The notes under the pieces: model-generated
Told to the model about the DNA's origin: nothing
The model's database searches: none
Seen by the model: the letters and a program-made list of their open reading frames with translations, nothing else
Shown: positions 1 to 64,000 of the stretch, one piece after another
How positions within the stretch are numbered: position 1 is the first letter of the stretch
How the letters are laid out: every line of letters begins with the position of its first letter
NCBI RefSeq assembly: GCF_947499695.1
Contig: NZ_CANMPQ010000001.1
Span: 806,001-870,000 of the forward strand
Length of the DNA: 64,000 nucleotides
Direction: 5' to 3'
Source of the DNA: an uncultured Allomuricauda sp.
Lineage (GTDB): Bacteria > Bacteroidota > Bacteroidia > Flavobacteriales > Flavobacteriaceae
Made by a program: the position numbers and the translations under genes

Positions 1-2037
1 TTGAAGCTTTGATTTTAACTCATCCATTTCAATATCGCCAGTGACAATGATAGTTGCATTGTTAGGTTTGACCCAGGTGTCATAAAACTTGACGGCATCT
101 TCCCTGGTCAGTTTTTGAACGGTATTCTCATAACCTGTTCCAGTATATGGATTGCTATACGGATGGTTTTCACCATACATATATTTATTCATTACCCTTA
201 ATGCCATGGAAACTGGCTGTGCCTTTTCATTTTTGATATTATTGATTTGCTCATTTTGTAAACGGTCAAATTCTGCCTGCGGAAAAATCGGATTCAACAC
301 AACATCGGAAAACAACTCAAGACTAGAATCAAAACTTTGCTTTAAAGTTGTCATAAACACATTGGACTGATCTTGATTTGAAAACGTACTTAGACTTACT
401 CCTAAAAGTTCCGACTTTTCACTGATTTCCAAGGAATTCAGATTCTTTGTGCCCTCATCCATAAGATTCATGGCAAGTTGTGCGGTTCCCGGACTACTCA
501 AATGATCGGTCTTATACCCCGCATTGACCACAAGGTTAACCACCACAGTTGGGACTCCTGTGCGCTTAGCTAGCACAACGTTTAGTCCATTGGAAAGTTG
601 TGCTTTTTCCAAAGCTGGAAACTTAGAACTCTTTTGTTCCCCCAATTCTGGAAGTTTGGAACGGTCAACCGTACTTTTTTGCACTGTATATTCAGGGAAT
701 GGTTTGCATACCAAAATGTGTTTTCCTTTGGATAGCCATTTATTCGCGGTGCTTTTCAGGTCTTCAATTGTAGCATCCTCAATAAATTTCAAACGCGTTT
801 TATAATACGAAGCGTCTCCAAAATAGGTCTGGTTGGAGGCAAGAATATCCGAAACTCCACCAAATCCACCAATACGTTCAAGTCCTTTTATGAAATTGGC
901 AAAATAGGCTGCTTTTACCCTTTTCAATTCAGCTTCCTTAGGACCTTCTCTCAAAAAATTCTGAATTTCGGCTTCCAGTTGGCTTTTAAGTTTATCCGAA
1001 TCCTGACCCGGCTTAACATTCAACCAAGTAATAAATCTACTAGCTATTTCACTTGATGCTTGAAAAGAAACGACGGCACTAGCAGTCTGATCTTCGTAAA
1101 CAAATTTCTTGTACAACCTTGAATTTTTCCCGCTAGTAAGAATTGAAGAGATCAAATCAAAATGTAAATCTTCCCTATCGCCAAACTGTGGGGTGTTCCA
1201 AGCAAACAGTACTCTGGTCTCAGGCACTCTATCTTCATAAACCTGATAAGTATCGAAATTTCGTTCAGGTATATTCACTTCCTGTCTTTCAATGGTCGGC
1301 CCTGCAGGAATATCTCCAAAATATTTTAAAACCTTTTGATGTACTTCTTCCGGATTGACATCACCGGCAACAGCTACGACAGCATTTGCTGCACCATAAT
1401 ATGACTTGAACCATTCTTGAACATCTTCCATTGAAGCTGCATTTAAATCCTCCATTTCCCCGATAACTGTCCAGGAATAAGGATGCCCTTTGGGGTACAT
1501 GGCCTTGGTCAAATAGTTCCATTGTTTTCCATATGGTTGATTTTCTCCTTGTCTTTTTTCATTTTGAACCACACCTCGCTGTTCATCCAATCTTTCTTGA
1601 TCTACAGCTCCTAGTAAATGTCCCATACGGTCAGATTCTAAAAACAGTACTTGGTCAAGGGCTGATACCGGTACATTTTGAAAATAATTGGTCCTGTCCG
1701 TATTTGTAGTCCCATTTAAATCGGTACCACCTATACTTTCCAGTGCCTGGAAGTAATCCTTGTTATAGTTCTCACTTCCGTTGAACATGAGATGCTCAAA
1801 GAGATGGGCAAAACCACTCTTTCCTGGTTTCTCATTTTTAGATCCCACATGATACCACACATTCACGGCGGCAATCGGAGCTTTATGGTCCTCATGAACA
1901 AGCAAAGTGAGTCCGTTTGGCAAATTAAATTGCTCATATGGAATTTCTATTTCGCTGGCGTTGAACTGAAAGTTTTGTCCGTATTGCGATTGCATACACA
2001 ATACGACCACGGCAATAAGAATAAAGTATCTTTTCAT
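1..2037 (-). CDS. M16 family zinc metallopeptidase (C-terminus beyond window)
   Basis: This gene enters from the left edge; 679 codons are present and it has no stop inside the window. The translation begins with a signal peptide ending near YGQ, so the product is exported to the periplasm or outer membrane. The inverted zinc motif HLFEH is at residues 78-82 (H78, E81, H82), followed by the usual VQNEKRQ segment carrying the third ligand. A second, catalytically silent M16 half begins around residue 480 (LSNGLNVVLAKR). This two-half layout is that of the roughly 930-residue pitrilysin/insulinase-like proteases common in Bacteroidetes. Substrate unknown. It is transcribed alone, away from the DoxX gene, with about 250 bp of upstream DNA without a recognisable element. 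Confidence 0.93.
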   Translation of the reverse strand, partial: MKRYFILIAVVVLCMQSQYGQNFQFNASEIEIPYEQFNLPNGLTLLVHEDHKAPIAAVNVWYHVGSKNEKPGKSGFAHLFEHLMFNGSENYNKDYFQALESIGGTDLNGTTNTDRTNYFQNVPVSALDQVLFLESDRMGHLLGAVDQERLDEQRGVVQNEKRQGENQPYGKQWNYLTKAMYPKGHPYSWTVIGEMEDLNAASMEDVQEWFKSYYGAANAVVAVAGDVNPEEVHQKVLKYFGDIPAGPTIERQEVNIPERNFDTYQVYEDRVPETRVLFAWNTPQFGDREDLHFDLISSILTSGKNSRLYKKFVYEDQTASAVVSFQASSEIASRFITWLNVKPGQDSDKLKSQLEAEIQNFLREGPKEAELKRVKAAYFANFIKGLERIGGFGGVSDILASNQTYFGDASYYKTRLKFIEDATIEDLKSTANKWLSKGKHILVCKPFPEYTVQKSTVDRSKLPELGEQKSSKFPALEKAQLSNGLNVVLAKRTGVPTVVVNLVVNAGYKTDHLSSPGTAQLAMNLMDEGTKNLNSLEISEKSELLGVSLSTFSNQDQSNVFMTTLKQSFDSSLELFSDVVLNPIFPQAEFDRLQNEQINNIKNEKAQPVSMALRVMNKYMYGENHPYSNPYTGTGYENTVQKLTREDAVKFYDTWVKPNNATIIVTGDIEMDELKSKLQ

Positions 2038-2284
2038 GACTGTGATTTATTGTTTTTTGATTGAAATAATTAAGTGTGAAACAAGGTAATGATAAGTTTT
2101 AGTTTTCCCAAGTATTTCCATTAGGGCGAACATACTATATTAAGATTACAGAGTGCAGCTAAATTGCCAAATCCGCTGAACAAAATTGTGGAATTAATGA
2201 AGATGGCAACCGTCAATTTCCATTCGATTTTTCTTATTATTCGCGACATAATTTATACATTCACGTAAATTTAAAATCCCCCTA

Positions 2285-2662
2285 ATGAAAAATAGTCTTT
2301 TAATCCATCTAGGTCTTGCCCTCCTCAGGATAGTTCCTTCTGCACTTTTAATGACACATGGCTATCCAAAACTTCAAAAGCTTATAAGCGGAAACACTGA
2401 ATTCTTGAACCCCATTGGTATTGGTCAAGCCCCTTCTCTATTTTTGACAGTAATTGGTGAATTTGTTTGTCCAATTTTATTGATTATTGGATTTAAAACA
2501 AGGTGGGCTGCAATTCCAGCTGCAATTACCATGTTTGTTGCCAGCTTTATTGTTCATGCTTCGGATCCTCTGGGTAAAAAGGAATTGGCTTTACTTTATC
2601 TTACCGTTTTCGTGGTTATTTTTCTTTTAGGTCCTGGTAAGTATAGCGTAGACAAAAAATAG
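2285..2662 (+). CDS. DoxX family membrane protein
   Basis: A 125-residue protein with four predicted membrane helices (about 6-24, 50-68, 73-92 and 100-118). The first helix is followed by the family-type R..PSALLMTHGYPKL segment. DoxX proteins are small inner-membrane proteins, some associated with thiosulfate:quinone oxidoreductase or redox stress, but most have no assigned reaction. Length is typical. The gene is convergent with holA, the two stop codons being 2 bp apart, with no obvious terminator between them. A specific function cannot be assigned from sequence. Confidence 0.85.
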   Translation: MKNSLLIHLGLALLRIVPSALLMTHGYPKLQKLISGNTEFLNPIGIGQAPSLFLTVIGEFVCPILLIIGFKTRWAAIPAAITMFVASFIVHASDPLGKKELALLYLTVFVVIFLLGPGKYSVDKK

Positions 2663-2664
2663 AA

Positions 2665-3666
2665 TCAATCTATTTGGATCAGTAACTCTTTCAATAAATC
2701 TGCCTGTGATAAATTGTTGGCATTTACGCCCTTACTCTTTAAGTCCAATTGGCGTAATCCTGAAACAATGCCGCTAACACGTTTCATGGGATAATTTTTG
2801 GCAGCTGTAGTGAATTCATTCACAAAATAGGGGTTGACTCCGAGTACCTTAGAAACATTACCAGGAGAGTGGTCCTTAAGCCCATGATACTGTAATAATT
2901 GAGTGAAGAAGGTACTTAATAAAGAAATGGTTACAACAAAAGGGTTATCCTTTGGGTTCTGGGCGAAATAATCAAGAATACGGACTGCTTTCCGTATGTT
3001 CTTTTCACCAATGGCTTTTTTCAGTTCAAAATTGTTGAAATCCTTACTGATACCGATATGCTTTTCAATCAGTTCCGAGGTAATCTCTGTGTCCCCGGGT
3101 ACTACCAATAACAATTTATCCAGTTCATTATTGATTTTACTTAGGTCAGCACCCAAATATTCTACCAATAATACTGCAGCCTTTGGCTCAATCCTATACT
3201 TTTTACCACCAAGCGTACGACGTATCCATTCGGAAACTTGGTTTTCATAAAGCTTTTTGCTTTCAAAAAGCTCCCCATTTTTTTGAATGGCTTTGTAAAG
3301 CTTCTTGCGTTTGTCCAGTTTTTTGTACTTGTAACAGATTACCAATATGGTCGAAGGCTGGGGATTTTCGACATATGAAACAAATTTTTCAATGTTTCGA
3401 GATAGGTGTTGTGCTTCCTTTACAATCACCACCTGATGTTCAGCCATCATTGGAAATCTTTTTGCATTTGATATGACTTCATCAACACTTGTATCCTTTC
3501 CATACAATACCATTTGGTTGAATCCTTTTTCTTCCTCTGCCAATACATTTTCAGAGATGTATTGCGATATCTTGTCAATATAATAGGGCTCGTCCCCCAT
3601 TAAAAAATATATAGGTTTTGGATTGCCTTCGTCAATATGGTTTACAATTTCCTTTATCCGTTCCAT
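2665..3666 (-). CDS. holA: DNA polymerase III subunit delta
   Basis: A 333-residue protein of the clamp-loader delta family, which opens the beta clamp during loading onto primed DNA. The N-terminus has the family block IYFLMGDEPYYIDKI (about residues 19-33), a nucleotide-binding fold without a usable Walker A motif. The middle contains the delta-type segment with EYLGADLSKINNELDKL, and the C-terminal helical collar domain ends in LLKELLIQID. Length matches the family (about 330-345). It starts at an ATG and is divergent from the HsdR-N protein gene, with only 26 bp between starts, so the two promoters must overlap or lie inside the genes. Confidence 0.93.
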   Translation of the reverse strand: MERIKEIVNHIDEGNPKPIYFLMGDEPYYIDKISQYISENVLAEEEKGFNQMVLYGKDTSVDEVISNAKRFPMMAEHQVVIVKEAQHLSRNIEKFVSYVENPQPSTILVICYKYKKLDKRKKLYKAIQKNGELFESKKLYENQVSEWIRRTLGGKKYRIEPKAAVLLVEYLGADLSKINNELDKLLLVVPGDTEITSELIEKHIGISKDFNNFELKKAIGEKNIRKAVRILDYFAQNPKDNPFVVTISLLSTFFTQLLQYHGLKDHSPGNVSKVLGVNPYFVNEFTTAAKNYPMKRVSGIVSGLRQLDLKSKGVNANNLSQADLLKELLIQID

Positions 3667-3692
3667 TCAGAAAAAATCATCAAATTTGTCCA

Positions 3693-4139
3693 ATGCAATC
3701 ATTGAACTTTCCCAAGTATCGGTTTAGAGTCAAAAGTAGCGAAAATAGCCTCCATATTTTTGACTTGATACGTAAAAAGTTTGTCCTGCTACAACCTGAG
3801 GAATGGGTACGCCAACATGTACTTCATTTTTTGATTTTCACCAAAAATTATCCGCAGAGTATCATCAATGTGGAAAAACAGCTCACGGTAAACAATTTGA
3901 AGAAACGATACGATATTGTTGTATTCAAACCCGATGGCCATATTGATATTTTGGTAGAATGTAAAGCACCAGAAGTTAAAATTGACCAAACCACTTTTGA
4001 TCAAATAGCGCAATACAATCTCAGCTTAAAGGCAAACTACCTTATGGTTACCAATGGAATGGAGCATTATTATTGTAAAATGGACCTGGAACAAGAAAAA
4101 TATTTGTTTTTGAAGGAAATTCCTGATTTTAGCCGTTAA
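3693..4139 (+). CDS. Stand-alone HsdR-N domain protein (PD-(D/E)XK-like fold)
   Basis: A 148-residue protein counted from the ATG at 3693; a longer reading frame exists upstream but would overlap the start of holA. It consists almost entirely of the domain found at the N-terminus of type I restriction HsdR subunits. The nuclease-like core is visible as KRYDIVVF followed by ILVECKAPE, giving the D...ExK pattern of PD-(D/E)XK nucleases. There is no helicase domain and no HsdM or HsdS nearby, so it is not a restriction system. Such single-domain proteins are widespread next to holA in Bacteroidetes, but their role is unknown; a DNA repair or nuclease role is only inference. The glycosyltransferase gene follows 12 bp downstream. 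Confidence 0.85.
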   Translation: MQSLNFPKYRFRVKSSENSLHIFDLIRKKFVLLQPEEWVRQHVLHFLIFTKNYPQSIINVEKQLTVNNLKKRYDIVVFKPDGHIDILVECKAPEVKIDQTTFDQIAQYNLSLKANYLMVTNGMEHYYCKMDLEQEKYLFLKEIPDFSR

Positions 4140-4151
4140 TTTGCTGCCGTT

Positions 4152-5153
4152 TTGAAAGTTGCCATAGTCATATTAAACTGGAACGGTAAAGCGTTGCTGG
4201 AACGATTTCTTCCAACTGTAATCGCTCATTCCGATGAAGCGGACATCTATGTCGTTGACAATGCCAGTGAAGATGATTCCGTTGCCGTTGTTAGTAGCAA
4301 ATATCCTCAGATAGGTATTGTGCAAAATTCAACTAATGGCGGCTTTGCCAAAGGCTATAATGATGGACTGCAAACTATCGACGCAGATATCTACTGTCTT
4401 TTAAACTCCGATGTCGAAGTTGCTCCGAATTGGTTGAATCCTATTTTGAAGACGTTCAAAGACGTCCCGGAAGCGGCTATTATCCAACCTAAAATCTTGG
4501 ACCTTAATCGAAGGGAATATTTTGAGTATGCTGGCGCAGCTGGTGGATTTATTGATATGCTGGGGTATCCATTTTGTAGGGGAAGAATATTTCAGGCACT
4601 TGAAAAAGACCAGGGACAGTACAATGATACCAAAGAAGTCTTCTGGGCGACTGGGGCCTGTATGTTTATCAAAAGTGATGTTTTTAAATCCTTAAACGGC
4701 TTTGACCAAGACTACTTTGCCCACCAGGAAGAAATAGATCTTTGCTGGAGAGCAAAAAATGCTGGTCATAAGGTCTATTATGTTGGAGAAAGTCATGTAT
4801 ATCACCTTGGGGGTTCTACATTAAAAAACATGGACCCTAAGAAAACCTTTTTGAATTTTCGGAATTCCTTGTACTCCATAACCAAAAATCTGCCCGGCAA
4901 AAGAGCGCTTTCAATCATAATTTTAAGGTTATTATTGGATGGAATAGCTGGACTGCGATTTGTTTTTCAATTTAAGTTCAATCATTGTTTAGCGATAATC
5001 AAAGCGCATATAAGTTTTTATATTAATTTTAGAAGGATTTACGGCAAAAGGGAAAAAGCTAATTTTTTGCAAAAATACTATTCTACGACATCCATTGTCT
5101 GGTCCCATTTCGTACATCAAGTAAAGAATTTTAACATTTTAGTAAAAGATTAA
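4152..5153 (+). CDS. Glycosyltransferase family 2
   Basis: A 333-residue GT-A fold enzyme that should transfer a sugar from a nucleotide-sugar donor. Visible motifs are AIVILNWNG (4-12), VVDNASEDD (34-42, nucleotide binding), NGGFAKGYN (62-70), the metal-binding LLNSD (83-87) and the acceptor-side HQEEIDLCWR (191-200) with catalytic acidic residues. This is the rhamnosyltransferase-like (WbbL) layout, but the acceptor cannot be predicted. The start is a TTG at 4152, immediately before the conserved first beta strand; no ATG fits. It lies 12 bp after the HsdR-N gene and is probably co-transcribed with it. The C-terminus from about 230 is basic and amphipathic, consistent with membrane association. 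Confidence 0.92.
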   Translation: MKVAIVILNWNGKALLERFLPTVIAHSDEADIYVVDNASEDDSVAVVSSKYPQIGIVQNSTNGGFAKGYNDGLQTIDADIYCLLNSDVEVAPNWLNPILKTFKDVPEAAIIQPKILDLNRREYFEYAGAAGGFIDMLGYPFCRGRIFQALEKDQGQYNDTKEVFWATGACMFIKSDVFKSLNGFDQDYFAHQEEIDLCWRAKNAGHKVYYVGESHVYHLGGSTLKNMDPKKTFLNFRNSLYSITKNLPGKRALSIIILRLLLDGIAGLRFVFQFKFNHCLAIIKAHISFYINFRRIYGKREKANFLQKYYSTTSIVWSHFVHQVKNFNILVKD

Positions 5154-5186
5154 CTACGCCTGACCACGCAAACATTGCATTTTACA

Positions 5187-5194
5187 TAATTTTG
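5187..5194 (+). promoter_or_regulatory. Candidate -7 promoter element for the OmpA lipoprotein gene
   Basis: The octamer TAATTTTG matches the Bacteroidetes primary sigma factor -7 consensus TAnnTTTG and lies 53 bp before the start codon. No good TTG element is seen at the usual distance upstream, so this is a partial match only. Confidence 0.35.
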
Positions 5195-5247
5195 GTCTCG
5201 TTTTTAATCCAGAAAATCAAACATATCTATAACTTATTACCACGATT

Positions 5248-6123
5248 ATGAAAAAAGTTTTCCTAGGAACATTATCTATGGCAATTTTATTGACTTCCTG
5301 CGTATCTCAAAAGAAATATGCCGATTTGGAAGCCAAGCACAAAGAAACCCAAGACCTATTAAATTCTGCAACAGTTAAGTTAAATGACTGTTTGGAAGAA
5401 AAAGCTACGGCTTCGTCCAGACTTCAGACTCTTGAAGATCAAAACGCTTTCTTGAAAGCCAACAACCAAGAGTTGATCAACAACATGGGCAATTTAACTA
5501 CACTTACTACCAAAGGTGCTGAAAACCTTGAGAAATCTTTGGAGAGTCTTCGTGAAAAGGACCTTACCATTAGAAAATTACAAGATGCGGTTACAAGAAG
5601 GGATTCTGTAAACCTTGCTTTGGTTCAGAGCTTAAAAGGTGTTCTTGGAAATTTGGATGATGAAGATATCGAGGTTAGTGTAGAAAAAGGTGTGGTATAT
5701 GTATCCATCTCTGATAAACTATTGTTCAGAAGTGGAAGTTATAACATCACAAGCGCAGCTAGAAACGTTCTTGGTAAAGTTGCCAAGGTTGTGAACAACA
5801 AGCCAGATTTTGAATTCTTGGTTGAAGGACATACAGATAATGTACCTTATAAAGGAAGTGGAGCTCTTGTTGACAACTGGGACTTGAGTGCAAAAAGAGC
5901 GACATCCATTGTTAGAACATTGCAAAATGATTTCAATGTTGACCCCAAGCGTATGACCGCAGCTGGAAGAAGTTATTATATTCCTGTGGCGTCTAACGAC
6001 ACAGCAGCAGACAGAGCTAAAAACAGAAGAACACGTATTGTAGTATTGCCAAAAATTGACCAATTCTACAGTATGATAGAAGAAGGAATGAAAGATCCAG
6101 CCATCGGCGGTTCTGGAAACTAG
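5248..6123 (+). CDS. OmpA family peptidoglycan-binding lipoprotein
   Basis: A 291-residue outer-membrane lipoprotein. The signal peptide ends in LLTSC with the lipidated cysteine at residue 18. A coiled coil spans about 22-130 (heptads rich in L, K and E). The OmpA C-terminal domain occupies about 145-270: GHTDN at 194-198, and the diaminopimelate-binding signature N210-x-D212-LS-x-x-R217. It should tether the outer membrane to peptidoglycan (Pal-like). The gene is monocistronic, with a candidate promoter upstream and a hairpin terminator directly downstream. A degenerate relative lies at 12777-13550 in this window. Confidence 0.92.
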   Translation: MKKVFLGTLSMAILLTSCVSQKKYADLEAKHKETQDLLNSATVKLNDCLEEKATASSRLQTLEDQNAFLKANNQELINNMGNLTTLTTKGAENLEKSLESLREKDLTIRKLQDAVTRRDSVNLALVQSLKGVLGNLDDEDIEVSVEKGVVYVSISDKLLFRSGSYNITSAARNVLGKVAKVVNNKPDFEFLVEGHTDNVPYKGSGALVDNWDLSAKRATSIVRTLQNDFNVDPKRMTAAGRSYYIPVASNDTAADRAKNRRTRIVVLPKIDQFYSMIEEGMKDPAIGGSGN

Positions 6124-6142
6124 TCTTTCTATATATAGTATG

Positions 6143-6170
6143 AAAAAGCGGTCTCTGGGCCGCTTTTTTT
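6143..6170. terminator. Bidirectional intrinsic terminator
   Basis: AAAAAGCGG and CCGCTTTTT form a 9-bp stem around an 8-nt loop with a T run on each strand. It lies between the convergent ompA-like and yciO-like genes and can serve both. Confidence 0.85.
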
Positions 6171-6174
6171 TATT

Positions 6175-6795
6175 TTAGAAAATATCAATACTTCCCTTGC
6201 CTTCGCTAACAACCTCAGGGTATCCGTTAGAAAGATCTACGACCGTTGAAGCAACATTTCCGCCGTATCCCCCATCAACGACCACATCCACCAAATTTTG
6301 CCATTTTTCATAAATAAGCTCTGGGTCTGTGGTATATTCCAATATATCATCCTCATCCCGAATAGAGGTTGAAACTATAGGGTTCCCTAATTCGGTGACT
6401 AGGGCACTTACAATGGCATTGTCAGGAACACGAATACCGACGGTCTTCTTCTTTTTAAAATCTTTGGGAAGATTATTATTGCCAGGAAGGATAAATGTAT
6501 ACGGTCCTGGCAATGCTCGTTTTAAAATTTTAAACGTAGCCGTATCAATTTGACGTACAAAATCAGATAGATTGCTCAAATCAGGACAAACAAAGGACCA
6601 ATTGGCTTTTTCCAACTTTATCCCTTTAATCCGAGCTATTTTTTGTAGTGCTTTTGAATTTGTGATATCGCAACCCAGACCATAAACCGTGTCGGTCGGA
6701 TAAATAATCAATCCTCCTTTTCGGAGTATCGCTCCAATTTTTTCAATCTGACGAGGATTTGGGTTTTCCTCAAAAAGTTTTATGAGCTCGGCCAT
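6175..6795 (-). CDS. YciO-type member of the Sua5/YrdC/YciO family
   Basis: A 206-residue protein counted from the ATG at 6795 (a TTG lies 6 bp further upstream). It has the Sua5/TsaC double-stranded RNA-binding-like fold: YPTDTVYGLGCD near the N-terminus, then PGPYTFIL, IGIRVPDNA and a C-terminal VDVVVDGGYGG and STVVDL. The family makes threonylcarbamoyl-AMP for the tRNA t6A modification. However, the KxRxxxK segment that TsaC/Sua5 uses to hold ATP and bicarbonate reads KGIKLEK here, without the arginine, and the overall pattern resembles E. coli YciO more than YrdC. The Sua5 C-terminal domain is absent. Automated pipelines would call it L-threonylcarbamoyladenylate synthase; that activity is uncertain. 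Confidence 0.82.
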   Translation of the reverse strand: MAELIKLFEENPNPRQIEKIGAILRKGGLIIYPTDTVYGLGCDITNSKALQKIARIKGIKLEKANWSFVCPDLSNLSDFVRQIDTATFKILKRALPGPYTFILPGNNNLPKDFKKKKTVGIRVPDNAIVSALVTELGNPIVSTSIRDEDDILEYTTDPELIYEKWQNLVDVVVDGGYGGNVASTVVDLSNGYPEVVSEGKGSIDIF

Positions 6796-6869
6796 CAACA
6801 ATTCTCATTTTCTACAAAGTAACAAAGATTATGGCCATTGCGAAGACTTTGCATGGCCATCGGGGATAA

Positions 6870-9200
6870 TTATCCTTCCAAAACCTCTAATTTGGCAAAT
6901 CTCAAAAGCAGTTTCTTCACATCTCCCCGCTCAAATTTGATTTCGGCTTTTTTATCATTTCCAACTCCTTCAATTTTCAAAATTTTACCCTTTCCAAATC
7001 GAGTATGATTCACCAAGGCACCTTCTGCTAAATTAGGATCAACGGTATTGGTATTGTTTGTTGGTGCGGCAATTTCTGGTTTTAATTTTCTGAGCTTACG
7101 AAGCTGGTTTTCGTTGGGTTTTTGTACGCTGGGCGGGGTTCCATTTTTAGGTTTTATCTGCCGAAGTTTACTCTTGTCCACCTCGCCAAAGATATTGGCG
7201 TCAATCATGGATTTGTAGCGGTACCCATCACTGACCGGAGTAAGATTTTCAACATATTGCTCTTCTATTTCCTCTAAAAATCGACTCGGTTCCGCATCAA
7301 TTAACTTTCCCCAACGGTATCTATTTTGAGTATAGGTTAAATACGCTTGTTTTTCGGCCCGAGTCAATGCGACATAAAACAAACGTCTTTCCTCTTCCAG
7401 TTCACTTCTTGTGTTCATGCTCATAGCTGAAGGAAAAAGGTCTTCCTCCATACCTACAATATAAACATATGGAAACTCCAAACCCTTTGCCAAATGAATC
7501 GTCATCAAAGCAACACGGTCATCATCTCCTGTATCTTTGTCCATATCAGTGGCAAGAGCCACATCTTCCAAAAATTCTGTAAGACTACCTGTTGCATCGG
7601 CCAGTTCTTTTTGCCCTTCAACAAAATCTTTGATTCCGTTCAACAACTCTTCAATGTTCTCCATCCGTGCTATACCTTCTGGAGTGCCATCTTTTTTGAA
7701 CTCCAACAACAGTCCCGTTTTCTTGGATACATGTTCAGCAAGGTTGAAAGCATCAGATCCCTCATTCATAATTTGGAAGCTTTTGATCATTGTCACAAAA
7801 TCTTCCAGCTTTCGTTTGGTGCCTGCATTGATTTTTAAATTGAGTTTATCCAAATGTTCCATCACCTCAAAAATGGAACGGCCATAATGATTAGCGGCCA
7901 CTACCAATTTATCAATGGTAGTCTGACCAATACCCCGAGCTGGAAAATTAACGATCCTTTTTAGAGCTTCCTCATCTTTTGGATTGATAACCATTCGCAA
8001 ATAGGCCAACACATCCTTAATTTCTTTCCGCTGATAAAAAGAAAGCCCTCCGTAGATGCGATAAGGGATATCTCGTTTGCGCAAAGCATCTTCAATAGCT
8101 CTTGATTGAGAATTGGTTCGGTACAACACCGCAAACTCACCATTCGGCATTTGCAGCTGCATTTTGTTTTCAAAAATGGAGCTTGCCACATACCTACCCT
8201 CTTCCGCATCAGTAATACTTCTGTGGATTTTTATCTTATTCCCTTCATCATTGGAAGTCCAGACCACCTTTTCCAATTGGTTTTTGTTCTTTGCAATGAT
8301 CGAATTGGCTGCGTTGACTATATTTTTTGTGGAACGGTAATTCTGTTCCAACCTATACATCCCAACATCATCATAGTCCTTTTGAAAATTAAGGATATTA
8401 CTGATATTGGCTCCTCTAAACGAATAGATACTCTGGGCATCATCACCCACTACACATATGTTTTGATATCGATCTGAAAGTGCTTTGACAATCAAGTATT
8501 GTGAATGGTTAGTATCCTGGTACTCATCAACCAAAATGTAGCGAAACCTGTCCTGATACTTCATTAACACCTCCGGAAAACGGGTTAATAGTTCATTGGT
8601 GCGGAGCAGTAAGTCATCAAAATCCATGGCTCCAGCCTTAAAACAACGATCCACATAGTTTTGGTAAATCTCACCAAGTCTTGGTCGTTTGGCCATGGCA
8701 TCCGCTTCAACTAGTTCTGGGTTTTGAAAATAGGCTTTAACCGTAATCAAGCTGTTTTTATAAGACGATATCCGATTTTGAATTTGCTTATACTTATAAA
8801 TATCCTTGTCTAGTCCCATCTCTTTGATAATGGAAGCAATCAGACGTTGGGAATCCTGCGTGTCATAAATGGTGAAATTGCTCGGGTAACCTAATTTATC
8901 CCCATCAAAACGTAACAGCTTGGCAAAAACGGAGTGAAAAGTCCCCATCCAAAGGCTCTTGGCTTCAGAATTTCCAACAATGGTGGCTATACGCTTTTTC
9001 ATTTCGCGAGCTGCCTTGTTGGTAAAAGTCAATGCAAGAATATTAAACGAATCGACACCTTGCTCCATTAAATGGACAATTCTATAGGTCAATACACGAG
9101 TCTTACCAGAGCCTGCTCCAGCAATCACCATTAATGGGCCATCTTTGTGCAGCACCGGTGCCCGTTGGGCATCGTTCAATTCATCCAAAAAAGTACTCAA
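6870..9200 (-). CDS. UvrD/PcrA-type ATP-dependent DNA helicase
   Basis: A 776-residue superfamily 1A 3'-5' helicase used in repair and in clearing proteins from DNA. The motifs appear in order: the Q motif LNDAQRAPV, Walker A GAGSGKT (28-34), TFTNKAAREM, DEYQDTN (motif II, about 222-228), GDDAQSIYSFRGA (motif III), QNYRST, VALMTIHLAKGLEF (motif V) and VALTRAEKQ (motif VI). The C-terminal 50 residues form a Tudor-like domain (GALVNHTRFGKGKI), the RNA-polymerase-contacting element of PcrA/UvrD. The start is a TTG (MSTFLDELND); no ATG is present upstream in frame. Divergent from the DsrE gene. Choosing between the names uvrD and pcrA is not possible from sequence alone. Confidence 0.95.
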   Translation of the reverse strand: MSTFLDELNDAQRAPVLHKDGPLMVIAGAGSGKTRVLTYRIVHLMEQGVDSFNILALTFTNKAAREMKKRIATIVGNSEAKSLWMGTFHSVFAKLLRFDGDKLGYPSNFTIYDTQDSQRLIASIIKEMGLDKDIYKYKQIQNRISSYKNSLITVKAYFQNPELVEADAMAKRPRLGEIYQNYVDRCFKAGAMDFDDLLLRTNELLTRFPEVLMKYQDRFRYILVDEYQDTNHSQYLIVKALSDRYQNICVVGDDAQSIYSFRGANISNILNFQKDYDDVGMYRLEQNYRSTKNIVNAANSIIAKNKNQLEKVVWTSNDEGNKIKIHRSITDAEEGRYVASSIFENKMQLQMPNGEFAVLYRTNSQSRAIEDALRKRDIPYRIYGGLSFYQRKEIKDVLAYLRMVINPKDEEALKRIVNFPARGIGQTTIDKLVVAANHYGRSIFEVMEHLDKLNLKINAGTKRKLEDFVTMIKSFQIMNEGSDAFNLAEHVSKKTGLLLEFKKDGTPEGIARMENIEELLNGIKDFVEGQKELADATGSLTEFLEDVALATDMDKDTGDDDRVALMTIHLAKGLEFPYVYIVGMEEDLFPSAMSMNTRSELEEERRLFYVALTRAEKQAYLTYTQNRYRWGKLIDAEPSRFLEEIEEQYVENLTPVSDGYRYKSMIDANIFGEVDKSKLRQIKPKNGTPPSVQKPNENQLRKLRKLKPEIAAPTNNTNTVDPNLAEGALVNHTRFGKGKILKIEGVGNDKKAEIKFERGDVKKLLLRFAKLEVLEG

Positions 9201-9330
9201 ACCGTAAGGTGTTTAAAAAGTAGATGTGAAATTAGCCAATAATGGTTTCATGCTAAAATGATCCTGTTAATACTTATAAACACGATTACGTTTTAATTGG
9301 AATTGAATATATTTAGGAAATTAAAAAAAT

Positions 9331-9876
9331 ATGGCAAGACCCCTATTTTCATTTTTACTTTTCTTCACTCTTTTTTTTAACCACACTTTATTCTCCCAAA
9401 GCCCTGAAGCCGGTCCCATTATAATTGACTTTGGCAAAGTCCATAAAATTGACAACCCAGACTTTAAGACCAATGCTGATCAAGAATTCAAAGTAGTTTT
9501 TGATATTATGAACAGCCCCGAGTCACATGCCGAAATCAACAAAACCATTGAAACGGCAGCTCGCTTTTTAAATATGCACGCCCAAAGTGGTGTTCCAAAA
9601 TCCCAAATGAAAGTTGCCTTGGTGGTTCATAACAAAGCTTCCAAAGACATCATTAAAAATGAAGCATACAATAGTCGATATGGTGTCTTTAATCCCAATT
9701 TCGAAATGATACATGATCTTATGGATGCCGGGGTTGAGGTGATACTATGTGGTCAATCATCAAAATCAAGAGACTTTCCAAAAGAAGATCTTATTCCAGG
9801 AGTAAAAATTTCACTTTCGGCTATGACGGCACTTATACAATTGCAAAACGAAGGTTATCAACTTATAAAATTCTAA
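9331..9876 (+). CDS. Exported DsrE-like protein
   Basis: A 181-residue protein with a strong signal peptide (residues 1-22, ending TLFSQ) and a DsrE/DsrF-like alpha/beta domain (about 50-175). Signs of the fold are KVALVVHNKASKDI, MDAGVEVILCGQS with a single cysteine, and a C-terminal LSAMTALIQLQNEGYQLI. Cytoplasmic DsrE/TusBCD proteins relay sulfur on a cysteine; secreted single-domain members are common in Bacteroidetes but have no established substrate. It is the first gene of a forward run (10 bp before the M20 gene). Confidence 0.82.
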   Translation: MARPLFSFLLFFTLFFNHTLFSQSPEAGPIIIDFGKVHKIDNPDFKTNADQEFKVVFDIMNSPESHAEINKTIETAARFLNMHAQSGVPKSQMKVALVVHNKASKDIIKNEAYNSRYGVFNPNFEMIHDLMDAGVEVILCGQSSKSRDFPKEDLIPGVKISLSAMTALIQLQNEGYQLIKF

Positions 9877-9886
9877 ACTCAAACAA

Positions 9887-11161
9887 ATGCGCAAAACTCT
9901 AACATTAACACTACTGCTAACCAGTCTTTCTATATGGGCTCAGGACCATAATCTGGATAAGGACTACACTGCTGTTGAAAACAAGGTCATTGAATGGCGA
10001 AGAGACATCCACCAAAATCCAGAACTCAGTAACCGAGAATTCAAGACTGCCGAAAAAATTGCAAAGCATCTAAAATCTCTGGGAATTGAGGTTCAGACAG
10101 GGGTTGCTAAGACAGGGGTAGTTGGGTTGTTAAAAGGAGATCAACCCGGAAAGGTGGTTGCCCTTAGAGCAGACATTGATGCGCTTCCTGTTACAGAACG
10201 TAACGATCTTCCATTTAAGTCAAACGTAAAATCGACTTTTTTGGGCAAGGAAGTCGGGGTAATGCATGCTTGTGGCCATGACACCCACACTGCTATCCTA
10301 ATGGGTGTTGCCGAAGTTTTATCCAAAAACAAGGATAAAATCAAAGGAACTGTGAAGTTCATTTTTCAACCCGCTGAAGAAGGTCCACCACCCGGAGAAG
10401 AAGGTGGTGCTTTGTTAATGGTAAAAGAGGGGGTGCTTACCAACCCGGATGTCGATGCCATTTTCGGTCTTCACATCAATTCTCAAACTCCTATAAACAA
10501 CATAAAATACAAACCAGGCGGAAGTATGGCGGCCGCTCAACGTTTTGTAGTCAATGTGAAGGGGAAACAGACCCATGGCTCCCAACCTTGGGGCGGTGTG
10601 GACCCTATTTTAATAAGTGCAAAAATCATTGATGGTCTTCAGACCATTATTAGTCGAGAGACAGAATTGATTAATGAAGCAGCGGTAATTTCTGTTGGTA
10701 AAATCACCAGTGGTGTCCGTTCCAATATCATCCCGGAAAGCGCTGAAATGATCGGTACCATTCGAACTTTGGATTATGATATGCAAAAACAAATAAACAA
10801 GCGGATGGAGGAAATGGTTCCGGCTATCGCCAAAGTTTATGGAGGTGAAGCAACTATTGATATTCAGACCTCTACTGCCATCACTTATAATCATTTAGAG
10901 TTAACTGAAATGATGGCTCCAACTTTGAAAAGAGTTGCTGGCAACGAAAATGTGAGCATACATAAAGCCATTACAGGTGCAGAAGACTTCAGCTATTTTC
11001 AAGAGAAAGTACCTGGTCTTTACTTTTTCTTAGGCGGAATGACTCCCGGGACCACAGAATCTTTTCCACATCATACTCCCGATTTTAAAATTGACGATAG
11101 TGGTTTGCTTTTAGGCGTTAAAGCGATGACCGAACTTACTTTGGACTATATGAATATGTAG
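9887..11161 (+). CDS. M20 family amidohydrolase / metallopeptidase (exported)
   Basis: A 424-residue zinc hydrolase of the hippurate hydrolase/IAA-amino-acid hydrolase group, which removes N-acyl groups from amino acids. It has a signal peptide (1-19). Motifs: ALRADIDALPV (about 92-102), HACGHDTH (127-134, metal-binding Cys and His), PAEEG (162-166, catalytic Glu and metal ligand) and TGAEDFSYF near the C-terminus. The insert after PAEEG is the dimerisation or lid domain. The export signal suggests it acts on periplasmic acyl-amino acids or peptides. Operonic with the DsrE gene (10 bp upstream) and directly abuts the next gene: its TAG is followed at once by ATG. Confidence 0.92.
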   Translation: MRKTLTLTLLLTSLSIWAQDHNLDKDYTAVENKVIEWRRDIHQNPELSNREFKTAEKIAKHLKSLGIEVQTGVAKTGVVGLLKGDQPGKVVALRADIDALPVTERNDLPFKSNVKSTFLGKEVGVMHACGHDTHTAILMGVAEVLSKNKDKIKGTVKFIFQPAEEGPPPGEEGGALLMVKEGVLTNPDVDAIFGLHINSQTPINNIKYKPGGSMAAAQRFVVNVKGKQTHGSQPWGGVDPILISAKIIDGLQTIISRETELINEAAVISVGKITSGVRSNIIPESAEMIGTIRTLDYDMQKQINKRMEEMVPAIAKVYGGEATIDIQTSTAITYNHLELTEMMAPTLKRVAGNENVSIHKAITGAEDFSYFQEKVPGLYFFLGGMTPGTTESFPHHTPDFKIDDSGLLLGVKAMTELTLDYMNM

Positions 11162-12736
11162 ATGGAATCTATTTTGGATTTTTTGAATTCCGTTTCTTGG
11201 TGGATTTGGGTTTTGATTTTCTTGGCTTTGGTGGCTATTCGGGATGTTTTCTTTCAGAAATCACATACCATAAGCCATAATTTTCCAGTAGTTGGGCATC
11301 TCAGGTATTGGTTGGAAAGTATCGGTCCAGAAATGAGGCAATACTTTGTGGCCAACAATCGTGAAGAGCTTCCATTCAACCGCATAGAAAGAGGATGGAT
11401 TTATGCCTCAGCCAAAAAAGAAAATAATTACGAAGGCTTTGGAACGGATCGAGACATTTATGCGCATCAGCATATTTTTGTAAAAAATGCGATGATTGGA
11501 TATCAAATACCTGAAAATCATCCCAATCAACTGGATTCGTATTTTTTACCCTGTGCTAAAGTCATAGGAGCTTATAATAAACGGAAAAAGCCTTACAGGC
11601 CAGCCTCCGCAATCAATGTTTCGGCCATGAGTTTTGGTTCTTTGTCTGCTACCGCGGTAGAATCCATGAACAAAGGAGTCAAAAAAAGTCAAGCCTATCA
11701 CAATACTGGAGAGGGAGGACTTTCTCCATATCATAAGCATGGAGGGGATGTTATCTTTCATTTCGGAACAGGTTATTTCGGGGTCCGTTCAAGGGAGGGT
11801 AACTTCTCCATGGAGAAAATGAAAATTTTGGTGGATGAAAACCCTTGCATAAAAGCCATCGAGATTAAACTTTCCCAAGGCGCAAAACCTGGAAAGGGAG
11901 GAGTGCTTCCTGGAGCCAAAATCTCACCAGAAATTGCCAAGATTAGAGGAGTTGAAGTGGGAAAAGATGTCCTTTCTCCTGCTACGCATAAAGCTTTTAA
12001 TTCAATTCCGGAGTTATTAAAGCTAATTGAGGACATCGCCAATGAAACAGGTTTACCTGTTGGAATAAAAGCGGCAATAGGAAAAGTGGGTCAATGGGAA
12101 GAACTGGCCGATTTGATGAAAAAATCGGGGAAAGGTCCCGATTTTATAACCATTGATGGCGGTGAGGGAGGAACCGGCGCTGCGCCACCTAGTTTTGCAG
12201 ACCATGTTTCACTACCTTGGGTCTATGGCTTTGCTTCAGTTTACAAAATATTCCAGGATAAGGAGTTAACGGATCGCATAGTTTTCGTTGGAAGTGGAAA
12301 ATTAGGTTTTCCAGCCAAAGCGGCCATGGCTTTTGCCATGGGTATTGATTGTATTAATGTGGCTCGCGAGGCTATGATGAGCATTGGATGCATCCAAGCC
12401 CAAATATGTCATACCAATAGATGTCCTGCTGGGGTCGCCACACAGAGTAAATGGTTACAAAAAGGCATCAGCGTTCCTTTAAAATCAGACAGATTGGCTC
12501 AATACTTTAAGACATTTAGAAAAGAGTTTTTAGAGATTACCCATGCTGCAGGATACGAGCACCCATGTCAATTTAGCATGAACGATATTCAAGTAAATGT
12601 TGATGATGACTATCTAAGCAGTGATCTTGAAGCAGTTTATGGGTACAAGAAAAAAGAGGTGCCTTTTACCTCAATGCAGGAGTTTTATGATTGTGTTTAT
12701 TTGGGAGGTAAAACAACTTCCGAAAAAACACCCTAA
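11162..12736 (+). CDS. FMN-binding glutamate synthase family protein
   Basis: A 524-residue protein with one N-terminal membrane helix (about 13-28) followed by the FMN and [3Fe-4S] synthase domain of the glutamate synthase large subunit. Visible are INVSAMSFGSLS, NTGEGGLSPYH, KLSQGAKPGKGG, ITIDGGEGGTGAAP and the cysteine cluster C-x5-C-x4-C in CIQAQICHTNRCPAGVATQ. The glutaminase (class II amidotransferase) domain is missing, as is the beta subunit. These stand-alone proteins are frequent in bacteria and archaea; whether they make glutamate is not established. No intergenic base separates it from the M20 gene, indicating translational coupling. Confidence 0.9.
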   Translation: MESILDFLNSVSWWIWVLIFLALVAIRDVFFQKSHTISHNFPVVGHLRYWLESIGPEMRQYFVANNREELPFNRIERGWIYASAKKENNYEGFGTDRDIYAHQHIFVKNAMIGYQIPENHPNQLDSYFLPCAKVIGAYNKRKKPYRPASAINVSAMSFGSLSATAVESMNKGVKKSQAYHNTGEGGLSPYHKHGGDVIFHFGTGYFGVRSREGNFSMEKMKILVDENPCIKAIEIKLSQGAKPGKGGVLPGAKISPEIAKIRGVEVGKDVLSPATHKAFNSIPELLKLIEDIANETGLPVGIKAAIGKVGQWEELADLMKKSGKGPDFITIDGGEGGTGAAPPSFADHVSLPWVYGFASVYKIFQDKELTDRIVFVGSGKLGFPAKAAMAFAMGIDCINVAREAMMSIGCIQAQICHTNRCPAGVATQSKWLQKGISVPLKSDRLAQYFKTFRKEFLEITHAAGYEHPCQFSMNDIQVNVDDDYLSSDLEAVYGYKKKEVPFTSMQEFYDCVYLGGKTTSEKTP

Positions 12737-12776
12737 TTTTGAGCCGCATAAACATCGAACCAAATAGTACTTACTT

Positions 12777-13550
12777 ATGAAAAAACAGTTACCCATTATC
12801 TTTTGCTTTTTGATAACTACAATTGGATTCTCTCAAAAGAAGAGTGAGCTATTTGAGCAGATTGAAGAGTTAAAAACCAATATACAGGATGTTGAACAGG
12901 AACTAGCTGAGAAAAAAAGAGAGGTTTCATCGAGTAAAGCAAAGGCAGAGACGCTGGAAACTGAAAATGTTAGTCTACGTGATGCCAATGCCACTTTGCT
13001 GCAAAATCTAAGCAGCTTTTCAGAACTTTCTAAGAAGAATAGTGAAAATGTCAACAAGACATTAGCTGCTTTGGAACGAAAGGAGAAACAGCTCAGTATC
13101 TTAAATGAAATGATAGCCTCCAACGATTCCACAGCAATTGTTCTACTGTCACGAGTAAAGCAAACTCTTGGGGAGGGTGCAAATGCTGATGTCAATGAAG
13201 GTGCCATTGTAATATCTAACAGTCTTACTACTTTGTTTGGTGCTGACACTGCATCCGATTTAACCGATGAGGGTAAAGCTTGGTTGGCAAATGTAGGTAA
13301 AGTGGTTCTTGCCAACCCTACGCTTAAAACAGAGATACAGGGGTTGAATATTACAGGGGAATTTGCGGTTACCTTGGATCAAGCAGCATCAGTTTCCAAG
13401 GAATTGATAGCTGTTTCAAAAGTTCCTGCAGATGCTTTGAGCGTTTCCGTAAAAGATGGGAATTTTAAGGAAGGTATCCTGATTCGCTTGCAGCCAGATC
13501 ATAAAGAGTTTTATGACAAGGCCAAAGATCGTTTAACCAAAGGGCTATAA
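12777..13550 (+). CDS. Coiled-coil exported protein with a degenerate OmpA-like domain
   Basis: A 257-residue protein with a signal peptide (1-19, ending IGFSQ) but no lipobox cysteine, a long coiled coil (about 22-112) and a C-terminal region (135-240). By hand alignment it matches the OmpA lipoprotein at 5248-6123 along its length: SENVNKTLAALERKEKQL against AENLEKSLESLREKDLTI, then a similar beta-rich segment. The peptidoglycan-binding motifs are gone: GHTDN aligns with GLNIT (189-193), and the N-x-D-LS-x-x-R signature aligns with a stretch around 195-202 lacking N, D and R. It therefore probably keeps the fold but not the diaminopimelate binding. Function unknown. Spaced 40 bp from the upstream gene. 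Confidence 0.78.
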   Translation: MKKQLPIIFCFLITTIGFSQKKSELFEQIEELKTNIQDVEQELAEKKREVSSSKAKAETLETENVSLRDANATLLQNLSSFSELSKKNSENVNKTLAALERKEKQLSILNEMIASNDSTAIVLLSRVKQTLGEGANADVNEGAIVISNSLTTLFGADTASDLTDEGKAWLANVGKVVLANPTLKTEIQGLNITGEFAVTLDQAASVSKELIAVSKVPADALSVSVKDGNFKEGILIRLQPDHKEFYDKAKDRLTKGL

Positions 13551-13626
13551 GAATACTATTTTACTGTATACTTTTTGAATATTTCATCCGTTGTAGTTTC
13601 TATAAAATCCAAAAACAAACTATCCT

Positions 13627-14145
13627 ATGAGTGGAGATGATATCTTTCAACTTTTCGGCTTCTTGCTACCGGCAGTTGTGACCGGAGCTGTAGCCTTTTA
13701 TTTTTTTAGATTACATACGCGAAATGAAGATGGCCGAAGACGTTTCCTGTTGCACAAAGATGCTCAAAAAGATACGCTCCCTATCCGTTTGCAAGCTTAT
13801 GAACGAATGGTGCTTTTTTTAGAACGTATTGCTATCAATAGTTTGGTGGTGCGTGTGGCTCCAAAAGGAAAGAGCAAAGGTGATTATGAAAATCTACTCA
13901 TAAAACAAGTGGAAACGGAATTTGAGCATAATCTTTCGCAACAAATCTACATGTCTGAAGAATGTTGGAACATTATAAAGGCGGCTAAAAATGCTACTAT
14001 TCAGATTATTCGCTCTGCGGGAATGAGCGAAACTGATTCTCCTGATAAATTGCGTGAAGATATTCTGAACCAAACCATGGAAAAACAATCTCCTTCGGCA
14101 ACCGCTTTGGCATATGTAAAAAAGGAAGTGGGCGAACTTTGGTAA
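13627..14145 (+). CDS. Conserved single-pass membrane protein of unknown function
   Basis: A 172-residue protein with one N-terminal helix (about 9-27, FGFLLPAVVTGAVAFYFF) and a charged, mostly helical cytoplasmic portion containing LPIRLQAYERMVLFLERI and EFEHNLSQQIYMSEECWNIIKAAKNATIQ. I have seen this general pattern in other Flavobacteria, where it is annotated only as a domain of unknown function. No catalytic motif is visible. Last gene of the forward run; it converges on the patatin gene with 3 bp between stop codons. Confidence 0.75.
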   Translation: MSGDDIFQLFGFLLPAVVTGAVAFYFFRLHTRNEDGRRRFLLHKDAQKDTLPIRLQAYERMVLFLERIAINSLVVRVAPKGKSKGDYENLLIKQVETEFEHNLSQQIYMSEECWNIIKAAKNATIQIIRSAGMSETDSPDKLREDILNQTMEKQSPSATALAYVKKEVGELW

Positions 14146-14148
14146 TTC

Positions 14149-15063
14149 CTAGTCCATATGATCCGGATCTATAGGACTGGTTTCTTCATTTTTATTTTTG
14201 GCATATAAATAACCTCTTTTCCACCAAAGAGTCATTCGCTCCTTGTTAAAAACCAAGGAGTTTGTGGTTAAAATTGTAGGTGTATAATAAAAATTAATAA
14301 TGGCATCTTTTTGATTGGCCACTAATTTGCCAATTCGAATATTCTGATTTTCAATGCGGTCGAGCATAAAACTGAAGATGGTGGTCATCAATTCAAACGG
14401 ATTCCTTGCTGGCATCCTGTTCAGGTAATTCACTTCGGTGTGCAGTACCACGACATCCACCTCGGTGGCACCTCTTCTTACCGCTTCCTCTATAGGGACC
14501 AAGCTGCCCAATCCTCCATCTGCATATTCACATCCATTGCGCCGAGCCAAGCTCATAAATGGAGTGTAATTGGATGAAATCCAGATCCAGTCACAAAATT
14601 CTTCATAGGTGCAATCATTAACGGATTTGTACTCGACTTGGTTCAAAGAAAGGTTGGAAACCGTTACTACAACATCAGTGTTGCCATGTTTTAATTGTTC
14701 AAACTCTTCTGGAGTCACCGACCTTCGAATAAGCTTACGTAAGTTTTCACTTTCCCCAAATGTTTTTTTTCCTCGGATAAAGCTTTTGAGAACATTCCAA
14801 TGGTTGATCGCAATAATTTCGACCCCATGTTTCTTCTTAATCAGAAAAGGACAATTGTTGAAAATACTTTTTTGGTTCACATTGGAATAGATTTCTTTAA
14901 TCTTATCCAGTTTGTTCAAAGCCAAATGAGAAATAAGCAAGCTACCTGTCGAGGTTCCAACAAACAAATCATATTCATGTCGTGCCTCTTGAATCAAAAA
15001 CTGAGCAACACCACCTGCAAAAGCTCCTTTACTGCCTCCCCCTGAAATTACCAATGCTCTCAT
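14149..15063 (-). CDS. Patatin-like phospholipase
   Basis: A 304-residue serine acyl hydrolase with a Ser-Asp dyad. The oxyanion hole is GGGSKGA (8-14), the nucleophile elbow GTSTG (36-40, Ser38), and the catalytic aspartate is in ADGGLG (Asp182). There is no signal peptide and no C-terminal barrel, so this is a cytoplasmic or membrane-associated enzyme of the RssA/YjjU type rather than the outer-membrane patatin of PlpD type. Its ATG overlaps the stop of the M1 aminopeptidase gene by 4 bp, so the two are translationally coupled. Confidence 0.93.
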   Translation of the reverse strand: MRALVISGGGSKGAFAGGVAQFLIQEARHEYDLFVGTSTGSLLISHLALNKLDKIKEIYSNVNQKSIFNNCPFLIKKKHGVEIIAINHWNVLKSFIRGKKTFGESENLRKLIRRSVTPEEFEQLKHGNTDVVVTVSNLSLNQVEYKSVNDCTYEEFCDWIWISSNYTPFMSLARRNGCEYADGGLGSLVPIEEAVRRGATEVDVVVLHTEVNYLNRMPARNPFELMTTIFSFMLDRIENQNIRIGKLVANQKDAIINFYYTPTILTTNSLVFNKERMTLWWKRGYLYAKNKNEETSPIDPDHMD

Positions 15064-17153
15064 TTACCTAGAGTTTTGTCTACATATTGTTGTTGTTCCA
15101 AACTAAGGGTCGGATATATACCCATGAGCCTTTCTTTATTTTTACCTTCTTTTAAAAATTCTTTGAGCATTTTTCTGGACGATTTTTTAAAATGCCATAC
15201 ATGATGGTTGCATGCTTCAATCAAATTTTTAACCACCTGATCATTATAGGCGCCTATACCCTTTAGGTACTGAAAGGCTAGTAGTCTTACTTCAAAATGA
15301 TGCTCAGCTCCTGTATACCCGCTTAATTCATCAAAATATTGTGGTTTTGAAGTTTCATTATACTCAGGAGTCACCAAAGCCAGTGTCAACCATAAAAGTC
15401 GAACATTTTTATTTGGAAGTCCAACAATATCTTGCGTTAGGTTCAAATATTTTCCTCTCTCATCTGGAAAGGACTCCCATAGTTTGAAAAGAGCGTTTTC
15501 TTGTGTCACATAACTTTTGTCTAAAAGCATTGACTCGAATGCTTTTTGTAACTCTTTAGAGACGTCTTTTACGGCCAATGACACAGCCTGTCTGACCTCC
15601 AAAGGTTCATTTCGGACAATCCTTTGAAGTATGGTATCCGGAATATGCTCAATAAAATCAAATATATATTCTCTTTTGAACGCTTTTGGACCCGAATCAT
15701 TCCAAAACCAAGTAAACCAGTCCTGTTCTCCCTTTTGATAAGCTTCCGCATTCATTTTCTTTGCCAATAAGAACATATTTATAGAGTTACTCTTTTCTTT
15801 TAAAAAGGTAAGTGCAACTTCAAAAGGAAATTCGGATTCTTGCAACCATGTTTCTTCAAAATCCACGAGCTTCATACCGGAGGCTTTTTCCATTTCCCAC
15901 ATAAAATCGGAAATGGTAACATTTTGGAATGCATACTTATTCAAGTAGTTTTTAATGCCCTGTTTAAAGTTCATTTCCCCTACTCTTTCTCTAAGCATTA
16001 CAAGTGCCCAGGCTCCTTTTTCATAAAATGTAAGACTTCCTGCACTTGGGTCCGTTAGAGCCTCTCCATTTCCTTCCCCTGAAAAATTGTTTAAAGCGTT
16101 CGCTGTTTCGAGTAAATGCCAGTAAAAATAATCATCGCCAAAAATATCTTTTTCAGCCAAATAGGCATAGTAGGTGGCGAACCCCTCATGCAACCAATGG
16201 TGTTCTCCACTTTGTTCCGTTACCAAGTTCCCAAACCATTGGTGGGCCATCTCATGAGCATTGACATTGACATAATTCTTATCCGTAAATGCAATGGAAT
16301 CCACCATAAAGGTGTTTGAAAAAATGGTAGCTCCAGTATTCTCCATTCCGGCATATAAAAAGTCCTGGACTGGAACCTGTTTATAGTTTTGCCATGGGTA
16401 AGGTACTCCAATCTCGTTTTCCAAAAAATCGAAAATCTGTTGGGTGTATCGATAGGTCGGCTCAACTTTTAAACTGTCTTTGGGTTCATAATAAAGTTCT
16501 ATTGGAATGCCTGATGTAGACTTAATAATTTTCTTGTCAAAATTACCGATGGCAAAACCCACCAAGTAACTGCTCATTGGTTTTTGCATATTGAACTTCC
16601 ATAAAAAAGCTTTGGAGTCAGGTAAACTATCCCTTGACACCAACTTCCCATTCGATATGACCTTTAAATCATCCTTAAAAATAAAGTTCAAATCAAACTT
16701 TATTTTATCATTCATATCATCTAAACTTGGCAGCCAATGGCTTGTGTACTTTCCTTGACCTTGTGTCCAAATCTGTTCGTTACCTTGAGTTTTATCCTCC
16801 CAACCCAAAAAGTAGACCGTCTGTTTGGGGAGAGCTGTATACGAAAGGGTTATAAAATGTGTTACTCCTTTTTTAAATTTCTTTTGGATAATCAATCTTC
16901 TATAATCATTTTGATGGTCAACATTTTTTGAATCAAGTAAAATCTTGGAAAATTTCATTTGGTGAGCATCAAAAAAAATGTAATCGACATCTTTTAGCAC
17001 CTCAAACTCATATGTGACTTTTCCATTGATTTTTTTTTCTTCTGGAATTAGCTCAATAGAGATTTCTGCATGGATAAAATCCACTTTATCCTGTGTTTGA
17101 GCTCCTAGAAACTGAAGAAAAAGAAAAAAAAGAAATGTGAGGCCAAGCTTCAT
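15060..17153 (-). CDS. M1 family aminopeptidase (exported)
   Basis: A 697-residue gluzincin with a signal peptide (1-18). It has the exopeptidase motif in the form GMENTGA (269-275) and the zinc site H300-E301-x-x-H304 with the third ligand E323 (HEGFATY). The domain order is that of M1 enzymes: beta saddle, thermolysin-like core, then a C-terminal helical repeat region (about 520-690). It should trim N-terminal residues from peptides in the periplasm. The first gene of a two-gene operon with the patatin; divergent from recG, with 46 bp between start codons. Confidence 0.93.
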   Translation of the reverse strand: MKLGLTFLFFLFLQFLGAQTQDKVDFIHAEISIELIPEEKKINGKVTYEFEVLKDVDYIFFDAHQMKFSKILLDSKNVDHQNDYRRLIIQKKFKKGVTHFITLSYTALPKQTVYFLGWEDKTQGNEQIWTQGQGKYTSHWLPSLDDMNDKIKFDLNFIFKDDLKVISNGKLVSRDSLPDSKAFLWKFNMQKPMSSYLVGFAIGNFDKKIIKSTSGIPIELYYEPKDSLKVEPTYRYTQQIFDFLENEIGVPYPWQNYKQVPVQDFLYAGMENTGATIFSNTFMVDSIAFTDKNYVNVNAHEMAHQWFGNLVTEQSGEHHWLHEGFATYYAYLAEKDIFGDDYFYWHLLETANALNNFSGEGNGEALTDPSAGSLTFYEKGAWALVMLRERVGEMNFKQGIKNYLNKYAFQNVTISDFMWEMEKASGMKLVDFEETWLQESEFPFEVALTFLKEKSNSINMFLLAKKMNAEAYQKGEQDWFTWFWNDSGPKAFKREYIFDFIEHIPDTILQRIVRNEPLEVRQAVSLAVKDVSKELQKAFESMLLDKSYVTQENALFKLWESFPDERGKYLNLTQDIVGLPNKNVRLLWLTLALVTPEYNETSKPQYFDELSGYTGAEHHFEVRLLAFQYLKGIGAYNDQVVKNLIEACNHHVWHFKKSSRKMLKEFLKEGKNKERLMGIYPTLSLEQQQYVDKTLGK

Positions 17154-17199
17154 ACTGGGAATCTATCAAAAGTCCTTCCAAATTACATATTTTAGTTTG

Positions 17200-19305
17200 A
17201 TGAATCCCAATTTTCTACAAACTCCAATTCCATATCTCAAAGGTGTAGGTCCGAATCGAGCGGACACTTTGCGCACCGAATTGGGTATAGAAACTTACCA
17301 GGATTTATTGCATCTATTTCCCAATCGCTATCTCGACAAGACCCAATACTACAAGGTAAATCAATTGCAGTCCAGCGGAGCCGATGTTCAAGTTGTGGGC
17401 AAGATTATTCACCTCAAAACTGTAGAACAAAAAAGAGGCAAGCGTTTAGTTGCAACTTTTATTGATGAAACTGGACAAATGGAGTTGGTATGGTTCCGCA
17501 GTCATAAATGGATTCGTGAAAATTTAAAATTGAACGAACCATATGTGGTGTTTGGCAGAACCACCCGTTACGGAAGCACCTTCTCCATGCCCCACCCCGA
17601 AATGGAATTGCTATCCGAGCATCAACAAGGGTTAAAAATTGCCATGCAACCCATTTATCCCTCTACGGAAAAATTAAGCGCAAAGGGAATCACCAATCGC
17701 GTCATAAGCAAAATGGTGCAGCAATTGTTTTTGGAATGTAAAGGTCAATTTCCAGAATCATTATCCCCTCCAATATTGGATGAATTAAGATTAATCTCAA
17801 AAAGTGAAGCTCTTTTCAATATTCATTTTCCAAAAAATCAAGATTTGTTGGCGAAGGCACGGTTCCGGTTAAAGTTTGAGGAGTTATTTTTTGTGCAGTT
17901 GCAGTTAATTTCCAAAAAAATACTTCGAAAGCATAAAATCAAAGGACTTACGTTTGACCAGGTTGGCGATAATTTCAATGGTTTTTTTAAAAATCACCTG
18001 CCTTTTGAACTAACCAACGCACAAAAGAAAGTTATTAAGGAAATTCGCAAAGATATGGGCAGCAATGCCCAAATGAATCGTTTGCTTCAAGGGGATGTTG
18101 GTTCCGGTAAGACAATTGTTGCTCTTATGTGCATGCTGTTGGCGATTGACAATGGTTTTCAGAGTTGTTTGATGGCCCCTACTGAGATATTAGCCCAACA
18201 ACACTATAATGGTTTAAAGGAATTGTTGGGAAAAATGGATGTGAAAATTGCCCTGTTGACCGGCTCCACAAAAAAATCGGAACGAACCTTATTACACAAC
18301 CAACTGGAAAACGGCAATCTTAATATTCTTGTTGGAACACATGCTGTTCTTGAGGACAAGGTGCAATTTAAAAATCTAGGATTGGCTGTAATTGATGAGC
18401 AACATCGGTTTGGGGTAGCCCAGCGCTCTAAACTTTGGCATAAAAATGAGATTCCACCGCACATCTTGGTAATGACCGCAACCCCTATTCCAAGGACATT
18501 GGCCATGAGCTTATACGGTGACCTAGATATTTCGGTGATTGATGAACTACCGCCAGGCCGCAAACCTATTAAAACCGTACATCGATTTGATGGTAACCGC
18601 CTAAAGGTCTTTCAGTTTATCAAGGATGAAATAAAAAAAGGAAGACAAATCTATATTGTTTATCCCTTGATTAAGGAATCAGAAGCTTTGGATTACAAGG
18701 ATCTGATGGATGGATATGAAAGTATCGCTCGGGATTTTCCACTGCCAGAGTATCAAGTTTCTATTGTGCATGGTAAAATGAAACCTGCGGACAAGGATTA
18801 TGAGATGGAACGTTTTGTGAAAGGGGAAACACAGATTATGGTGGCCACAACGGTCATCGAAGTCGGTGTAAATGTGCCCAATGCTTCCGTAATGATCATT
18901 GAAAGTACTGAACGTTTCGGACTTTCTCAATTGCATCAGCTTCGCGGACGTGTTGGCAGGGGTGCAGAGCAGAGTTTTTGTATTCTAATGACAGGTTATA
19001 AACTGTCTGAAGATGCCAAAACAAGACTTCAAACAATGGTAAGAACCAATGATGGATTCGAAATCGCCGAGGTGGATCTCAAACTGCGTGGTCCTGGAGA
19101 TTTGATGGGAACCCAGCAAAGTGGATTACTTAATCTTAAAATTGCTGATATCGTTAAGGACAACCAAATTCTGAAGACTGCGCGGTATCATGCCATTCAA
19201 CTGCTAAAGAATGACCCAAAATTGGAAAAAAGTGAAAATGCCTCAATCCTATTTGCTTATTCCAAGATGATGAAGCAATCCAATATTTGGAATTACATCA
19301 GCTAA
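17200..19305 (+). CDS. recG: ATP-dependent DNA helicase RecG
   Basis: A 701-residue protein counted from the ATG at 17200, which starts the conserved LQTPIPYLKGVGPNRAD segment; an upstream extension to 17137 would overlap the divergent gene. RecG reverses stalled replication forks. The wedge domain includes LHLFPNRYLDKTQYY. Helicase motifs: Walker A GDVGSGKT (about 298-305), DEQH (399-402), TATPIPRTLAMSLYGDLD, IIESTERFGLSQLHQLRGRVGRG and the C-terminal TRB motif region with DGFEIAEVDLKLRGPGDLMG. Length is typical (about 690-700). Confidence 0.97.
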   Translation: MNPNFLQTPIPYLKGVGPNRADTLRTELGIETYQDLLHLFPNRYLDKTQYYKVNQLQSSGADVQVVGKIIHLKTVEQKRGKRLVATFIDETGQMELVWFRSHKWIRENLKLNEPYVVFGRTTRYGSTFSMPHPEMELLSEHQQGLKIAMQPIYPSTEKLSAKGITNRVISKMVQQLFLECKGQFPESLSPPILDELRLISKSEALFNIHFPKNQDLLAKARFRLKFEELFFVQLQLISKKILRKHKIKGLTFDQVGDNFNGFFKNHLPFELTNAQKKVIKEIRKDMGSNAQMNRLLQGDVGSGKTIVALMCMLLAIDNGFQSCLMAPTEILAQQHYNGLKELLGKMDVKIALLTGSTKKSERTLLHNQLENGNLNILVGTHAVLEDKVQFKNLGLAVIDEQHRFGVAQRSKLWHKNEIPPHILVMTATPIPRTLAMSLYGDLDISVIDELPPGRKPIKTVHRFDGNRLKVFQFIKDEIKKGRQIYIVYPLIKESEALDYKDLMDGYESIARDFPLPEYQVSIVHGKMKPADKDYEMERFVKGETQIMVATTVIEVGVNVPNASVMIIESTERFGLSQLHQLRGRVGRGAEQSFCILMTGYKLSEDAKTRLQTMVRTNDGFEIAEVDLKLRGPGDLMGTQQSGLLNLKIADIVKDNQILKTARYHAIQLLKNDPKLEKSENASILFAYSKMMKQSNIWNYIS

Positions 19306-19332
19306 AAAAACCCAGCTTCCGCTGGGCTTTTT
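19304..19332. terminator. Bidirectional intrinsic terminator after recG
   Basis: CCCAGC (19311-19316), loop TTCC, GCTGGG (19321-19326), with an A run before and a T run after. It directly follows the recG stop and also lies 24 bp past the end of the opposing DUF2911 gene. Confidence 0.88.
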
Positions 19333-19355
19333 CAACATGTTTTACATAAAGAAAT

Positions 19356-20468
19356 CTAATTGATTGCTTCGCCTTTTTCAGCTTTTTCCAAATTGGCTGC
19401 CACCCTATCCTTATTAGCTTGGGCCGGTGCATTCTCCATGGCAATTTTCAAATGTTTCACCGTGGATTTGTTATCTCCTAGGGCTGAGTATCCTCTTGCC
19501 AATCCATAGTGTACTGGCCATGTACCTTTATGGTTTTTGGCATTCCATTTAAAAATTTCCAAGGCTTCATTATTCTTACCTTGACCTATGAGTTGTCTGC
19601 CATAGCCATGAACTTGAAAAACGGTCCCTAATGGTAACGCTTCCTCCATCAAGGCTTCAGCTTCCGCCGTTTTACCTTGTTTTGCTAAGATTTGAGATTT
19701 AATACTCAAATTATTAAACGTTTTTTGACTAAAAAACTGCCCAGCTATAGCAGCATCCACCCAACCAAGTGCCTCATCAAGGTCTCCGCCATTGTTTTGA
19801 GCATAGTTGGCAGCTTGCTCCCAGCTTTGTCTACTAAATCCGGGGGTAGTCTGTAATTGCTGACGTATTTCAGCCAAGATATTATTGCTCACATCCGTTT
19901 CCACTTTGAACGGAATTTGCTTTTTCTCCCAATTCAATGTAACCTCGGCAGAAGTTGCATCAACATTGTTGAAACTAAAGGTCAACTGTTCAACATGCGG
20001 TCCTTCCGCTGTTTCCACGTCAACACGCAGTACATCTTCTTCTGGTTTGTAAAAATAACTCCCCCAGGCATCATGGTTCTTAGAGAAAATAATTGTCGCG
20101 GTATTGCCTTCATTTACAATCATGTGAAGTCCATACTTTCCTGCAGGCAAGGTTTTACCTCCAATCGTCAAGTCGTGCGTTGTCTTAAAAATGGTGTTTT
20201 CATTGGCGCCAGCTCTCCATGGAGATTCTGCTGCTGTACCAAATCCCAAGTTGTTCATACCATAAGGTACCAAAGCGCCCCAAACCTCTCTGTCGTTCAC
20301 GCTTGGTCTGGAATATACAACGGTAACATCTGTGTTGCCAATTCGTTGAGAAACTTTCGCCATTTGGCTACCACGTGGCAAAAAACTTAATTGGGCAACT
20401 GAGCTGTAAGAAATTAAAAAAACAGCAATTAGCATCATGGCCGAAAAGGCCGAGTAACTTTTCTTCAT
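19356..20468 (-). CDS. DUF2911 domain protein with C-terminal TPR-like repeats
   Basis: A 370-residue exported protein with signal peptide (1-25, ending SSVAQ). Residues about 27-190 form the DUF2911 domain, recognisable by VVYSRPSVNDREVWG, PWRAGANENT, GGKTLPAGKYGLHMI and FSKNHDAWGSYFY. Residues about 205-365 are helical repeats with TPR character (AEALMEEALPLG, NNEALEIFKWNAKNHKG, ARGYSALGDNKSTVKHLKIAME). The family is abundant in Bacteroidetes; no biochemical function is established. Monocistronic, facing recG across a shared terminator. Confidence 0.88.
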   Translation of the reverse strand: MKKSYSAFSAMMLIAVFLISYSSVAQLSFLPRGSQMAKVSQRIGNTDVTVVYSRPSVNDREVWGALVPYGMNNLGFGTAAESPWRAGANENTIFKTTHDLTIGGKTLPAGKYGLHMIVNEGNTATIIFSKNHDAWGSYFYKPEEDVLRVDVETAEGPHVEQLTFSFNNVDATSAEVTLNWEKKQIPFKVETDVSNNILAEIRQQLQTTPGFSRQSWEQAANYAQNNGGDLDEALGWVDAAIAGQFFSQKTFNNLSIKSQILAKQGKTAEAEALMEEALPLGTVFQVHGYGRQLIGQGKNNEALEIFKWNAKNHKGTWPVHYGLARGYSALGDNKSTVKHLKIAMENAPAQANKDRVAANLEKAEKGEAIN

Positions 20469-20878
20469 TTGTTCGTTTTTGATGAGTTAATGAATAAACT
20501 TTTAGGTCGTGGCCCTAAAGTAGGTAGCTGATTGCTTTGTTTCCGTTACAGCAATGTTAAAATGAAGCTGAACATGTTAAAATTCAATGGTTTGTTCATT
20601 CAACCTAAGCCAAATTAGCTCTGTTCAAATGACTTTTTTAACATAACAGTAAAGATGTATGGGTAATCTTGCTTTTCGATAAAAAAATAGAATAACTACT
20701 TAGATTATCCTATATGATAATAATGTGCCAACTTTTTGTTTTATATACCAAATATTGCTGTTTTATTAGTTGTTCCAAGTCAAAATTTAAGTTGAACATC
20801 GTAATTTCAGCGCCAAATCATTACGTATATTTTTTTCATATTTTAAATTTACCTTCTTATATATTATTGTTTACAGTT
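20469..20878. other. Divergent intergenic region upstream of leuC
   Basis: 410 bp of AT-rich DNA between the DUF2911 gene and leuC. It holds a small inverted repeat at 20498-20521 (ACTTTTAGG / CCTAAAGT with one bulged T) in the likely 5' leader of the DUF2911 gene. I looked for a leucine-rich leader peptide and terminator hairpin before leuC and found neither. An open frame continues upstream of leuC to 20714 but is not gene-like. Confidence 0.5.
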
Positions 20879-22288
20879 ATGAGTAAAACACTATTTGATA
20901 AGGTTTGGGATTCGCATGTGGTACAACATATTGAAAACGGTCCTGACGTACTTTTTATAGATAGACATTTGGTACATGAAGTCACTAGTCCAGTGGCCTT
21001 TCTGGGTCTTAAAAATAGAAGCATTAAGGTGCTCTATCCTGAACGCACGTTTGCTACTGCCGATCATAATACACCTACACTTAACCAGCATTTGCCGGTC
21101 AAAGACAAACTGTCCGCAAACCAATTAAAGGCCTTAGAGGAAAATTCTAAAGCCCATAGCATCCCTTATTGGGGGCTTGGACATGAGAAAAACGGCATTG
21201 TTCACGTAATAGGTCCTGAAAATGGAATTACGGTACCCGGCGCGACCATTGTGTGCGGTGATTCGCATACCTCTACCCATGGTGCTTTTGGTGCTATTGC
21301 CTTCGGAATTGGAACCAGCGAGGTAGAAATGGTGCTTTCCACACAGTGCATCATGCAGCCAAAACCAAAAAGTATGCGCATTAATGTAAATGGAACATTG
21401 AACAAGGCTGTTACACCGAAAGATGTAGCACTCTTTATTATTTCCAAATTGACAACTTCTGGTGCTACAGGTTATTTTGTTGAATATGCAGGAGATGTTT
21501 TTCGAAATATGTCGATGGAAGGCCGAATGACTGTCTGTAACCTAAGTATTGAAATGGGAGCCCGTGGTGGTATGATCGCCCCAGATGAAAAGACATTTGA
21601 TTATATAAAAGGAAGAGAGTATGCACCAAAAGGAGCAGCTTGGGATAAAGCTATGACCTATTGGGAAACTCTATATTCTGAAGACGATGCGAGTTTTGAC
21701 AAAGAACTGACTTTTGAAGCCTCTGAAATTGAGCCAATGATTACCTATGGTACCAATCCTGGCATGGGAATGGGAATCAAAAATGATATTCCTCGAGCCG
21801 AGACTTTGGAAGGTGGAGCTGCCACATATCAAAAATCACTGGCCTACATGAACTTTAACGAAGGTGATGCCATGATTGGAAAACCCATCGATTTTGTGTT
21901 CCTAGGTAGCTGTACCAATGGTAGAATAGAAGATTTTAGAGCTTTTGCCTCTATTATAAAAGGAAGAAGAAAAGCGGATAACGTAACAGCTTGGTTGGTC
22001 CCTGGATCACATCGTGTTGAAGAAGCGATAAAAGATGAAGGCATTTTGGACATTCTCCATGAATCCGGTTTTGAACTTAGAGAACCAGGATGTTCTGCAT
22101 GTCTGGCAATGAATGATGATAAAATCCCTGCCGGAAAGTACGCTGTAAGTACTTCAAATAGAAATTTTGAAGGAAGACAAGGTCCTGGAGCTCGAACCTT
22201 ACTGGCAAGCCCATTGGTGGCAGCAGCAGCAGCCGTTACCGGGAAAGTGACCGACCCAAGAGAATTAATGGAATTGGAAACAGTATAA
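20879..22288 (+). CDS. leuC: 3-isopropylmalate dehydratase large subunit
   Basis: A 469-residue aconitase-family enzyme. The start at 20879 ([15 protein letters not shown]) is the conserved family start. It isomerises 2-isopropylmalate to 3-isopropylmalate together with LeuD. The [4Fe-4S] ligands are C345 in LGSCTNGR and C405 and C408 in [24 protein letters not shown] is the substrate-binding region. First gene of leuC-leuD-leuA-like-leuB; leuD follows after 56 bp. Confidence 0.97.
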
Positions 22289-22344
22289 TCTAAAACAACA
22301 TTCAGACACTAGAATTCAGAAATCTGATCATTGAAAATTAAAAC

Positions 22345-22941
22345 ATGGCTTACGATAAATTCAACATACTAAAAAGTTCTGCTGTCCCTTTACCTATTGA
22401 AAATGTGGACACGGATCAAATCATTCCAGCTCGATTCTTAAAAGCGACTGAGCGTAAAGGATTTGGCGATAATTTGTTCCGTGACTGGAGGTATAACCCC
22501 GACAATACCCCAAAAGAACATTTCGTACTCAACAACCCCATTTACAAGGGGAAAATTTTGGTTGGTGGAAAAAACTTCGGCTCTGGTTCTTCCAGAGAAC
22601 ATGCCGCTTGGGCCGTTTACGATTACGGTTTTCGCTGCGTAGTTTCAAGTTTCTTTGCTGATATTTTTAGGAATAACTGTTTAAACATTGGGGTACTTCC
22701 GGTTCAGGTGAGTCCTGAATTTTTGGACAAAATCTTCACGGCAATCGAAGCAAATCCAGATACTGAAATAGAAGTTAGTCTTCCAGAGCAGACCATTACC
22801 ATTTTAGAATCTGGTGAGAGTGAAAGTTTCGCCATCAATGACTACAAAAAGGAGAATATGCTCAACGGGTTTGATGATATTGATTATCTATTGAACATCA
22901 AGAACAACATTGAAGCATTCGCACAGAACACCCCTTTATAA
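22345..22941 (+). CDS. leuD: 3-isopropylmalate dehydratase small subunit
   Basis: A 198-residue swivel-domain subunit pairing with LeuC. Key blocks are [13 protein letters not shown] near the N-terminus and [19 protein letters not shown] (substrate-recognition loop). Length is typical. It lies between leuC and the isopropylmalate synthase-like gene, 31 bp before the latter. Confidence 0.97.
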
Positions 22942-22972
22942 AAAGCAATAGGCTTAGACCACGCATTTGAAA

Positions 22973-24490
22973 ATGAAAAAAAGGACTGTTGAAATTATGG
23001 ATACCACCCTTCGGGATGGTGAACAGACCTCAGGCGTATCTTTCTCCGCTTCGGAAAAACTAACTTTGGCCAAACTTCTGCTTGAAGAACTCAAGGTAGA
23101 TCGCATTGAAATTGCATCAGCTCGGGTATCGGAAGGAGAGTTCGAAGCCGTTAAAAAGATTACGGAATGGGCAAAAACAGAAGGTTTGCTGCCCAAAGTA
23201 GAGGTATTGACCTTTGTTGATGGCGGTGTTTCTTTGGAATGGATGCAAAAAGCCGGCGCCAAAGTGCAAAACCTCTTGACGAAGGGTTCCCTCAACCATT
23301 TAACCCATCAACTCAAGAAAAAACCCGACCAACATTTTAAAGACATTGAAAGCGTAGTATCGAAAGCCGGTGACATTGGCATTGAAACCAATGTTTATTT
23401 GGAGGATTGGAGCAATGGTATGCGAAATTCACCTGAATATGTATTCCAATATTTAGATTTTTTGGTCAAACTACCCATAAAAAGGGTACTGCTGCCAGAT
23501 ACGCTAGGTGTGCTCACCCATCAAGAAACTTTTGATTTTTTACATCAAATTGTTCAACGTTATCCCGAAACTCATTTTGATTTCCATGGACATAACGATT
23601 ATGACCTTAGTGTTGCAAACGTTATGGAAGCTCTAAAAGCTGGAGTTCACGGATTACATTTAACAGTTAACGGAATGGGAGAACGAGCGGGAAATGCTCC
23701 ACTTGCCAGTGTGGTTGCTGTTGTTAACGATTTTATGCCAGAAATTACTATTGGCGTAAAGGAATCTTCATTATTTAAAGTAAGTAAATTGGTCTCTGCA
23801 TTCACAGGTTTTGGCATTCCCGTTAACAAACCCATTGTTGGAGATAATGTTTTTACACAAACTGCTGGAATACACGCAGATGGTGACAGCAAAAAGAATC
23901 TTTACTTTAATGATTTATTACCTGAACGCTTTGGCAGAAAACGCAAATACGCGCTTGGCAAAACTTCTGGTAAAGCCAACATACAAAAGAATCTTCAAGA
24001 GTTGGGGCTGACCCTGAATGATGAGGAGCTAAAAAAGGTCACAGAACGTATTATTGAACTTGGAGATAAAAAAGAAAGAGTCACTAAAGAGGACCTTCCC
24101 TATATTATTTCTGATGTTTTGGCCAGTAATGTACATCACCAACGAGTTTTTGTAAAGTCATACGTGCTTACACATTCCAAAGGGTTAAAACCCTCTACTA
24201 CCCTGTCCATTGAAATCGACGGAAAATTATACGAAGAAAATGCCCAGGGTGATGGACAGTTCGATGCTTTTATCAACGCTTTGCGGAAAGTGTATCAAAA
24301 AGAAAAAATGGAATTGCCTAAATTGGTAGATTATGCAGTACGAATCCCGCCGGGAAGTAACTCTGATGCTCTTTGCGAAACCATAATCACTTGGCAAACC
24401 CAAGACCAGGACTTCACGACTCGTGGGTTGGATTCAGACCAAACAGTTTCCGCAATCAAAGCAACCGAAAAAATGCTCAACCTATTCTAA
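22973..24490 (+). CDS. 2-isopropylmalate synthase-like enzyme with LeuA regulatory domain
   Basis: A 505-residue protein counted from the ATG at 22973 (a TTG two codons upstream is possible). The N-terminal TIM barrel has [15 protein letters not shown], the metal-binding HGHND, and [16 protein letters not shown]. The C-terminal domain (about 380-505) is the LeuA dimerisation and feedback domain, ending [13 protein letters not shown] and the [21 protein letters not shown] tail. Context inside leuC-D-B argues for condensation of acetyl-CoA with 2-ketoisovalerate. The substrate-pocket region with [15 protein letters not shown] differs from classical LeuA (which has SPED), so a citramalate synthase or relaxed specificity is possible. 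Because ilvA is present, isoleucine can be made from threonine anyway. Confidence 0.88.
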
Positions 24491-24585
24491 ATAGTAAATT
24501 TAAGATATCTGAACTCAGACTTCTGAAATCTGACATCCAAACACATAAACACTTTACCTTTAATCCTATAACCATAACTGAAAAA

Positions 24586-25641
24586 ATGAAACTTAATATA
24601 GCCCTTTTAGCCGGAGACGGAATAGGCCCCGAAGTTATTGACCAGGCCGTAAAAGTATCCGATGCTGTAGCCAAAAAATTTAACCATGAAATCAATTGGA
24701 CACCAGCTTTGACAGGTGCTGCTGCCATTGACGCGGTTGGAGAACCATATCCCGAAGAAACGCACCAAGTATGTACCAACGCTGATGCAGTGCTGTTTGG
24801 CGCCATTGGCCATCCACGTTTTGATAATGACCCATCCGCTAAGGTTCGTCCAGAGCAAGGTCTATTAAAAATGCGTCAAAAATTGGGGCTTTTTGCCAAT
24901 GTACGTCCAACTTTTACTTTCCCATCTCTGATTGATAAATCGCCCCTAAAACGGGAGCGCATTGAAGGTACCGATTTAATTATCCTTCGCGAGCTAACCG
25001 GAGGAGTCTATTTTGGAGAACGTGGAAGAAAGGATAATGGTGATACCGCTTTTGACACTATGACGTATCAACGTTTCGAAATTGAACGTTTGGCCAAGAA
25101 AGGTTTTGAAATGGCAATGAAAAGAGGCAAAAAACTCTGCTGTGTGGACAAGGCAAACGTCTTGGAAGCTTCTCGGCTTTGGCGTGAGACAGTGCAGGCC
25201 ATGGAAAAAGAATACCCAGAAGTTGACGTTACTTATGAATTTGTAGATGCGGTTGCCATGCGGTTGATCCAATGGCCCAAAGGATACGATGTCATTATTA
25301 CCGCAAACCTATTTGGAGATATCTTGACTGATGAGGCCTCTGTAATCTCTGGATCAATGGGACTGATGCCTTCCTCATCACTTGGAAACAATGTATCATT
25401 ATATGAACCCATTCATGGATCATACCCGCAAGCCGCTGGAAAAGACATTGCCAACCCATTGGCAACAATATTATCCGCAGCGATGCTATTTGAAGATTTC
25501 GGCTTAAAGGAAGAAGCAGATGCCATACGTTCAGTTGTTAACAAATCTCTTGCTGAAGGTGTTGTAACCGAAGACCTTTCCGAAGGAGAAAAATCATATA
25601 AAACTAGTGAAGTAGGCGATTGGCTTGCCGCCAACATCTAA
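24586..25641 (+). CDS. leuB: 3-isopropylmalate dehydrogenase
   Basis: A 351-residue decarboxylating dehydrogenase that oxidises 3-isopropylmalate. The ATG at 24586 precedes the conserved [13 protein letters not shown]; upstream in-frame sequence overlaps the previous gene and is not family-like. Motifs: [16 protein letters not shown] (substrate arginines), [27 protein letters not shown] (catalytic Lys), and [23 protein letters not shown] with the metal-binding aspartates; NAD-binding [20 protein letters not shown]. Last gene of the leu operon, followed by a terminator. Confidence 0.97.
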
Positions 25642-25668
25642 AAAAACAACAACCAACTTTTCATTAAG

Positions 25669-25700
25669 AACCCTGTGCAATTGCATGGGGTTTCTTTTTT
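25669..25700 (+). terminator. Intrinsic terminator of the leu operon
   Basis: AACCCTGTGC, loop AATT, GCATGGGGTT: a 10-bp stem with two G-U pairs, followed by a T-rich tail (TTCTTTTTT). It lies 28 bp past the leuB stop. Confidence 0.85.
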
Positions 25701-25795
25701 ACCCCACTCTACCTTTATTCAACACTAATTCTTAGTCCCCTTAACCGTTACTCCCCAAACCTTTTACCTCCTTACCATAATCCCACCGACAACTG

Positions 25796-25838
25796 ACAAT
25801 TGACAACCATCAATTGAAACGTCACATCCGTCAATTGA
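25796..25838. repeat. TCAATTGA box cluster
   Basis: The palindromic octamer TCAATTGA occurs at 25810-25817 and 25831-25838, 21 bp apart (two helical turns), preceded by the near match ACAATTGA at 25796-25803. This could be a transcription-factor site or a degenerate intergenic repeat. Confidence 0.4.
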
Positions 25839-25864
25839 CATCCTCGAACAGCTTGCTCCATTTT

Positions 25865-25872
25865 TACTTTTG
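25865..25872 (+). promoter_or_regulatory. Candidate -7 promoter element upstream of the 26187 gene
   Basis: TACTTTTG matches the Bacteroidetes -7 consensus TAnnTTTG. The nearest TTG at a plausible upstream distance is 27 bp away, longer than usual. A perfect inverted repeat, TGCCAT-8 nt-ATGGCA (25881-25900), sits where transcription would start and could be an operator. Confidence 0.35.
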
Positions 25873-26186
25873 GAAGCGATTGCCATGTATAATTATGGCA
25901 TCCAGAACCAAATTTTGCAATGTTACGTCAATCTCAAAAATCAAACCCTCCTTTCCTTGAGTCATACCCTTACTTAAATACTAAGTACTATGGTCAAAAC
26001 CATCAAAACACCTTATAGATGGCACAACAGGCATTACAAATATTTACCAGATATAATGATAACCCTTAAAACCAATTTGCGAATGAATAGGAAAACCTAT
26101 AACACATCTTAAATCGAATAGCAATGCAATATGAACATGAAAATTTCAAAATTTTTTAACCAAAGCCTTCAAATCCATAAATTATT

Positions 26187-26936
26187 ATGAAGCATATACT
26201 CTTTATTACATCGGTCCTGTGTTTTTTGATATTCCCATTAAAGGGAATGACCCAGGATACGGATGAAGCAACAAATTCCGATAGCTCCATTATAGTGGGC
26301 GCCCGAGTCGGAGGCAGTTTTAGTCAATTTGCGCAACCCGGAACTGTAATCACTGGTAACATTGGCGCCTTTGGCCGCTATGAAGTCCTACCCTATATGC
26401 AGGTACAACTGGATTTAGGTTACGATGTTTTCGGTGGCGGCCGTACCGATCTTAACAGGGAATTGCCCGAACCTGCCAACACTACGCAAGCTGGTCTACT
26501 CACACAATTGGAATACCTGAATCGTCAGGTCTTTTTCCATTCGGTAGCAGGTCGTCTTTCTGCAAGATTATCCTTGCCGGAGCTCAATGGCTCTGCTGTG
26601 CAACCACGTCTTATCGTAGGAGGTAATTTAAACTACATTTTTAGGGGACGTGAAAATCGGGACCAATACATGGTGTTCGATGATGGTTCACGAATCATCC
26701 TATCCAACGATTGGGAAGAAGTCGGAGCCGACTACAAGTCGATTAATCTTGGAGCACATTTTGGTCTAGGCATCGATTTTAACCTGACAAACGGTGAAAC
26801 ATTTTCCGCAGAGTTTATTTACGATCGAGGTTTTATTGACCTAAACAACATCTCCATAGGCCAGCCCGAAAATATCGAGGTAATACGAACCAATCGTTTT
26901 GGGATAAGCTTCACCTATACCTTTATAAATTTTTAG
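26187..26936 (+). CDS. Outer-membrane beta-barrel protein
   Basis: A 249-residue protein with a signal peptide (1-22, ending KGMTQ) and alternating amphipathic strands typical of an 8-stranded barrel, for example VGARVGGSFSQF, IGAFGRYEVLPYMQVQLDLGYDVFGG, RLIVGGNLNYIFRG, INLGAHFGLGIDFNL, FSAEFIYDRGFIDL and a final strand FGISFTYTFINF ending in Phe, the outer-membrane insertion signal. It belongs to the general PorT/outer-membrane-beta-barrel class. Position immediately before the two lipoprotein genes suggests a shared surface function, which is inference. Confidence 0.83.
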   Translation: MKHILFITSVLCFLIFPLKGMTQDTDEATNSDSSIIVGARVGGSFSQFAQPGTVITGNIGAFGRYEVLPYMQVQLDLGYDVFGGGRTDLNRELPEPANTTQAGLLTQLEYLNRQVFFHSVAGRLSARLSLPELNGSAVQPRLIVGGNLNYIFRGRENRDQYMVFDDGSRIILSNDWEEVGADYKSINLGAHFGLGIDFNLTNGETFSAEFIYDRGFIDLNNISIGQPENIEVIRTNRFGISFTYTFINF

Positions 26937-27010
26937 CTATGAAAAACAAGTACGAACACAGTTTTAAACCAATACATCAATTGTTGAATACATTTAAAAA
27001 CCATAATACA

Positions 27011-29335
27011 ATGAAAAGAAACAAAAACTATTTTTCCATCATAGGTATGGTACTCGCTTGTGGGGTGCTCATCACTTCATGTGCTGATAACTTCGATGAA
27101 GAAGAACTATTGCTAAGGCAACAAGAACGCAGTGACAGAATTGCAGCAGATGAAGCCGCTGCAGAAGCGGCAGATGAAGCCGCGGAAGAAGCCCTTTCAG
27201 CAGCAAATGCAGCTGCACTGGCTGCCGCTGCCAACCTTACGTACACCATAACCCTTCACTCGGATGACCTTCCTGTAGCTGATGCAGACGTTATCCTTAC
27301 CAACCAAAATGGTGGCAGTACGGCTGCGGTAACTACCGATGCCAATGGTAACGCTATTTTTACGGATATTGACCTTGGCGGATATAACGTGGCCATATCA
27401 TCCGATAACCATCTTAACGCTTCCTATCTTGTAGATTTTGGTTCCCCACAGGACGGAGTTCACTATGAGTGGGTAAACGGTTCTATTGTAGCTTTGGAAC
27501 AGTCCGAGGCATCAAAAATTGAGCTATTAGAGTTAAATGGCACCCAAACCGCAACCATTAAGGGAAATGTTGAGATAGAGACCGATTTGACCAATACCAC
27601 TCCTGAAGTTCCCCTTGATATTAACATCCGTGCCAACCTGGACAATTTCAATGGGCTTTTTGAACATACCAACAACAGTTTCAATGGTTCCAACAGTGCG
27701 TCCACCTTCTATATCAATGGTTCATACTCTTTAACAGAAGGTGACATTGGTTCTGCTGTTGTTGACCCCAATACCGGAGCCTATTCCATGATGGTTCCTG
27801 CCCAAGAAGACGGCACAACCATCGAACTGTTGTTCCCCTTGGTAGAGACCGACCAAACTTTAGGGTTTTCCAGTGTCAACGGACAAGATGTAGGTGCACA
27901 AGTAGGTACACAGGCTGCTGTTTTTGGGCCTGATATTACAGCTACCACAACTCCTAATGTCTTTGGTGTAACGGCCGAGTTTCCTGCTCCTGCTGATCCG
28001 GGAAGAGGGTTTACAATAGGTAACTTTCAACCAACTGCGGCCGATCTTAATGCGGCAGGTGAAACTTTTACTGTTAGTAGTTTCCCATTAGAGGCTGCTT
28101 CAGGTGTCAGATATAGAGGCAATCAAGGTTCAGGATATGAACTAACGCCTGCTGTGACTGTTTCTGCTCCTGATCTGTCTGGCAATAGCGCTGTAAATGC
28201 TACCATAGAAGCATATATGGACTGGATATTTGAGTCTGTTTCGTATACAGCACAACCTGCGGCAACTTATGGTCTTAATGAGACGATTACCATTAGTGTA
28301 GAAATTTCTGATGAGAATGGCATTCAGGATATCTATGCTCTGGCAGAAGTGGATGCTGAAGCAGACGGGTCATTGGTTGCTGGTACTGCTGCTGTTAGCA
28401 TGAACCCGGAGGTGACTACTAATTATATTGTAACCAGTTTTGCCCTTACCTTTACTGGTGCAGGGACTCCAACTGGAACACTAGCCAGAACGGGTAGTGT
28501 AGACAGATTTATGATTACAAATGATGGTGAAGGGTATACTAGTATCCCTACTATCACTGTAGGAGCTGCTCCTGTCGGAGGAACAGATGCTACACTAGAG
28601 ATATATGCTATGTCTTTCAAATACTCTTTTGATTTGGACAACTCCGGCGTAACTCAGGAATATGTAGTACTTCCTGATGTTACTTTCGAACTTGAAACCG
28701 TACCGGGAGCTTTCAATATCAGTACTTCAGCGAATCTTGTGAGAATGGATGCAGATGGTTTTGTAGACGATAATGGTGGGCTTGCGCTAAATCCTTTTAT
28801 TGACTTTAATAACATTTCAAACAGTGGCTTGATGGTTTCCAATAATGGTAACCTGGTCTTTGATGACGATTTGTTTAGCAATGATATTGGCGTTGTCGCT
28901 GCCGTAGAGAAAGGTCTAACAGGCTTTTCTTACTCCATGCCAAGAGCAATTATAGCAGAACCTACCCATGAGCAGACTACAGCAGATGTTGAGGTAAATG
29001 CTGATGGTGAAATTACTGGTCTATCCAATATTTCAGTAGGTAGTGGATATACTTCAGAATACGACGTTACCTTAGTTGCACAAAACGGACTGCTTGGTGC
29101 GGGCGCTATGATTGATTTGATTGATTTTGATGTGATAGCACAGACTGGGGAAGCAACTTGGGGTGGTAGTACAAATGATCTTATCATAGTTGAGCCCGGT
29201 TCTGGTTATACAGAGGATGTAAATATTAGTGCGGAAGCATTTTCAGGTACCACTTCCATCACAGTAAGAAATGGAGAGACTAAAATTCTAAATGTTAACT
29301 ATGGTACGGGAGACCGCGTATCAGATGTTAATTAA
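27011..29335 (+). CDS. Surface lipoprotein with coiled-coil stalk and GSGY repeats (copy 1)
   Basis: A 774-residue lipoprotein counted from the ATG at 27011. The signal peptide ends LITSC (Cys24); the acidic stretch directly after the cysteine (ADNFDEEE) resembles the Bacteroidetes lipoprotein export signal for surface display. Next come an Ala/Glu-rich helical stalk (about 35-75) and a beta-sandwich domain (about 78-135, VADADVILTNQNGG...TDIDLGGYNV), resembling carboxypeptidase-regulatory or Ig-like domains. The C-terminal half has four loosely repeated units built on G(S/E)GY: QGSGYELTPAVTVSAP, DGEGYTSIPTITVGAAP, VGSGYTSEYDVTLVA and PGSGYTEDVNISAEA. No enzyme motif. Function unknown; adhesion or glycan binding is a guess. 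Residues about 127-335 are nearly identical at DNA level to the next gene. Confidence 0.8.
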   Translation: MKRNKNYFSIIGMVLACGVLITSCADNFDEEELLLRQQERSDRIAADEAAAEAADEAAEEALSAANAAALAAAANLTYTITLHSDDLPVADADVILTNQNGGSTAAVTTDANGNAIFTDIDLGGYNVAISSDNHLNASYLVDFGSPQDGVHYEWVNGSIVALEQSEASKIELLELNGTQTATIKGNVEIETDLTNTTPEVPLDINIRANLDNFNGLFEHTNNSFNGSNSASTFYINGSYSLTEGDIGSAVVDPNTGAYSMMVPAQEDGTTIELLFPLVETDQTLGFSSVNGQDVGAQVGTQAAVFGPDITATTTPNVFGVTAEFPAPADPGRGFTIGNFQPTAADLNAAGETFTVSSFPLEAASGVRYRGNQGSGYELTPAVTVSAPDLSGNSAVNATIEAYMDWIFESVSYTAQPAATYGLNETITISVEISDENGIQDIYALAEVDAEADGSLVAGTAAVSMNPEVTTNYIVTSFALTFTGAGTPTGTLARTGSVDRFMITNDGEGYTSIPTITVGAAPVGGTDATLEIYAMSFKYSFDLDNSGVTQEYVVLPDVTFELETVPGAFNISTSANLVRMDADGFVDDNGGLALNPFIDFNNISNSGLMVSNNGNLVFDDDLFSNDIGVVAAVEKGLTGFSYSMPRAIIAEPTHEQTTADVEVNADGEITGLSNISVGSGYTSEYDVTLVAQNGLLGAGAMIDLIDFDVIAQTGEATWGGSTNDLIIVEPGSGYTEDVNISAEAFSGTTSITVRNGETKILNVNYGTGDRVSDVN
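27391..28013 (+). repeat. Near-identical direct repeat, copy 1 (inside first lipoprotein gene)
   Basis: This segment matches 29819-30441 at a constant offset of 2428 bp. Counting by eye I find about 10 mismatches in roughly 620 bp, while the 150 bp before it has about 27 mismatches and the sequence after it diverges at once. It is most simply a gene-conversion tract. Confidence 0.85.
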
Positions 29336-29355
29336 GACTATGTTTTTACTGAAAT

Positions 29356-29384
29356 AAAAAAGGGGCCTTCGGGCTCCTTTTTGC
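29356..29384 (+). terminator. Terminator between the twin lipoprotein genes
   Basis: AAGGGGCC, loop TTCG, GGCTCCTT followed by a T run. The UUCG-type loop and 8-bp stem make this a good intrinsic terminator, so the second lipoprotein gene may have its own promoter or rely on read-through. Confidence 0.8.
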
Positions 29385-29417
29385 TTATTCCAAAAAGTAG
29401 TTATTAAAAAAATTATT

Positions 29418-31739
29418 ATGACAACAACAAAATTAAAACACATCAAAGTCAAAAACTATTTTTCCGTCATATGCATGGTACTCATCTGCGGGGTCGTAAT
29501 CACCTCCTGTCAGGATAACTTCGATGAAGAAGAACTATTGCTAAGGCAGCAAGAACGCAGTGACAGAATTGCAGCAGATGAGGCCGCTGAGGAAGCGGCA
29601 GATGAAGCCGCGGAAGAAGCCCTTTCAGCAGCAAACGCAGCTGCGCTGGCTGCCGCTGCCAACCTTACCTACACCATAACCCTTCACTCGGATGACCTTC
29701 CGGTCGCTGATGCAGATGTACTCCTCACCAATCAAAATGGTGGTAGCACAACTGCCGTGACCACAGATACCAACGGCAATGCTGTTTTTTCGGATATTGA
29801 CCTAGGGGGATACAACGTCTCCATATCATCCGATAACCATCTTAACGCTTCCTATCTTGTAGATTTTGGTTCCCCACAGGACGGAGTTCACTATGAGTGG
29901 GTAAACGGTTCTATTGTAGCTTTGGAACAGTCCGAGGCGTCAAAAATTGAGCTATTAGAGTTAAATGGCACCCAAACCGCAACCATTAAGGGAAATGTTG
30001 AGATAGAGACCGATTTGACCAATACCACTCCTGAAGTTCCCCTTGATATTAACATCCGTGCCAACCTGGACAATTTCAATGGGCTTTTTGAACATACCAA
30101 CAACAGTTTCAATGGTTCCAACAGTGCGTCCACCTTCTATATCAATGGTTCATACTCTTTAACAGAAGGTGACATTGGTTCTGCTGTTGTTGACCCCAAT
30201 ACCGGAGCCTATTCCATGATGGTTCCTGCCGAAGAAGACGGCACAACCATCGAACTGTTGTTCCCCTTGGTAGAGACCGATCAAACTTTAGGGTTTTCCA
30301 GTGTCAACGGACAAGATGTAGGTGCCCAGGTAGGTACACAGGCTGCCGTTTTTGGACCTGATATTACAGCTAGTGCAACTCCTAATGTCTTTGGTGTAAC
30401 GGCCGAGTTTCCTGCTCCTGCTGATCCGGGAAGAGGGTTTACTGTAGGCAACTTTACGCGCAATGCGAGCGATATAAACCCTCTTGGTGGTAGTTTTGTA
30501 TCTATTGATGAGTTTCCAGTGGAAGATTTTCTTGGTATTCGTTTTAGAGGATCTCAGGGTTCTGGCTATCAACTTACTCCTGCGGTCACTGTTTCTGCTC
30601 CTGACCTTACTGAAGGAGTCCTTCCTGCGAATGCAACAATAGAGGCATGGATGGATTGGACTTTTGAGTCTGTTTCGTATACAGCACAACCTGCGGCAAC
30701 CTATGGTGCCAACGAATTAATAGCCATTACTGTCGATATTTCCGATGAGAATGGGGTTCGGGATACCTATGGCCTGGCAAGTATCAATGCTGAAGCAGAC
30801 GGATCATTGGTTGCAGGTACTGCTGATGTTACTTTGAATACAGAAGTGACCACTAACCATGTAGTCACTAGTTTTGCTGTTAGATTCTCAGGAGTAGGAA
30901 ATCCTACAGGAACGCTTACAAGATCCGGATCGGTAAGTGTTTTTAGAATTACGCAAGATGGAAGAGGATACCTAGAGATACCTACAATTGATGTGGAAGC
31001 TGCTCCCGCAGGAGGTACGGATGCAACACTTGAGATTACCGATATGGCATTTCAATACTTATTCGACCTGGACAACACCGGTATTACCCAACCCTATGTT
31101 ATACTCCCTGAAGTTCATTTTGAGTATGAATCATCTCCAGAGGGATCTACTAGTATAACTGATGAGGTTAGATTGGTTACTATAGGTGATGATGGTTTTG
31201 TAGATCAACTCTCTTTAAACACCATTGAAATTGGCTCCGCTATTATAGCATCTGATGGTCAGATATTATTTGACAATGACAATCACTTTGGGGCTACTGA
31301 TATAGATATGGCACGTTTGGTAGAGTTTTCTTATTCTACCCCAAGAGTAATCGTAATAGAACCTACTCACGAACGAACCACAGCGGACGTAGTTGTAAAT
31401 GACGATGGAGAAATCACAGGTCTCGTAAACATTTCTCATGGCAGGGGATATGATTCTAATTACAACGTCGAATTCCCCACTTTAGAAGGTCTTCCAAGCT
31501 CAGGAGCTTCGCTAGAGCTAACAGGCTTTAGTGCTACAAATAACCAAACTGATGAAGTGACTTGGAGTGGAGGTTACACTATAACAAATGGAGGTTCAGG
31601 GTACACTCTAGATGTGAACATTGCTGAAGAACCCTTTACACCGGAAACAGCAAGTCAATCACTTACCGTAAAAAATGGCCAAACCAAGATTATAAATGTC
31701 AATTACGGTACGGGAAAACCGGTTGCCGACCTTGAGTAG
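29418..31739 (+). CDS. Surface lipoprotein with coiled-coil stalk and GSGY repeats (copy 2)
   Basis: A 773-residue paralogue of the preceding gene with the same architecture: signal peptide ending VITSC (Cys31), acidic QDNFDEEE after the cysteine, an Ala/Glu-rich stalk, the small beta-sandwich, and C-terminal units with QGSGYQLTPAVTVSAP, DGRGYLEIPTIDVEAAP, HGRGYDSNYNVEFPT and GGSGYTLDVNIAEEP. Both proteins end in a shared (V)KNGQTKIINVNYGTG-like tail. The central third is almost identical to copy 1, while the C-terminal halves differ substantially and the signal peptides differ. No known functional domain is recognised beyond the beta-sandwich. Followed by a strong terminator. Confidence 0.8.
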   Translation: MTTTKLKHIKVKNYFSVICMVLICGVVITSCQDNFDEEELLLRQQERSDRIAADEAAEEAADEAAEEALSAANAAALAAAANLTYTITLHSDDLPVADADVLLTNQNGGSTTAVTTDTNGNAVFSDIDLGGYNVSISSDNHLNASYLVDFGSPQDGVHYEWVNGSIVALEQSEASKIELLELNGTQTATIKGNVEIETDLTNTTPEVPLDINIRANLDNFNGLFEHTNNSFNGSNSASTFYINGSYSLTEGDIGSAVVDPNTGAYSMMVPAEEDGTTIELLFPLVETDQTLGFSSVNGQDVGAQVGTQAAVFGPDITASATPNVFGVTAEFPAPADPGRGFTVGNFTRNASDINPLGGSFVSIDEFPVEDFLGIRFRGSQGSGYQLTPAVTVSAPDLTEGVLPANATIEAWMDWTFESVSYTAQPAATYGANELIAITVDISDENGVRDTYGLASINAEADGSLVAGTADVTLNTEVTTNHVVTSFAVRFSGVGNPTGTLTRSGSVSVFRITQDGRGYLEIPTIDVEAAPAGGTDATLEITDMAFQYLFDLDNTGITQPYVILPEVHFEYESSPEGSTSITDEVRLVTIGDDGFVDQLSLNTIEIGSAIIASDGQILFDNDNHFGATDIDMARLVEFSYSTPRVIVIEPTHERTTADVVVNDDGEITGLVNISHGRGYDSNYNVEFPTLEGLPSSGASLELTGFSATNNQTDEVTWSGGYTITNGGSGYTLDVNIAEEPFTPETASQSLTVKNGQTKIINVNYGTGKPVADLE
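29819..30441 (+). repeat. Near-identical direct repeat, copy 2 (inside second lipoprotein gene)
   Basis: Partner of 27391-28013; see that entry. No indel separates the copies, and the reading frame is kept throughout. Confidence 0.85.
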
Positions 31740-31760
31740 AAGACTAGTTGACTATTTCAC

Positions 31761-31792
31761 AAAAAGAAGGGGGCAAAAGCCCCCTTCTTTTT
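31761..31792. terminator. Strong bidirectional terminator after the lipoprotein cluster
   Basis: AAAAAGAAGGGGGC, loop AAAA, GCCCCCTTCTTTTT: a perfect 14-bp stem that is symmetrical, so it can end transcription from both sides. It is 22 bp after the lipoprotein stop and 120 bp past the gapN stop on the other strand. Confidence 0.9.
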
Positions 31793-31911
31793 ATAATTAC
31801 TTTATTAGAGAATTCCTTGCTCATCCATAGGAATCGATATCCAAGTTTTGAAAAAGTAAAAAACAATTTAGCTAAATATGTTCCAAAATTCCAACCCTTC
31901 AAAAATAGGCC

Positions 31912-33501
31912 TTACAGAATGTAATCAGTGCTTAAAAAATTACTCACCTTGGCTTCTAACAGCTGCTCTATAGTCTCATTATTAAGATCATTATCCTTAA
32001 AGGCTACAAAAGTCCGTATGGAAAAAGACCGCAACGCATCATGCACACTTAATGTGGATTGCGCTGAGTCCTTTCGTCCTGTAAATGGATATACATCAGG
32101 CCCACGTTGACAAGAACTGTTTAAATTTACCCTACAAACTAAATTTGCGAGTGTATCAATAAGTGGGGATAGAGTATAGACATCCTTACCGAACAAACTC
32201 ACTTGTTGTCCATAATTAGAGGCCGCCATATCATCCAACGGCTCCTCGATATCAGTAAATGATACCACAGGTATTATAGGGCCGAACTGTTCTTCCTCAT
32301 ATACTCGCATCTCTTTGGAAACAGGATATAAAACTGCTGGCCAGATATAGTTTTCTGAAGTTTTTCCGCCTTTCTTGTTATGAACCTTTGCTCCTTTTCC
32401 TTTAGCATCATCCAATAATTCCTGAATGTATGAAGGCTTTCCGGGTTCCGGTAGTGGTGTCAATTGAGCACCTTCATCCCAAGGATTACCAAATTTTAAG
32501 GCATCAACCGCCGATGAGAATCGTTTTAGAAATTCATCCTTAATATCCTCATGAACATATATGACCTTTAATGCTGTACAACGTTGCCCATTAAAGGAAA
32601 GGGTTCCAGAAATACATTCCTTGATGGTCAAATCCAAATCCGCATCAGGTAGGATTATCGCCGGATTCTTGGCTTCTAACCCTAAAACCAATCGAAGTCG
32701 ATTACTCTTCGGATGCTGGTCCTGTAAAGCATTGGCTGACTTACTGTTCCCAATCAATGCCAATACATCTACTTTCCCTGTCTTCATAATTGGAGCAGCC
32801 ACTGCTCTACCCCTACCAAACAAAATATTCACCACTCCTTTAGGAAAGCTGCTTTGGAATGCTTCCAAAAGTGGAGTAATTAATAAGACTCCATGCTTGG
32901 CTGGTTTAAAAATTGCGGTGTTACCCATAATCAAAGCAGGTATAAGCAGCGCAAAAGTCTCATTTAATGGATAATTATAGGGCCCTAAACACAACACTAC
33001 CCCCAATGGTCCTCTGCGAATATGGGCATACACTCCGTCGTGTTTTTGAAACTTGGCCGAATTGCGGTCCAATTGTTTATAGTCCTCAATAGTATCGTAG
33101 ATATATTCCACCGTACGATCAAATTCTTTCCTTGAATCGGGAAGGGATTTACCAATCTCCCACATTAGAAGTTTTACAACCTCCTCCCGTTTCTCCTCCA
33201 TTTTTTTCACGAAAGATTCCATACACTCAATACGGTCCTTCACCTTCATCGTTGGCCACACGCCTTGACCTCTATGATAGGCATTAGTCGCGGCATCTAA
33301 AGCTTCCATAGCCTCGGTCTCTCCCATATCTGGAATACTTCCCAGTACAGTGTGAGCATATTCTTTCGTTGATGCTATTGTAGAGATTACTTCGGAGTTT
33401 TTTCCATTCCAGGCTTTTAATTCACCATTGACCAAATAGGTTTTTTGATGAATTTGTTCTGTGATTTGGAATTCTTCTGGTATTGCAATCTGTGTCTGCA
33501 T
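31912..33501 (-). CDS. gapN: NADP-dependent (non-phosphorylating-type) glyceraldehyde-3-phosphate dehydrogenase
   Basis: A 529-residue aldehyde dehydrogenase superfamily enzyme. The fold residues are present: [31 protein letters not shown] (cofactor domain), the catalytic glutamate in LGLEAKNPA and the nucleophilic cysteine in [10 protein letters not shown]. The C-terminal [28 protein letters not shown] is characteristic of the GapN subgroup, which oxidises glyceraldehyde-3-phosphate directly to 3-phosphoglycerate with NADP, giving NADPH and bypassing ATP formation. It lies downstream of the ilv operon but is separated from ilvA by a terminator-like hairpin and a promoter-like element, so it is likely transcribed on its own. 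Confidence 0.88.
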
Positions 33502-33550
33502 GACCTTCTTTTTTTTGGATTTCTGTTATTTAATACTGCCAAATAAGGCA

Positions 33551-33558
33551 CAAAGCTA
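33551..33558 (-). promoter_or_regulatory. Candidate -7 promoter element for gapN
   Basis: On the minus strand TAGCTTTG matches TAnnTTTG, 50 bp before the gapN start. Two TTG-containing tracts lie upstream but not at the ideal distance. Confidence 0.35.
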
Positions 33559-33628
33559 ACACAAAAAAGTGTCAAAACTCCTTTATTTACAGCGGTTTGC
33601 CAACGCAAACGTTTTAGTGACGTTATTT

Positions 33629-33660
33629 TAAAAAAAGAGATTGGCTATGTGATACCAATC
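33629..33660 (-). terminator. Terminator of the ilv operon
   Basis: On the minus strand GATTGG and CCAATC flank a short loop (extendable by TAT/ATA with one bulge) and are followed by TCTTTTTTT. The stem begins at the ilvA stop codon. Confidence 0.65.
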
Positions 33661-34924
33661 ACACTAAATATTGAAACAAATCGGGTTTATCGTTTAGATA
33701 ATCCCCAAAAAAATTGTTAATCTTCATACGTTGAATCAGCGGCTTGAGGTCATTAGATGATTTTAACTCTATTCCCACAACAGCTGGCGCATTTTCACGA
33801 CTGGATTTTTTGGAGTATTCAAAATGTGTAATATCATCTGTGGGCCCTAAAATGTCAGCAACAAACTCCTTTAAGGCACCAGGTCGTTGAGGAAAACGCA
33901 CAATGAAATAATGTTTTAAGTTACTAAAAAGCAACGCCCGTTCTTTTATTTCAGCTGTCCGAGTTATGTCGTTATTACTACCGCTTACAATGCAAACAAC
34001 ATTTTTCCCTTTTATGTCATATTCAAATTCATCCAAAGCAGCAATGGTCAGAGCTCCTGCTGGCTCCACCACAATAGCATCTCTATTGTACAACTGTAAG
34101 ATGGTCTGGCATACTTTACCTTCTGGAATGGTTTCCATCTTATACAGATGGTCCTTACAAATTGGAAAGGTATAATGACCCACTTTTTGCACGGCCGCTC
34201 CATCTATAAATTTATCTATTTGATTAAGTTCGACTAATTCTCCCTTTTCCATAGAGGTTTTCATTGAAGGAGCTCCGGCTGGTTCAATACCTATAATTTT
34301 GGTCTTTGGTGATAACTCACTAAATGTGGCACAAAGTCCTGCAGCCAATCCACCACCACCAACAGCTACAAAAACAAAATCTATCGGTTCTTTAGACTGA
34401 TTTAGCAGCTCCAAACCAATAGTCGCTTGTCCTTCAATGGTTTTTGGATCATCAAAAGGATGAACAAAAGTTTTGTTTTGATTGTCACAGTAGGTTTTTG
34501 CTGCTTTTTGGGAATCGTCGAATGTATCTCCTTCTAAAACTATTTCGACCCAATCCCCTCCAAACATTTTAGTCTGGTCAATCTTTTGTTTTGGCGTGAC
34601 TGCGGGCATATAAATTGTACCCTTCACTTTTAAATGATTGCAAGCAAACGCCACTCCCTGTGCATGATTTCCAGCACTCACACAAACCACACCTTTTCTT
34701 AATTCTTGTGAAGAAAGAGAACTAATCTTGTTGAAGGCACCTCGAATCTTGTAACTGCGTACTCGATTTAAATCCTCACGTTTTAGAAGAACATTCGCCC
34801 CTAATTCTTTGGAATAGCGGATACTTGGCTGCAATGGTGTTGGGTCGGTTACTAGTTTAATAGTCTGCGCAGCCTTATAAATATCCGCTATATCCGGAAA
34901 ATATGTTGTCGCTGTTCCTTTCAT
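33659..34924 (-). CDS. ilvA: Threonine ammonia-lyase
   Basis: A 421-residue PLP enzyme that deaminates threonine to 2-ketobutyrate, the first committed step of isoleucine synthesis. The PLP lysine is in SYKIRGAFNKI, followed by SAGNHAQGVAFAC; the phosphate-binding glycine loop is AVGGGGLAAG. A single C-terminal ACT-like regulatory domain (about 335-421, beginning HYFIVRFPQRPGALKEF) is present, shorter than the double domain of E. coli IlvA (514 residues), matching the short biosynthetic form. Last gene of the ilv operon, 29 bp after ilvC. Confidence 0.94.
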   Translation of the reverse strand: MKGTATTYFPDIADIYKAAQTIKLVTDPTPLQPSIRYSKELGANVLLKREDLNRVRSYKIRGAFNKISSLSSQELRKGVVCVSAGNHAQGVAFACNHLKVKGTIYMPAVTPKQKIDQTKMFGGDWVEIVLEGDTFDDSQKAAKTYCDNQNKTFVHPFDDPKTIEGQATIGLELLNQSKEPIDFVFVAVGGGGLAAGLCATFSELSPKTKIIGIEPAGAPSMKTSMEKGELVELNQIDKFIDGAAVQKVGHYTFPICKDHLYKMETIPEGKVCQTILQLYNRDAIVVEPAGALTIAALDEFEYDIKGKNVVCIVSGSNNDITRTAEIKERALLFSNLKHYFIVRFPQRPGALKEFVADILGPTDDITHFEYSKKSSRENAPAVVGIELKSSNDLKPLIQRMKINNFFGDYLNDKPDLFQYLV

Positions 34925-34953
34925 AAGGACATTGTCAGCGTAGGTTTAATCAA

Positions 34954-36429
34954 TTAAACTATAGGCTTCATCGCAGTCATCGACTCACGCAACCTAGCTC
35001 CCACTATTTCAACTGGATGCTCACGCAAGGCTTTATTGACTGCTATAAGTTTCACATTGTCCACCCCATTGTCGCTGCCAGCGCCGTATTGCTTTCCAAT
35101 GACATCGGTATCTATGGACTTCATAAAATCAGTCAACAATGGCTTACAAGCATGGTCAAAAAGGTAACATCCGTACTCTGCAGTGTCGGAAATAACCCTG
35201 TTCATCTCAAACAATTTCTTTCTAGCAATGGTATTTGCAATTAGTGGCGTCTCATGTAGAGACTCATAATATGCCGATTCACCTATTATACCAGATTCCG
35301 TCATAGTCTCAAAGGCCAATTCTACACCAGATTTCACAAGAGCTACCATTAACACTCCGTTATCGTAAAATTCTTGCTCTGAAATATTATCATTTCCGGC
35401 AGGGGTCTTTTCAAATGACGTTTCTCCAGTAGCCGCTCTCCAATCAAGCAAGTTTTTATCGTCATTGGCCCAATCTTCCATCATCGTTTTGGAAAAATGA
35501 CCACTCATGATATCGTCCATATGTTTTTGGAACAACGGGCGCATGATTTCTTTTAGTTCTTCCGCCAGTTCAAAAGCTTTTATTTTGGCTGGATTGGACA
35601 ATCTATCCATCATATGGGTTATACCGCCATACTTAAGGCCTTCGGTGATAGTTTCCCATCCATATTGAATTAGTTTTGAAGCATAGCCTGCGTCCATTCC
35701 TTTTTCCAACATTTTATCGAAGCATAGAATAGATCCTGTTTGCAACAGGCCGCATAAAATCGTCTGTTCACCCATCAAATCGGATTTTACCTCTGCAACA
35801 AACGACGATTCCAAAACACCTGCTTTATCACCTCCAGTACCCGCGGCATAGGCTTTAGCCTGGGCAAGTCCCTTACCTTCCGGGTCATTCTCCGGGTGCA
35901 CGGCTATCAATGTTGGCACACCAAACCCCCTTTTATATTCTTCCCGAACTTCAGAACCAGGACTCTTTGGAGCTACCATGATTACAGTCAAATCTTCACG
36001 AACTTGCATTCCTTCCTCAACGATATTAAATCCATGGGAATACGAAAGGGTGGCTCCTTTTTTCATTAATGGCATAACAGCACCTACCACATTGGTGTGC
36101 TGCTTGTCCGGGGTTAAGTTGATCACTAAATCAGCCGTTGGAATCAATTCTTCGTAGGTTCCTACGTTAAAATTGTTCTCTTTTGCATTTTTAAAGGATT
36201 GTCTTTGCTCTTTGATTGCGGCCTCACGAAGTGTATAGGAAATATCTAAACCAGAATCTCTCATATTCAATCCTTGGTTCAGACCTTGGGCACCACAGCC
36301 CACAATAACTATTTTCTTTCCTTTTAGCGCTGCGACACCATCAGCAAATTCGCTGGCGTCCATGAATCTACATTTTCCTAATTGTTCCAATTGATCGCGA
36401 AGCGACAGCGTATTAAAATAATTTGTCAT
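34954..36429 (-). CDS. ilvC: Ketol-acid reductoisomerase (class II)
   Basis: A 491-residue enzyme that isomerises and reduces acetohydroxyacids to dihydroxyacids using NADPH and magnesium. The Rossmann start [21 protein letters not shown] is clear, followed by the NADPH-selectivity loop with [12 protein letters not shown]. The length (about 490) and the repeated knotted domain identify the class II, E. coli-like form rather than the 330-residue class I. Metal-binding acidic residues are in [13 protein letters not shown]. Between ilvN (24 bp upstream) and ilvA. Confidence 0.96.
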
Positions 36430-36453
36430 TTTCGGTTTTGATTTAGTGCTATT

Positions 36454-36981
36454 TTATTGATTTTGAAATTCTTCTAAAATGTTGGTAATTGGCATTGTGG
36501 CCTTAGTTACCGCAATGCGTCCTGAACGGACAAATTGCATAATACCATAAGGCTCAAGAGCATCGTGCATTTCATCAATCTCATGTTTACGTCCTGTTTT
36601 AGCCAAAACAAAGAAATCCCTGGCCACGGTAACAATCTGCGAATTACTTTCTTTAATAATATTCTGTATCTGACGTTCATCAAACAAGAGATCGGAGGCT
36701 ATTTTGAACAAGGCCGACTCTTGATATATGGTTTCCTCATCAGTGTGGTAGAATGCTTTTATTACTTCTATTTGTTTTTCAATCTGTCCTGCAATTTTAC
36801 GGACCCATTCTTCATGGGTGAAAACAACTATCGTAAATTTTGAAACATTCTCAATTTCTGATTTTGAAACATTTAAACTCTCTATATTAATGTGTCTCTT
36901 TAAGAATATACCTGATATTCTATTTAAAAGTCCCACATTGTTTTCGGAATAAACCGATATGGTATACCAATGTTTTTCCAT
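36454..36981 (-). CDS. ilvN: Acetolactate synthase small (regulatory) subunit
   Basis: A 175-residue regulatory subunit with an N-terminal ACT domain (about 4-80, YTISVYSENNVGLLNRISGIFLKRHINIESLNVSKS) that binds valine, and a C-terminal activation domain. It stimulates IlvB and confers feedback inhibition. It is separated from ilvB by the methyltransferase gene, with just 1 bp between them, an unusual arrangement since ilvB and ilvN are normally adjacent. Confidence 0.94.
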   Translation of the reverse strand: MEKHWYTISVYSENNVGLLNRISGIFLKRHINIESLNVSKSEIENVSKFTIVVFTHEEWVRKIAGQIEKQIEVIKAFYHTDEETIYQESALFKIASDLLFDERQIQNIIKESNSQIVTVARDFFVLAKTGRKHEIDEMHDALEPYGIMQFVRSGRIAVTKATMPITNILEEFQNQ

Positions 36982-36982
36982 G

Positions 36983-37564
36983 CTATTTTATTTTGACTGC
37001 AACTATAAGTCCGGTTGACCAGTCCATTTTAGTAATTGTAAAATCTTTCTTTGCTTCTAATATTTGAATTAATTCAGAGGCCTTTTTATCATGACCTTGA
37101 GGCCAATTGGTTTGATAGCTCATATCATCAATCACATAGAAGCCTCCAATATTTAGTAATTCCAACGTTGCATCCAATAAACTATACTTGCCTGGCCATG
37201 CATCGGCAAAAATCAAATCGAACTTAATCCCTTTATAGGTTGATATCCATTCTTCGCCATCCGCACAGACCAATTGAAGTCTTTCATCCGCTTCAAAAAA
37301 GTCTTTTGCTATTTGAATCAATTCCGGGTCGTTATCAACACTTAGAACCTTGGAATTTTCATCCATGCCTTTCAACATCCATGATAAGGATAATCCCATA
37401 CCTGTTCCCAATTCAAGAAAATTACCTCCCGGTTTTGAAGCTATTAGCGTTTTGAGTAGCGTACCAATAAACATATCGGAAGGCATATCAAAGCCTATTT
37501 CCTTTGATTTTGCAAGCAAATCGGGATATATCCTCGGTTTATCAAGTATTATAGCTTGATCCAT
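36983..37564 (-). CDS. Class I SAM-dependent (O-)methyltransferase in the ilv operon
   Basis: A 193-residue methyltransferase with a Rossmann core: motif I FLELGTGMGLSLSWML (about 49-64), the acidic residue binding SAM ribose in VLSVDNDPELIQIAK, FDLIFADAWPGKY (motif IV), and IGGFYVIDDMSYQ. The closest general class is the O-methyltransferase (catechol/caffeoyl-CoA-like) group. It is wedged between ilvB and ilvN: its ATG directly follows the ilvB stop and its stop is 1 bp before ilvN, so it is certainly co-transcribed. Branched-chain amino acid synthesis needs no methyl transfer; the substrate is unknown. Confidence 0.88.
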   Translation of the reverse strand: MDQAIILDKPRIYPDLLAKSKEIGFDMPSDMFIGTLLKTLIASKPGGNFLELGTGMGLSLSWMLKGMDENSKVLSVDNDPELIQIAKDFFEADERLQLVCADGEEWISTYKGIKFDLIFADAWPGKYSLLDATLELLNIGGFYVIDDMSYQTNWPQGHDKKASELIQILEAKKDFTITKMDWSTGLIVAVKIK

Positions 37565-39298
37565 CTACTTTAATCTAATATCTGAAACGGATGCTCCAGA
37601 CGGAATCATCGGGAATACGTTATCTTCTTTTTCCACTTTAACCTCCAAAAAATACGGGTCTTTTGATGCAATCATTTCGCTTACGGCATCTTTCAGTTCT
37701 GAACGTTCTACAACCCTGCGAGATTTAATGTGATACCCCTCTGCAATTTTCACAAAATCAGGGTTGGTCATTACGGTAGAAGCATATCTACTTTCAAAGA
37801 ATAATTCTTGCCACTGACGTACCATTCCCAAATGATCGTTGTTGAGTACAACAATCTTTACGGGAACATTATGCTGAAAGATAACTCCTAATTCTTGAAT
37901 GGTCATCTGGTAGCCTCCGTCACCTATTATGGCAACAACTTCTCTGTCCATCGCACCCATTTTAGCTCCAATAGCCGCCGGTAAAGCAAATCCCATGGTC
38001 CCCAAACCTCCAGATGTGATATTGCTTTTAGATTGTTTGAATTTAGCATACCTACAGGCAATCATTTGGTGTTGCCCTACATCGGTAACTATGACCGCTT
38101 TATGTTCAGAGGCAATATTGATTTGTTCAATCACCTCGCCCATGGTAAGTCCATCCTTGGTGGGTGTTAAATCATTTTTAATTACCGTTTCGTACTCAAT
38201 TCTATATTTTTCTTCAAACTCCGCTCTCCAAGCTTTATGCTCATTCTCATTGATTAACGGCAACAACAGTTCCAAGGTTTGCTTGGAATTGCCCAATACT
38301 GCCACATCCGCTTTTACATTTTTGTTGATTTCAGCGGGGTCTATTTCAAAGTGTATAACTTTAGCTTGCTTAGCATAGGTATCCAAGCTACCGGTAACCC
38401 TATCATCAAAGCGCATACCTATAGCAATAAGCACATCACATTCGTTGGTCAATACATTTGGGCCGTAATTACCATGCATACCTACCATTCCAACATTCAA
38501 AGGATGATCTGTATCCATTGCGGAAAGTCCCAAAATGGTCCAAGCTGCGGGAATTCCAGCTTTTTCAACTAAGGCTTTGAGTTCCGCCTCAGCTTCTCCT
38601 AATATTACTCCCTGGCCAAAAACAATGTATGGTTTTTTGGCATTATTAATAAGCTCAGCTGCTGCTTTAATCGCATTCATGTCTGGTTTCGGTGCTGGTG
38701 TGTAGCTTCTAACACCTGTACATTTTTCATATACAAAATCGAACTCATCAAACTGAGCGTTTTTAGTGATATCGACCAAAACTGGCCCTGGTCTCCCAGA
38801 ACGCGCAATGTAGAAGGCTTTAGCCATGATTTCAGGAATCTCGCTAGCCTTGGTGATTTGATAATTCCACTTGGTGACGGGAGTAGATATCCCTACGATA
38901 TCGGTTTCCTGAAAAGCATCCGAACCCAATAAGTGTCTTGGAACTTGTCCTGTAATGCATACCATGGGAGTGGAATCTATTTGTGCATCTGCTAAGCCAG
39001 TAACCAAATTGGTAGCTCCAGGGCCGGAGGTAGCCATAGCAATCCCCACTTTTCCATTTACACGTGCATATCCTTGAGCGGCATGGGTAGCTCCTTGCTC
39101 ATGTCTTGTGAGAATATGGGTCAGTTTGTCCTGGAACTTATAAAGTTCATCATAGACTGGCATAATAGCTCCTCCTGGATAGCCATAAATTAAGTCCACA
39201 CCTTCAGCCAACAAACAATGGATAATGGCTTCTGCCCCAGTGATACGAATTGACGTTTCTTTTTTCTTTTCTGTTTTTTGCGCTTTCAAAGTCTCCAT
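37565..39298 (-). CDS. ilvB: Acetolactate synthase large (catalytic) subunit
   Basis: A 577-residue thiamine diphosphate enzyme that condenses pyruvate with pyruvate or 2-ketobutyrate. The catalytic glutamate is in RHEQGATHAAQGYAR; the ThDP and magnesium site is GDGGYQMTIQELGVIFQHNVPVKIVVLNN; FAD region and Q-rich blocks are as in the family. It is 49 bp after ilvD and abuts the methyltransferase gene. Confidence 0.96.
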   Translation of the reverse strand: METLKAQKTEKKKETSIRITGAEAIIHCLLAEGVDLIYGYPGGAIMPVYDELYKFQDKLTHILTRHEQGATHAAQGYARVNGKVGIAMATSGPGATNLVTGLADAQIDSTPMVCITGQVPRHLLGSDAFQETDIVGISTPVTKWNYQITKASEIPEIMAKAFYIARSGRPGPVLVDITKNAQFDEFDFVYEKCTGVRSYTPAPKPDMNAIKAAAELINNAKKPYIVFGQGVILGEAEAELKALVEKAGIPAAWTILGLSAMDTDHPLNVGMVGMHGNYGPNVLTNECDVLIAIGMRFDDRVTGSLDTYAKQAKVIHFEIDPAEINKNVKADVAVLGNSKQTLELLLPLINENEHKAWRAEFEEKYRIEYETVIKNDLTPTKDGLTMGEVIEQINIASEHKAVIVTDVGQHQMIACRYAKFKQSKSNITSGGLGTMGFALPAAIGAKMGAMDREVVAIIGDGGYQMTIQELGVIFQHNVPVKIVVLNNDHLGMVRQWQELFFESRYASTVMTNPDFVKIAEGYHIKSRRVVERSELKDAVSEMIASKDPYFLEVKVEKEDNVFPMIPSGASVSDIRLK

Positions 39299-39347
39299 AA
39301 ACCTTATTTAAGGATTATATGCTCCCAATACATTTTGGGAAATGTTT

Positions 39348-41024
39348 TTAAATCATGTCGGTAACACAACCTAGCGAGGCTGAGGATACCGTTTTGGCGT
39401 ATTTGTACAAACTACCTTTTCTTACCTTAAGAGGAGGTTGTTCCCAATTTTCCTTTCTTCTGCTCAATTCTTCTGCGGAAACTGCTACACTGATGCTATT
39501 TTTCTCCGCATCAATGGTTATCACATCTCCATCTTCAACTAGTCCGATAGCACCTCCCTCCTGAGCTTCAGGTGCAATATGTCCCACCACAAAACCGTGG
39601 GTTCCACCTGAGAATCGACCATCTGTTATCAAGGCTACATCTTTACCCAAGCCAGCTCCCATAATCGCAGCTGTAGGTTTGAGCATTTCTGGCATTCCAG
39701 GCCCTCCTTTAGGTCCTTCATATCGAATTACCACAACATCACCTTTCTTAACCAGGCCATTTTTGATGCCGTCATTTGCAGCAAACTCCCCTTCAAAAAC
39801 TTTGGCAGGTCCTGAGAAATGCAGACCTTCTTTTCCTGTTATTTTGGCCACTGCGCCATCGCTGGCCAAATTCCCGTATAGAATTCTTAAGTGCCCTGTT
39901 TCTTTAATTGGATTGTCTAAATCCATAACCACTTTTTGCCCTTCAGACAAATCAGCAACCTCTTCCAGGTTTTCTGCAATGGTTTTTCCCGTTACAGTAA
40001 GGCAATCACCATGAAGCATTCCATGTTTCAGCATGAATTTCATGACGGCAGGCACCCCTCCTACGTTGTGAAGATCTTCCATCAAGTATTTACCACTGGG
40101 CTTAAGGTCAGCCAAAAACGGAGTTGTATCACTTATACGTTGAAAATCTTCTAGTCCAAAATCGATTTCTGCCGCTTTGGCAATGGCTAAGAAATGAAGT
40201 ACTGCATTTGTGGACCCACCTAATATGGTTATTAAGCGGACTGCATTCTCCAAGGACTTTTTGGTTATGATGTCACTTGGTTTAATATCATTCTCGAGTA
40301 GATGTTTTAATGCCTTGCCCGAGTCAACACAATCTTTCTTTTTATGACCACCCACTGCTGGGTTTGAAGAACTATATGGCAATGACATACCTAGTGCTTC
40401 AATTGCTGATGCCATTGTGTTTGCCGTATACATTCCGCCACACGCTCCAGCACCAGGGCATGCATTCTGAATTACGCTTTTATATTCATCCTCATTCATG
40501 GTTCCAGCGACCTTTTCGCCCCAAGCTTCAAACGCAGAAACTACATCCAGCTTTTTATCGTTCAAACATCCAGGTGAAATTGTACCTCCGTATACCAAAA
40601 CGGAAGGCCTATCCAAGCGGATCATGGCCATTAGTGCACCCGGCATGTTCTTGTCACAACCAACCACAGTTACCAAGCCATCATAATTCATGGCCTGAAC
40701 AACTGTTTCCATGGAATCTGCAATAATATCTCTAGATGGAAGTGAATAACGCATTCCGTATGTTCCCATTGAAATTCCATCACTAACGCCGATTGTATTG
40801 AAGATAAGTCCTACCAAATCACCTTCAAAAGTTCCTTCCTTTACATAGGTTGACAACTCATTCAGATGCATGTTACATGGGTTCCCTTCATACCCTGTGC
40901 TCCCAATCCCCACCAATGGCTTTTTAAGGTCTTCCTCGGTCAATCCAATCGCATATAACATTGCTTGAGCGGCAGGCTGCGTTGGGTCTTGGGTTACATT
41001 TTTACTATACTTATTCAATTCCAT
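39348..41024 (-). CDS. ilvD: Dihydroxy-acid dehydratase
   Basis: A 558-residue Fe-S dehydratase that converts dihydroxyacids to the ketoacid precursors of valine, leucine and isoleucine. Cluster-binding cysteines are in [19 protein letters not shown] and [20 protein letters not shown]-terminal [20 protein letters not shown] is conserved. First structural gene of the operon ilvD-ilvB-methyltransferase-ilvN-ilvC-ilvA. A 306-nt leader separates it from the leader-peptide start codon and contains the attenuator described separately. Confidence 0.96.
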
Positions 41025-41216
41025 TAATAATATTCTTTCTAATCCAGAATTCCGTTGAATTTACTCTACTATCCAAAGATAGATGTTTCAAATACCCAAT
41101 AATTTTAACAGTTTAAGTGGTTCTAAATCCATCTGCATCAATAAATACGTATTTAACTGAATTTCAATATTTTATCTTATTTTAAAATCCCATATTCATT
41201 TAGTTTCAATACGCAT

Positions 41217-41250
41217 AAAAAAAGCCTGTATCTCATTCGATACAGGCTTT
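41217..41250 (-). terminator. Attenuator terminator of the ilv operon
   Basis: On the minus strand AAAGCCTGTATC, loop GAATGA, GATACAGGCTTT form a perfect 12-bp stem followed by further Ts. It lies upstream of the operon's first gene, between the leader peptide and ilvD, so it can only act as a premature, conditional terminator for ilvD and the genes after it. Confidence 0.88.
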
Positions 41251-41266
41251 TCTCAATCAATGGCAA

Positions 41267-41275
41267 GTCTGTATC
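41267..41275 (-). promoter_or_regulatory. Antiterminator arm of the ilv attenuator
   Basis: Minus-strand GATACAGAC can pair with the left arm of the terminator (GCCTGTATC): seven consecutive pairs, one mismatch, one more pair. It overlaps the leader-peptide stop codon, so a ribosome finishing the leader would cover it and let the terminator form, whereas a ribosome stalled earlier at Val/Ile codons would leave it free. Confidence 0.72.
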
Positions 41276-41330
41276 ATTCCCTAAGGGGAACAATAATGAC
41301 GACGTTATTGATTGTATTATTTTGTTTCAT
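41274..41330 (-). CDS. ilv operon leader peptide
   Basis: An 18-codon frame on the minus strand, ATG at 41330-41328 and TGA at 41276-41274, encoding MKQNNTINNVVIIVPLRE. Seven of the 18 residues are branched-chain (Ile, Val, Val, Ile, Ile, Val, Leu), with an uninterrupted Val-Val-Ile-Ile-Val run at residues 10-14. The last codons also form a small hairpin (TTCCC-CTTA-GGGAA). Followed immediately by antiterminator and terminator arms and then the ilv operon. This is the layout of a classical ribosome-mediated attenuation leader sensing charged tRNA-Ile and tRNA-Val. Translation is not proven; no clear Shine-Dalgarno is seen, as is usual in Bacteroidetes. Confidence 0.78.
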   Translation of the reverse strand: MKQNNTINNVVIIVPLRE

Positions 41331-41375
41331 ACTTCAATAGTACAAAAAAATATTGTTTTCGATATCTTTAAAGCT

Positions 41376-42104
41376 ATGGAAAAAAGTGTTACCGATGCTA
41401 TTCAGTATCGACGGTCCGTCCGCATATTCAAAGACGATATCAAGTTGGATTCAGACAAAGTAAAGAAATGTGTTGAAAATGCGGTTTTGGCACCAACCAG
41501 CAGCAATCTTCAACTTTGGGAGTTTTATCATGTAACCCAACCCCATACTTTGGACAAATTAAGCGTTGCATGCCTAGGTCAGAAGGCGGCAAAAACAGCA
41601 CAACAAATTATTGTAGTTGTGGTTCGAAAAGATTTATGGAGGAGTCGAATAAAAGCCAATCTTAGCTTTTTAAAATCCAGTTTTGGCAAAAAACCTAGAG
41701 AAGAATATAGTAAACCTGAAAAATTCGCTTTGAATTATTATGAGAAAATTATGCCAACGGTTTATTTTGATTTTCTTGGATTGTTGGGATGGATAAAATA
41801 TTTTATGTTTCAGATTGTTGGTATGTTTAAACCAACATATAGACAGGTAAGACAATCTGACATGCGGATTGTCGCCCATAAAAGTGCAGGTCTTGCCGCA
41901 CAGAATTTTATGGTCAGCATGGCGGCCATCGAATATGACACCTGCCCGATGGAAGGGCATGATTCTTTGCGCATAAAAAAAATTCTTGGATTACCCTCTA
42001 GCAGTGAAGTAAATATGGTCATTGGTTGTGGGGTACGAGAGGAACATGGGGTTTATGTCCCACGATTTCGTATTCCTTTTGACCAAGTTTATAAGAGATT
42101 ATAA
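41376..42104 (+). CDS. Nitroreductase family protein
   Basis: A 242-residue flavoprotein of the NfsA/FRase-like fold. The start is set at the ATG 41376 (MEKSVTDAIQYRRSVRIFKDD), since an in-frame extension upstream would run into the ilv leader. The FMN-binding arginine block RRSVRIF, the NAVLAPTSSNLQLWEFYHV segment and a C-terminal MVIGCGVREEHG are typical. An insert of about 70 residues in the middle is rich in aromatic and basic residues. It reduces an unknown substrate with NAD(P)H. Its end overlaps the convergent pxpC gene by 6 bp. Confidence 0.88.
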   Translation: MEKSVTDAIQYRRSVRIFKDDIKLDSDKVKKCVENAVLAPTSSNLQLWEFYHVTQPHTLDKLSVACLGQKAAKTAQQIIVVVVRKDLWRSRIKANLSFLKSSFGKKPREEYSKPEKFALNYYEKIMPTVYFDFLGLLGWIKYFMFQIVGMFKPTYRQVRQSDMRIVAHKSAGLAAQNFMVSMAAIEYDTCPMEGHDSLRIKKILGLPSSSEVNMVIGCGVREEHGVYVPRFRIPFDQVYKRL

Positions 42105-42938
42105 AAGCTTAAAGGTCAGTGTGTCTCCAAATTTTTTCTGAGCCAATACGCTTATGGCCTCTTCCGTAAGTTGTAGAATTCTAGGATACCCACCCGTTGT
42201 TTGACCGTCTTTCATTAGGACTATTAATCTACCTGCGGGGGTAAACTGGACGGTACCTGGTATTGTTCCAGAGGTCAACATGGTAGTATCATGACCCGTA
42301 ATGAGTTCTTCTATTTGATATGCCATTCTATTATTGGCTTTGGATACTGTAAACTGCCTGGAAAAGAGTGACTCTAGTTGCTTATCTGAAAGCATATCAT
42401 ATTCCGGGCCTTTATCTACTTCTAAATAATCAAGCTCGTAGTGATTTTTGATTTTTACTTCGGAAATCGAAGGTGCAAATGATTGTATCTCATTAAATGA
42501 AATTTCATCACCATCTTTCAAGCATTTTTTATGAGTAACAGGGTAGTATTGTGATCTGCTCCCTAGAATTTCTTCAGATTTAAAGCCTCCTTTTACCGCC
42601 AAATAGTTTCGAAAACCATTTTCCAACTTGCCGTAGGATAATATGTCACCCTGATTAACCCTGATTACCTGATTATTATCTATTGGCTTATTGTTCAATG
42701 TTGCTGAAAGTTCAGCACCTGAAAGACATATGTATGTTGTTGCCTCAAACTGCAAAGTAGGTCCAGTCATCGTTATTTCCAATACCGCATCCTTGGGATC
42801 ATTCCCCAACATTTTATTTGCTCTTTTTACTGAAACGGAATCCAGTGCGCCAGAAACGGGTACACCTATATGCCGATTGCCAAATCGTCCTAAATCTTGA
42901 ATGGTAAGGAAAAAACCTGATTTTAAGACCTTAAGCAT
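42099..42938 (-). CDS. pxpC: 5-oxoprolinase subunit C
   Basis: A 279-residue protein of the biotin-dependent carboxyltransferase/KipA family. Blocks are TIQDLGRFGNRHIGVPVSGALDSVS near the N-terminus, VLEITMTGPTLQF, and C-terminal TSGTIPGTVQFTPAGRLIVLMKDGQTTGGYPRI. With PxpA and PxpB it forms the ATP-dependent prokaryotic 5-oxoprolinase, converting pyroglutamate to glutamate. The start at 42938 (MLKVLKSGFFLTIQDLG) overlaps the pxpB stop by 8 bp; a longer start at 42956 is possible. Confidence 0.93.
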   Translation of the reverse strand: MLKVLKSGFFLTIQDLGRFGNRHIGVPVSGALDSVSVKRANKMLGNDPKDAVLEITMTGPTLQFEATTYICLSGAELSATLNNKPIDNNQVIRVNQGDILSYGKLENGFRNYLAVKGGFKSEEILGSRSQYYPVTHKKCLKDGDEISFNEIQSFAPSISEVKIKNHYELDYLEVDKGPEYDMLSDKQLESLFSRQFTVSKANNRMAYQIEELITGHDTTMLTSGTIPGTVQFTPAGRLIVLMKDGQTTGGYPRILQLTEEAISVLAQKKFGDTLTFKLL

Positions 42939-43665
42939 GCAATGGGGTTTTTTCAAGTTTATATATTCCCACCTCTGTTTCTATTTTATGCAAATCGTAT
43001 TCCGCCTTTGATATTTGATAAAACTGAATCTTATCCCCAACATTCACGAAACAAGGGTTCTCGATTCTCGCATCAAAAATTGGAATAGGACAACTACCGA
43101 TAATATTCCAGCCTCCAGGAGAATCTTGCGGGTAAATTCCAGTTTGCTTTCCTGCTAGTCCGACAGAACCTTTATTCACCAACAATCTGGGTTCTTTACG
43201 TCGTGGTATTTCTAGTTCAGCAGGAAGTCCTCCCAAATACATAAAACCGGGTAAAAAACCTATGCCGTATACAGTATATTGGTTTCCCGTATGTAAGTCT
43301 ATTAGCTCCTTCGCAGAAACACCTAAGGTTTTTGAAGTCTCCTGCAAGTCGATGGCAAAATCCGAATCATAACATACAGGTATTCTCCATAGAAAGCGTT
43401 TACTTTTATTGTCTGAGCTAGTTTTTTTGGAGTAACAATCTTTAATTAGGGGCACCATCTCTACAAAGTCAATATCTTCTGTGTTGTTGACCATGGTGAG
43501 GGAATTATATGCAGCAGACATCTCCCAATTTGGAAGGTTCAAGTTTTTAAAACTATTTGAGAAATCAAGAATATCCTCTAAAATGGATTCGTCCACTTTT
43601 TTTGGCCATTCAATAAGAACGGCCCTTTTTCCGAAGGGTTTGATGTTTATGGAATAGTTCTTCAC
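42931..43665 (-). CDS. pxpB: 5-oxoprolinase subunit B
   Basis: A 244-residue KipI-type subunit. It has HTGNQYTVYGIGFLPGFMYLGGLP, PRRKEPRLLVNKGSVGLAGKQTGIYPQDSPGGWNIIG and the C-terminal NVGDKIQFYQIS. The start codon is GTG, overlapping the pxpA stop by 4 bp (GTGA). The C-terminal subunit gene pxpC overlaps its own end, so the three subunits are translationally coupled. Confidence 0.94.
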   Translation of the reverse strand: MKNYSINIKPFGKRAVLIEWPKKVDESILEDILDFSNSFKNLNLPNWEMSAAYNSLTMVNNTEDIDFVEMVPLIKDCYSKKTSSDNKSKRFLWRIPVCYDSDFAIDLQETSKTLGVSAKELIDLHTGNQYTVYGIGFLPGFMYLGGLPAELEIPRRKEPRLLVNKGSVGLAGKQTGIYPQDSPGGWNIIGSCPIPIFDARIENPCFVNVGDKIQFYQISKAEYDLHKIETEVGIYKLEKTPLHA

Positions 43666-44402
43666 TTCAGCTGCACTCCACTATTGGGTAATTCTCGGGA
43701 AAGATACATCAATATTTGTAATGCAGAAGGCGTATCTCCATGAATACATAATGTATCCGCCTTTATTTCAATTTCTTCTTTAGAAACTGTCCTTACCTTC
43801 CCTTTTTGGATAATAAAAAGAATGTGCTCCAAAACCTTTTGGGGCTCCTCAATCAATGCATTACTCAATTTTCGGGAAACCAAACTTAAATCTGTGTTAT
43901 AGTTTCGGTCAGCAAACGCTTCATAAATGATTCTGAAGCCATTTTCAATAGCTAATTCCGCAATCACTGAACCATACGGAACATATACGAATGTATTTCC
44001 CAGATACGGTTTGATGGCCTCCAAATAAAGCAGGGCCAAGGATTTATTCTTTGCCGTTTCATTATACAAAGCTCCGTGTGCCTTTATATGATGAAGTTGA
44101 GCATTTTCTTTTTCAAGCACCCTGTTAAAGGTTCTTAACTGGTCGATAATACTAATTTTCAAATCATCATCTGATATTGAAAGTACTTGTCTTCCAAAAT
44201 TTGTTTTATCTGGATATGAAGGGTGTGCTCCAATTTTTAAATGATGTTTTTTGGCTAGTCCAATCACATATTCCATCGACGCAATGTCTCCAGCATGCCC
44301 TCCGCATGCAATATTGCAAGAGCTTATGAACGGAAGTAGGTCATCTTCGTTTCCAACCCCTTCCCCAACATCGCAATTGATATCAATAGACCACTTCTTC
44401 AT
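43662..44402 (-). CDS. pxpA: 5-oxoprolinase subunit A
   Basis: A 246-residue LamB/YcsF family protein with a TIM-barrel-like fold. The conserved DINCDVGEG (7-15), ISSCNIACGGHAGD and IGAHPSYPDKTNFGR motifs carry the probable metal and substrate residues, and IKAHGALYN is present. It acts with PxpB and PxpC to hydrolyse 5-oxoproline. It abuts the NRAMP-fold transporter gene without any intergenic base. Confidence 0.95.
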   Translation of the reverse strand: MKKWSIDINCDVGEGVGNEDDLLPFISSCNIACGGHAGDIASMEYVIGLAKKHHLKIGAHPSYPDKTNFGRQVLSISDDDLKISIIDQLRTFNRVLEKENAQLHHIKAHGALYNETAKNKSLALLYLEAIKPYLGNTFVYVPYGSVIAELAIENGFRIIYEAFADRNYNTDLSLVSRKLSNALIEEPQKVLEHILFIIQKGKVRTVSKEEIEIKADTLCIHGDTPSALQILMYLSRELPNSGVQLK

Positions 44403-45599
44403 TTAAAACAATCCAATTACCTTTAAAATACTCTTTACTCCAAGAAAAATCGAAAACCCTACGATCAAAAATCCAAAAACATTCTGGGTTAAACTGTTTG
44501 TATGGGTGCCCATCACGGATTTTTTGTTCACTACCCAAAGTAATAATATGGCCATTATTGGAAGTAATACGCCATTGGCGACTTGGGCAAATTGAATGAT
44601 CTGTATGGGTTTGATATTAAAGGAAAGGAATGCTACTCCTGAAAACAGTACAATGGCCCATGTCAGTTTAAACTTTTTGTTTTGCATCCCATTATCCCAC
44701 CCAAAACAACTGCTAGTTACAAATGCCGCTGCCAAAGGTGCTGTTATTGCCGAAGTGATTCCTGCCGCCAGCAATCCGATACCTAGAAAGTAACGCGACA
44801 TTTTCCCAAATAGAGGTTCTAGTCCAATTGCCATATCAAGAACATTATCCACATTTTGAATTGGCGCAGCAGCTGCAGTAATCAATATGGCTATTGATAC
44901 AAAACCACCCAGTGCTATTGAAATAATGGTATCTCGTTTTACATCTCTTAAGTCATTTGTAGATTTCCATTTTTCTTTGGTCAATGATGCATGCAAAAAC
45001 AGGTTATAAGGCACAACCGTTGTTCCTACCAAAGCTATAACGGTAAGTAAGCTGTCCTCTGGCAATTTTGGAATAAACATCCCATTGAGTACTTCGGAAA
45101 TAGATGGTTTTGTAATGATCGCGCATAACACAAAACAAATCCCCATTACTGCAACAAGTCCAACAAATATTTTTTCCAAAGTTTTATAATTGCTCCACCA
45201 CAATAAAAGGAATGCCAAGATTCCTACAATTAAAGGATAGAAGGTCTCAAATGTTCCTTGACCGAAAAGTCCTTGCAATCCTAAGGTAGCCCCACCAATA
45301 TTACCGCCCTCATAGGCCGCATTTCCTATTAGAATAGCAGCAAGTACAATTCCTAATACTGTATTTCGTAACCACGGTACGTTGAGCTCAGCTTTTAATA
45401 CATCAACAAGGCCTGTTTGGGAAACTACTCCTATTCTTCCGGCCATTTCTTGAAGTACAATTGTTGCCACAATGGACAGAACTACCGCCCAAATTAGGGC
45501 ATAACCGAAATTGACACCGGCTAATGTGCATATGGTGATGGTTCCTGGGCCAACAAACGCAGCTGCAACTAATACTCCAGGGCCGATTTTTTTGAACAT
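44403..45599 (-). CDS. NRAMP-fold transporter lacking the metal-binding motifs
   Basis: A 398-residue membrane protein with about 11 helices and overall NRAMP (MntH-like) similarity: LQEMAGRIGVVS, NAAYEGGNIGGA, YNLFLHASL. The metal site is altered. Canonical helix-1 DPGN reads GPGT at 17-20, and the helix-6 MPH reads VPY at 196-198, so the metal-ligating Asp, Asn and Met are all replaced. It is the first gene of an operon with pxpA-pxpB-pxpC, with a fused gene arrangement (stop and start adjacent). This suggests import of 5-oxoproline or a related compound rather than manganese. Bacillus subtilis has a comparable NRAMP-family gene (ycsG) in its ycsF-kipI-kipA cluster. Confidence 0.87.
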   Translation of the reverse strand: MFKKIGPGVLVAAAFVGPGTITICTLAGVNFGYALIWAVVLSIVATIVLQEMAGRIGVVSQTGLVDVLKAELNVPWLRNTVLGIVLAAILIGNAAYEGGNIGGATLGLQGLFGQGTFETFYPLIVGILAFLLLWWSNYKTLEKIFVGLVAVMGICFVLCAIITKPSISEVLNGMFIPKLPEDSLLTVIALVGTTVVPYNLFLHASLTKEKWKSTNDLRDVKRDTIISIALGGFVSIAILITAAAAPIQNVDNVLDMAIGLEPLFGKMSRYFLGIGLLAAGITSAITAPLAAAFVTSSCFGWDNGMQNKKFKLTWAIVLFSGVAFLSFNIKPIQIIQFAQVANGVLLPIMAILLLWVVNKKSVMGTHTNSLTQNVFGFLIVGFSIFLGVKSILKVIGLF

Positions 45600-45651
45600 A
45601 TCTCTTATTTTTCTTACGCTGAAATTAAAATGTTTTGTCAGAAAATGTGCG

Positions 45652-45683
45652 TTTCATCTAAAAAAATGTATTTCATCTAAAAA
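45652..45683 (-). repeat. Tandem 13-bp direct repeat upstream of the pxp operon
   Basis: TTTCATCTAAAAA occurs at 45652-45664 and 45671-45683 (plus-strand reading), 19 bp apart start to start. It lies 53-84 bp upstream of the transporter start codon, a plausible place for an activator or repressor pair. Confidence 0.6.
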
Positions 45684-45778
45684 TGGGGTGCAGTACGTCG
45701 AAGATTTATACGATTAGAAGAATGTCAAAGTTATAATAATCCCAAATCATATTATTGACCAAAACTTGACCTATACTC

Positions 45779-46222
45779 ATGACTTGTAAAGATTGTGAAA
45801 AAAGTATCGGGCGTGAGCAATACAACGCATCCATGGACTCTTTGGGCGTTGAACTTTGCGAACGACACACCCGACTTATTAAAAAGATTATCCTTGACAA
45901 CAATACACCGCTAGAAGCGATTCAACTCTTCTATGCATTAAAAGAAGCGGGAGCACACCCTATGTTAGAATGGTGGGATGGTAAAAAATCAGTGGATGTT
46001 GCAATTTCAAGGGTAAAACTTAACATTGAAATTGATAAAGATTACAACATGATAACCCATGAGCAAGCAATTAACGACCTAGAGGAAGCGATGCATTCCT
46101 TTAAGAATGGCTTTACCACCATACGAATACCTCATTTAGCAGTAAAATATTATTTGGAAGATACTGTGCAAAATATACTTGGCATTATCACAGGTTTAAA
46201 AGCCAACACCAAGGTTATTTAA
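45779..46222 (+). CDS. Small protein with N-terminal Cys/His ribbon and possible nuclease-like fold
   Basis: A 147-residue protein not recognised as any named family. The N-terminus MTCKDCEKSIG...LCERH has a CxxC and a later C..H (C3, C6, C27, H30) suggesting a small zinc ribbon. The remainder contains PMLEWWDGKKSVDVAISRVKLNIEID, a D...ExD arrangement that resembles the core of DUF559/PD-(D/E)XK-like proteins, followed by a helix and the strand TTIRIPH. The nuclease idea is inference only. Divergent from the pxp operon and overlapping the cupin gene tail-to-tail by 4 bp. Confidence 0.7.
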   Translation: MTCKDCEKSIGREQYNASMDSLGVELCERHTRLIKKIILDNNTPLEAIQLFYALKEAGAHPMLEWWDGKKSVDVAISRVKLNIEIDKDYNMITHEQAINDLEEAMHSFKNGFTTIRIPHLAVKYYLEDTVQNILGIITGLKANTKVI

Positions 46223-46629
46223 TCGGAACAGAGAAGTTTTCCTATGTCACTGGATTCCTTGTATTCCAAAACATTTATAGCGATTGTTCTATCACCAATG
46301 TTCTCAAGATCATTGGTGTAGTTCTTTCCTTCAAATTCCCAATATTCTGTTTCCCCAGGTTCCAATTTTACCATGCTAATTTTACCATTACCATGGCGGG
46401 TAAGCGCCAAGCCTCCGGTAACACATACCCAATTATAATTTGCATTGTGTTTTCTAAAGGGTATCCGTTCTCCGGGCTCAAGGCGTATGTCCCATAGTTT
46501 CACGGTTTCGTTTTCGAAAACTAGTCGTTCTCCCAATGAATCCTTAATTTCTTGATGAAGAAGCTCATCTATCATTTTTGGCTCCCATGGGTCAAAATTA
46601 CCCGCTGGGTTCAGTTCCACACATTGCAT
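46219..46629 (-). CDS. Cupin-like protein
   Basis: A 136-residue protein with a single predicted cupin beta-barrel: ETVKLWDIRLEPGERIPFRKHNANYNWVCVTGG resembles cupin motif 1 with one histidine (H70 region), and GETEYWEFEG...ENIGDRTIAINVLEY motif 2. Most of the classical metal-ligating histidines are not evident, so binding of metal is doubtful. Function unknown. A TAnnTTTG element lies just upstream. Confidence 0.7.
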   Translation of the reverse strand: MQCVELNPAGNFDPWEPKMIDELLHQEIKDSLGERLVFENETVKLWDIRLEPGERIPFRKHNANYNWVCVTGGLALTRHGNGKISMVKLEPGETEYWEFEGKNYTNDLENIGDRTIAINVLEYKESSDIGKLLCSD

Positions 46630-46929
46630 AGCTCAATTCTCTAAAAAACGGCCGCAAAAGTACAACCCAAGCAGTCTTATGCACGTTTTAATGTAGGATT
46701 TAACTTTATTTTTTGATTATTTAAAGTTTTTGCTAGATTTTTTTAAAATATTGATTACTAATCCCTTAAAACATAATCTCTTTGAAATTTATCTCTAGCT
46801 GTATACATTTTTTAATTCATTTTTATAAGTAGTGTTTTGGTAACTCATCCAATAAATTGTTAGTCTGTCCATAATAATACTCATCTTCCACAGCACTCCG
46901 TACTTTAGTTGTTACCAGTAAAACATACT
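46630..46929. other. Divergent intergenic region, cupin gene / BKACE gene
   Basis: 300 bp, very AT-rich in the middle. Apart from the -7-like element for the cupin gene (46655-46662) I see no hairpin, repeat or open frame of note. Confidence 0.5.
46655..46662 (-). promoter_or_regulatory. Candidate -7 promoter element for the cupin gene
   Basis: Minus-strand TACTTTTG matches TAnnTTTG, 26 bp before the start codon. No TTG at the ideal upstream spacing. Confidence 0.4.
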
Positions 46930-47799
46930 ATGTCTGAAAACTTAATAATCAATTTCACGCCTACCGGAATGATTCCGACCAAGGAAATGACCCCTCATGT
47001 TCCAATTAGTGTGTCAGAAATAGTTGAAAACGTGCTGGAGGCAGATGAAATTGGAATAACCATGGTGCATCTTCATGCACGCGAAGAAGTAAGCGGAATT
47101 CCCACCTATAAAAAGGAAATCTATGGGCAAATCATAGAAGGTATACGAAAATATGCCCCTCAGCTCGTCATATGTGTATCGTTGAGCGGCCGAAATTTTT
47201 CTGAACTTGAGCTACGGGCAGACCCTCTTTTTTTGGAAGGCAATCTAAAGCCCGATATGGGTAGTCTTACGTTAAGCTCGTTGAATTTTAATTCAACGGC
47301 GAGCATCAATTCTCCTAAAATGATTCAAGACTTGGCGGGTATTATGATGAAAAATGGCATAGTCCCCGAGTTGGAAGTCTTTGATATCGGCATGATCAAT
47401 TATGCAAAGTATTTAGAAAAAAAGGGATTGTTAAAGCCGCCGTTTTATTTCAACCTTCTTTTGGGAAATATTGCCTGTGCCCAGGCCAATTTGCTCAACG
47501 CCGGGGTTATGCTAAATGATCTTCCAGAAAATTCGTTGTGGAGTTTGGCAGGGATTGGAAATGAACAATTGAAAATGAACTCTATTGCGATTGCAATTGG
47601 TGGAGGCGTACGTGTTGGTATTGAGGATAATATTTGGTATGACCAAAAGCGCACTAAATTGGCTTCCAACTCAGATTTAGTCAAAAGGGTTCATACAATA
47701 GCCAATGCAAACGAGAGAGCTATTATGTCTCCTATGGAATTTAGAAGTAAAATGAAACTTCGAAACAATGAGAAAGAATATGGAAGGTCTGAAAAATAA
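46930..47799 (+). CDS. Beta-keto acid cleavage enzyme (BKACE, DUF849)
   Basis: A 289-residue zinc TIM-barrel enzyme counted from the ATG at 46930. The family condenses a beta-keto acid with acetyl-CoA and cleaves it to acetoacetate and a CoA ester (founding member: 3-keto-5-aminohexanoate cleavage enzyme). Zinc ligands H47 and H49 (HLHAR) and E232, with the neighbouring R228 and D233 (GGGVRVGIEDN), are present, as is the CVSLSGR strand. The active site therefore looks intact. The usual lysine-fermentation neighbours are absent, so the substrate is not 3-keto-5-aminohexanoate on present evidence. A GNAT gene follows 12 bp later. Confidence 0.87.
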   Translation: MSENLIINFTPTGMIPTKEMTPHVPISVSEIVENVLEADEIGITMVHLHAREEVSGIPTYKKEIYGQIIEGIRKYAPQLVICVSLSGRNFSELELRADPLFLEGNLKPDMGSLTLSSLNFNSTASINSPKMIQDLAGIMMKNGIVPELEVFDIGMINYAKYLEKKGLLKPPFYFNLLLGNIACAQANLLNAGVMLNDLPENSLWSLAGIGNEQLKMNSIAIAIGGGVRVGIEDNIWYDQKRTKLASNSDLVKRVHTIANANERAIMSPMEFRSKMKLRNNEKEYGRSEK

Positions 47800-47811
47800 C
47801 TAACACTCTAG

Positions 47812-48456
47812 ATGGAAACAGGTAAGAACACCCTCCCAGATAAAATCAATTGGGTTTGGAAGATTGTTAAGCACGGCGGACTCCTTCTTGGTGTTAGAAA
47901 TAGATTAGCCGGAGTGGGACTTGATTTTATGCCATATTATTGGGTGAAGGAAGAGGTAACTCCAATCACACCTCCAAAAATAAAAGATAATCCGAAGGAT
48001 TATGCGGTATCATATTTCGGATTTAGTGAAATAGATATTATTCAACAACGTATTCGTGGTATCGGACATAAAAACCTCAAAAAAAACTTAGAAAATGGTC
48101 AAACCTGTATAGGAATTAAAAGGCATGATGACATTGTTGCGTATATGTTTATTCAAAACAACCATCTAAATTTTCGTGGGAAAAGTTTTGAACTAAAGCC
48201 TAATGAGAGCTATCTCAAGAACATGTACACTTTTGAATCATATCGAGGGAAAAATATGGCGCCATACTTACGTTATCAGGGCTACTGCATGTTGAAGGAA
48301 AAAGGAATCGACACGAAATACAGCATTAGTGAATATTTCAACAAACCAACAATCAGATTTAAGAAAAAACTAAATTCGATCCATTTGGCCCTTTATCTAA
48401 GCATAAAACTTTTTAAACGCTATCAATGGACCATTAAATTGAGAAATTATAGTTAG
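47812..48456 (+). CDS. GNAT-like acyltransferase partner of the BKACE gene
   Basis: A 214-residue protein with a GNAT-type fold in its C-terminal two thirds: GIKRHDDIVAYMFIQ (beta strands 3-4), then NMYTFESYRGKNMAPYLRYQGYCMLKEKGI, corresponding to the acetyl-CoA-binding beta4-loop-alpha3 (R-G-K-x-M-A-P in place of the usual Q/RxxGxG/A), and SEYFNKPTIRFKKKLN (motif B). The N-terminal 70 residues are unrelated to anything I recognise. Probably an N- or O-acyltransferase, substrate unknown. Its end overlaps the yifB stop by 4 bp. Confidence 0.75.
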   Translation: METGKNTLPDKINWVWKIVKHGGLLLGVRNRLAGVGLDFMPYYWVKEEVTPITPPKIKDNPKDYAVSYFGFSEIDIIQQRIRGIGHKNLKKNLENGQTCIGIKRHDDIVAYMFIQNNHLNFRGKSFELKPNESYLKNMYTFESYRGKNMAPYLRYQGYCMLKEKGIDTKYSISEYFNKPTIRFKKKLNSIHLALYLSIKLFKRYQWTIKLRNYS

Positions 48457-49988
48457 CCCAACCACCCTTCCCTATCCAAACTCCTGTATTGAATGGCTTC
48501 AGATACATGCGGAGTTGCAATTTTTTCAGTTTTCTCTAAATCAGCGATTGTTCTAGCCAGTTTTAATATCCTGTCATATGCTCTGGCTGAAAGATTTAAC
48601 CGTTCCATAGCTTTCTTCAACAAGTCCATGGATCGCTCATCTAAAGCGCAAAACCGTTGTATCTGTTTTGTGTTCATTTGTGCGTTGTAATGCACATTAC
48701 TAAAGGATGAAAATCTGTGATTTTGGATTGCCCTAGCCGCTACCACCCTCCCACGAATGACACTACTGGATTCTCCCGTACTTTTATTGGACAATTTTTC
48801 GAATGGAACAGGTACAACTTCAATATGGATATCGATTCTATCCAACAATGGCCCAGAAATTTTGTTCAAATAACGTTTCATTTCCGATGGAGATGAAGTT
48901 TGAGGTGCATCTGGATCATTAAAATACCCCGAGGGACTTGGGTTCATACTGGCGACTAGCATAAAGCTGCTTGGATAGGTTACGGAAAACTTGGCCCTTG
49001 AAATGGTTACCTCTCTATCTTCCATAGGCTGACGCATGACTTCAAGCACTCTTCGTTCAAATTCAGGCAATTCATCCAAAAAAAGGACACCATTGTGCGC
49101 CAACGAAATTTCACCGGGCTGCGGATAACTTCCACCTCCTACCAAAGCTGCACTACTAATGGTATGATGTGGGTTACGAAATGGCCTTAGGCTCATTAAT
49201 CCAGTGTTCTTTAATTTACCAATAACACTATGGATTTTAGTAGTCTCAAGAGCCTCTTGAAGTGTCATGGGTGGTAAAATTGATGGTAGTCGTTTGGCCA
49301 ACATCGTTTTACCCGCTCCCGGAGGACCTATCAAAATGACATTGTGCCCTCCAGCTGCTGCAATTTCCATGCACCGTTTTATGCCTTCTTGTCCCTTTAC
49401 ATCGGAAAAGTCAAATTCAGGAAAATGTACATTCTTAAAAAATTCAGTTCTGGTATCTACTCTGGTTGGTTGAAGTTGGCTTTTCTGATCAAAATAATCA
49501 ATCACCTCACTTATGTTCTCCACACCAAACACCTCCAGATCATCTACAACAGCAGCTTCCATAGCATTTTCCATGGGGAGGATAAAACCCTTGAAGCCTT
49601 CTTCTCGAGCTTTTACAGCTATTGGCAAGGCTCCTTTTATAGGCTGCAGACTTCCATCCAAAGAAAGTTCACCCATTATGACATATGCCTCAATATTCTC
49701 AGATTGAATTTGCTTGGAGGCGGCAAGAATACCAATCGCTAAAGTGAGGTCGTAGGCTGAACCTTCTTTTCTAAGGTCTGCAGGAGCCATATTAATTGTT
49801 ATTTTCTTTCCAGGAATTCGAAAACCATTATTTTGAAGTGCAGCAGCAATGCGAAAGTTACTTTCTTTAACAGCATTATCGGGTAATCCCACCAAATGAT
49901 AACCGATACCTTGATCAACATTGACTTCTACCACAATGGTTTGGGCCTCAACCCCAAATACCGCGCTGCCATAAACTTTTATAAGCAT
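48453..49988 (-). CDS. YifB/ComM family Mg-chelatase-like AAA+ ATPase
   Basis: A 511-residue protein with an N-terminal Lon-protease-like fold (YGSAVFGVEAQTIVVEVNVDQGIGYHLVGLPDNAVKES) and a central AAA+ domain with Walker A GPPGAGKTM (about 220-228), LFLDELPEF (Walker B) and FRNPHHTISSAALVGGG. C-terminal Mg-chelatase domain with LSARAYDRILKLARTIADL. In Gammaproteobacteria ComM is a hexameric branch-migration helicase used in natural transformation; the role in Bacteroidetes is not established. Single gene. Confidence 0.95.
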   Translation of the reverse strand: MLIKVYGSAVFGVEAQTIVVEVNVDQGIGYHLVGLPDNAVKESNFRIAAALQNNGFRIPGKKITINMAPADLRKEGSAYDLTLAIGILAASKQIQSENIEAYVIMGELSLDGSLQPIKGALPIAVKAREEGFKGFILPMENAMEAAVVDDLEVFGVENISEVIDYFDQKSQLQPTRVDTRTEFFKNVHFPEFDFSDVKGQEGIKRCMEIAAAGGHNVILIGPPGAGKTMLAKRLPSILPPMTLQEALETTKIHSVIGKLKNTGLMSLRPFRNPHHTISSAALVGGGSYPQPGEISLAHNGVLFLDELPEFERRVLEVMRQPMEDREVTISRAKFSVTYPSSFMLVASMNPSPSGYFNDPDAPQTSSPSEMKRYLNKISGPLLDRIDIHIEVVPVPFEKLSNKSTGESSSVIRGRVVAARAIQNHRFSSFSNVHYNAQMNTKQIQRFCALDERSMDLLKKAMERLNLSARAYDRILKLARTIADLEKTEKIATPHVSEAIQYRSLDREGWLG

Positions 49989-50030
49989 AAAAAGAAGGTT
50001 CTTTTATGATGCTTAAAAAGTAGTACAGTT

Positions 50031-51830
50031 CTATTTAACCGTAAACCTTTCTTTGACGGATACCGGGTTTCCATTTGACGTAAACCCTTCTATGATCAGT
50101 TCGTAGTCACCAACAATATCGGAAGTAAAGAAAATAACCTCTTCATTTTCACTGGAAATATCAAGATTTGGCTCCCAAAGTAATTGATATCTAAAATCTA
50201 GTGTTTTAACCGTTTTACCGCCCTCAGTTTCATCGTACCGCTGTTTATAGTATTTTTTGTCTGGCTCAGGTTTAAATAAATTCACGGTGATTATATGTTC
50301 GCCCAATTCTGGGGATTTATAATCTCTATCTATGGTATCAACCATTAGTACTCCTTGAAAAATTTTCTGGCCTACCACATATTTACTTCGTAAAAAACTA
50401 ATGCTTTTTACATTTCTGGCATTGTATTCTAAAAGGTGGTTCTGATCTTGTATCAAGATACCATCAACAATAATCAAAGGGGAAAATTCAGGACTTAAAA
50501 ATGTATCATAATTATGTTCCTTGACATAAAAAGTCCCTCCTTTTTGGGTCTTAGTGGCCCACACCAATTCAACCACTTCAACCAAGGTTTCGCTGATTGT
50601 GGAAAAGCGGGTATAGTCATCCAAATTATAGATCGTCATAATATTTTCATAGGATTGCTCAATGGGCGAAACCTGCTTTAAAGTGTCTGATTTTATCTGA
50701 AAATATCCATTTTCGATTTGATTGTGAACACTTCTTTCTAGAATGATATCTTCCATTTCAGGGGTTATCCCGAACTTATTGAAGGTCATTTCCGGATAGT
50801 TTGTTGATTGCCCTTGGTCCAAAACTACGTTATAGTTATGCCTATTTTCGCCAAGTACCTGAACAATGGCTTGCGTACCATTGTATTCCTTTTCAAGATT
50901 CGCATAAAATCTACCATCTTCATCGGTATTTATTACTTTTAATTCATGACCCTCTTTTCCGGGAATTGAAATTGCAACTTCAATATTATTTATACTGCTG
51001 ATGGAATCTTTTGGGGTGATTTTACCAAAAATAAGTTCTCCTCGTAATTCTGGATAAAACATCCTATTATTTGGTTCCTTCCAAAAATCATTGGTTTTCT
51101 GTTGTCCTGGTTTAGAAAATTCTTTTTTAGAAGTTGGTCTGATGGGCGTGGTTATAGTGTCAATCCTTCTAACGGAGAGTGAATAGGTTCCTTCGGAATA
51201 GTTATCAAAAAAGTTCTTCAAACTAAAAACTACTTTGGATCTTTTATTAAAAATGTCTTTTTCAAATCCATCACTTTTCCAGTTATTGGTGCCAACACCT
51301 TCCGTCAAAATGCTTTTATGTTTTGCTTGAACTGAAGTTTTCAATTTTAAGGTATCCTCTTCTAGGAGTATTCGCTCCTGATTACTTTGGTATGGGTTAA
51401 TTATTGCTATATCCCCTTGAAAAAAATTGTCTTGATTACCATTTTTCATCCATTGTGTATATCCTAGGAGTTTGTAATTTCCTGATGGAACCGTAGCGGG
51501 AATAAAAAAATCACTCTGCCCTGCGCTTTTTACCAAGCGGATTTTATGCTTAAATATGGATTGCATGTCTTCATCAACCAATTCTACATAGGCAATCTTG
51601 CTGAGATTGCTTAACTCGTTGGACTCGCAATTAAGGTTATACACTTTATAATACAAATATTCACCTGAAAACAACAGGCTGGTATTGTAGTGAATGAATA
51701 TTTTTTCTTGAGGAATGTTGGGATAAGCCGCATTAAAATCAGCATCTGACGAACTCAATTGACCGAACGAACAGCATGGAACGATGAAAACAACCCAGAA
51801 TAATTTTGCTATGTTTTTTATTGAGTTCAT
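50031..51830 (-). CDS. Exported macroglobulin-like protein with TonB-plug-like segment (locus 1)
   Basis: A 599-residue secreted protein (signal peptide 1-23). The N-terminal part shows MG-like beta domains typical of a large Bacteroidetes family (IPQEKIFIHYNTSLLFSGEYLYYKVY, then ATVPSGNYKLLGYTQWMKN). Around 445-500 is a segment resembling the TonB-receptor plug: PLIIVDGILIQ, VKSISFLRS, QGVLMVDT. The end (last 36 residues) is a beta-rich module EVIFFTSDIVGDYELIIEGFTSNGNPVSVKERF almost identical to the paralogue at 56735-58510. No beta barrel follows. It is the last gene of a locus after a TonB receptor and a DUF4249 lipoprotein (1 bp gap). Function unknown. Confidence 0.8.
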   Translation of the reverse strand: MNSIKNIAKLFWVVFIVPCCSFGQLSSSDADFNAAYPNIPQEKIFIHYNTSLLFSGEYLYYKVYNLNCESNELSNLSKIAYVELVDEDMQSIFKHKIRLVKSAGQSDFFIPATVPSGNYKLLGYTQWMKNGNQDNFFQGDIAIINPYQSNQERILLEEDTLKLKTSVQAKHKSILTEGVGTNNWKSDGFEKDIFNKRSKVVFSLKNFFDNYSEGTYSLSVRRIDTITTPIRPTSKKEFSKPGQQKTNDFWKEPNNRMFYPELRGELIFGKITPKDSISSINNIEVAISIPGKEGHELKVINTDEDGRFYANLEKEYNGTQAIVQVLGENRHNYNVVLDQGQSTNYPEMTFNKFGITPEMEDIILERSVHNQIENGYFQIKSDTLKQVSPIEQSYENIMTIYNLDDYTRFSTISETLVEVVELVWATKTQKGGTFYVKEHNYDTFLSPEFSPLIIVDGILIQDQNHLLEYNARNVKSISFLRSKYVVGQKIFQGVLMVDTIDRDYKSPELGEHIITVNLFKPEPDKKYYKQRYDETEGGKTVKTLDFRYQLLWEPNLDISSENEEVIFFTSDIVGDYELIIEGFTSNGNPVSVKERFTVK

Positions 51831-51831
51831 A

Positions 51832-52989
51832 TTATTCTATCCAAAAATCTGGGATTTCACTGTCACCAAGAACTGTGCAATCACCGCAGACCCTGGGCAC
51901 CACCTTATAAGGTCCATCTCGAGGTTCATCAGGACCTGGCACCCCAAAAAACTTAATATTATTAAACCTTACCCCATTGATCACCTCGGAAATTACAGGG
52001 TTGGTAACAAAACAATCATTGGGGTAGGCAGGAATCAAATCATCAGGAAAGAAATCTTGGTGATTAAAAAATATTCTTTCTTGGTTCACGGCCGATACGT
52101 CAAAAAATCCAATTACTTTTTCCCTAGGGTCATTCTGTGCCACAATGTTACCATTAAAGAATCCCGGCTGATTCTCGGAAAATATACTTTCCAACCCAGA
52201 AAGTTCACTTAGGGTTTTATAAAAGGCGTGCGCTTCTCTTGAAATCACATATTGTTTTACCAAAATGCTATACCGATGACCTATTATATAGTCATCTCTG
52301 CCTATAAATCTCACCTGGAAACCTGAAAGTCTATCCTCAGTGAACCCACTGGTATTCGCCAAAATTATTTTGATGGAGTTAACGGTGTTATAGCAGACTT
52401 CTTCTTCCCTAGGTCTAATTTCAAAACCAAGAATAGGTGGAGTTTCTGAGACAATATATAAATCTTGTGGGTTCCAATTTGGTGCAACAATTTTATAGGT
52501 TTCTTCATAATCAAATCTATAGTAGAGTGATTCAGCTTGAGGATCGAAGGTGTCCACCATGATTGACACGCCTTCTACATTTTGGTCGTTTGTTACTACG
52601 GATGCGTATAAATCGTCCATTGCCAAGCTCTTGGTAAGTAAGGTTGGTTTAGATACATAAGAACTGCCTGCGCTAGTGGTTATGGACAGTTCATAATTGA
52701 CATTTGGCTTCGCATTGAACATTATGGATGAAACATATATTCCCGGTGAGCTTTCATTGAAATTATACTCCTCTCCGTCATCTCCAGAAATACTAACAAT
52801 AGCATTGGTCTCTCCTTCTGGTTCTTCCTCGAAACGATATGTTCTCGTCAAAGATATTGTTTGGAATTTGAGTTCGTTGGTTATCAATGCATCAATTACC
52901 AAGGCACTTTCAAATTCTTCTGTTGTAGCTTCAAAGGGCTCAACACAGCTGCTAAGAACGATTAGAAAAAAAAGATAACATCTATACAT
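51832..52989 (-). CDS. DUF4249 family lipoprotein (locus 1)
   Basis: A 385-residue lipoprotein counted from the ATG at 52989 (a TTG-initiated extension of five codons exists). Signal peptide ends VLSSC (Cys15), followed by VEPFE, then a beta-rich N-terminal domain (FESALVIDALITNELKFQTISLTRTYRF, GIYVSS). The C-terminus carries the family cysteine pair CGDC and ends PDFWIE. DUF4249 proteins accompany TonB receptors in Bacteroidetes, much as SusD-like lipoproteins do, but no ligand is known. Lies 26 bp after the TonB receptor gene and 1 bp before the macroglobulin-like gene. Confidence 0.88.
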   Translation of the reverse strand: MYRCYLFFLIVLSSCVEPFEATTEEFESALVIDALITNELKFQTISLTRTYRFEEEPEGETNAIVSISGDDGEEYNFNESSPGIYVSSIMFNAKPNVNYELSITTSAGSSYVSKPTLLTKSLAMDDLYASVVTNDQNVEGVSIMVDTFDPQAESLYYRFDYEETYKIVAPNWNPQDLYIVSETPPILGFEIRPREEEVCYNTVNSIKIILANTSGFTEDRLSGFQVRFIGRDDYIIGHRYSILVKQYVISREAHAFYKTLSELSGLESIFSENQPGFFNGNIVAQNDPREKVIGFFDVSAVNQERIFFNHQDFFPDDLIPAYPNDCFVTNPVISEVINGVRFNNIKFFGVPGPDEPRDGPYKVVPRVCGDCTVLGDSEIPDFWIE

Positions 52990-53015
52990 TTTGAACTTAT
53001 TCAAGTCAAGGACAC

Positions 53016-55781
53016 TTAGAATTTGAAATTATAAGTTATCGTTGGTATTGGTATTGAAAAAATTGAACTTTTATAAGCTTTTATCTGCCCATTTTCTGTA
53101 ACAAAAAATACAGAGTATGGGTTGTTTCTGCCTAACACGTTATAAACCGAAATATTCCAAAAGCTATGAGCCAATTTTTTCAACTTATGGTTGCCTTCAA
53201 CATTAAAACTTAGGTCTACTCGATAATAGTCCGGAATTCTAAATTTGTTTCGATCGCTATAAAATGCATATTCCGCGCCCCTAAATGTATAACTTCCAAT
53301 AGGGTATGTAACTGGTCTCCCGGTCTGGTAAACCACGTTGGCCGAAAAACTAAATCGTTTTGTGAGCTTATAATTTGCCACAAGACTAAGGTCATGCGGT
53401 TTGTCATAATTAGCTGGAAAATATTCGCCGTTGTTTACTGTTTCCTCCGCAAAGTCACTGTCCAGTTTCAAAAAAGATCTAGAGTATGTATATCCCAACC
53501 AACCGTTGAACTTACCTCTATTTTTTCTGAGTAAAAACTCTACGCCATAGGCCTTACCTTCTCCTTGCAATACTTCGGTCTCAATACTTTCATTTAACAA
53601 CAGGTCCGCCCCTACTTTAAAATCAAGATTATTTTTGGATTTTTTATAATACCCCTCTAGACTCAGTTCAAAATTATCGCCGTCAAAATTTTTGTACAAT
53701 CCTAGGGCATATTGCCGTGCTCTTTGTGGTTCTATGTTTATATCTGAGAGTTTCCATGTATCTATAGGTGATACGGTAGTATTGTTCGATAATGTATGAA
53801 TGTATTGAAAAGTGCTATTATAGCTCGCTTTTACAGAAAAGTCTTCAGCTAAAAAATACCTTCCTGATACCCTGAACTCGGGTCCTGTATATGTTTTTAT
53901 CACCTCATTGTTTCCATATTGAACCCTATCAATCAATGTCCCTTCGTCTTTCGGTAAGCCTGCTTCATAAATACGCTGTTCGGATTCCCCCAAACTTGAA
54001 TAAATAGAATATCGAAACCCCAAATCCAACAACAATTTGTCGTTCACGGCATAGGTGTCTGATAAAAAAACGGCTGATTCAAGAGCTTTTTCCCTTGGTA
54101 TTCTTAAAGATTCTACGATAGATAATGAACCTGTCGGGTTTATATCTCCAGGATTTACTAAATACAGTTTGGATGCAATACCATATTCAAAATTATGTGA
54201 ACGATTATATAAATAGTTCATTTTAAGTTTTAACGCGGTCTCGTTTACTTTGTACCCAAATCGAAAATCAGTATCCGATTCACCATCAAAATCAATGTTA
54301 AACCTGTATTCGCTATTCGTCAATTGCAAACTACCGGTGTTTTTTTCGTTGAATTTATGGTTCCAGTTTAATGAGAACAATCTATTGCTGTAATTGTACA
54401 ATGAGTCTGATGTTATGCTAAAAGCATCCCGGCTATAATACCCGGAAAACTGTATATCGTTGTTCTGGTTTACCTTATGGTCGTACTTTGCTAGTAAGTC
54501 ATAAAATGAAGCTTGACTGTTTTTTAATGACTCTTCTTCCAATGACCTTAATATCCAATCGGAGTAGGAACTTCTTCCACCAATCAGCAAGGCTGACTTC
54601 TTATCAATAATTGGAATTTCGAGTGCAATATTATTGGTAACCGGACCGATTGAAGCTTCACCAGCGAACTTTTCCGTGTTTGCATTTTTATTCGTTATAT
54701 CGAAAACTGAGGATAACCGACCTCCAAATTCAGCTGGAATACTTCCTTTATATATTGTCAAATCTTGAACCGTAAAGGGGTTCATTGCCTGGAAAATGCC
54801 AAAAAAGTGGGTGGGATTGTAAATTACCGCGTTGTCCATAAGTACCAAATTTTGGTCCGCGTTACCCCCTCTAACATTGAATCCGGTAGCGCCTTCTCCG
54901 GCCGAACTAATTCCGGGCAAAGCAGTGGCAACTTTTAGAATATTTCTTTCTCCAAGAACAACAGGTATGTTTTTTGTTTCTTCCGATGAAATTTCTGTGG
55001 TTCCCATGATAGCTTCCTCAACATTTTTGTCTGCATCGGCGCTGACCACAACTTCTTCTAACCTTTCAATGCTTTGATCAAGGGTTATATCCAGATTTCC
55101 ATCATTATAGATGATAATGTTTTTTTGAATAGGTTGAAATCCAAGGGAGCTTGTTTCCAATATACTCAATCCCGGCGGTAATTCTATCTCATAAAATCCA
55201 GTAGCATCGGTAACCACTCCGATATCTCTATTCTTAATGATTATCGAAAGGTTGAGAATAGGTTCCCCGGAATTCCTGCTTTTTATATATCCGTTTAAAA
55301 CAAATCCTTTTCTTTCAGTAATGTGTTCTTTCCCTATCCTCACCGTTTCCACTTCTCGTCTCTCCGAAGCATTCTCTTTTGAAAGTAATATGGGGTTATT
55401 CGCTACAACCCTGTTTTGGTTTTTAGGTTTGTCTTCCTTTTTTAAAGCACCAAAAAAACCAGGTGGCAATTGATCATAGATAATATTGTTTCTGTTCAAA
55501 GCAACTCTCTTATCTTTTAAGATGTAAAAATTGATGATTGTTTCATTGAATATGTTTTCAAGTAATTCCTGGATTTCGACATCCTCATAACTTCCAGAAA
55601 TTTTTGTATCAGCCAACCAATCTTGAACATAATAGAAACGATACTCCGTTAGCTCTTCTATTTCATTTAAAACATCGACAATGTTCTGATCATTAAATGA
55701 TATTGATACTTTAATTGAGTCATTTTGGGCCATGACCAATTTAAAGCTGAGCAATACCATTATCGTAAGAACATGTTTCAT
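53016..55781 (-). CDS. TonB-dependent outer-membrane receptor with STN and carboxypeptidase-like domains (locus 1)
   Basis: A 921-residue receptor. Signal peptide 1-18 (ending LVMAQ); an STN-type signalling domain (about 22-95, ISVSFNDQNIVDVLNEIEELTEYRFYY); a carboxypeptidase-like regulatory domain (about 155-245, GEPILNLSIIIKNRDIGVVTDATGFYEIELP); a plug (about 250-370) with the NVRGGNADQNLVLMDNAVIYNP and GSIPAEFGGRLSSVFDI blocks; then a 22-strand barrel to residue 921 ending in Phe. No obvious ligand. The STN domain usually couples to an anti-sigma factor, but none is found in this window. The upstream 259-residue gene overlaps its start by 4 bp. Confidence 0.93.
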   Translation of the reverse strand: MKHVLTIMVLLSFKLVMAQNDSIKVSISFNDQNIVDVLNEIEELTEYRFYYVQDWLADTKISGSYEDVEIQELLENIFNETIINFYILKDKRVALNRNNIIYDQLPPGFFGALKKEDKPKNQNRVVANNPILLSKENASERREVETVRIGKEHITERKGFVLNGYIKSRNSGEPILNLSIIIKNRDIGVVTDATGFYEIELPPGLSILETSSLGFQPIQKNIIIYNDGNLDITLDQSIERLEEVVVSADADKNVEEAIMGTTEISSEETKNIPVVLGERNILKVATALPGISSAGEGATGFNVRGGNADQNLVLMDNAVIYNPTHFFGIFQAMNPFTVQDLTIYKGSIPAEFGGRLSSVFDITNKNANTEKFAGEASIGPVTNNIALEIPIIDKKSALLIGGRSSYSDWILRSLEEESLKNSQASFYDLLAKYDHKVNQNNDIQFSGYYSRDAFSITSDSLYNYSNRLFSLNWNHKFNEKNTGSLQLTNSEYRFNIDFDGESDTDFRFGYKVNETALKLKMNYLYNRSHNFEYGIASKLYLVNPGDINPTGSLSIVESLRIPREKALESAVFLSDTYAVNDKLLLDLGFRYSIYSSLGESEQRIYEAGLPKDEGTLIDRVQYGNNEVIKTYTGPEFRVSGRYFLAEDFSVKASYNSTFQYIHTLSNNTTVSPIDTWKLSDINIEPQRARQYALGLYKNFDGDNFELSLEGYYKKSKNNLDFKVGADLLLNESIETEVLQGEGKAYGVEFLLRKNRGKFNGWLGYTYSRSFLKLDSDFAEETVNNGEYFPANYDKPHDLSLVANYKLTKRFSFSANVVYQTGRPVTYPIGSYTFRGAEYAFYSDRNKFRIPDYYRVDLSFNVEGNHKLKKLAHSFWNISVYNVLGRNNPYSVFFVTENGQIKAYKSSIFSIPIPTITYNFKF

Positions 55782-56557
55782 TGTACCAATTTTCGGTCTT
55801 CCGCAAGTAACCCGGAAATCCTATTAGAAAGTGTAATTAGATAATCTCTTGTATTGGATTTAGGGAATTTTTTCTTCGATAATCCCTCAATCTCTTTTTT
55901 ATATTCTGGAAAAACTTTTACTAAATCCTTCCTATTTCTCAATGGATAATACTGTTGATTGTAAAATAGAAACATAACATTCCTGCTTTTGAACTCATAA
56001 TACACAGAATTGTTCCCAGCTTTTTGGAATCTCTTTTTTTTGTGTTTTTCGAAAAGTTTAAGGTGTTGGTTTTCCAAAAGCACCTCATAGAAACCTGAAA
56101 TACCGGGATTATTTGGTAAACTATCCCTGATATTAATGAATTTATGTCCATCTATAATAAAACTATCAACCTTGCTTTTAATGAGTTGCAGCAGAACAAT
56201 TCGCAACCCTTTCTTTAGATTCAATAAAACCAAATCTTCATCCAAATCGTATTTCATTTCCAATCCAAAATAATGGTGTCCATCATAGACAATGGAACCC
56301 TTCAGGAAATCAGTGGTTTTATAGAACTTATGATAATTGTTGATTACCTTATATTTTTCTACGTAGCCTATACCATTGTATAATGCGGTGTTTTCAATCC
56401 CCATTGCTTTATCAAACCACTCATAATATTCCTCTTCACCTTTTTGGACCTCTTGGGACATCAAATAAAATGGAGCAAAAAAAGAGCTTAAAAAAGTCAG
56501 AAGGAAGACTTTAATTGTTGTACAAGTGGTAATATGACAACTATTGAAGAAAAACAT
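55778..56557 (-). CDS. Exported protein of unknown function, first gene of locus 1
   Basis: A 259-residue protein with a hydrophobic N-terminus (about 13-34, signal peptide-like, ending LMSQE) and no family I recognise. It has a charged, beta/alpha mixture with YVEKYKVINNYHKFYKTTDFLKGSIVYDGHHYFGLEMKYDLDEDLVLL and a C-terminal helical portion. Its gene overlaps the TonB receptor start by 4 bp and so is co-transcribed and translationally coupled. The pattern suggests a receptor-associated periplasmic protein; this is inference from context. The second locus (56735 upward) runs off the window before the equivalent position. Confidence 0.72.
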   Translation of the reverse strand: MFFFNSCHITTCTTIKVFLLTFLSSFFAPFYLMSQEVQKGEEEYYEWFDKAMGIENTALYNGIGYVEKYKVINNYHKFYKTTDFLKGSIVYDGHHYFGLEMKYDLDEDLVLLNLKKGLRIVLLQLIKSKVDSFIIDGHKFINIRDSLPNNPGISGFYEVLLENQHLKLFEKHKKKRFQKAGNNSVYYEFKSRNVMFLFYNQQYYPLRNRKDLVKVFPEYKKEIEGLSKKKFPKSNTRDYLITLSNRISGLLAEDRKLVQ

Positions 56558-56590
56558 AAGTGTGGAAATATTTCTTCATACTTATGAATG

Positions 56591-56619
56591 TAATTATCAT
56601 AGCCAACTATGCATAATTA
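56591..56619. repeat. 12-bp inverted repeat between the two outer-membrane loci
   Basis: TAATTATCATAG, spacer CCAA, CTATGCATAATTA: twelve complementary bases per arm with one bulged C. No T run follows, so it looks more like an operator than a terminator. It is 34-62 bp upstream of the first gene of locus 1. Confidence 0.55.
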
Positions 56620-56734
56620 TTTCTATAAACAACTATCCCAAAGGTAAGTTCTACCTAAATGCGTGGATTAACTTATCTCAAATCAATCCCGTTTTAAGGA
56701 AATTAACAACACTCCGTTGTCAAAATGCAGATAG

Positions 56735-58510
56735 CTATTTTACTGAAAAACGTTCTTTAGCGGAAACAGGATTTCCATTTGACGTAAAGCCTTCTATAAC
56801 CAATTCATAGTCTCCGGTAACATCGGATGTATAGAAAATCACCTCTTTTTGACCATCAGAAATGTTAAGCATGGGATTCCAAAGCAATTGATGTCTAAAA
56901 TCGGGAATCCGATCATCTTCTCCCTTCTCGGAGTACTCTTGGGTAAAATATGTTTTCCTTGGTTGTGGTTTAAAAAGTTCAACATTTTTAATATGTGGTG
57001 CGTAAAAGTCATCATAAAACCCGCCTTCAATGGTTTTGAAAAATAAAACTCCTTGAAAAGCTTGCGAGCCCAACATTACTTTATCTCTTGAAAAACTGAT
57101 GCTCATGACTTTTTTTGCGCTGTAGTCCATAAAATCTTCGTGGCGTTTTAAGAATAGGCCATCCACAAAAACCATGGGCAACATACTAAGGTCTGTAAAG
57201 CCTTCGGCAGGTCTAATTTCAAAAACGCGTTCTCCATTATTCAATCTTCTTACGGATACCTGGTCCACAACTTCGACTATTGTTTCTTGCAAGCTATTAA
57301 ATCTGGTGTAATCATCGAGGTCATAGTTTACCTCAAATTCCCGGTAATAAGGAGCCAAATGTTCCGCAGGAAGAATGGCATCCGACCGTTTTTCCCTAAA
57401 GGCATTTTCTATTTGATTTTGAATACTCTTTTCTAGGATGTAAGCATTCATTTTTTTTGAAAGCTTGAAGTCTGAAAAGTCCGTAACCTCGATATTCAGG
57501 TCTGGAGAGTCCAAGACCACTTCATACTTATCCCAATCATCGGATAGTATCTGCAAGGCAGCATTAACGTTGTCGTATTCGCGCTTCGTGATAAATTTGA
57601 ACCGTCCATTGATATCGGACGTAGCAACCTTTAACAAGTATTTATCGCCAGGTAATGAAAGGGAGATTCTTTGCCCTTCTATCGGTTGTTTACTTTCCTT
57701 ATCCATTATACTTCCAGAGATTACTTCTCCTCTTAACTCCGGTAAATGGGCAATCTTGTCTCCGGGAGTCATCGTGTTTGTTCCTTTTACGACATAGCTA
57801 TTATAAAAGGATAGTGAAGAAATCCGTTCTGGAGAGGAAATTGAATCCAGTTTTCTGACGGAAATGGTATAGTCCCCGCCTCTCGAAGCTAGGTTATCTG
57901 TGCTAATGGATACGGTGACTTTCTCCCTTTTTCCAACCACTGATTTATCAAGACTTAAATCCAAGAAAGCACTTTTAACCGCTTTATTTTCTATAGAAGC
58001 GCTATTGGAAACTGACAACATCCTAGCATCGATTGCTTCCTGTAAAGAGTCTTTCTTTGGTTCTAGATGAGATTCTGTGGTAACTTGATATGGATTGATA
58101 ATATGCATATCCGTTTGAAAGAATCCTGATACTTCAAAATTTTTCATCCATTCGGAATAGCCCAACAATTTATAACTTCCGGTTGGTACGGATGTTGGGA
58201 TAAAGAAATCCCCATATCCAGAACCTTTACTCAGTCGTACCTTATGGGTAAACACAGCCTTTCCATTGCTGTCGATAAGCGAGACATATGCAATTTTGCT
58301 TATGTCACTAGCCGCTTTCGTGCTTTTGTCAATACAATGCACTTTATATCTCAAGTATTCCCCAGAGAATAACAGGGATTCGTTATGATGAACATAAACC
58401 CGCTCTTTGGGCAGATTTTCAAAAGAATTCACAGCTTTTGAATTGGACAACTGACCAAAGACTGTCGCCGAACTCAACAATAAAACGAATACAATGCTAA
58501 TATTTTTCAT
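56735..58510 (-). CDS. Exported macroglobulin-like protein with TonB-plug-like segment (locus 2)
   Basis: A 591-residue paralogue of the protein at 50031-51830: signal peptide (1-19), MG-like N-terminal beta domains (LPKERVYVHHNESLLFSGEYLRYKVH; VPTGSYKLLGYSEWMKN), a plug-like segment around 440-495 (LPMVFVDGLFLKR, VMSISFSRDK, QGVLFFKT), and a closing beta-rich module EVIFYTSDVTGDYELVIEGFTSNGNPVSAKERF. Both proteins share the layout throughout. It follows the DUF4249 array by 9 bp. Confidence 0.8.
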   Translation of the reverse strand: MKNISIVFVLLLSSATVFGQLSNSKAVNSFENLPKERVYVHHNESLLFSGEYLRYKVHCIDKSTKAASDISKIAYVSLIDSNGKAVFTHKVRLSKGSGYGDFFIPTSVPTGSYKLLGYSEWMKNFEVSGFFQTDMHIINPYQVTTESHLEPKKDSLQEAIDARMLSVSNSASIENKAVKSAFLDLSLDKSVVGKREKVTVSISTDNLASRGGDYTISVRKLDSISSPERISSLSFYNSYVVKGTNTMTPGDKIAHLPELRGEVISGSIMDKESKQPIEGQRISLSLPGDKYLLKVATSDINGRFKFITKREYDNVNAALQILSDDWDKYEVVLDSPDLNIEVTDFSDFKLSKKMNAYILEKSIQNQIENAFREKRSDAILPAEHLAPYYREFEVNYDLDDYTRFNSLQETIVEVVDQVSVRRLNNGERVFEIRPAEGFTDLSMLPMVFVDGLFLKRHEDFMDYSAKKVMSISFSRDKVMLGSQAFQGVLFFKTIEGGFYDDFYAPHIKNVELFKPQPRKTYFTQEYSEKGEDDRIPDFRHQLLWNPMLNISDGQKEVIFYTSDVTGDYELVIEGFTSNGNPVSAKERFSVK

Positions 58511-58519
58511 AATTCAAAT

Positions 58520-59707
58520 TTATTCTGTCCAAAAATCGGGGACTTCGGATGGACCCAAAATTGTGCAGTCTCCACAAACCTGAGGAACTGTAACATATGG
58601 GCCACTATTATCTGAAGTAAATTCCCCTTCATTATCTTTTATATATTTAATCAAATCCCATCGAATCAAATCAAACAATCCATTGAAAGGAGCCGATTCT
58701 ACGCAAGGGTTTATGTATGGTGGCAATGCGGCACCTGGAAAAAAGTCCTCATAGTTAAAGAAAATTCGTTTTTCATCCACGGCGGATACATTAAAAAAGC
58801 CCAAAACTTTTTCATTTGAATCCTCCAAAGACGAAATGTTCCCTTCTAGAAATCCCGGTTGCGTTTCTGAAAAAACACTCTCACTGGTCGAAAACTCGTT
58901 CAATGTTTCTAAAAATGTATAAGCTTCCAAAGTATGGGTGTACTGTTTAACTAAAATGCTGTAGCGATGGGATAAGATATAGTTATCACTGTCTATAAAG
59001 CGTACCATAAAATTGGACACTCTTCCTGACTCAAAATCCTCAGTATCTGTTAAAATCAAGCCATTGGACATTCTTGAGGGGTAACAAACCCTTTCTTCCA
59101 AAGATCTCGGCACAATTATAACGCTGGGAGGTGTTGTTTCTACAACTTCCAATTCTTTGGGAATCCATCTTGGAGCAATTACCTTATACGTTTCTTCATA
59201 TTCAAAACGATAAAAATTAGTCGTTTCTGAGGAATTTGATGTATTAACGAATATTCCCATTCCGTCTTCACCAAAATCATTGGTTATACGTTGCGCATAG
59301 ATGCTATCTATTTGATTGGTGGAAGGCAGTCTCATTAAACTAGAGCTATATCGTTTTCCAGAAGCTGAAGTTATCAATAGTTGGTAATCAGTATCTGGAG
59401 TTGCAGCGAAAGCAACATTTGACCGGTAATTTCCACTATCCGTTTCTTGAAAAGCATAACTATTCCCTTGACCATCGACAACGGAAATTAAAGCGTCAGA
59501 TTCACCGGATGGTCCATCATCCTGGAATCTATAGGTTCGCGTTAAATTTATCTCTTGTTGTTTCATCTCATCTGTTATCGTGGCGTCCACCACAAAAGCA
59601 TCCTCAAATTCAATAAATTCTGTTTCAAAAGGCTCTATGCAGCCAGTAAATGGCAAAAATGCCAAAAGGGCCAACTCACAGCGATATTTGAAAATATCAT
59701 CCGTCAT
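58520..59707 (-). CDS. DUF4249 family lipoprotein, array copy 4
   Basis: A 395-residue lipoprotein (Cys23 in LPFTGC) with IEPFE after the cysteine. Conserved core: AFVVDATITDEMKQQEINLTRTYRF, RYSSSLMRLPSTNQIDSIYAQRITND, YILSHRYSILVKQYTHTLEAYTFLETLNEFSTSESVFSETQPGFLEGN, and the C-terminal CGDC and PDFWTE. Its ATG overlaps the stop of copy 3 by 4 bp. Confidence 0.88.
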   Translation of the reverse strand: MTDDIFKYRCELALLAFLPFTGCIEPFETEFIEFEDAFVVDATITDEMKQQEINLTRTYRFQDDGPSGESDALISVVDGQGNSYAFQETDSGNYRSNVAFAATPDTDYQLLITSASGKRYSSSLMRLPSTNQIDSIYAQRITNDFGEDGMGIFVNTSNSSETTNFYRFEYEETYKVIAPRWIPKELEVVETTPPSVIIVPRSLEERVCYPSRMSNGLILTDTEDFESGRVSNFMVRFIDSDNYILSHRYSILVKQYTHTLEAYTFLETLNEFSTSESVFSETQPGFLEGNISSLEDSNEKVLGFFNVSAVDEKRIFFNYEDFFPGAALPPYINPCVESAPFNGLFDLIRWDLIKYIKDNEGEFTSDNSGPYVTVPQVCGDCTILGPSEVPDFWTE

Positions 59708-60888
59708 TCAACCCAAAAATCTGGAAGTTCACTAGTTCCTAATACCGAGCAATCACCGCAAACCCTGGAAACAATTAAATATGGCCCTTCGTTTGCGCTT
59801 GTCGGTTCATGATCTCCTGTGTAAACTCCTTGCCCTGACTCCAGAAGGGGACGCAAAACACACCCTCCCATGTTGGCAATAACTGGAGTACTCGGTCTAC
59901 ATGACTCCACATAGGGAGGCAAAGGTTCTCCAGGATAAAAATCATCATAGTTAAAGAAAATGCGCTGCTCCGAGACCGTACTAACATCAAAAAATCCCAA
60001 AACCTTCTCATCTTGATTTTCTAAGGACAATACGTTCCCTTGTAAAAACCCTGGTTGAATCTGAGAAAACAAACTTTCAGAACTTGAAAGCTCATTCAAT
60101 CGTTCATAAAAGGTGAAGGCCTCATTGGATTGCACAAACTGGCGCACCAAAATGCTATACCTATGTGAAATGATGTAGTTATCCCTTGAAACAAATCGAA
60201 CCATAAAATTGCTTACCCTATCCTCTGCAAGATCCTCGGTTGAGGTAAGTATAATATCATTCGAAAAGTCTGTCGGATAACATACCCTTTCAAGAAAATC
60301 ATTATTTACGGGTACCACATTGCAACCGCTATCTGGTTCTGGGTCACCAATTAAAGCAACTGGGAACCATGACGGGGCAATTACCCTGTAGGTTTCTGAA
60401 TATTCGTATCGATAGTTGTTGGAATTGCCCGTTGGGTCAAAACTGTTGACAAGAATAGCCATACCATCTACTCCATCGTCATTTGTAATTCGCTCTGCAG
60501 AAATTCCATCTATTGAAGTTCCAAGCGAAAATGGAACCGAGTTGGACCCATAGTTTCTACCATCCTGGGTTGTAATGAAAAGTTCGTAAGTTGTCCCCGC
60601 CTGAGCCGAAAAAGCCTGTTGGGACAAGTAAACGCCATTACCCATATCCTGAAACTGAAAGGTGTTCCCAGATGAATCGTTTACACTGACACTGGCATTG
60701 GATTCAGCGATTGGGCCATCAGCTTCAAACTCATAGGTGCGAGAAAGCACAACTTGTTGTTGTTTAAATTCGTTGGTGATGGTAGCCTCAATGACGAGTG
60801 CACTTTCAAAATCCACAAAAGTGGCTTCAAAGGGTTCAATGCAACCGTAACATAGTATGCCTATTATAACTAAGAATCCTTTTTTCAC
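59704..60888 (-). CDS. DUF4249 family lipoprotein, array copy 3
   Basis: A 394-residue lipoprotein beginning at a GTG (MKKGFLVIIGILCYGC, Cys16) with IEPFEATFVDFESALVIEATIT following. It shares NDIILTSTEDLAEDRVSNFMVRFVSRDNYIISHRYSILVRQFVQSNEAFTFYERLNEL and the C-terminal CGDC and PDFWVE. It is closest in wording to copy 2 of the array by eye. A 35-bp gap separates it from copy 2. Confidence 0.88.
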   Translation of the reverse strand: MKKGFLVIIGILCYGCIEPFEATFVDFESALVIEATITNEFKQQQVVLSRTYEFEADGPIAESNASVSVNDSSGNTFQFQDMGNGVYLSQQAFSAQAGTTYELFITTQDGRNYGSNSVPFSLGTSIDGISAERITNDDGVDGMAILVNSFDPTGNSNNYRYEYSETYRVIAPSWFPVALIGDPEPDSGCNVVPVNNDFLERVCYPTDFSNDIILTSTEDLAEDRVSNFMVRFVSRDNYIISHRYSILVRQFVQSNEAFTFYERLNELSSSESLFSQIQPGFLQGNVLSLENQDEKVLGFFDVSTVSEQRIFFNYDDFYPGEPLPPYVESCRPSTPVIANMGGCVLRPLLESGQGVYTGDHEPTSANEGPYLIVSRVCGDCSVLGTSELPDFWVE

Positions 60889-60923
60889 TATACCTTTAAA
60901 ATTTTAATCCTTTAATCTCCATA

Positions 60924-62132
60924 TTATTCTTCTATCCAAAAAGCGGGGGGATTCGGGTTTCCAAGTTCGGAACAATCACCACAAACGTTTGGAACTATCA
61001 AAAAAGGTCCTTCTCCAGGCCCCGGGGTATCATTCAAATCAACATATCCAACCAAACCAAGCTCTACTTGTGTGCTCAAAACGCATCTTGGTGGTACTGA
61101 CCCAGACACCAAGGGTGGGGAATTAATAGCGCAAGGGTCTACATAAGGTGGTAGCGCTTCTCCAGGATAGAGGTCTTCATAATTGAAAAATATTCGTTGC
61201 TCACTTACAGAAGCAACTTCGAAATAACCTAACACCTTTTCATTTCTATCTAAATCAGAAAAGACATTGCCTTCCAAGAACCCTGGTTGGGTTTCAGAGA
61301 ACAGACTTTCATTCCCAGAAAACTCGTTCAGGGTTTCATAAAAAATAAACGCCTCATTGGATTGAACCAATTGACGCACCAAGATGCTATATCTATGTGA
61401 AATAATATAGTTATCGCTAGCAATAAACCTGACCATAAAATCATCTACTCTATCCTCACCTAGATCTGAGGTATTGGTTTGAATTATGGCATTGGACAAA
61501 TCAGTTCCAAAACACACTTGTTCGGATCTAACATCGGGAATGGTGCGAACATCACAAAGACGTGTAATTTCTTCTAGGGGTACTTTTTCCAAGTCCGTTG
61601 GATTCCAGAAAGGCGCTATTATTTTAAAGGTCTCTTGATATTCGTAACGATAATTAACGGAACTGCCCGTAGGATCAAAACTATCCACTAGAATTGCTAC
61701 GCCATTCTCTCCTTCATCGTTTGTAATCCGTTCTGCCCTCACTTCATCGATTTGGGTAGTAGCCGGTAATGCCATCTCATTGGAAGAATATGTTCTTCCA
61801 TCTTGAGTTTCAATCAATAATTGATAGGATACATTAGGTTGAGCTGCAAATGCCACATTGGATTGGTATACTCCTGGGGTAATTTGCTGAAATATATAAG
61901 TATCACTTCCACCGGTAATGCGAACATTGGCATTGGCTTCAGGCGTGGGTCCATCTGCCTCAAACTCAAATGTCCTTGTTATAAAGACCCGTTGCTGTTC
62001 CAGCTGATCTGTTATCGTGGCTTCAACAACGATTGCACTCTCAAAATCGGCAAAAGTAGCTTCAAAAGGTTCTATGCAGCTTGATAAAAAAATCATTACT
62101 GCACAAAATTTTAGTGTCGTCGCTATCTTCAT
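60924..62132 (-). CDS. DUF4249 family lipoprotein, array copy 2
   Basis: A 402-residue lipoprotein counted from the ATG at 62132 (MKIATTLKFCAVMIFLSSC, Cys19); a longer frame to 62186 overlaps the upstream gene and is not used. Post-cysteine IEPFEATFADFESAIV; C-terminal CGDC and FWIEE. The extra segment with DPCAINSPP...PPRCVL adds cysteines absent from the locus 1 homologue but shared in part with copies 1 and 3. Six bp separate it from the copy 1 stop. Confidence 0.88.
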   Translation of the reverse strand: MKIATTLKFCAVMIFLSSCIEPFEATFADFESAIVVEATITDQLEQQRVFITRTFEFEADGPTPEANANVRITGGSDTYIFQQITPGVYQSNVAFAAQPNVSYQLLIETQDGRTYSSNEMALPATTQIDEVRAERITNDEGENGVAILVDSFDPTGSSVNYRYEYQETFKIIAPFWNPTDLEKVPLEEITRLCDVRTIPDVRSEQVCFGTDLSNAIIQTNTSDLGEDRVDDFMVRFIASDNYIISHRYSILVRQLVQSNEAFIFYETLNEFSGNESLFSETQPGFLEGNVFSDLDRNEKVLGYFEVASVSEQRIFFNYEDLYPGEALPPYVDPCAINSPPLVSGSVPPRCVLSTQVELGLVGYVDLNDTPGPGEGPFLIVPNVCGDCSELGNPNPPAFWIEE

Positions 62133-62137
62133 GTTTC

Positions 62138-63361
62138 CTATTCTATCCAAAACTCTGGTACTTTTGTTTCTCCCAAAACAGTGCAATCCCCACAGACTCT
62201 AGGAACCACATAAAAAGGTCCCCCATCCGATTGCGGACCTATATAGTCTTCATTATCCACGACATATCGTATTAAATCAAGATCTACTAAAGAGGCCAAA
62301 ATACATCTGGGTTCCGGCCCATGTCCAGCGGCTACTTTCGGTTTTGATCTTTGGCAAGGGTCCGCATAAGGCGGAAGTTCCTCACCTGGAAAAAAATCAT
62401 CATAGTCAAAAAAGATTCTTTTCTCCGAAACTGACGTCACGTTGAAATACCCAAGAACATTATTCTCTCTGGCCGTATCTGAATGCAGATTGCCCTCTAA
62501 AAATCCTGGTTGGGTTTCGGAAAATATACTTTCGGAACTTGAAAATTCTTTTAATCTATCGTAAAACGAGAATGCATCATTGGACTGTACGTGCTGCCGT
62601 ACCAAAATGCTATATCGATGAGATAAAACATAGTTATCTCTGTTCACAAATCGAACCATAAATTTTGAAAGTCTGTTCTCATCAAAGCTTTCAGTGCTGG
62701 CCAATATTATTTCATTGGAAACCCTAGTTCCGTAACATATTCTCTCATCTCGTGTACGATCGACCTTAACGGTTCGCGGACAAACAGGTTGAGGGATATT
62801 TTCGAGTCCAATGGCATTCCAATCTGGGGCTACAACTTTATAGGTCTCCACATATTCGTATCTATAATTTTTAGCTTGGCCTTGATCATCAAAATTGTCA
62901 ATAAAAATACCCATGCCTTCTTCCCCGGTATCGGTTACAATACGCTCGGCATAAAGACTATCTAAAGCTGAACCGGTAGGCAAACTAGTATTATCTGAAC
63001 TATAGGTACTACCATTGCTCATGGCAATTTTTAATTGATAGTTCATATTGGCCTGTGCCTGAAAGGGTACCAAGGAAGTGTAAGTGCCTGGCGAAGATTC
63101 ACTAAAAGCGTATTCGTTACTGGCATCATCAATCACCCTAACCTGAGCGTTGGTCTCAGGGGCAGCAGTTTCATCTTCAAACGTAAAGGTCCGGTTCAGA
63201 TATATTGTTTGATGTTTCATTTCATTGCTTATAGTTGCTTCCACAACGAGAAAATCCGCAAAGTCATTGATTTTAGGCTCAAATTCCTCCACACAACCAA
63301 GGCAAAGCATCAACGATGCGATGATTATGAATATGAATTGATATTTCCTTTGCAGCCTCAC
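62138..63361 (-). CDS. DUF4249 family lipoprotein, array copy 1
   Basis: A 407-residue lipoprotein starting at GTG (Cys23 in LMLCLGC) with VEEFEPKINDFADFLV after the cysteine, a divergent version of the VEPFE motif. C-terminal CGDC and PEFWIE. It is 3 bp after the TonB receptor gene, the first DUF4249 gene of the array. Confidence 0.88.
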   Translation of the reverse strand: MRLQRKYQFIFIIIASLMLCLGCVEEFEPKINDFADFLVVEATISNEMKHQTIYLNRTFTFEDETAAPETNAQVRVIDDASNEYAFSESSPGTYTSLVPFQAQANMNYQLKIAMSNGSTYSSDNTSLPTGSALDSLYAERIVTDTGEEGMGIFIDNFDDQGQAKNYRYEYVETYKVVAPDWNAIGLENIPQPVCPRTVKVDRTRDERICYGTRVSNEIILASTESFDENRLSKFMVRFVNRDNYVLSHRYSILVRQHVQSNDAFSFYDRLKEFSSSESIFSETQPGFLEGNLHSDTARENNVLGYFNVTSVSEKRIFFDYDDFFPGEELPPYADPCQRSKPKVAAGHGPEPRCILASLVDLDLIRYVVDNEDYIGPQSDGGPFYVVPRVCGDCTVLGETKVPEFWIE

Positions 63362-63364
63362 TTA

Positions 63365-64000
63365 TTAAAACTTGAAGTTATACGTGATTGTCGGGACCGG
63401 AATAGAAAATATGGAGCTTTGAAATGCCTTTATGTCTCCATCCTGCGTCACAAAAAATACCGAGTACGGGTTGTTTCTTCCCAGTACATTGTATATGGAA
63501 AAACTCCAAAAACTATGAGCGAATTTTTTGATTTTGTGGTTACCCTCCATATTAAAACTTAAATCCAATCGATAATAATCCGGGATTCGGAATTTGTTCC
63601 TATCACTATAAAACACAAACTCTGAATTGTTAAAAGCAAAACTTCCAATTGGAAACGTCACCGGTCTTCCGGTTTGATACACAAAATTGGCAGAAGCACT
63701 AAACCTGCGAGTGAACTTATAGTTGGCCACAACACTTATGTCATGGGGTTTGTCAAAGTTGGACGGAAAGAACTCGCCATTATTGACGCGTTCCTCATTA
63801 AATTCGCTATCCAGTTTCACAAACGACCTTGAATACGTATACCCAAGCCATCCATTTAGTTTTCCTTCATTTTTCTTCAATAGGAATTCTACTCCATAAG
63901 CTTTTCCATCCCCTTGCAAAACTTCAGTTTCAATTGCCTCATTTAATAACAATTGTGCTCCTACTTTATAATCTAACAGGTTTTTCTGTTGCTTATAATA
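63365..64000 (-). CDS. TonB-dependent receptor of locus 2 (C-terminal part only; continues past window)
   Basis: The last 211 residues of a TonB receptor whose start lies beyond the right edge. It matches the C-terminus of the receptor at 53016-55781 at roughly four residues in five by eye: both contain GKAYGVEFLL, NGWLGYTYSRSF, KPHD, NKFRIPDYYR, NVLGRNNPYSVFFVT and the final PTITYNFKF, ending in Phe. The two outer-membrane loci are therefore duplicates. Its stop is 3 bp before the first DUF4249 gene. Confidence 0.93.
   Translation of the reverse strand, partial: YYKQQKNLLDYKVGAQLLLNEAIETEVLQGDGKAYGVEFLLKKNEGKLNGWLGYTYSRSFVKLDSEFNEERVNNGEFFPSNFDKPHDISVVANYKFTRRFSASANFVYQTGRPVTFPIGSFAFNNSEFVFYSDRNKFRIPDYYRLDLSFNMEGNHKIKKFAHSFWSFSIYNVLGRNNPYSVFFVTQDGDIKAFQSSIFSIPVPTITYNFKF

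Follow-up and report, generated by a model that had tools for sequence, protein, structure and literature searches.

Ribosome-mediated attenuators of the ilv, leu, thr, his and trp operons of Proteobacteria share a logic of 1:2, 2:3 and 3:4 pairings, with the regulatory codons placed just before region 2, and the Thr operon leader is itself a leader-peptide attenuator. Vitreschak and colleagues (2004) reportedly mention Bacteroidetes. According to passages of a 2010 paper, leader-peptide systems were then known only in Proteobacteria and Actinobacteria, before that paper's own Firmicutes case (PMC2965389). For the phylum studied here, Table 1 of a further paper lists a Bacteroidete trp leader (RF01692; PMC2864571). 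Passages of a study of Flavobacterium psychrophilum, which belongs to the same family as our locus, describe 'strong clues' for leader-peptide attenuation, with short peptides upstream of amino-acid biosynthesis operons (PMC9723704); 'ilv' does not occur in the main text of that study, and nothing on tandem units or leaderless leaders was found in these passages. No ilv attenuator of this phylum was found in the literature searched, which lay mostly outside subscription journals.

We analysed a stretch of 64,000 nucleotides, hereafter the window, in which positions 41342-41217 of the minus strand would form a transcription attenuator of the ribosome-mediated kind, responsive to charged tRNA-Ile and tRNA-Val and bypassed by transcripts from a second, predicted promoter, P2. 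We put the probability of this reading at about 0.88. Like Bacteroid-trp (Rfam RF01692) of the same phylum, the locus places a leader peptide and a terminator before an amino-acid operon; RF01692 differs in having Trp codons and other arms. The logic is also common to the Proteobacterial attenuators, whereas the arms of the window are unrelated to theirs, its leader is apparently leaderless, its codons are Ile/Val rather than Leu, and a predicted promoter lies downstream of its terminator. As described in passages of PMC7298713, the attenuator RNA of Sinorhizobium meliloti trpL starts with the leader-ORF ATG, as is predicted here, but that system reads Trp, belongs to another phylum, has been studied experimentally and has roles in trans. 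Salmonella mgtCBR carries two serial leader ORFs before one operon, as do relatives of the window; its units read different signals (ATP and proline; PMC3641672), whereas the serial leaders of the relatives are both Ile/Val-rich. Tandem leader-peptide attenuators were represented in the literature searched by mgtCBR and later papers on it, and a logic of cascaded terminators for amino-acid operons was not met there. Leader-peptide attenuation is thus already known; the serial arrays are the novel part, and leaderless leaders are unusual. The switch appears to be of a well-known kind that is common in Flavobacteriaceae and stands two or three in a row in some relatives.

Anatomy and conservation of the ilv leader region

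All features of the locus lie on the minus strand. The leader peptide ORF MKQNNTINNVVIIVPLRE and its stop codon occupy 41274-41330, with the ATG at 41330 and the TGA at 41276-41274. As the first-pass annotation had claimed, this short ORF has 18 codons, a Val-Val-Ile-Ile-Val run and seven branched-chain residues (I7, V10, V11, I12, I13, V14 and L16). Region 1, the 5' arm of the 1:2 hairpin, falls on the Ile-Ile-Val-Pro codons (41295-41286) and forms 10 bp, two of them G-U, with a 3' arm (41281-41272) that overlaps region 2. Region 2, the antiterminator arm GATACAGAC (41275-41267), overlaps the stop codon by two bases, and the 1:2 hairpin extends into its first four bases. With region 3 (41247-41239), the left arm of the terminator, it makes seven pairs in a row and, past a mismatch, one more; both the overlap and this pairing stood as first described. 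The intrinsic terminator (3:4; 41251-41217) lies between the leader ORF and the first structural gene and consists of AAAAGCCTGTATC (41251-41239), the loop GAATGA, GATACAGGCTTTT (41232-41220, with region 4 at 41232-41224) and a T run to 41217. The hairpin is perfect, as had been reported, with 13 pairs instead of 12. The small hairpin noticed earlier in the last leader codons is present as well, only not as a separate pause structure: a 5-bp pause hairpin distinct from region 2 was dropped, as its extension to 10 bp overlaps region 2. Assignment of the terminator to the divergent nitroreductase gene was rejected, because that gene, which begins at 41376, is oriented in the direction leading away from the hairpin.

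The end of the terminator lies 193 nt from ilvD (39348-41024; PF00920, PF24877), which is followed by ilvB (37565-39298; TPP enzyme domains), an O-methyltransferase-like gene (36983-37564; PF01596), ilvN (36454-36981; PF10369, PF22629), ilvC (34954-36429; PF07991, PF01450) and ilvA (33659-34924; PF00291, PF00585). The operon had been read as ilvD-ilvB-ilvN-ilvC-ilvA on the same strand, which holds except for the gene between ilvB and ilvN.

A direct search for leader plus arm in 59 loci of the window's genus, Flagellimonas (Flavobacteriaceae), found both in 46 and not in 13; with L018 and L026 cut by contig ends, 57 loci were counted. The leader was therefore carried by 46 of 57 Flagellimonas upstream regions, and none was found in 11 congeners with enough upstream sequence. 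The start codon of this putatively translated leader was kept as ATG in 37 of the 46 and as GTG in nine. In the alignment that the first-pass annotation had suggested as a check, the Val/Ile codons, the start codon, the 1:2 hairpin, the antiterminator arm and the terminator were kept together in Flagellimonas and in other genera.

We then counted pairs in an alignment (A1) of 32 leaders, made up of 24 of the 46 genus leaders together with 8 of 12 named leaders. A1 omits near duplicates as well as L073, L082, L102 and L117, which are more divergent, and its pair counts describe the better-aligned part. The protector hairpin 1:2 was paired in 97.2% of 320 cells over its 10 pairs, with changes on both sides in five of them. 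The pair that involves the last base of the Pro codon was seen as A-U, U-G, C-G, U-A and G-C, and 3 of 32 leaders were unpaired there. A longer outer extension of 1:2 was paired in only 72.9% of cells and is not claimed. The terminator 3:4 was paired in 99.3% of 415 cells, with both-side changes in 4 of 13 pairs; against shuffles, the number of pair types was not elevated and the other four measures were. The 2:3 helix was paired in 255 of 255 cells (100%), mostly invariant or with G-U exchanges, and its covariation did not exceed that of shuffles, 29 of 500 of which reached it. Such near-invariance would be expected if region 3 had to pair with both region 2 and region 4. Compensatory changes, which had been proposed as a check in both alternative pairings, were thus found in 1:2 and 3:4 and not, above shuffles, in 2:3. 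When the partners were slid by 1-3 columns, pairing fell to 13.9-60.9% over 1:2, 2:3 and 3:4. The three helices are mutually exclusive, and each could form in 97-100% of the counted cells.

A combined strict test asked for a terminator, an arm and a leader with four or more V/I/L residues in a row. Of the 57 genus regions 34 passed, the window included, whereas no pass occurred among 3000 dinucleotide-shuffled versions of the window's region or 2280 shuffles of the 57 genus regions. The shuffles never yielded even the terminator alone, so that this control is silent on the leader by itself, which is tested by its conservation. Judged by these data, the set of leader, arm and terminator is not a product of chance.

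Predicted promoters on either side of the terminator

GTG is an uncommon start codon for leaderless mRNA, and the nine congeners that start with it were counted against the leaderless reading, which they weaken. The case for that reading comes from a predicted -7 box of promoter P1, TACTATTG (41335-41342). In F. psychrophilum, according to passages of PMC9723704, the sigma-A box TAnnTTTG spans -12 to -5, and leaderless mRNAs make up only 5.5%. With the P1 box at -12 to -5, the start site would fall on the A of the leader ATG, at 41330. The box is a one-base variant of TAnnTTTG, mostly TAnnATTG. The pattern TAnnNTTG (background 0.0039 per position) preceded the leader start codon by exactly 4 nt in 44 of 46 congeners and by 5 nt in one, and was absent in one, so the leader mRNA of the window is probably leaderless. 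By eye, no conserved -33 element was seen for P1, and P1 has little room, since the nitroreductase gene starts at 41376. In two surveys with a loose detector, 25 of 78 leaders that came first or stood alone had a promoter box within 32 nt, as did 2 of 19 second leaders. Support for leaderlessness is accordingly good in Flagellimonas and no more than suggestive in other genera. Should the predicted 5' ends hold, ribosomes of a group that lacks Shine-Dalgarno sequences would begin the leader peptide on leaderless mRNA, and transcription and translation would have to be coupled there.

The same genome carries a His4 leader MRNKNTHHHHFYTCTQAR before hisG (L192; G000:C1 near 588342) and a Trp3 leader MNLRIANTWWWINLRRIS before trpE (L193; G000:C6 near 85963). 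Both have a terminator, and a TAnnTTTG box precedes the ATG by 8 or 5 nt. The trpE leader matches RF01692 (60.2 bits, gathering 49). A single flavobacterium would thus combine attenuators for ilv, his and trp, of which that for ilv has no Rfam model.

A conserved block (41074-41198) between the terminator and ilvD contains TGAATATGGGATTTT (41198-41184), a TGA...CA element, TGTTAAAA (41110-41103) and the -7 box TATCTTTG (41081-41074), for which a start at about 41069 is predicted. The pattern TAnnTTTG (background 0.0005 per position) was present 48-52 nt before the ilvD ATG in all 59 congeners, those without a leader included. Among 78 named loci it occurred within 200 nt of ilvD in 33, at 47-53 nt in 16 of these. 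We read this box below the terminator as a second, predicted promoter, P2. Conservation also covers about 110-120 nt on the upstream side of this box, partly in other genera too; the block is retained in congeners without the leader and may hold a candidate regulator-binding site. A Leu-rich second leader in the stretch that separates the terminator from ilvD (MDLEPLKLLKLLGI in the window) was rejected: its frame is not conserved (that of L014, for example, stops after five codons), and its DNA is, on present sequence comparisons, better explained as promoter region. Neither the P1 box nor P2 had been noticed in the first-pass annotation, in which transcripts beginning downstream of 41220 were to speak against an attenuator; such a start is predicted at P2, in addition to the upstream P1.

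Because P2 sits below the terminator, attenuation would gate only P1 transcripts, and P2 may carry much of the transcription. This raises the alternative that the attenuator is real but a minor add-on in the course of being lost, with expression of the operon set mainly from P2. Such a view would fit the occurrence of the P2 box in 59 of 59 congeners, the 11 of 57 that show no leader, and the long block before P2 that recurs partly in other genera. It does not sit well with the clear constraint on leader, hairpins and P1 box in 46 genomes or with the recurrence of leader-terminator units ahead of the operon in 48 of the 83 one-per-genus genomes, and we consider it possible but unlikely.

Folding with a ribosome mask and the proposed switch

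We folded the window RNA with the ribosome footprint masked, under the assumption that the footprint covers 13 nt from the first A-site base. Without a ribosome, 1:2 formed (p = 0.99), 2:3 did not (p = 0.00) and the terminator formed. With the A-site at Val10 to Pro15, 2:3 reached p = 0.89 before arm 4 was made, 1:2 persisting in part at Val10 (p = 0.46). With the A-site at Glu18 or the stop codon, p(2:3) was 0.00 and the terminator formed again. The competing-structure folds suggested earlier therefore gave the expected switch, before arm 4 was made. In the full-length RNA at equilibrium, 3:4 won in every ribosome state (about -17 to -24 kcal/mol, versus -5 to -11 kcal/mol for 2:3), and therefore antitermination must be kinetic.

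Together with the conservation and the compensatory changes, these folds support the ribosome-mediated attenuator that the first-pass annotation had proposed; its start sites, termination, read-through and amino-acid response, and control of the operon by charged tRNA, are inferred. P1 transcription would begin at the leader ATG or within a base or two of it, and a ribosome would load on the bare 5' end. With ample charged tRNA, the ribosome would reach the stop codon and cover region 2; region 3 would then pair with region 4, and transcription would terminate after about 114 nt. A ribosome stalled at Val10-Val14 would break 1:2 (only partly at Val10) and leave region 2 free, 2:3 would form before region 4 exists, and the polymerase would read into ilvD-ilvB-(methyltransferase)-ilvN-ilvC-ilvA. 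In the case of no ribosome, 1:2 would hold region 2 and termination would follow. P2, below the terminator, would supply transcripts that bypass the attenuator.

Rather than serving chiefly read-through, the terminated RNA of about 114 nt or the peptide might act in trans, like rnTrpL/peTrpL of S. meliloti, with read-through control secondary. The predicted leaderless short RNA does resemble rnTrpL, whose 5' end is the trpL ATG (passages of PMC7298713). However, the N- and C-terminal sequence of the peptide is largely variable among leaders, and the leader frame of Arenibacter (L130, L141) ends prematurely with the hairpin retained; we hold action in trans to be very unlikely.

The terminator could also be constitutive, the Val/Ile codons being kept only for the RNA hairpin and nothing being sensed. 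The conserved ATT ATT codons do double as part of region 1, and because the same codons form this arm, their conservation alone is not evidence of sensing. Yet Val10, Val11 and the N-terminal Val/Ile of many leaders fall outside the 10-bp hairpin, and units with unrelated arms are also Ile/Val-rich, although the detector selected for V/I/L. In a set of 97 leaders, Ile made up 30.1%, Val 14.1% and Leu 5.9%, compared with 7.7%, 7.3% and 9.3% in nine window proteins; as the unit detector required V/I/L-rich peptides, only the low Leu content is independent of that choice. Leaders of this sort are, by these compositions, Ile- and Val-rich and not Leu-rich, and a constitutive terminator appears even less probable than action in trans. 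Control of the terminator by a tRNA-binding T-box, a riboswitch or an RNA-binding protein, for which no supporting point was found, can practically be dismissed: no Rfam family, RF01692 included, matches the window at gathering score, the best sub-threshold match being the Thr operon leader (RF00506 Thr_leader, 35.5 versus 55 bits).

Distribution and serial arrangement of units in Flavobacteriaceae

To place the ilv attenuator in its family, we used the covariance model R1, which at an E value of 1e-3 or better matched 109 of 397 genomes of the family. This is an upper figure, as 9 of 20 further fetched lower-scoring or tandem matches (L178-L184, L186 and L187) had no such leader and looked by eye like plain terminators. 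L190, another of the 20, was a Trp leader before trpE. The best 30 matches among the 397 genomes, which include the window and some sequences used to build R1, were all upstream of ilvD on the same strand, 29 of them at 150-305 nt; the remaining one lay at 1041 nt, separated from ilvD by an aminotransferase gene. Of 395 genomes drawn from the phylum, R1 matched nine at 1e-5: eight in Flavobacteriaceae, the window's own genome and the trpE leader of G233 among them, and one in another family of the class.

A first arm detector proved too strict (9 of 80 named loci), and a looser unit detector was used instead. With one genome per Flavobacteriaceae genus, one or more leader-terminator units preceded ilvD or its operon in 48 of 83, and two in eight, compared with 0 of 83 on the opposite strand and 0 of 830 shuffles. 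The 83 are the 87 genomes with ilvD minus L272 (31 bases) and G075, G121 and G124 (fragmentary or contig-edge ilvD). In 80 named loci, which partly overlap this set, at least one unit was found in 35 and two in 12 (shuffles, 1 of 1560). The loose detector found no unit in 45 of 80 named and 35 of 83 one-per-genus loci; it perhaps admits some spurious leaders (L126, L210) and misses true ones, such as the first unit of L172, seen by eye only. Some loci represent one genome seen twice (L103 and L213 share sequence features).

Two units in series were found in Tenacibaculum, Aquimarina, Bizionia, Gelidibacter, Sinomicrobium and others. Three precede an ilvE-like aminotransferase gene in L174 and L175 by the detector, where the gene is Pfam-supported, and in L172, where the first unit was added by eye. 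The window itself has a single unit, and R1 matches its genome only once. In 24 of 29 successive pairs, the gap from the terminator stem to the next start codon was 10-33 nt and held no -7 box. The five longer gaps measured 88-131 nt, with boxes in L111 and, by a looser pattern, L231. As the short gaps are free of boxes, most second units are probably on the same transcript as the first.

A broader model would make the Flavobacteriaceae ilv attenuator modular, with a leaderless or nearly leaderless first leader and one to three serial units on one transcript, all reading Ile/Val, whose cascaded terminators would multiply repression and sharpen the response. We give this model even odds. The arrays of the relatives would provide the same switch in naturally occurring forms with one, two or three stages.

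Several further features were observed at these loci. The last two units of L172, L174 and L175 contain Ile-rich repeats, and L177, the second R1 match in G431, has two serial Ile-rich units before an ilvB-like gene, distinct from the ilvD attenuator of G431. A second attenuator type, with CCTTCC/GGAAGG arms, shows a covarying GTGA/TCAC hairpin inside Val-Ile-Ile-Ser codons, seen in L215, L219, L224 and 23 others (A3 columns 68-80; the A2 and A3 alignments hold 26 of 29 listed type-B units). Near the ilv locus of Bizionia arctica, a SAM-II riboswitch was matched at gathering score (L082:611-670, minus strand).
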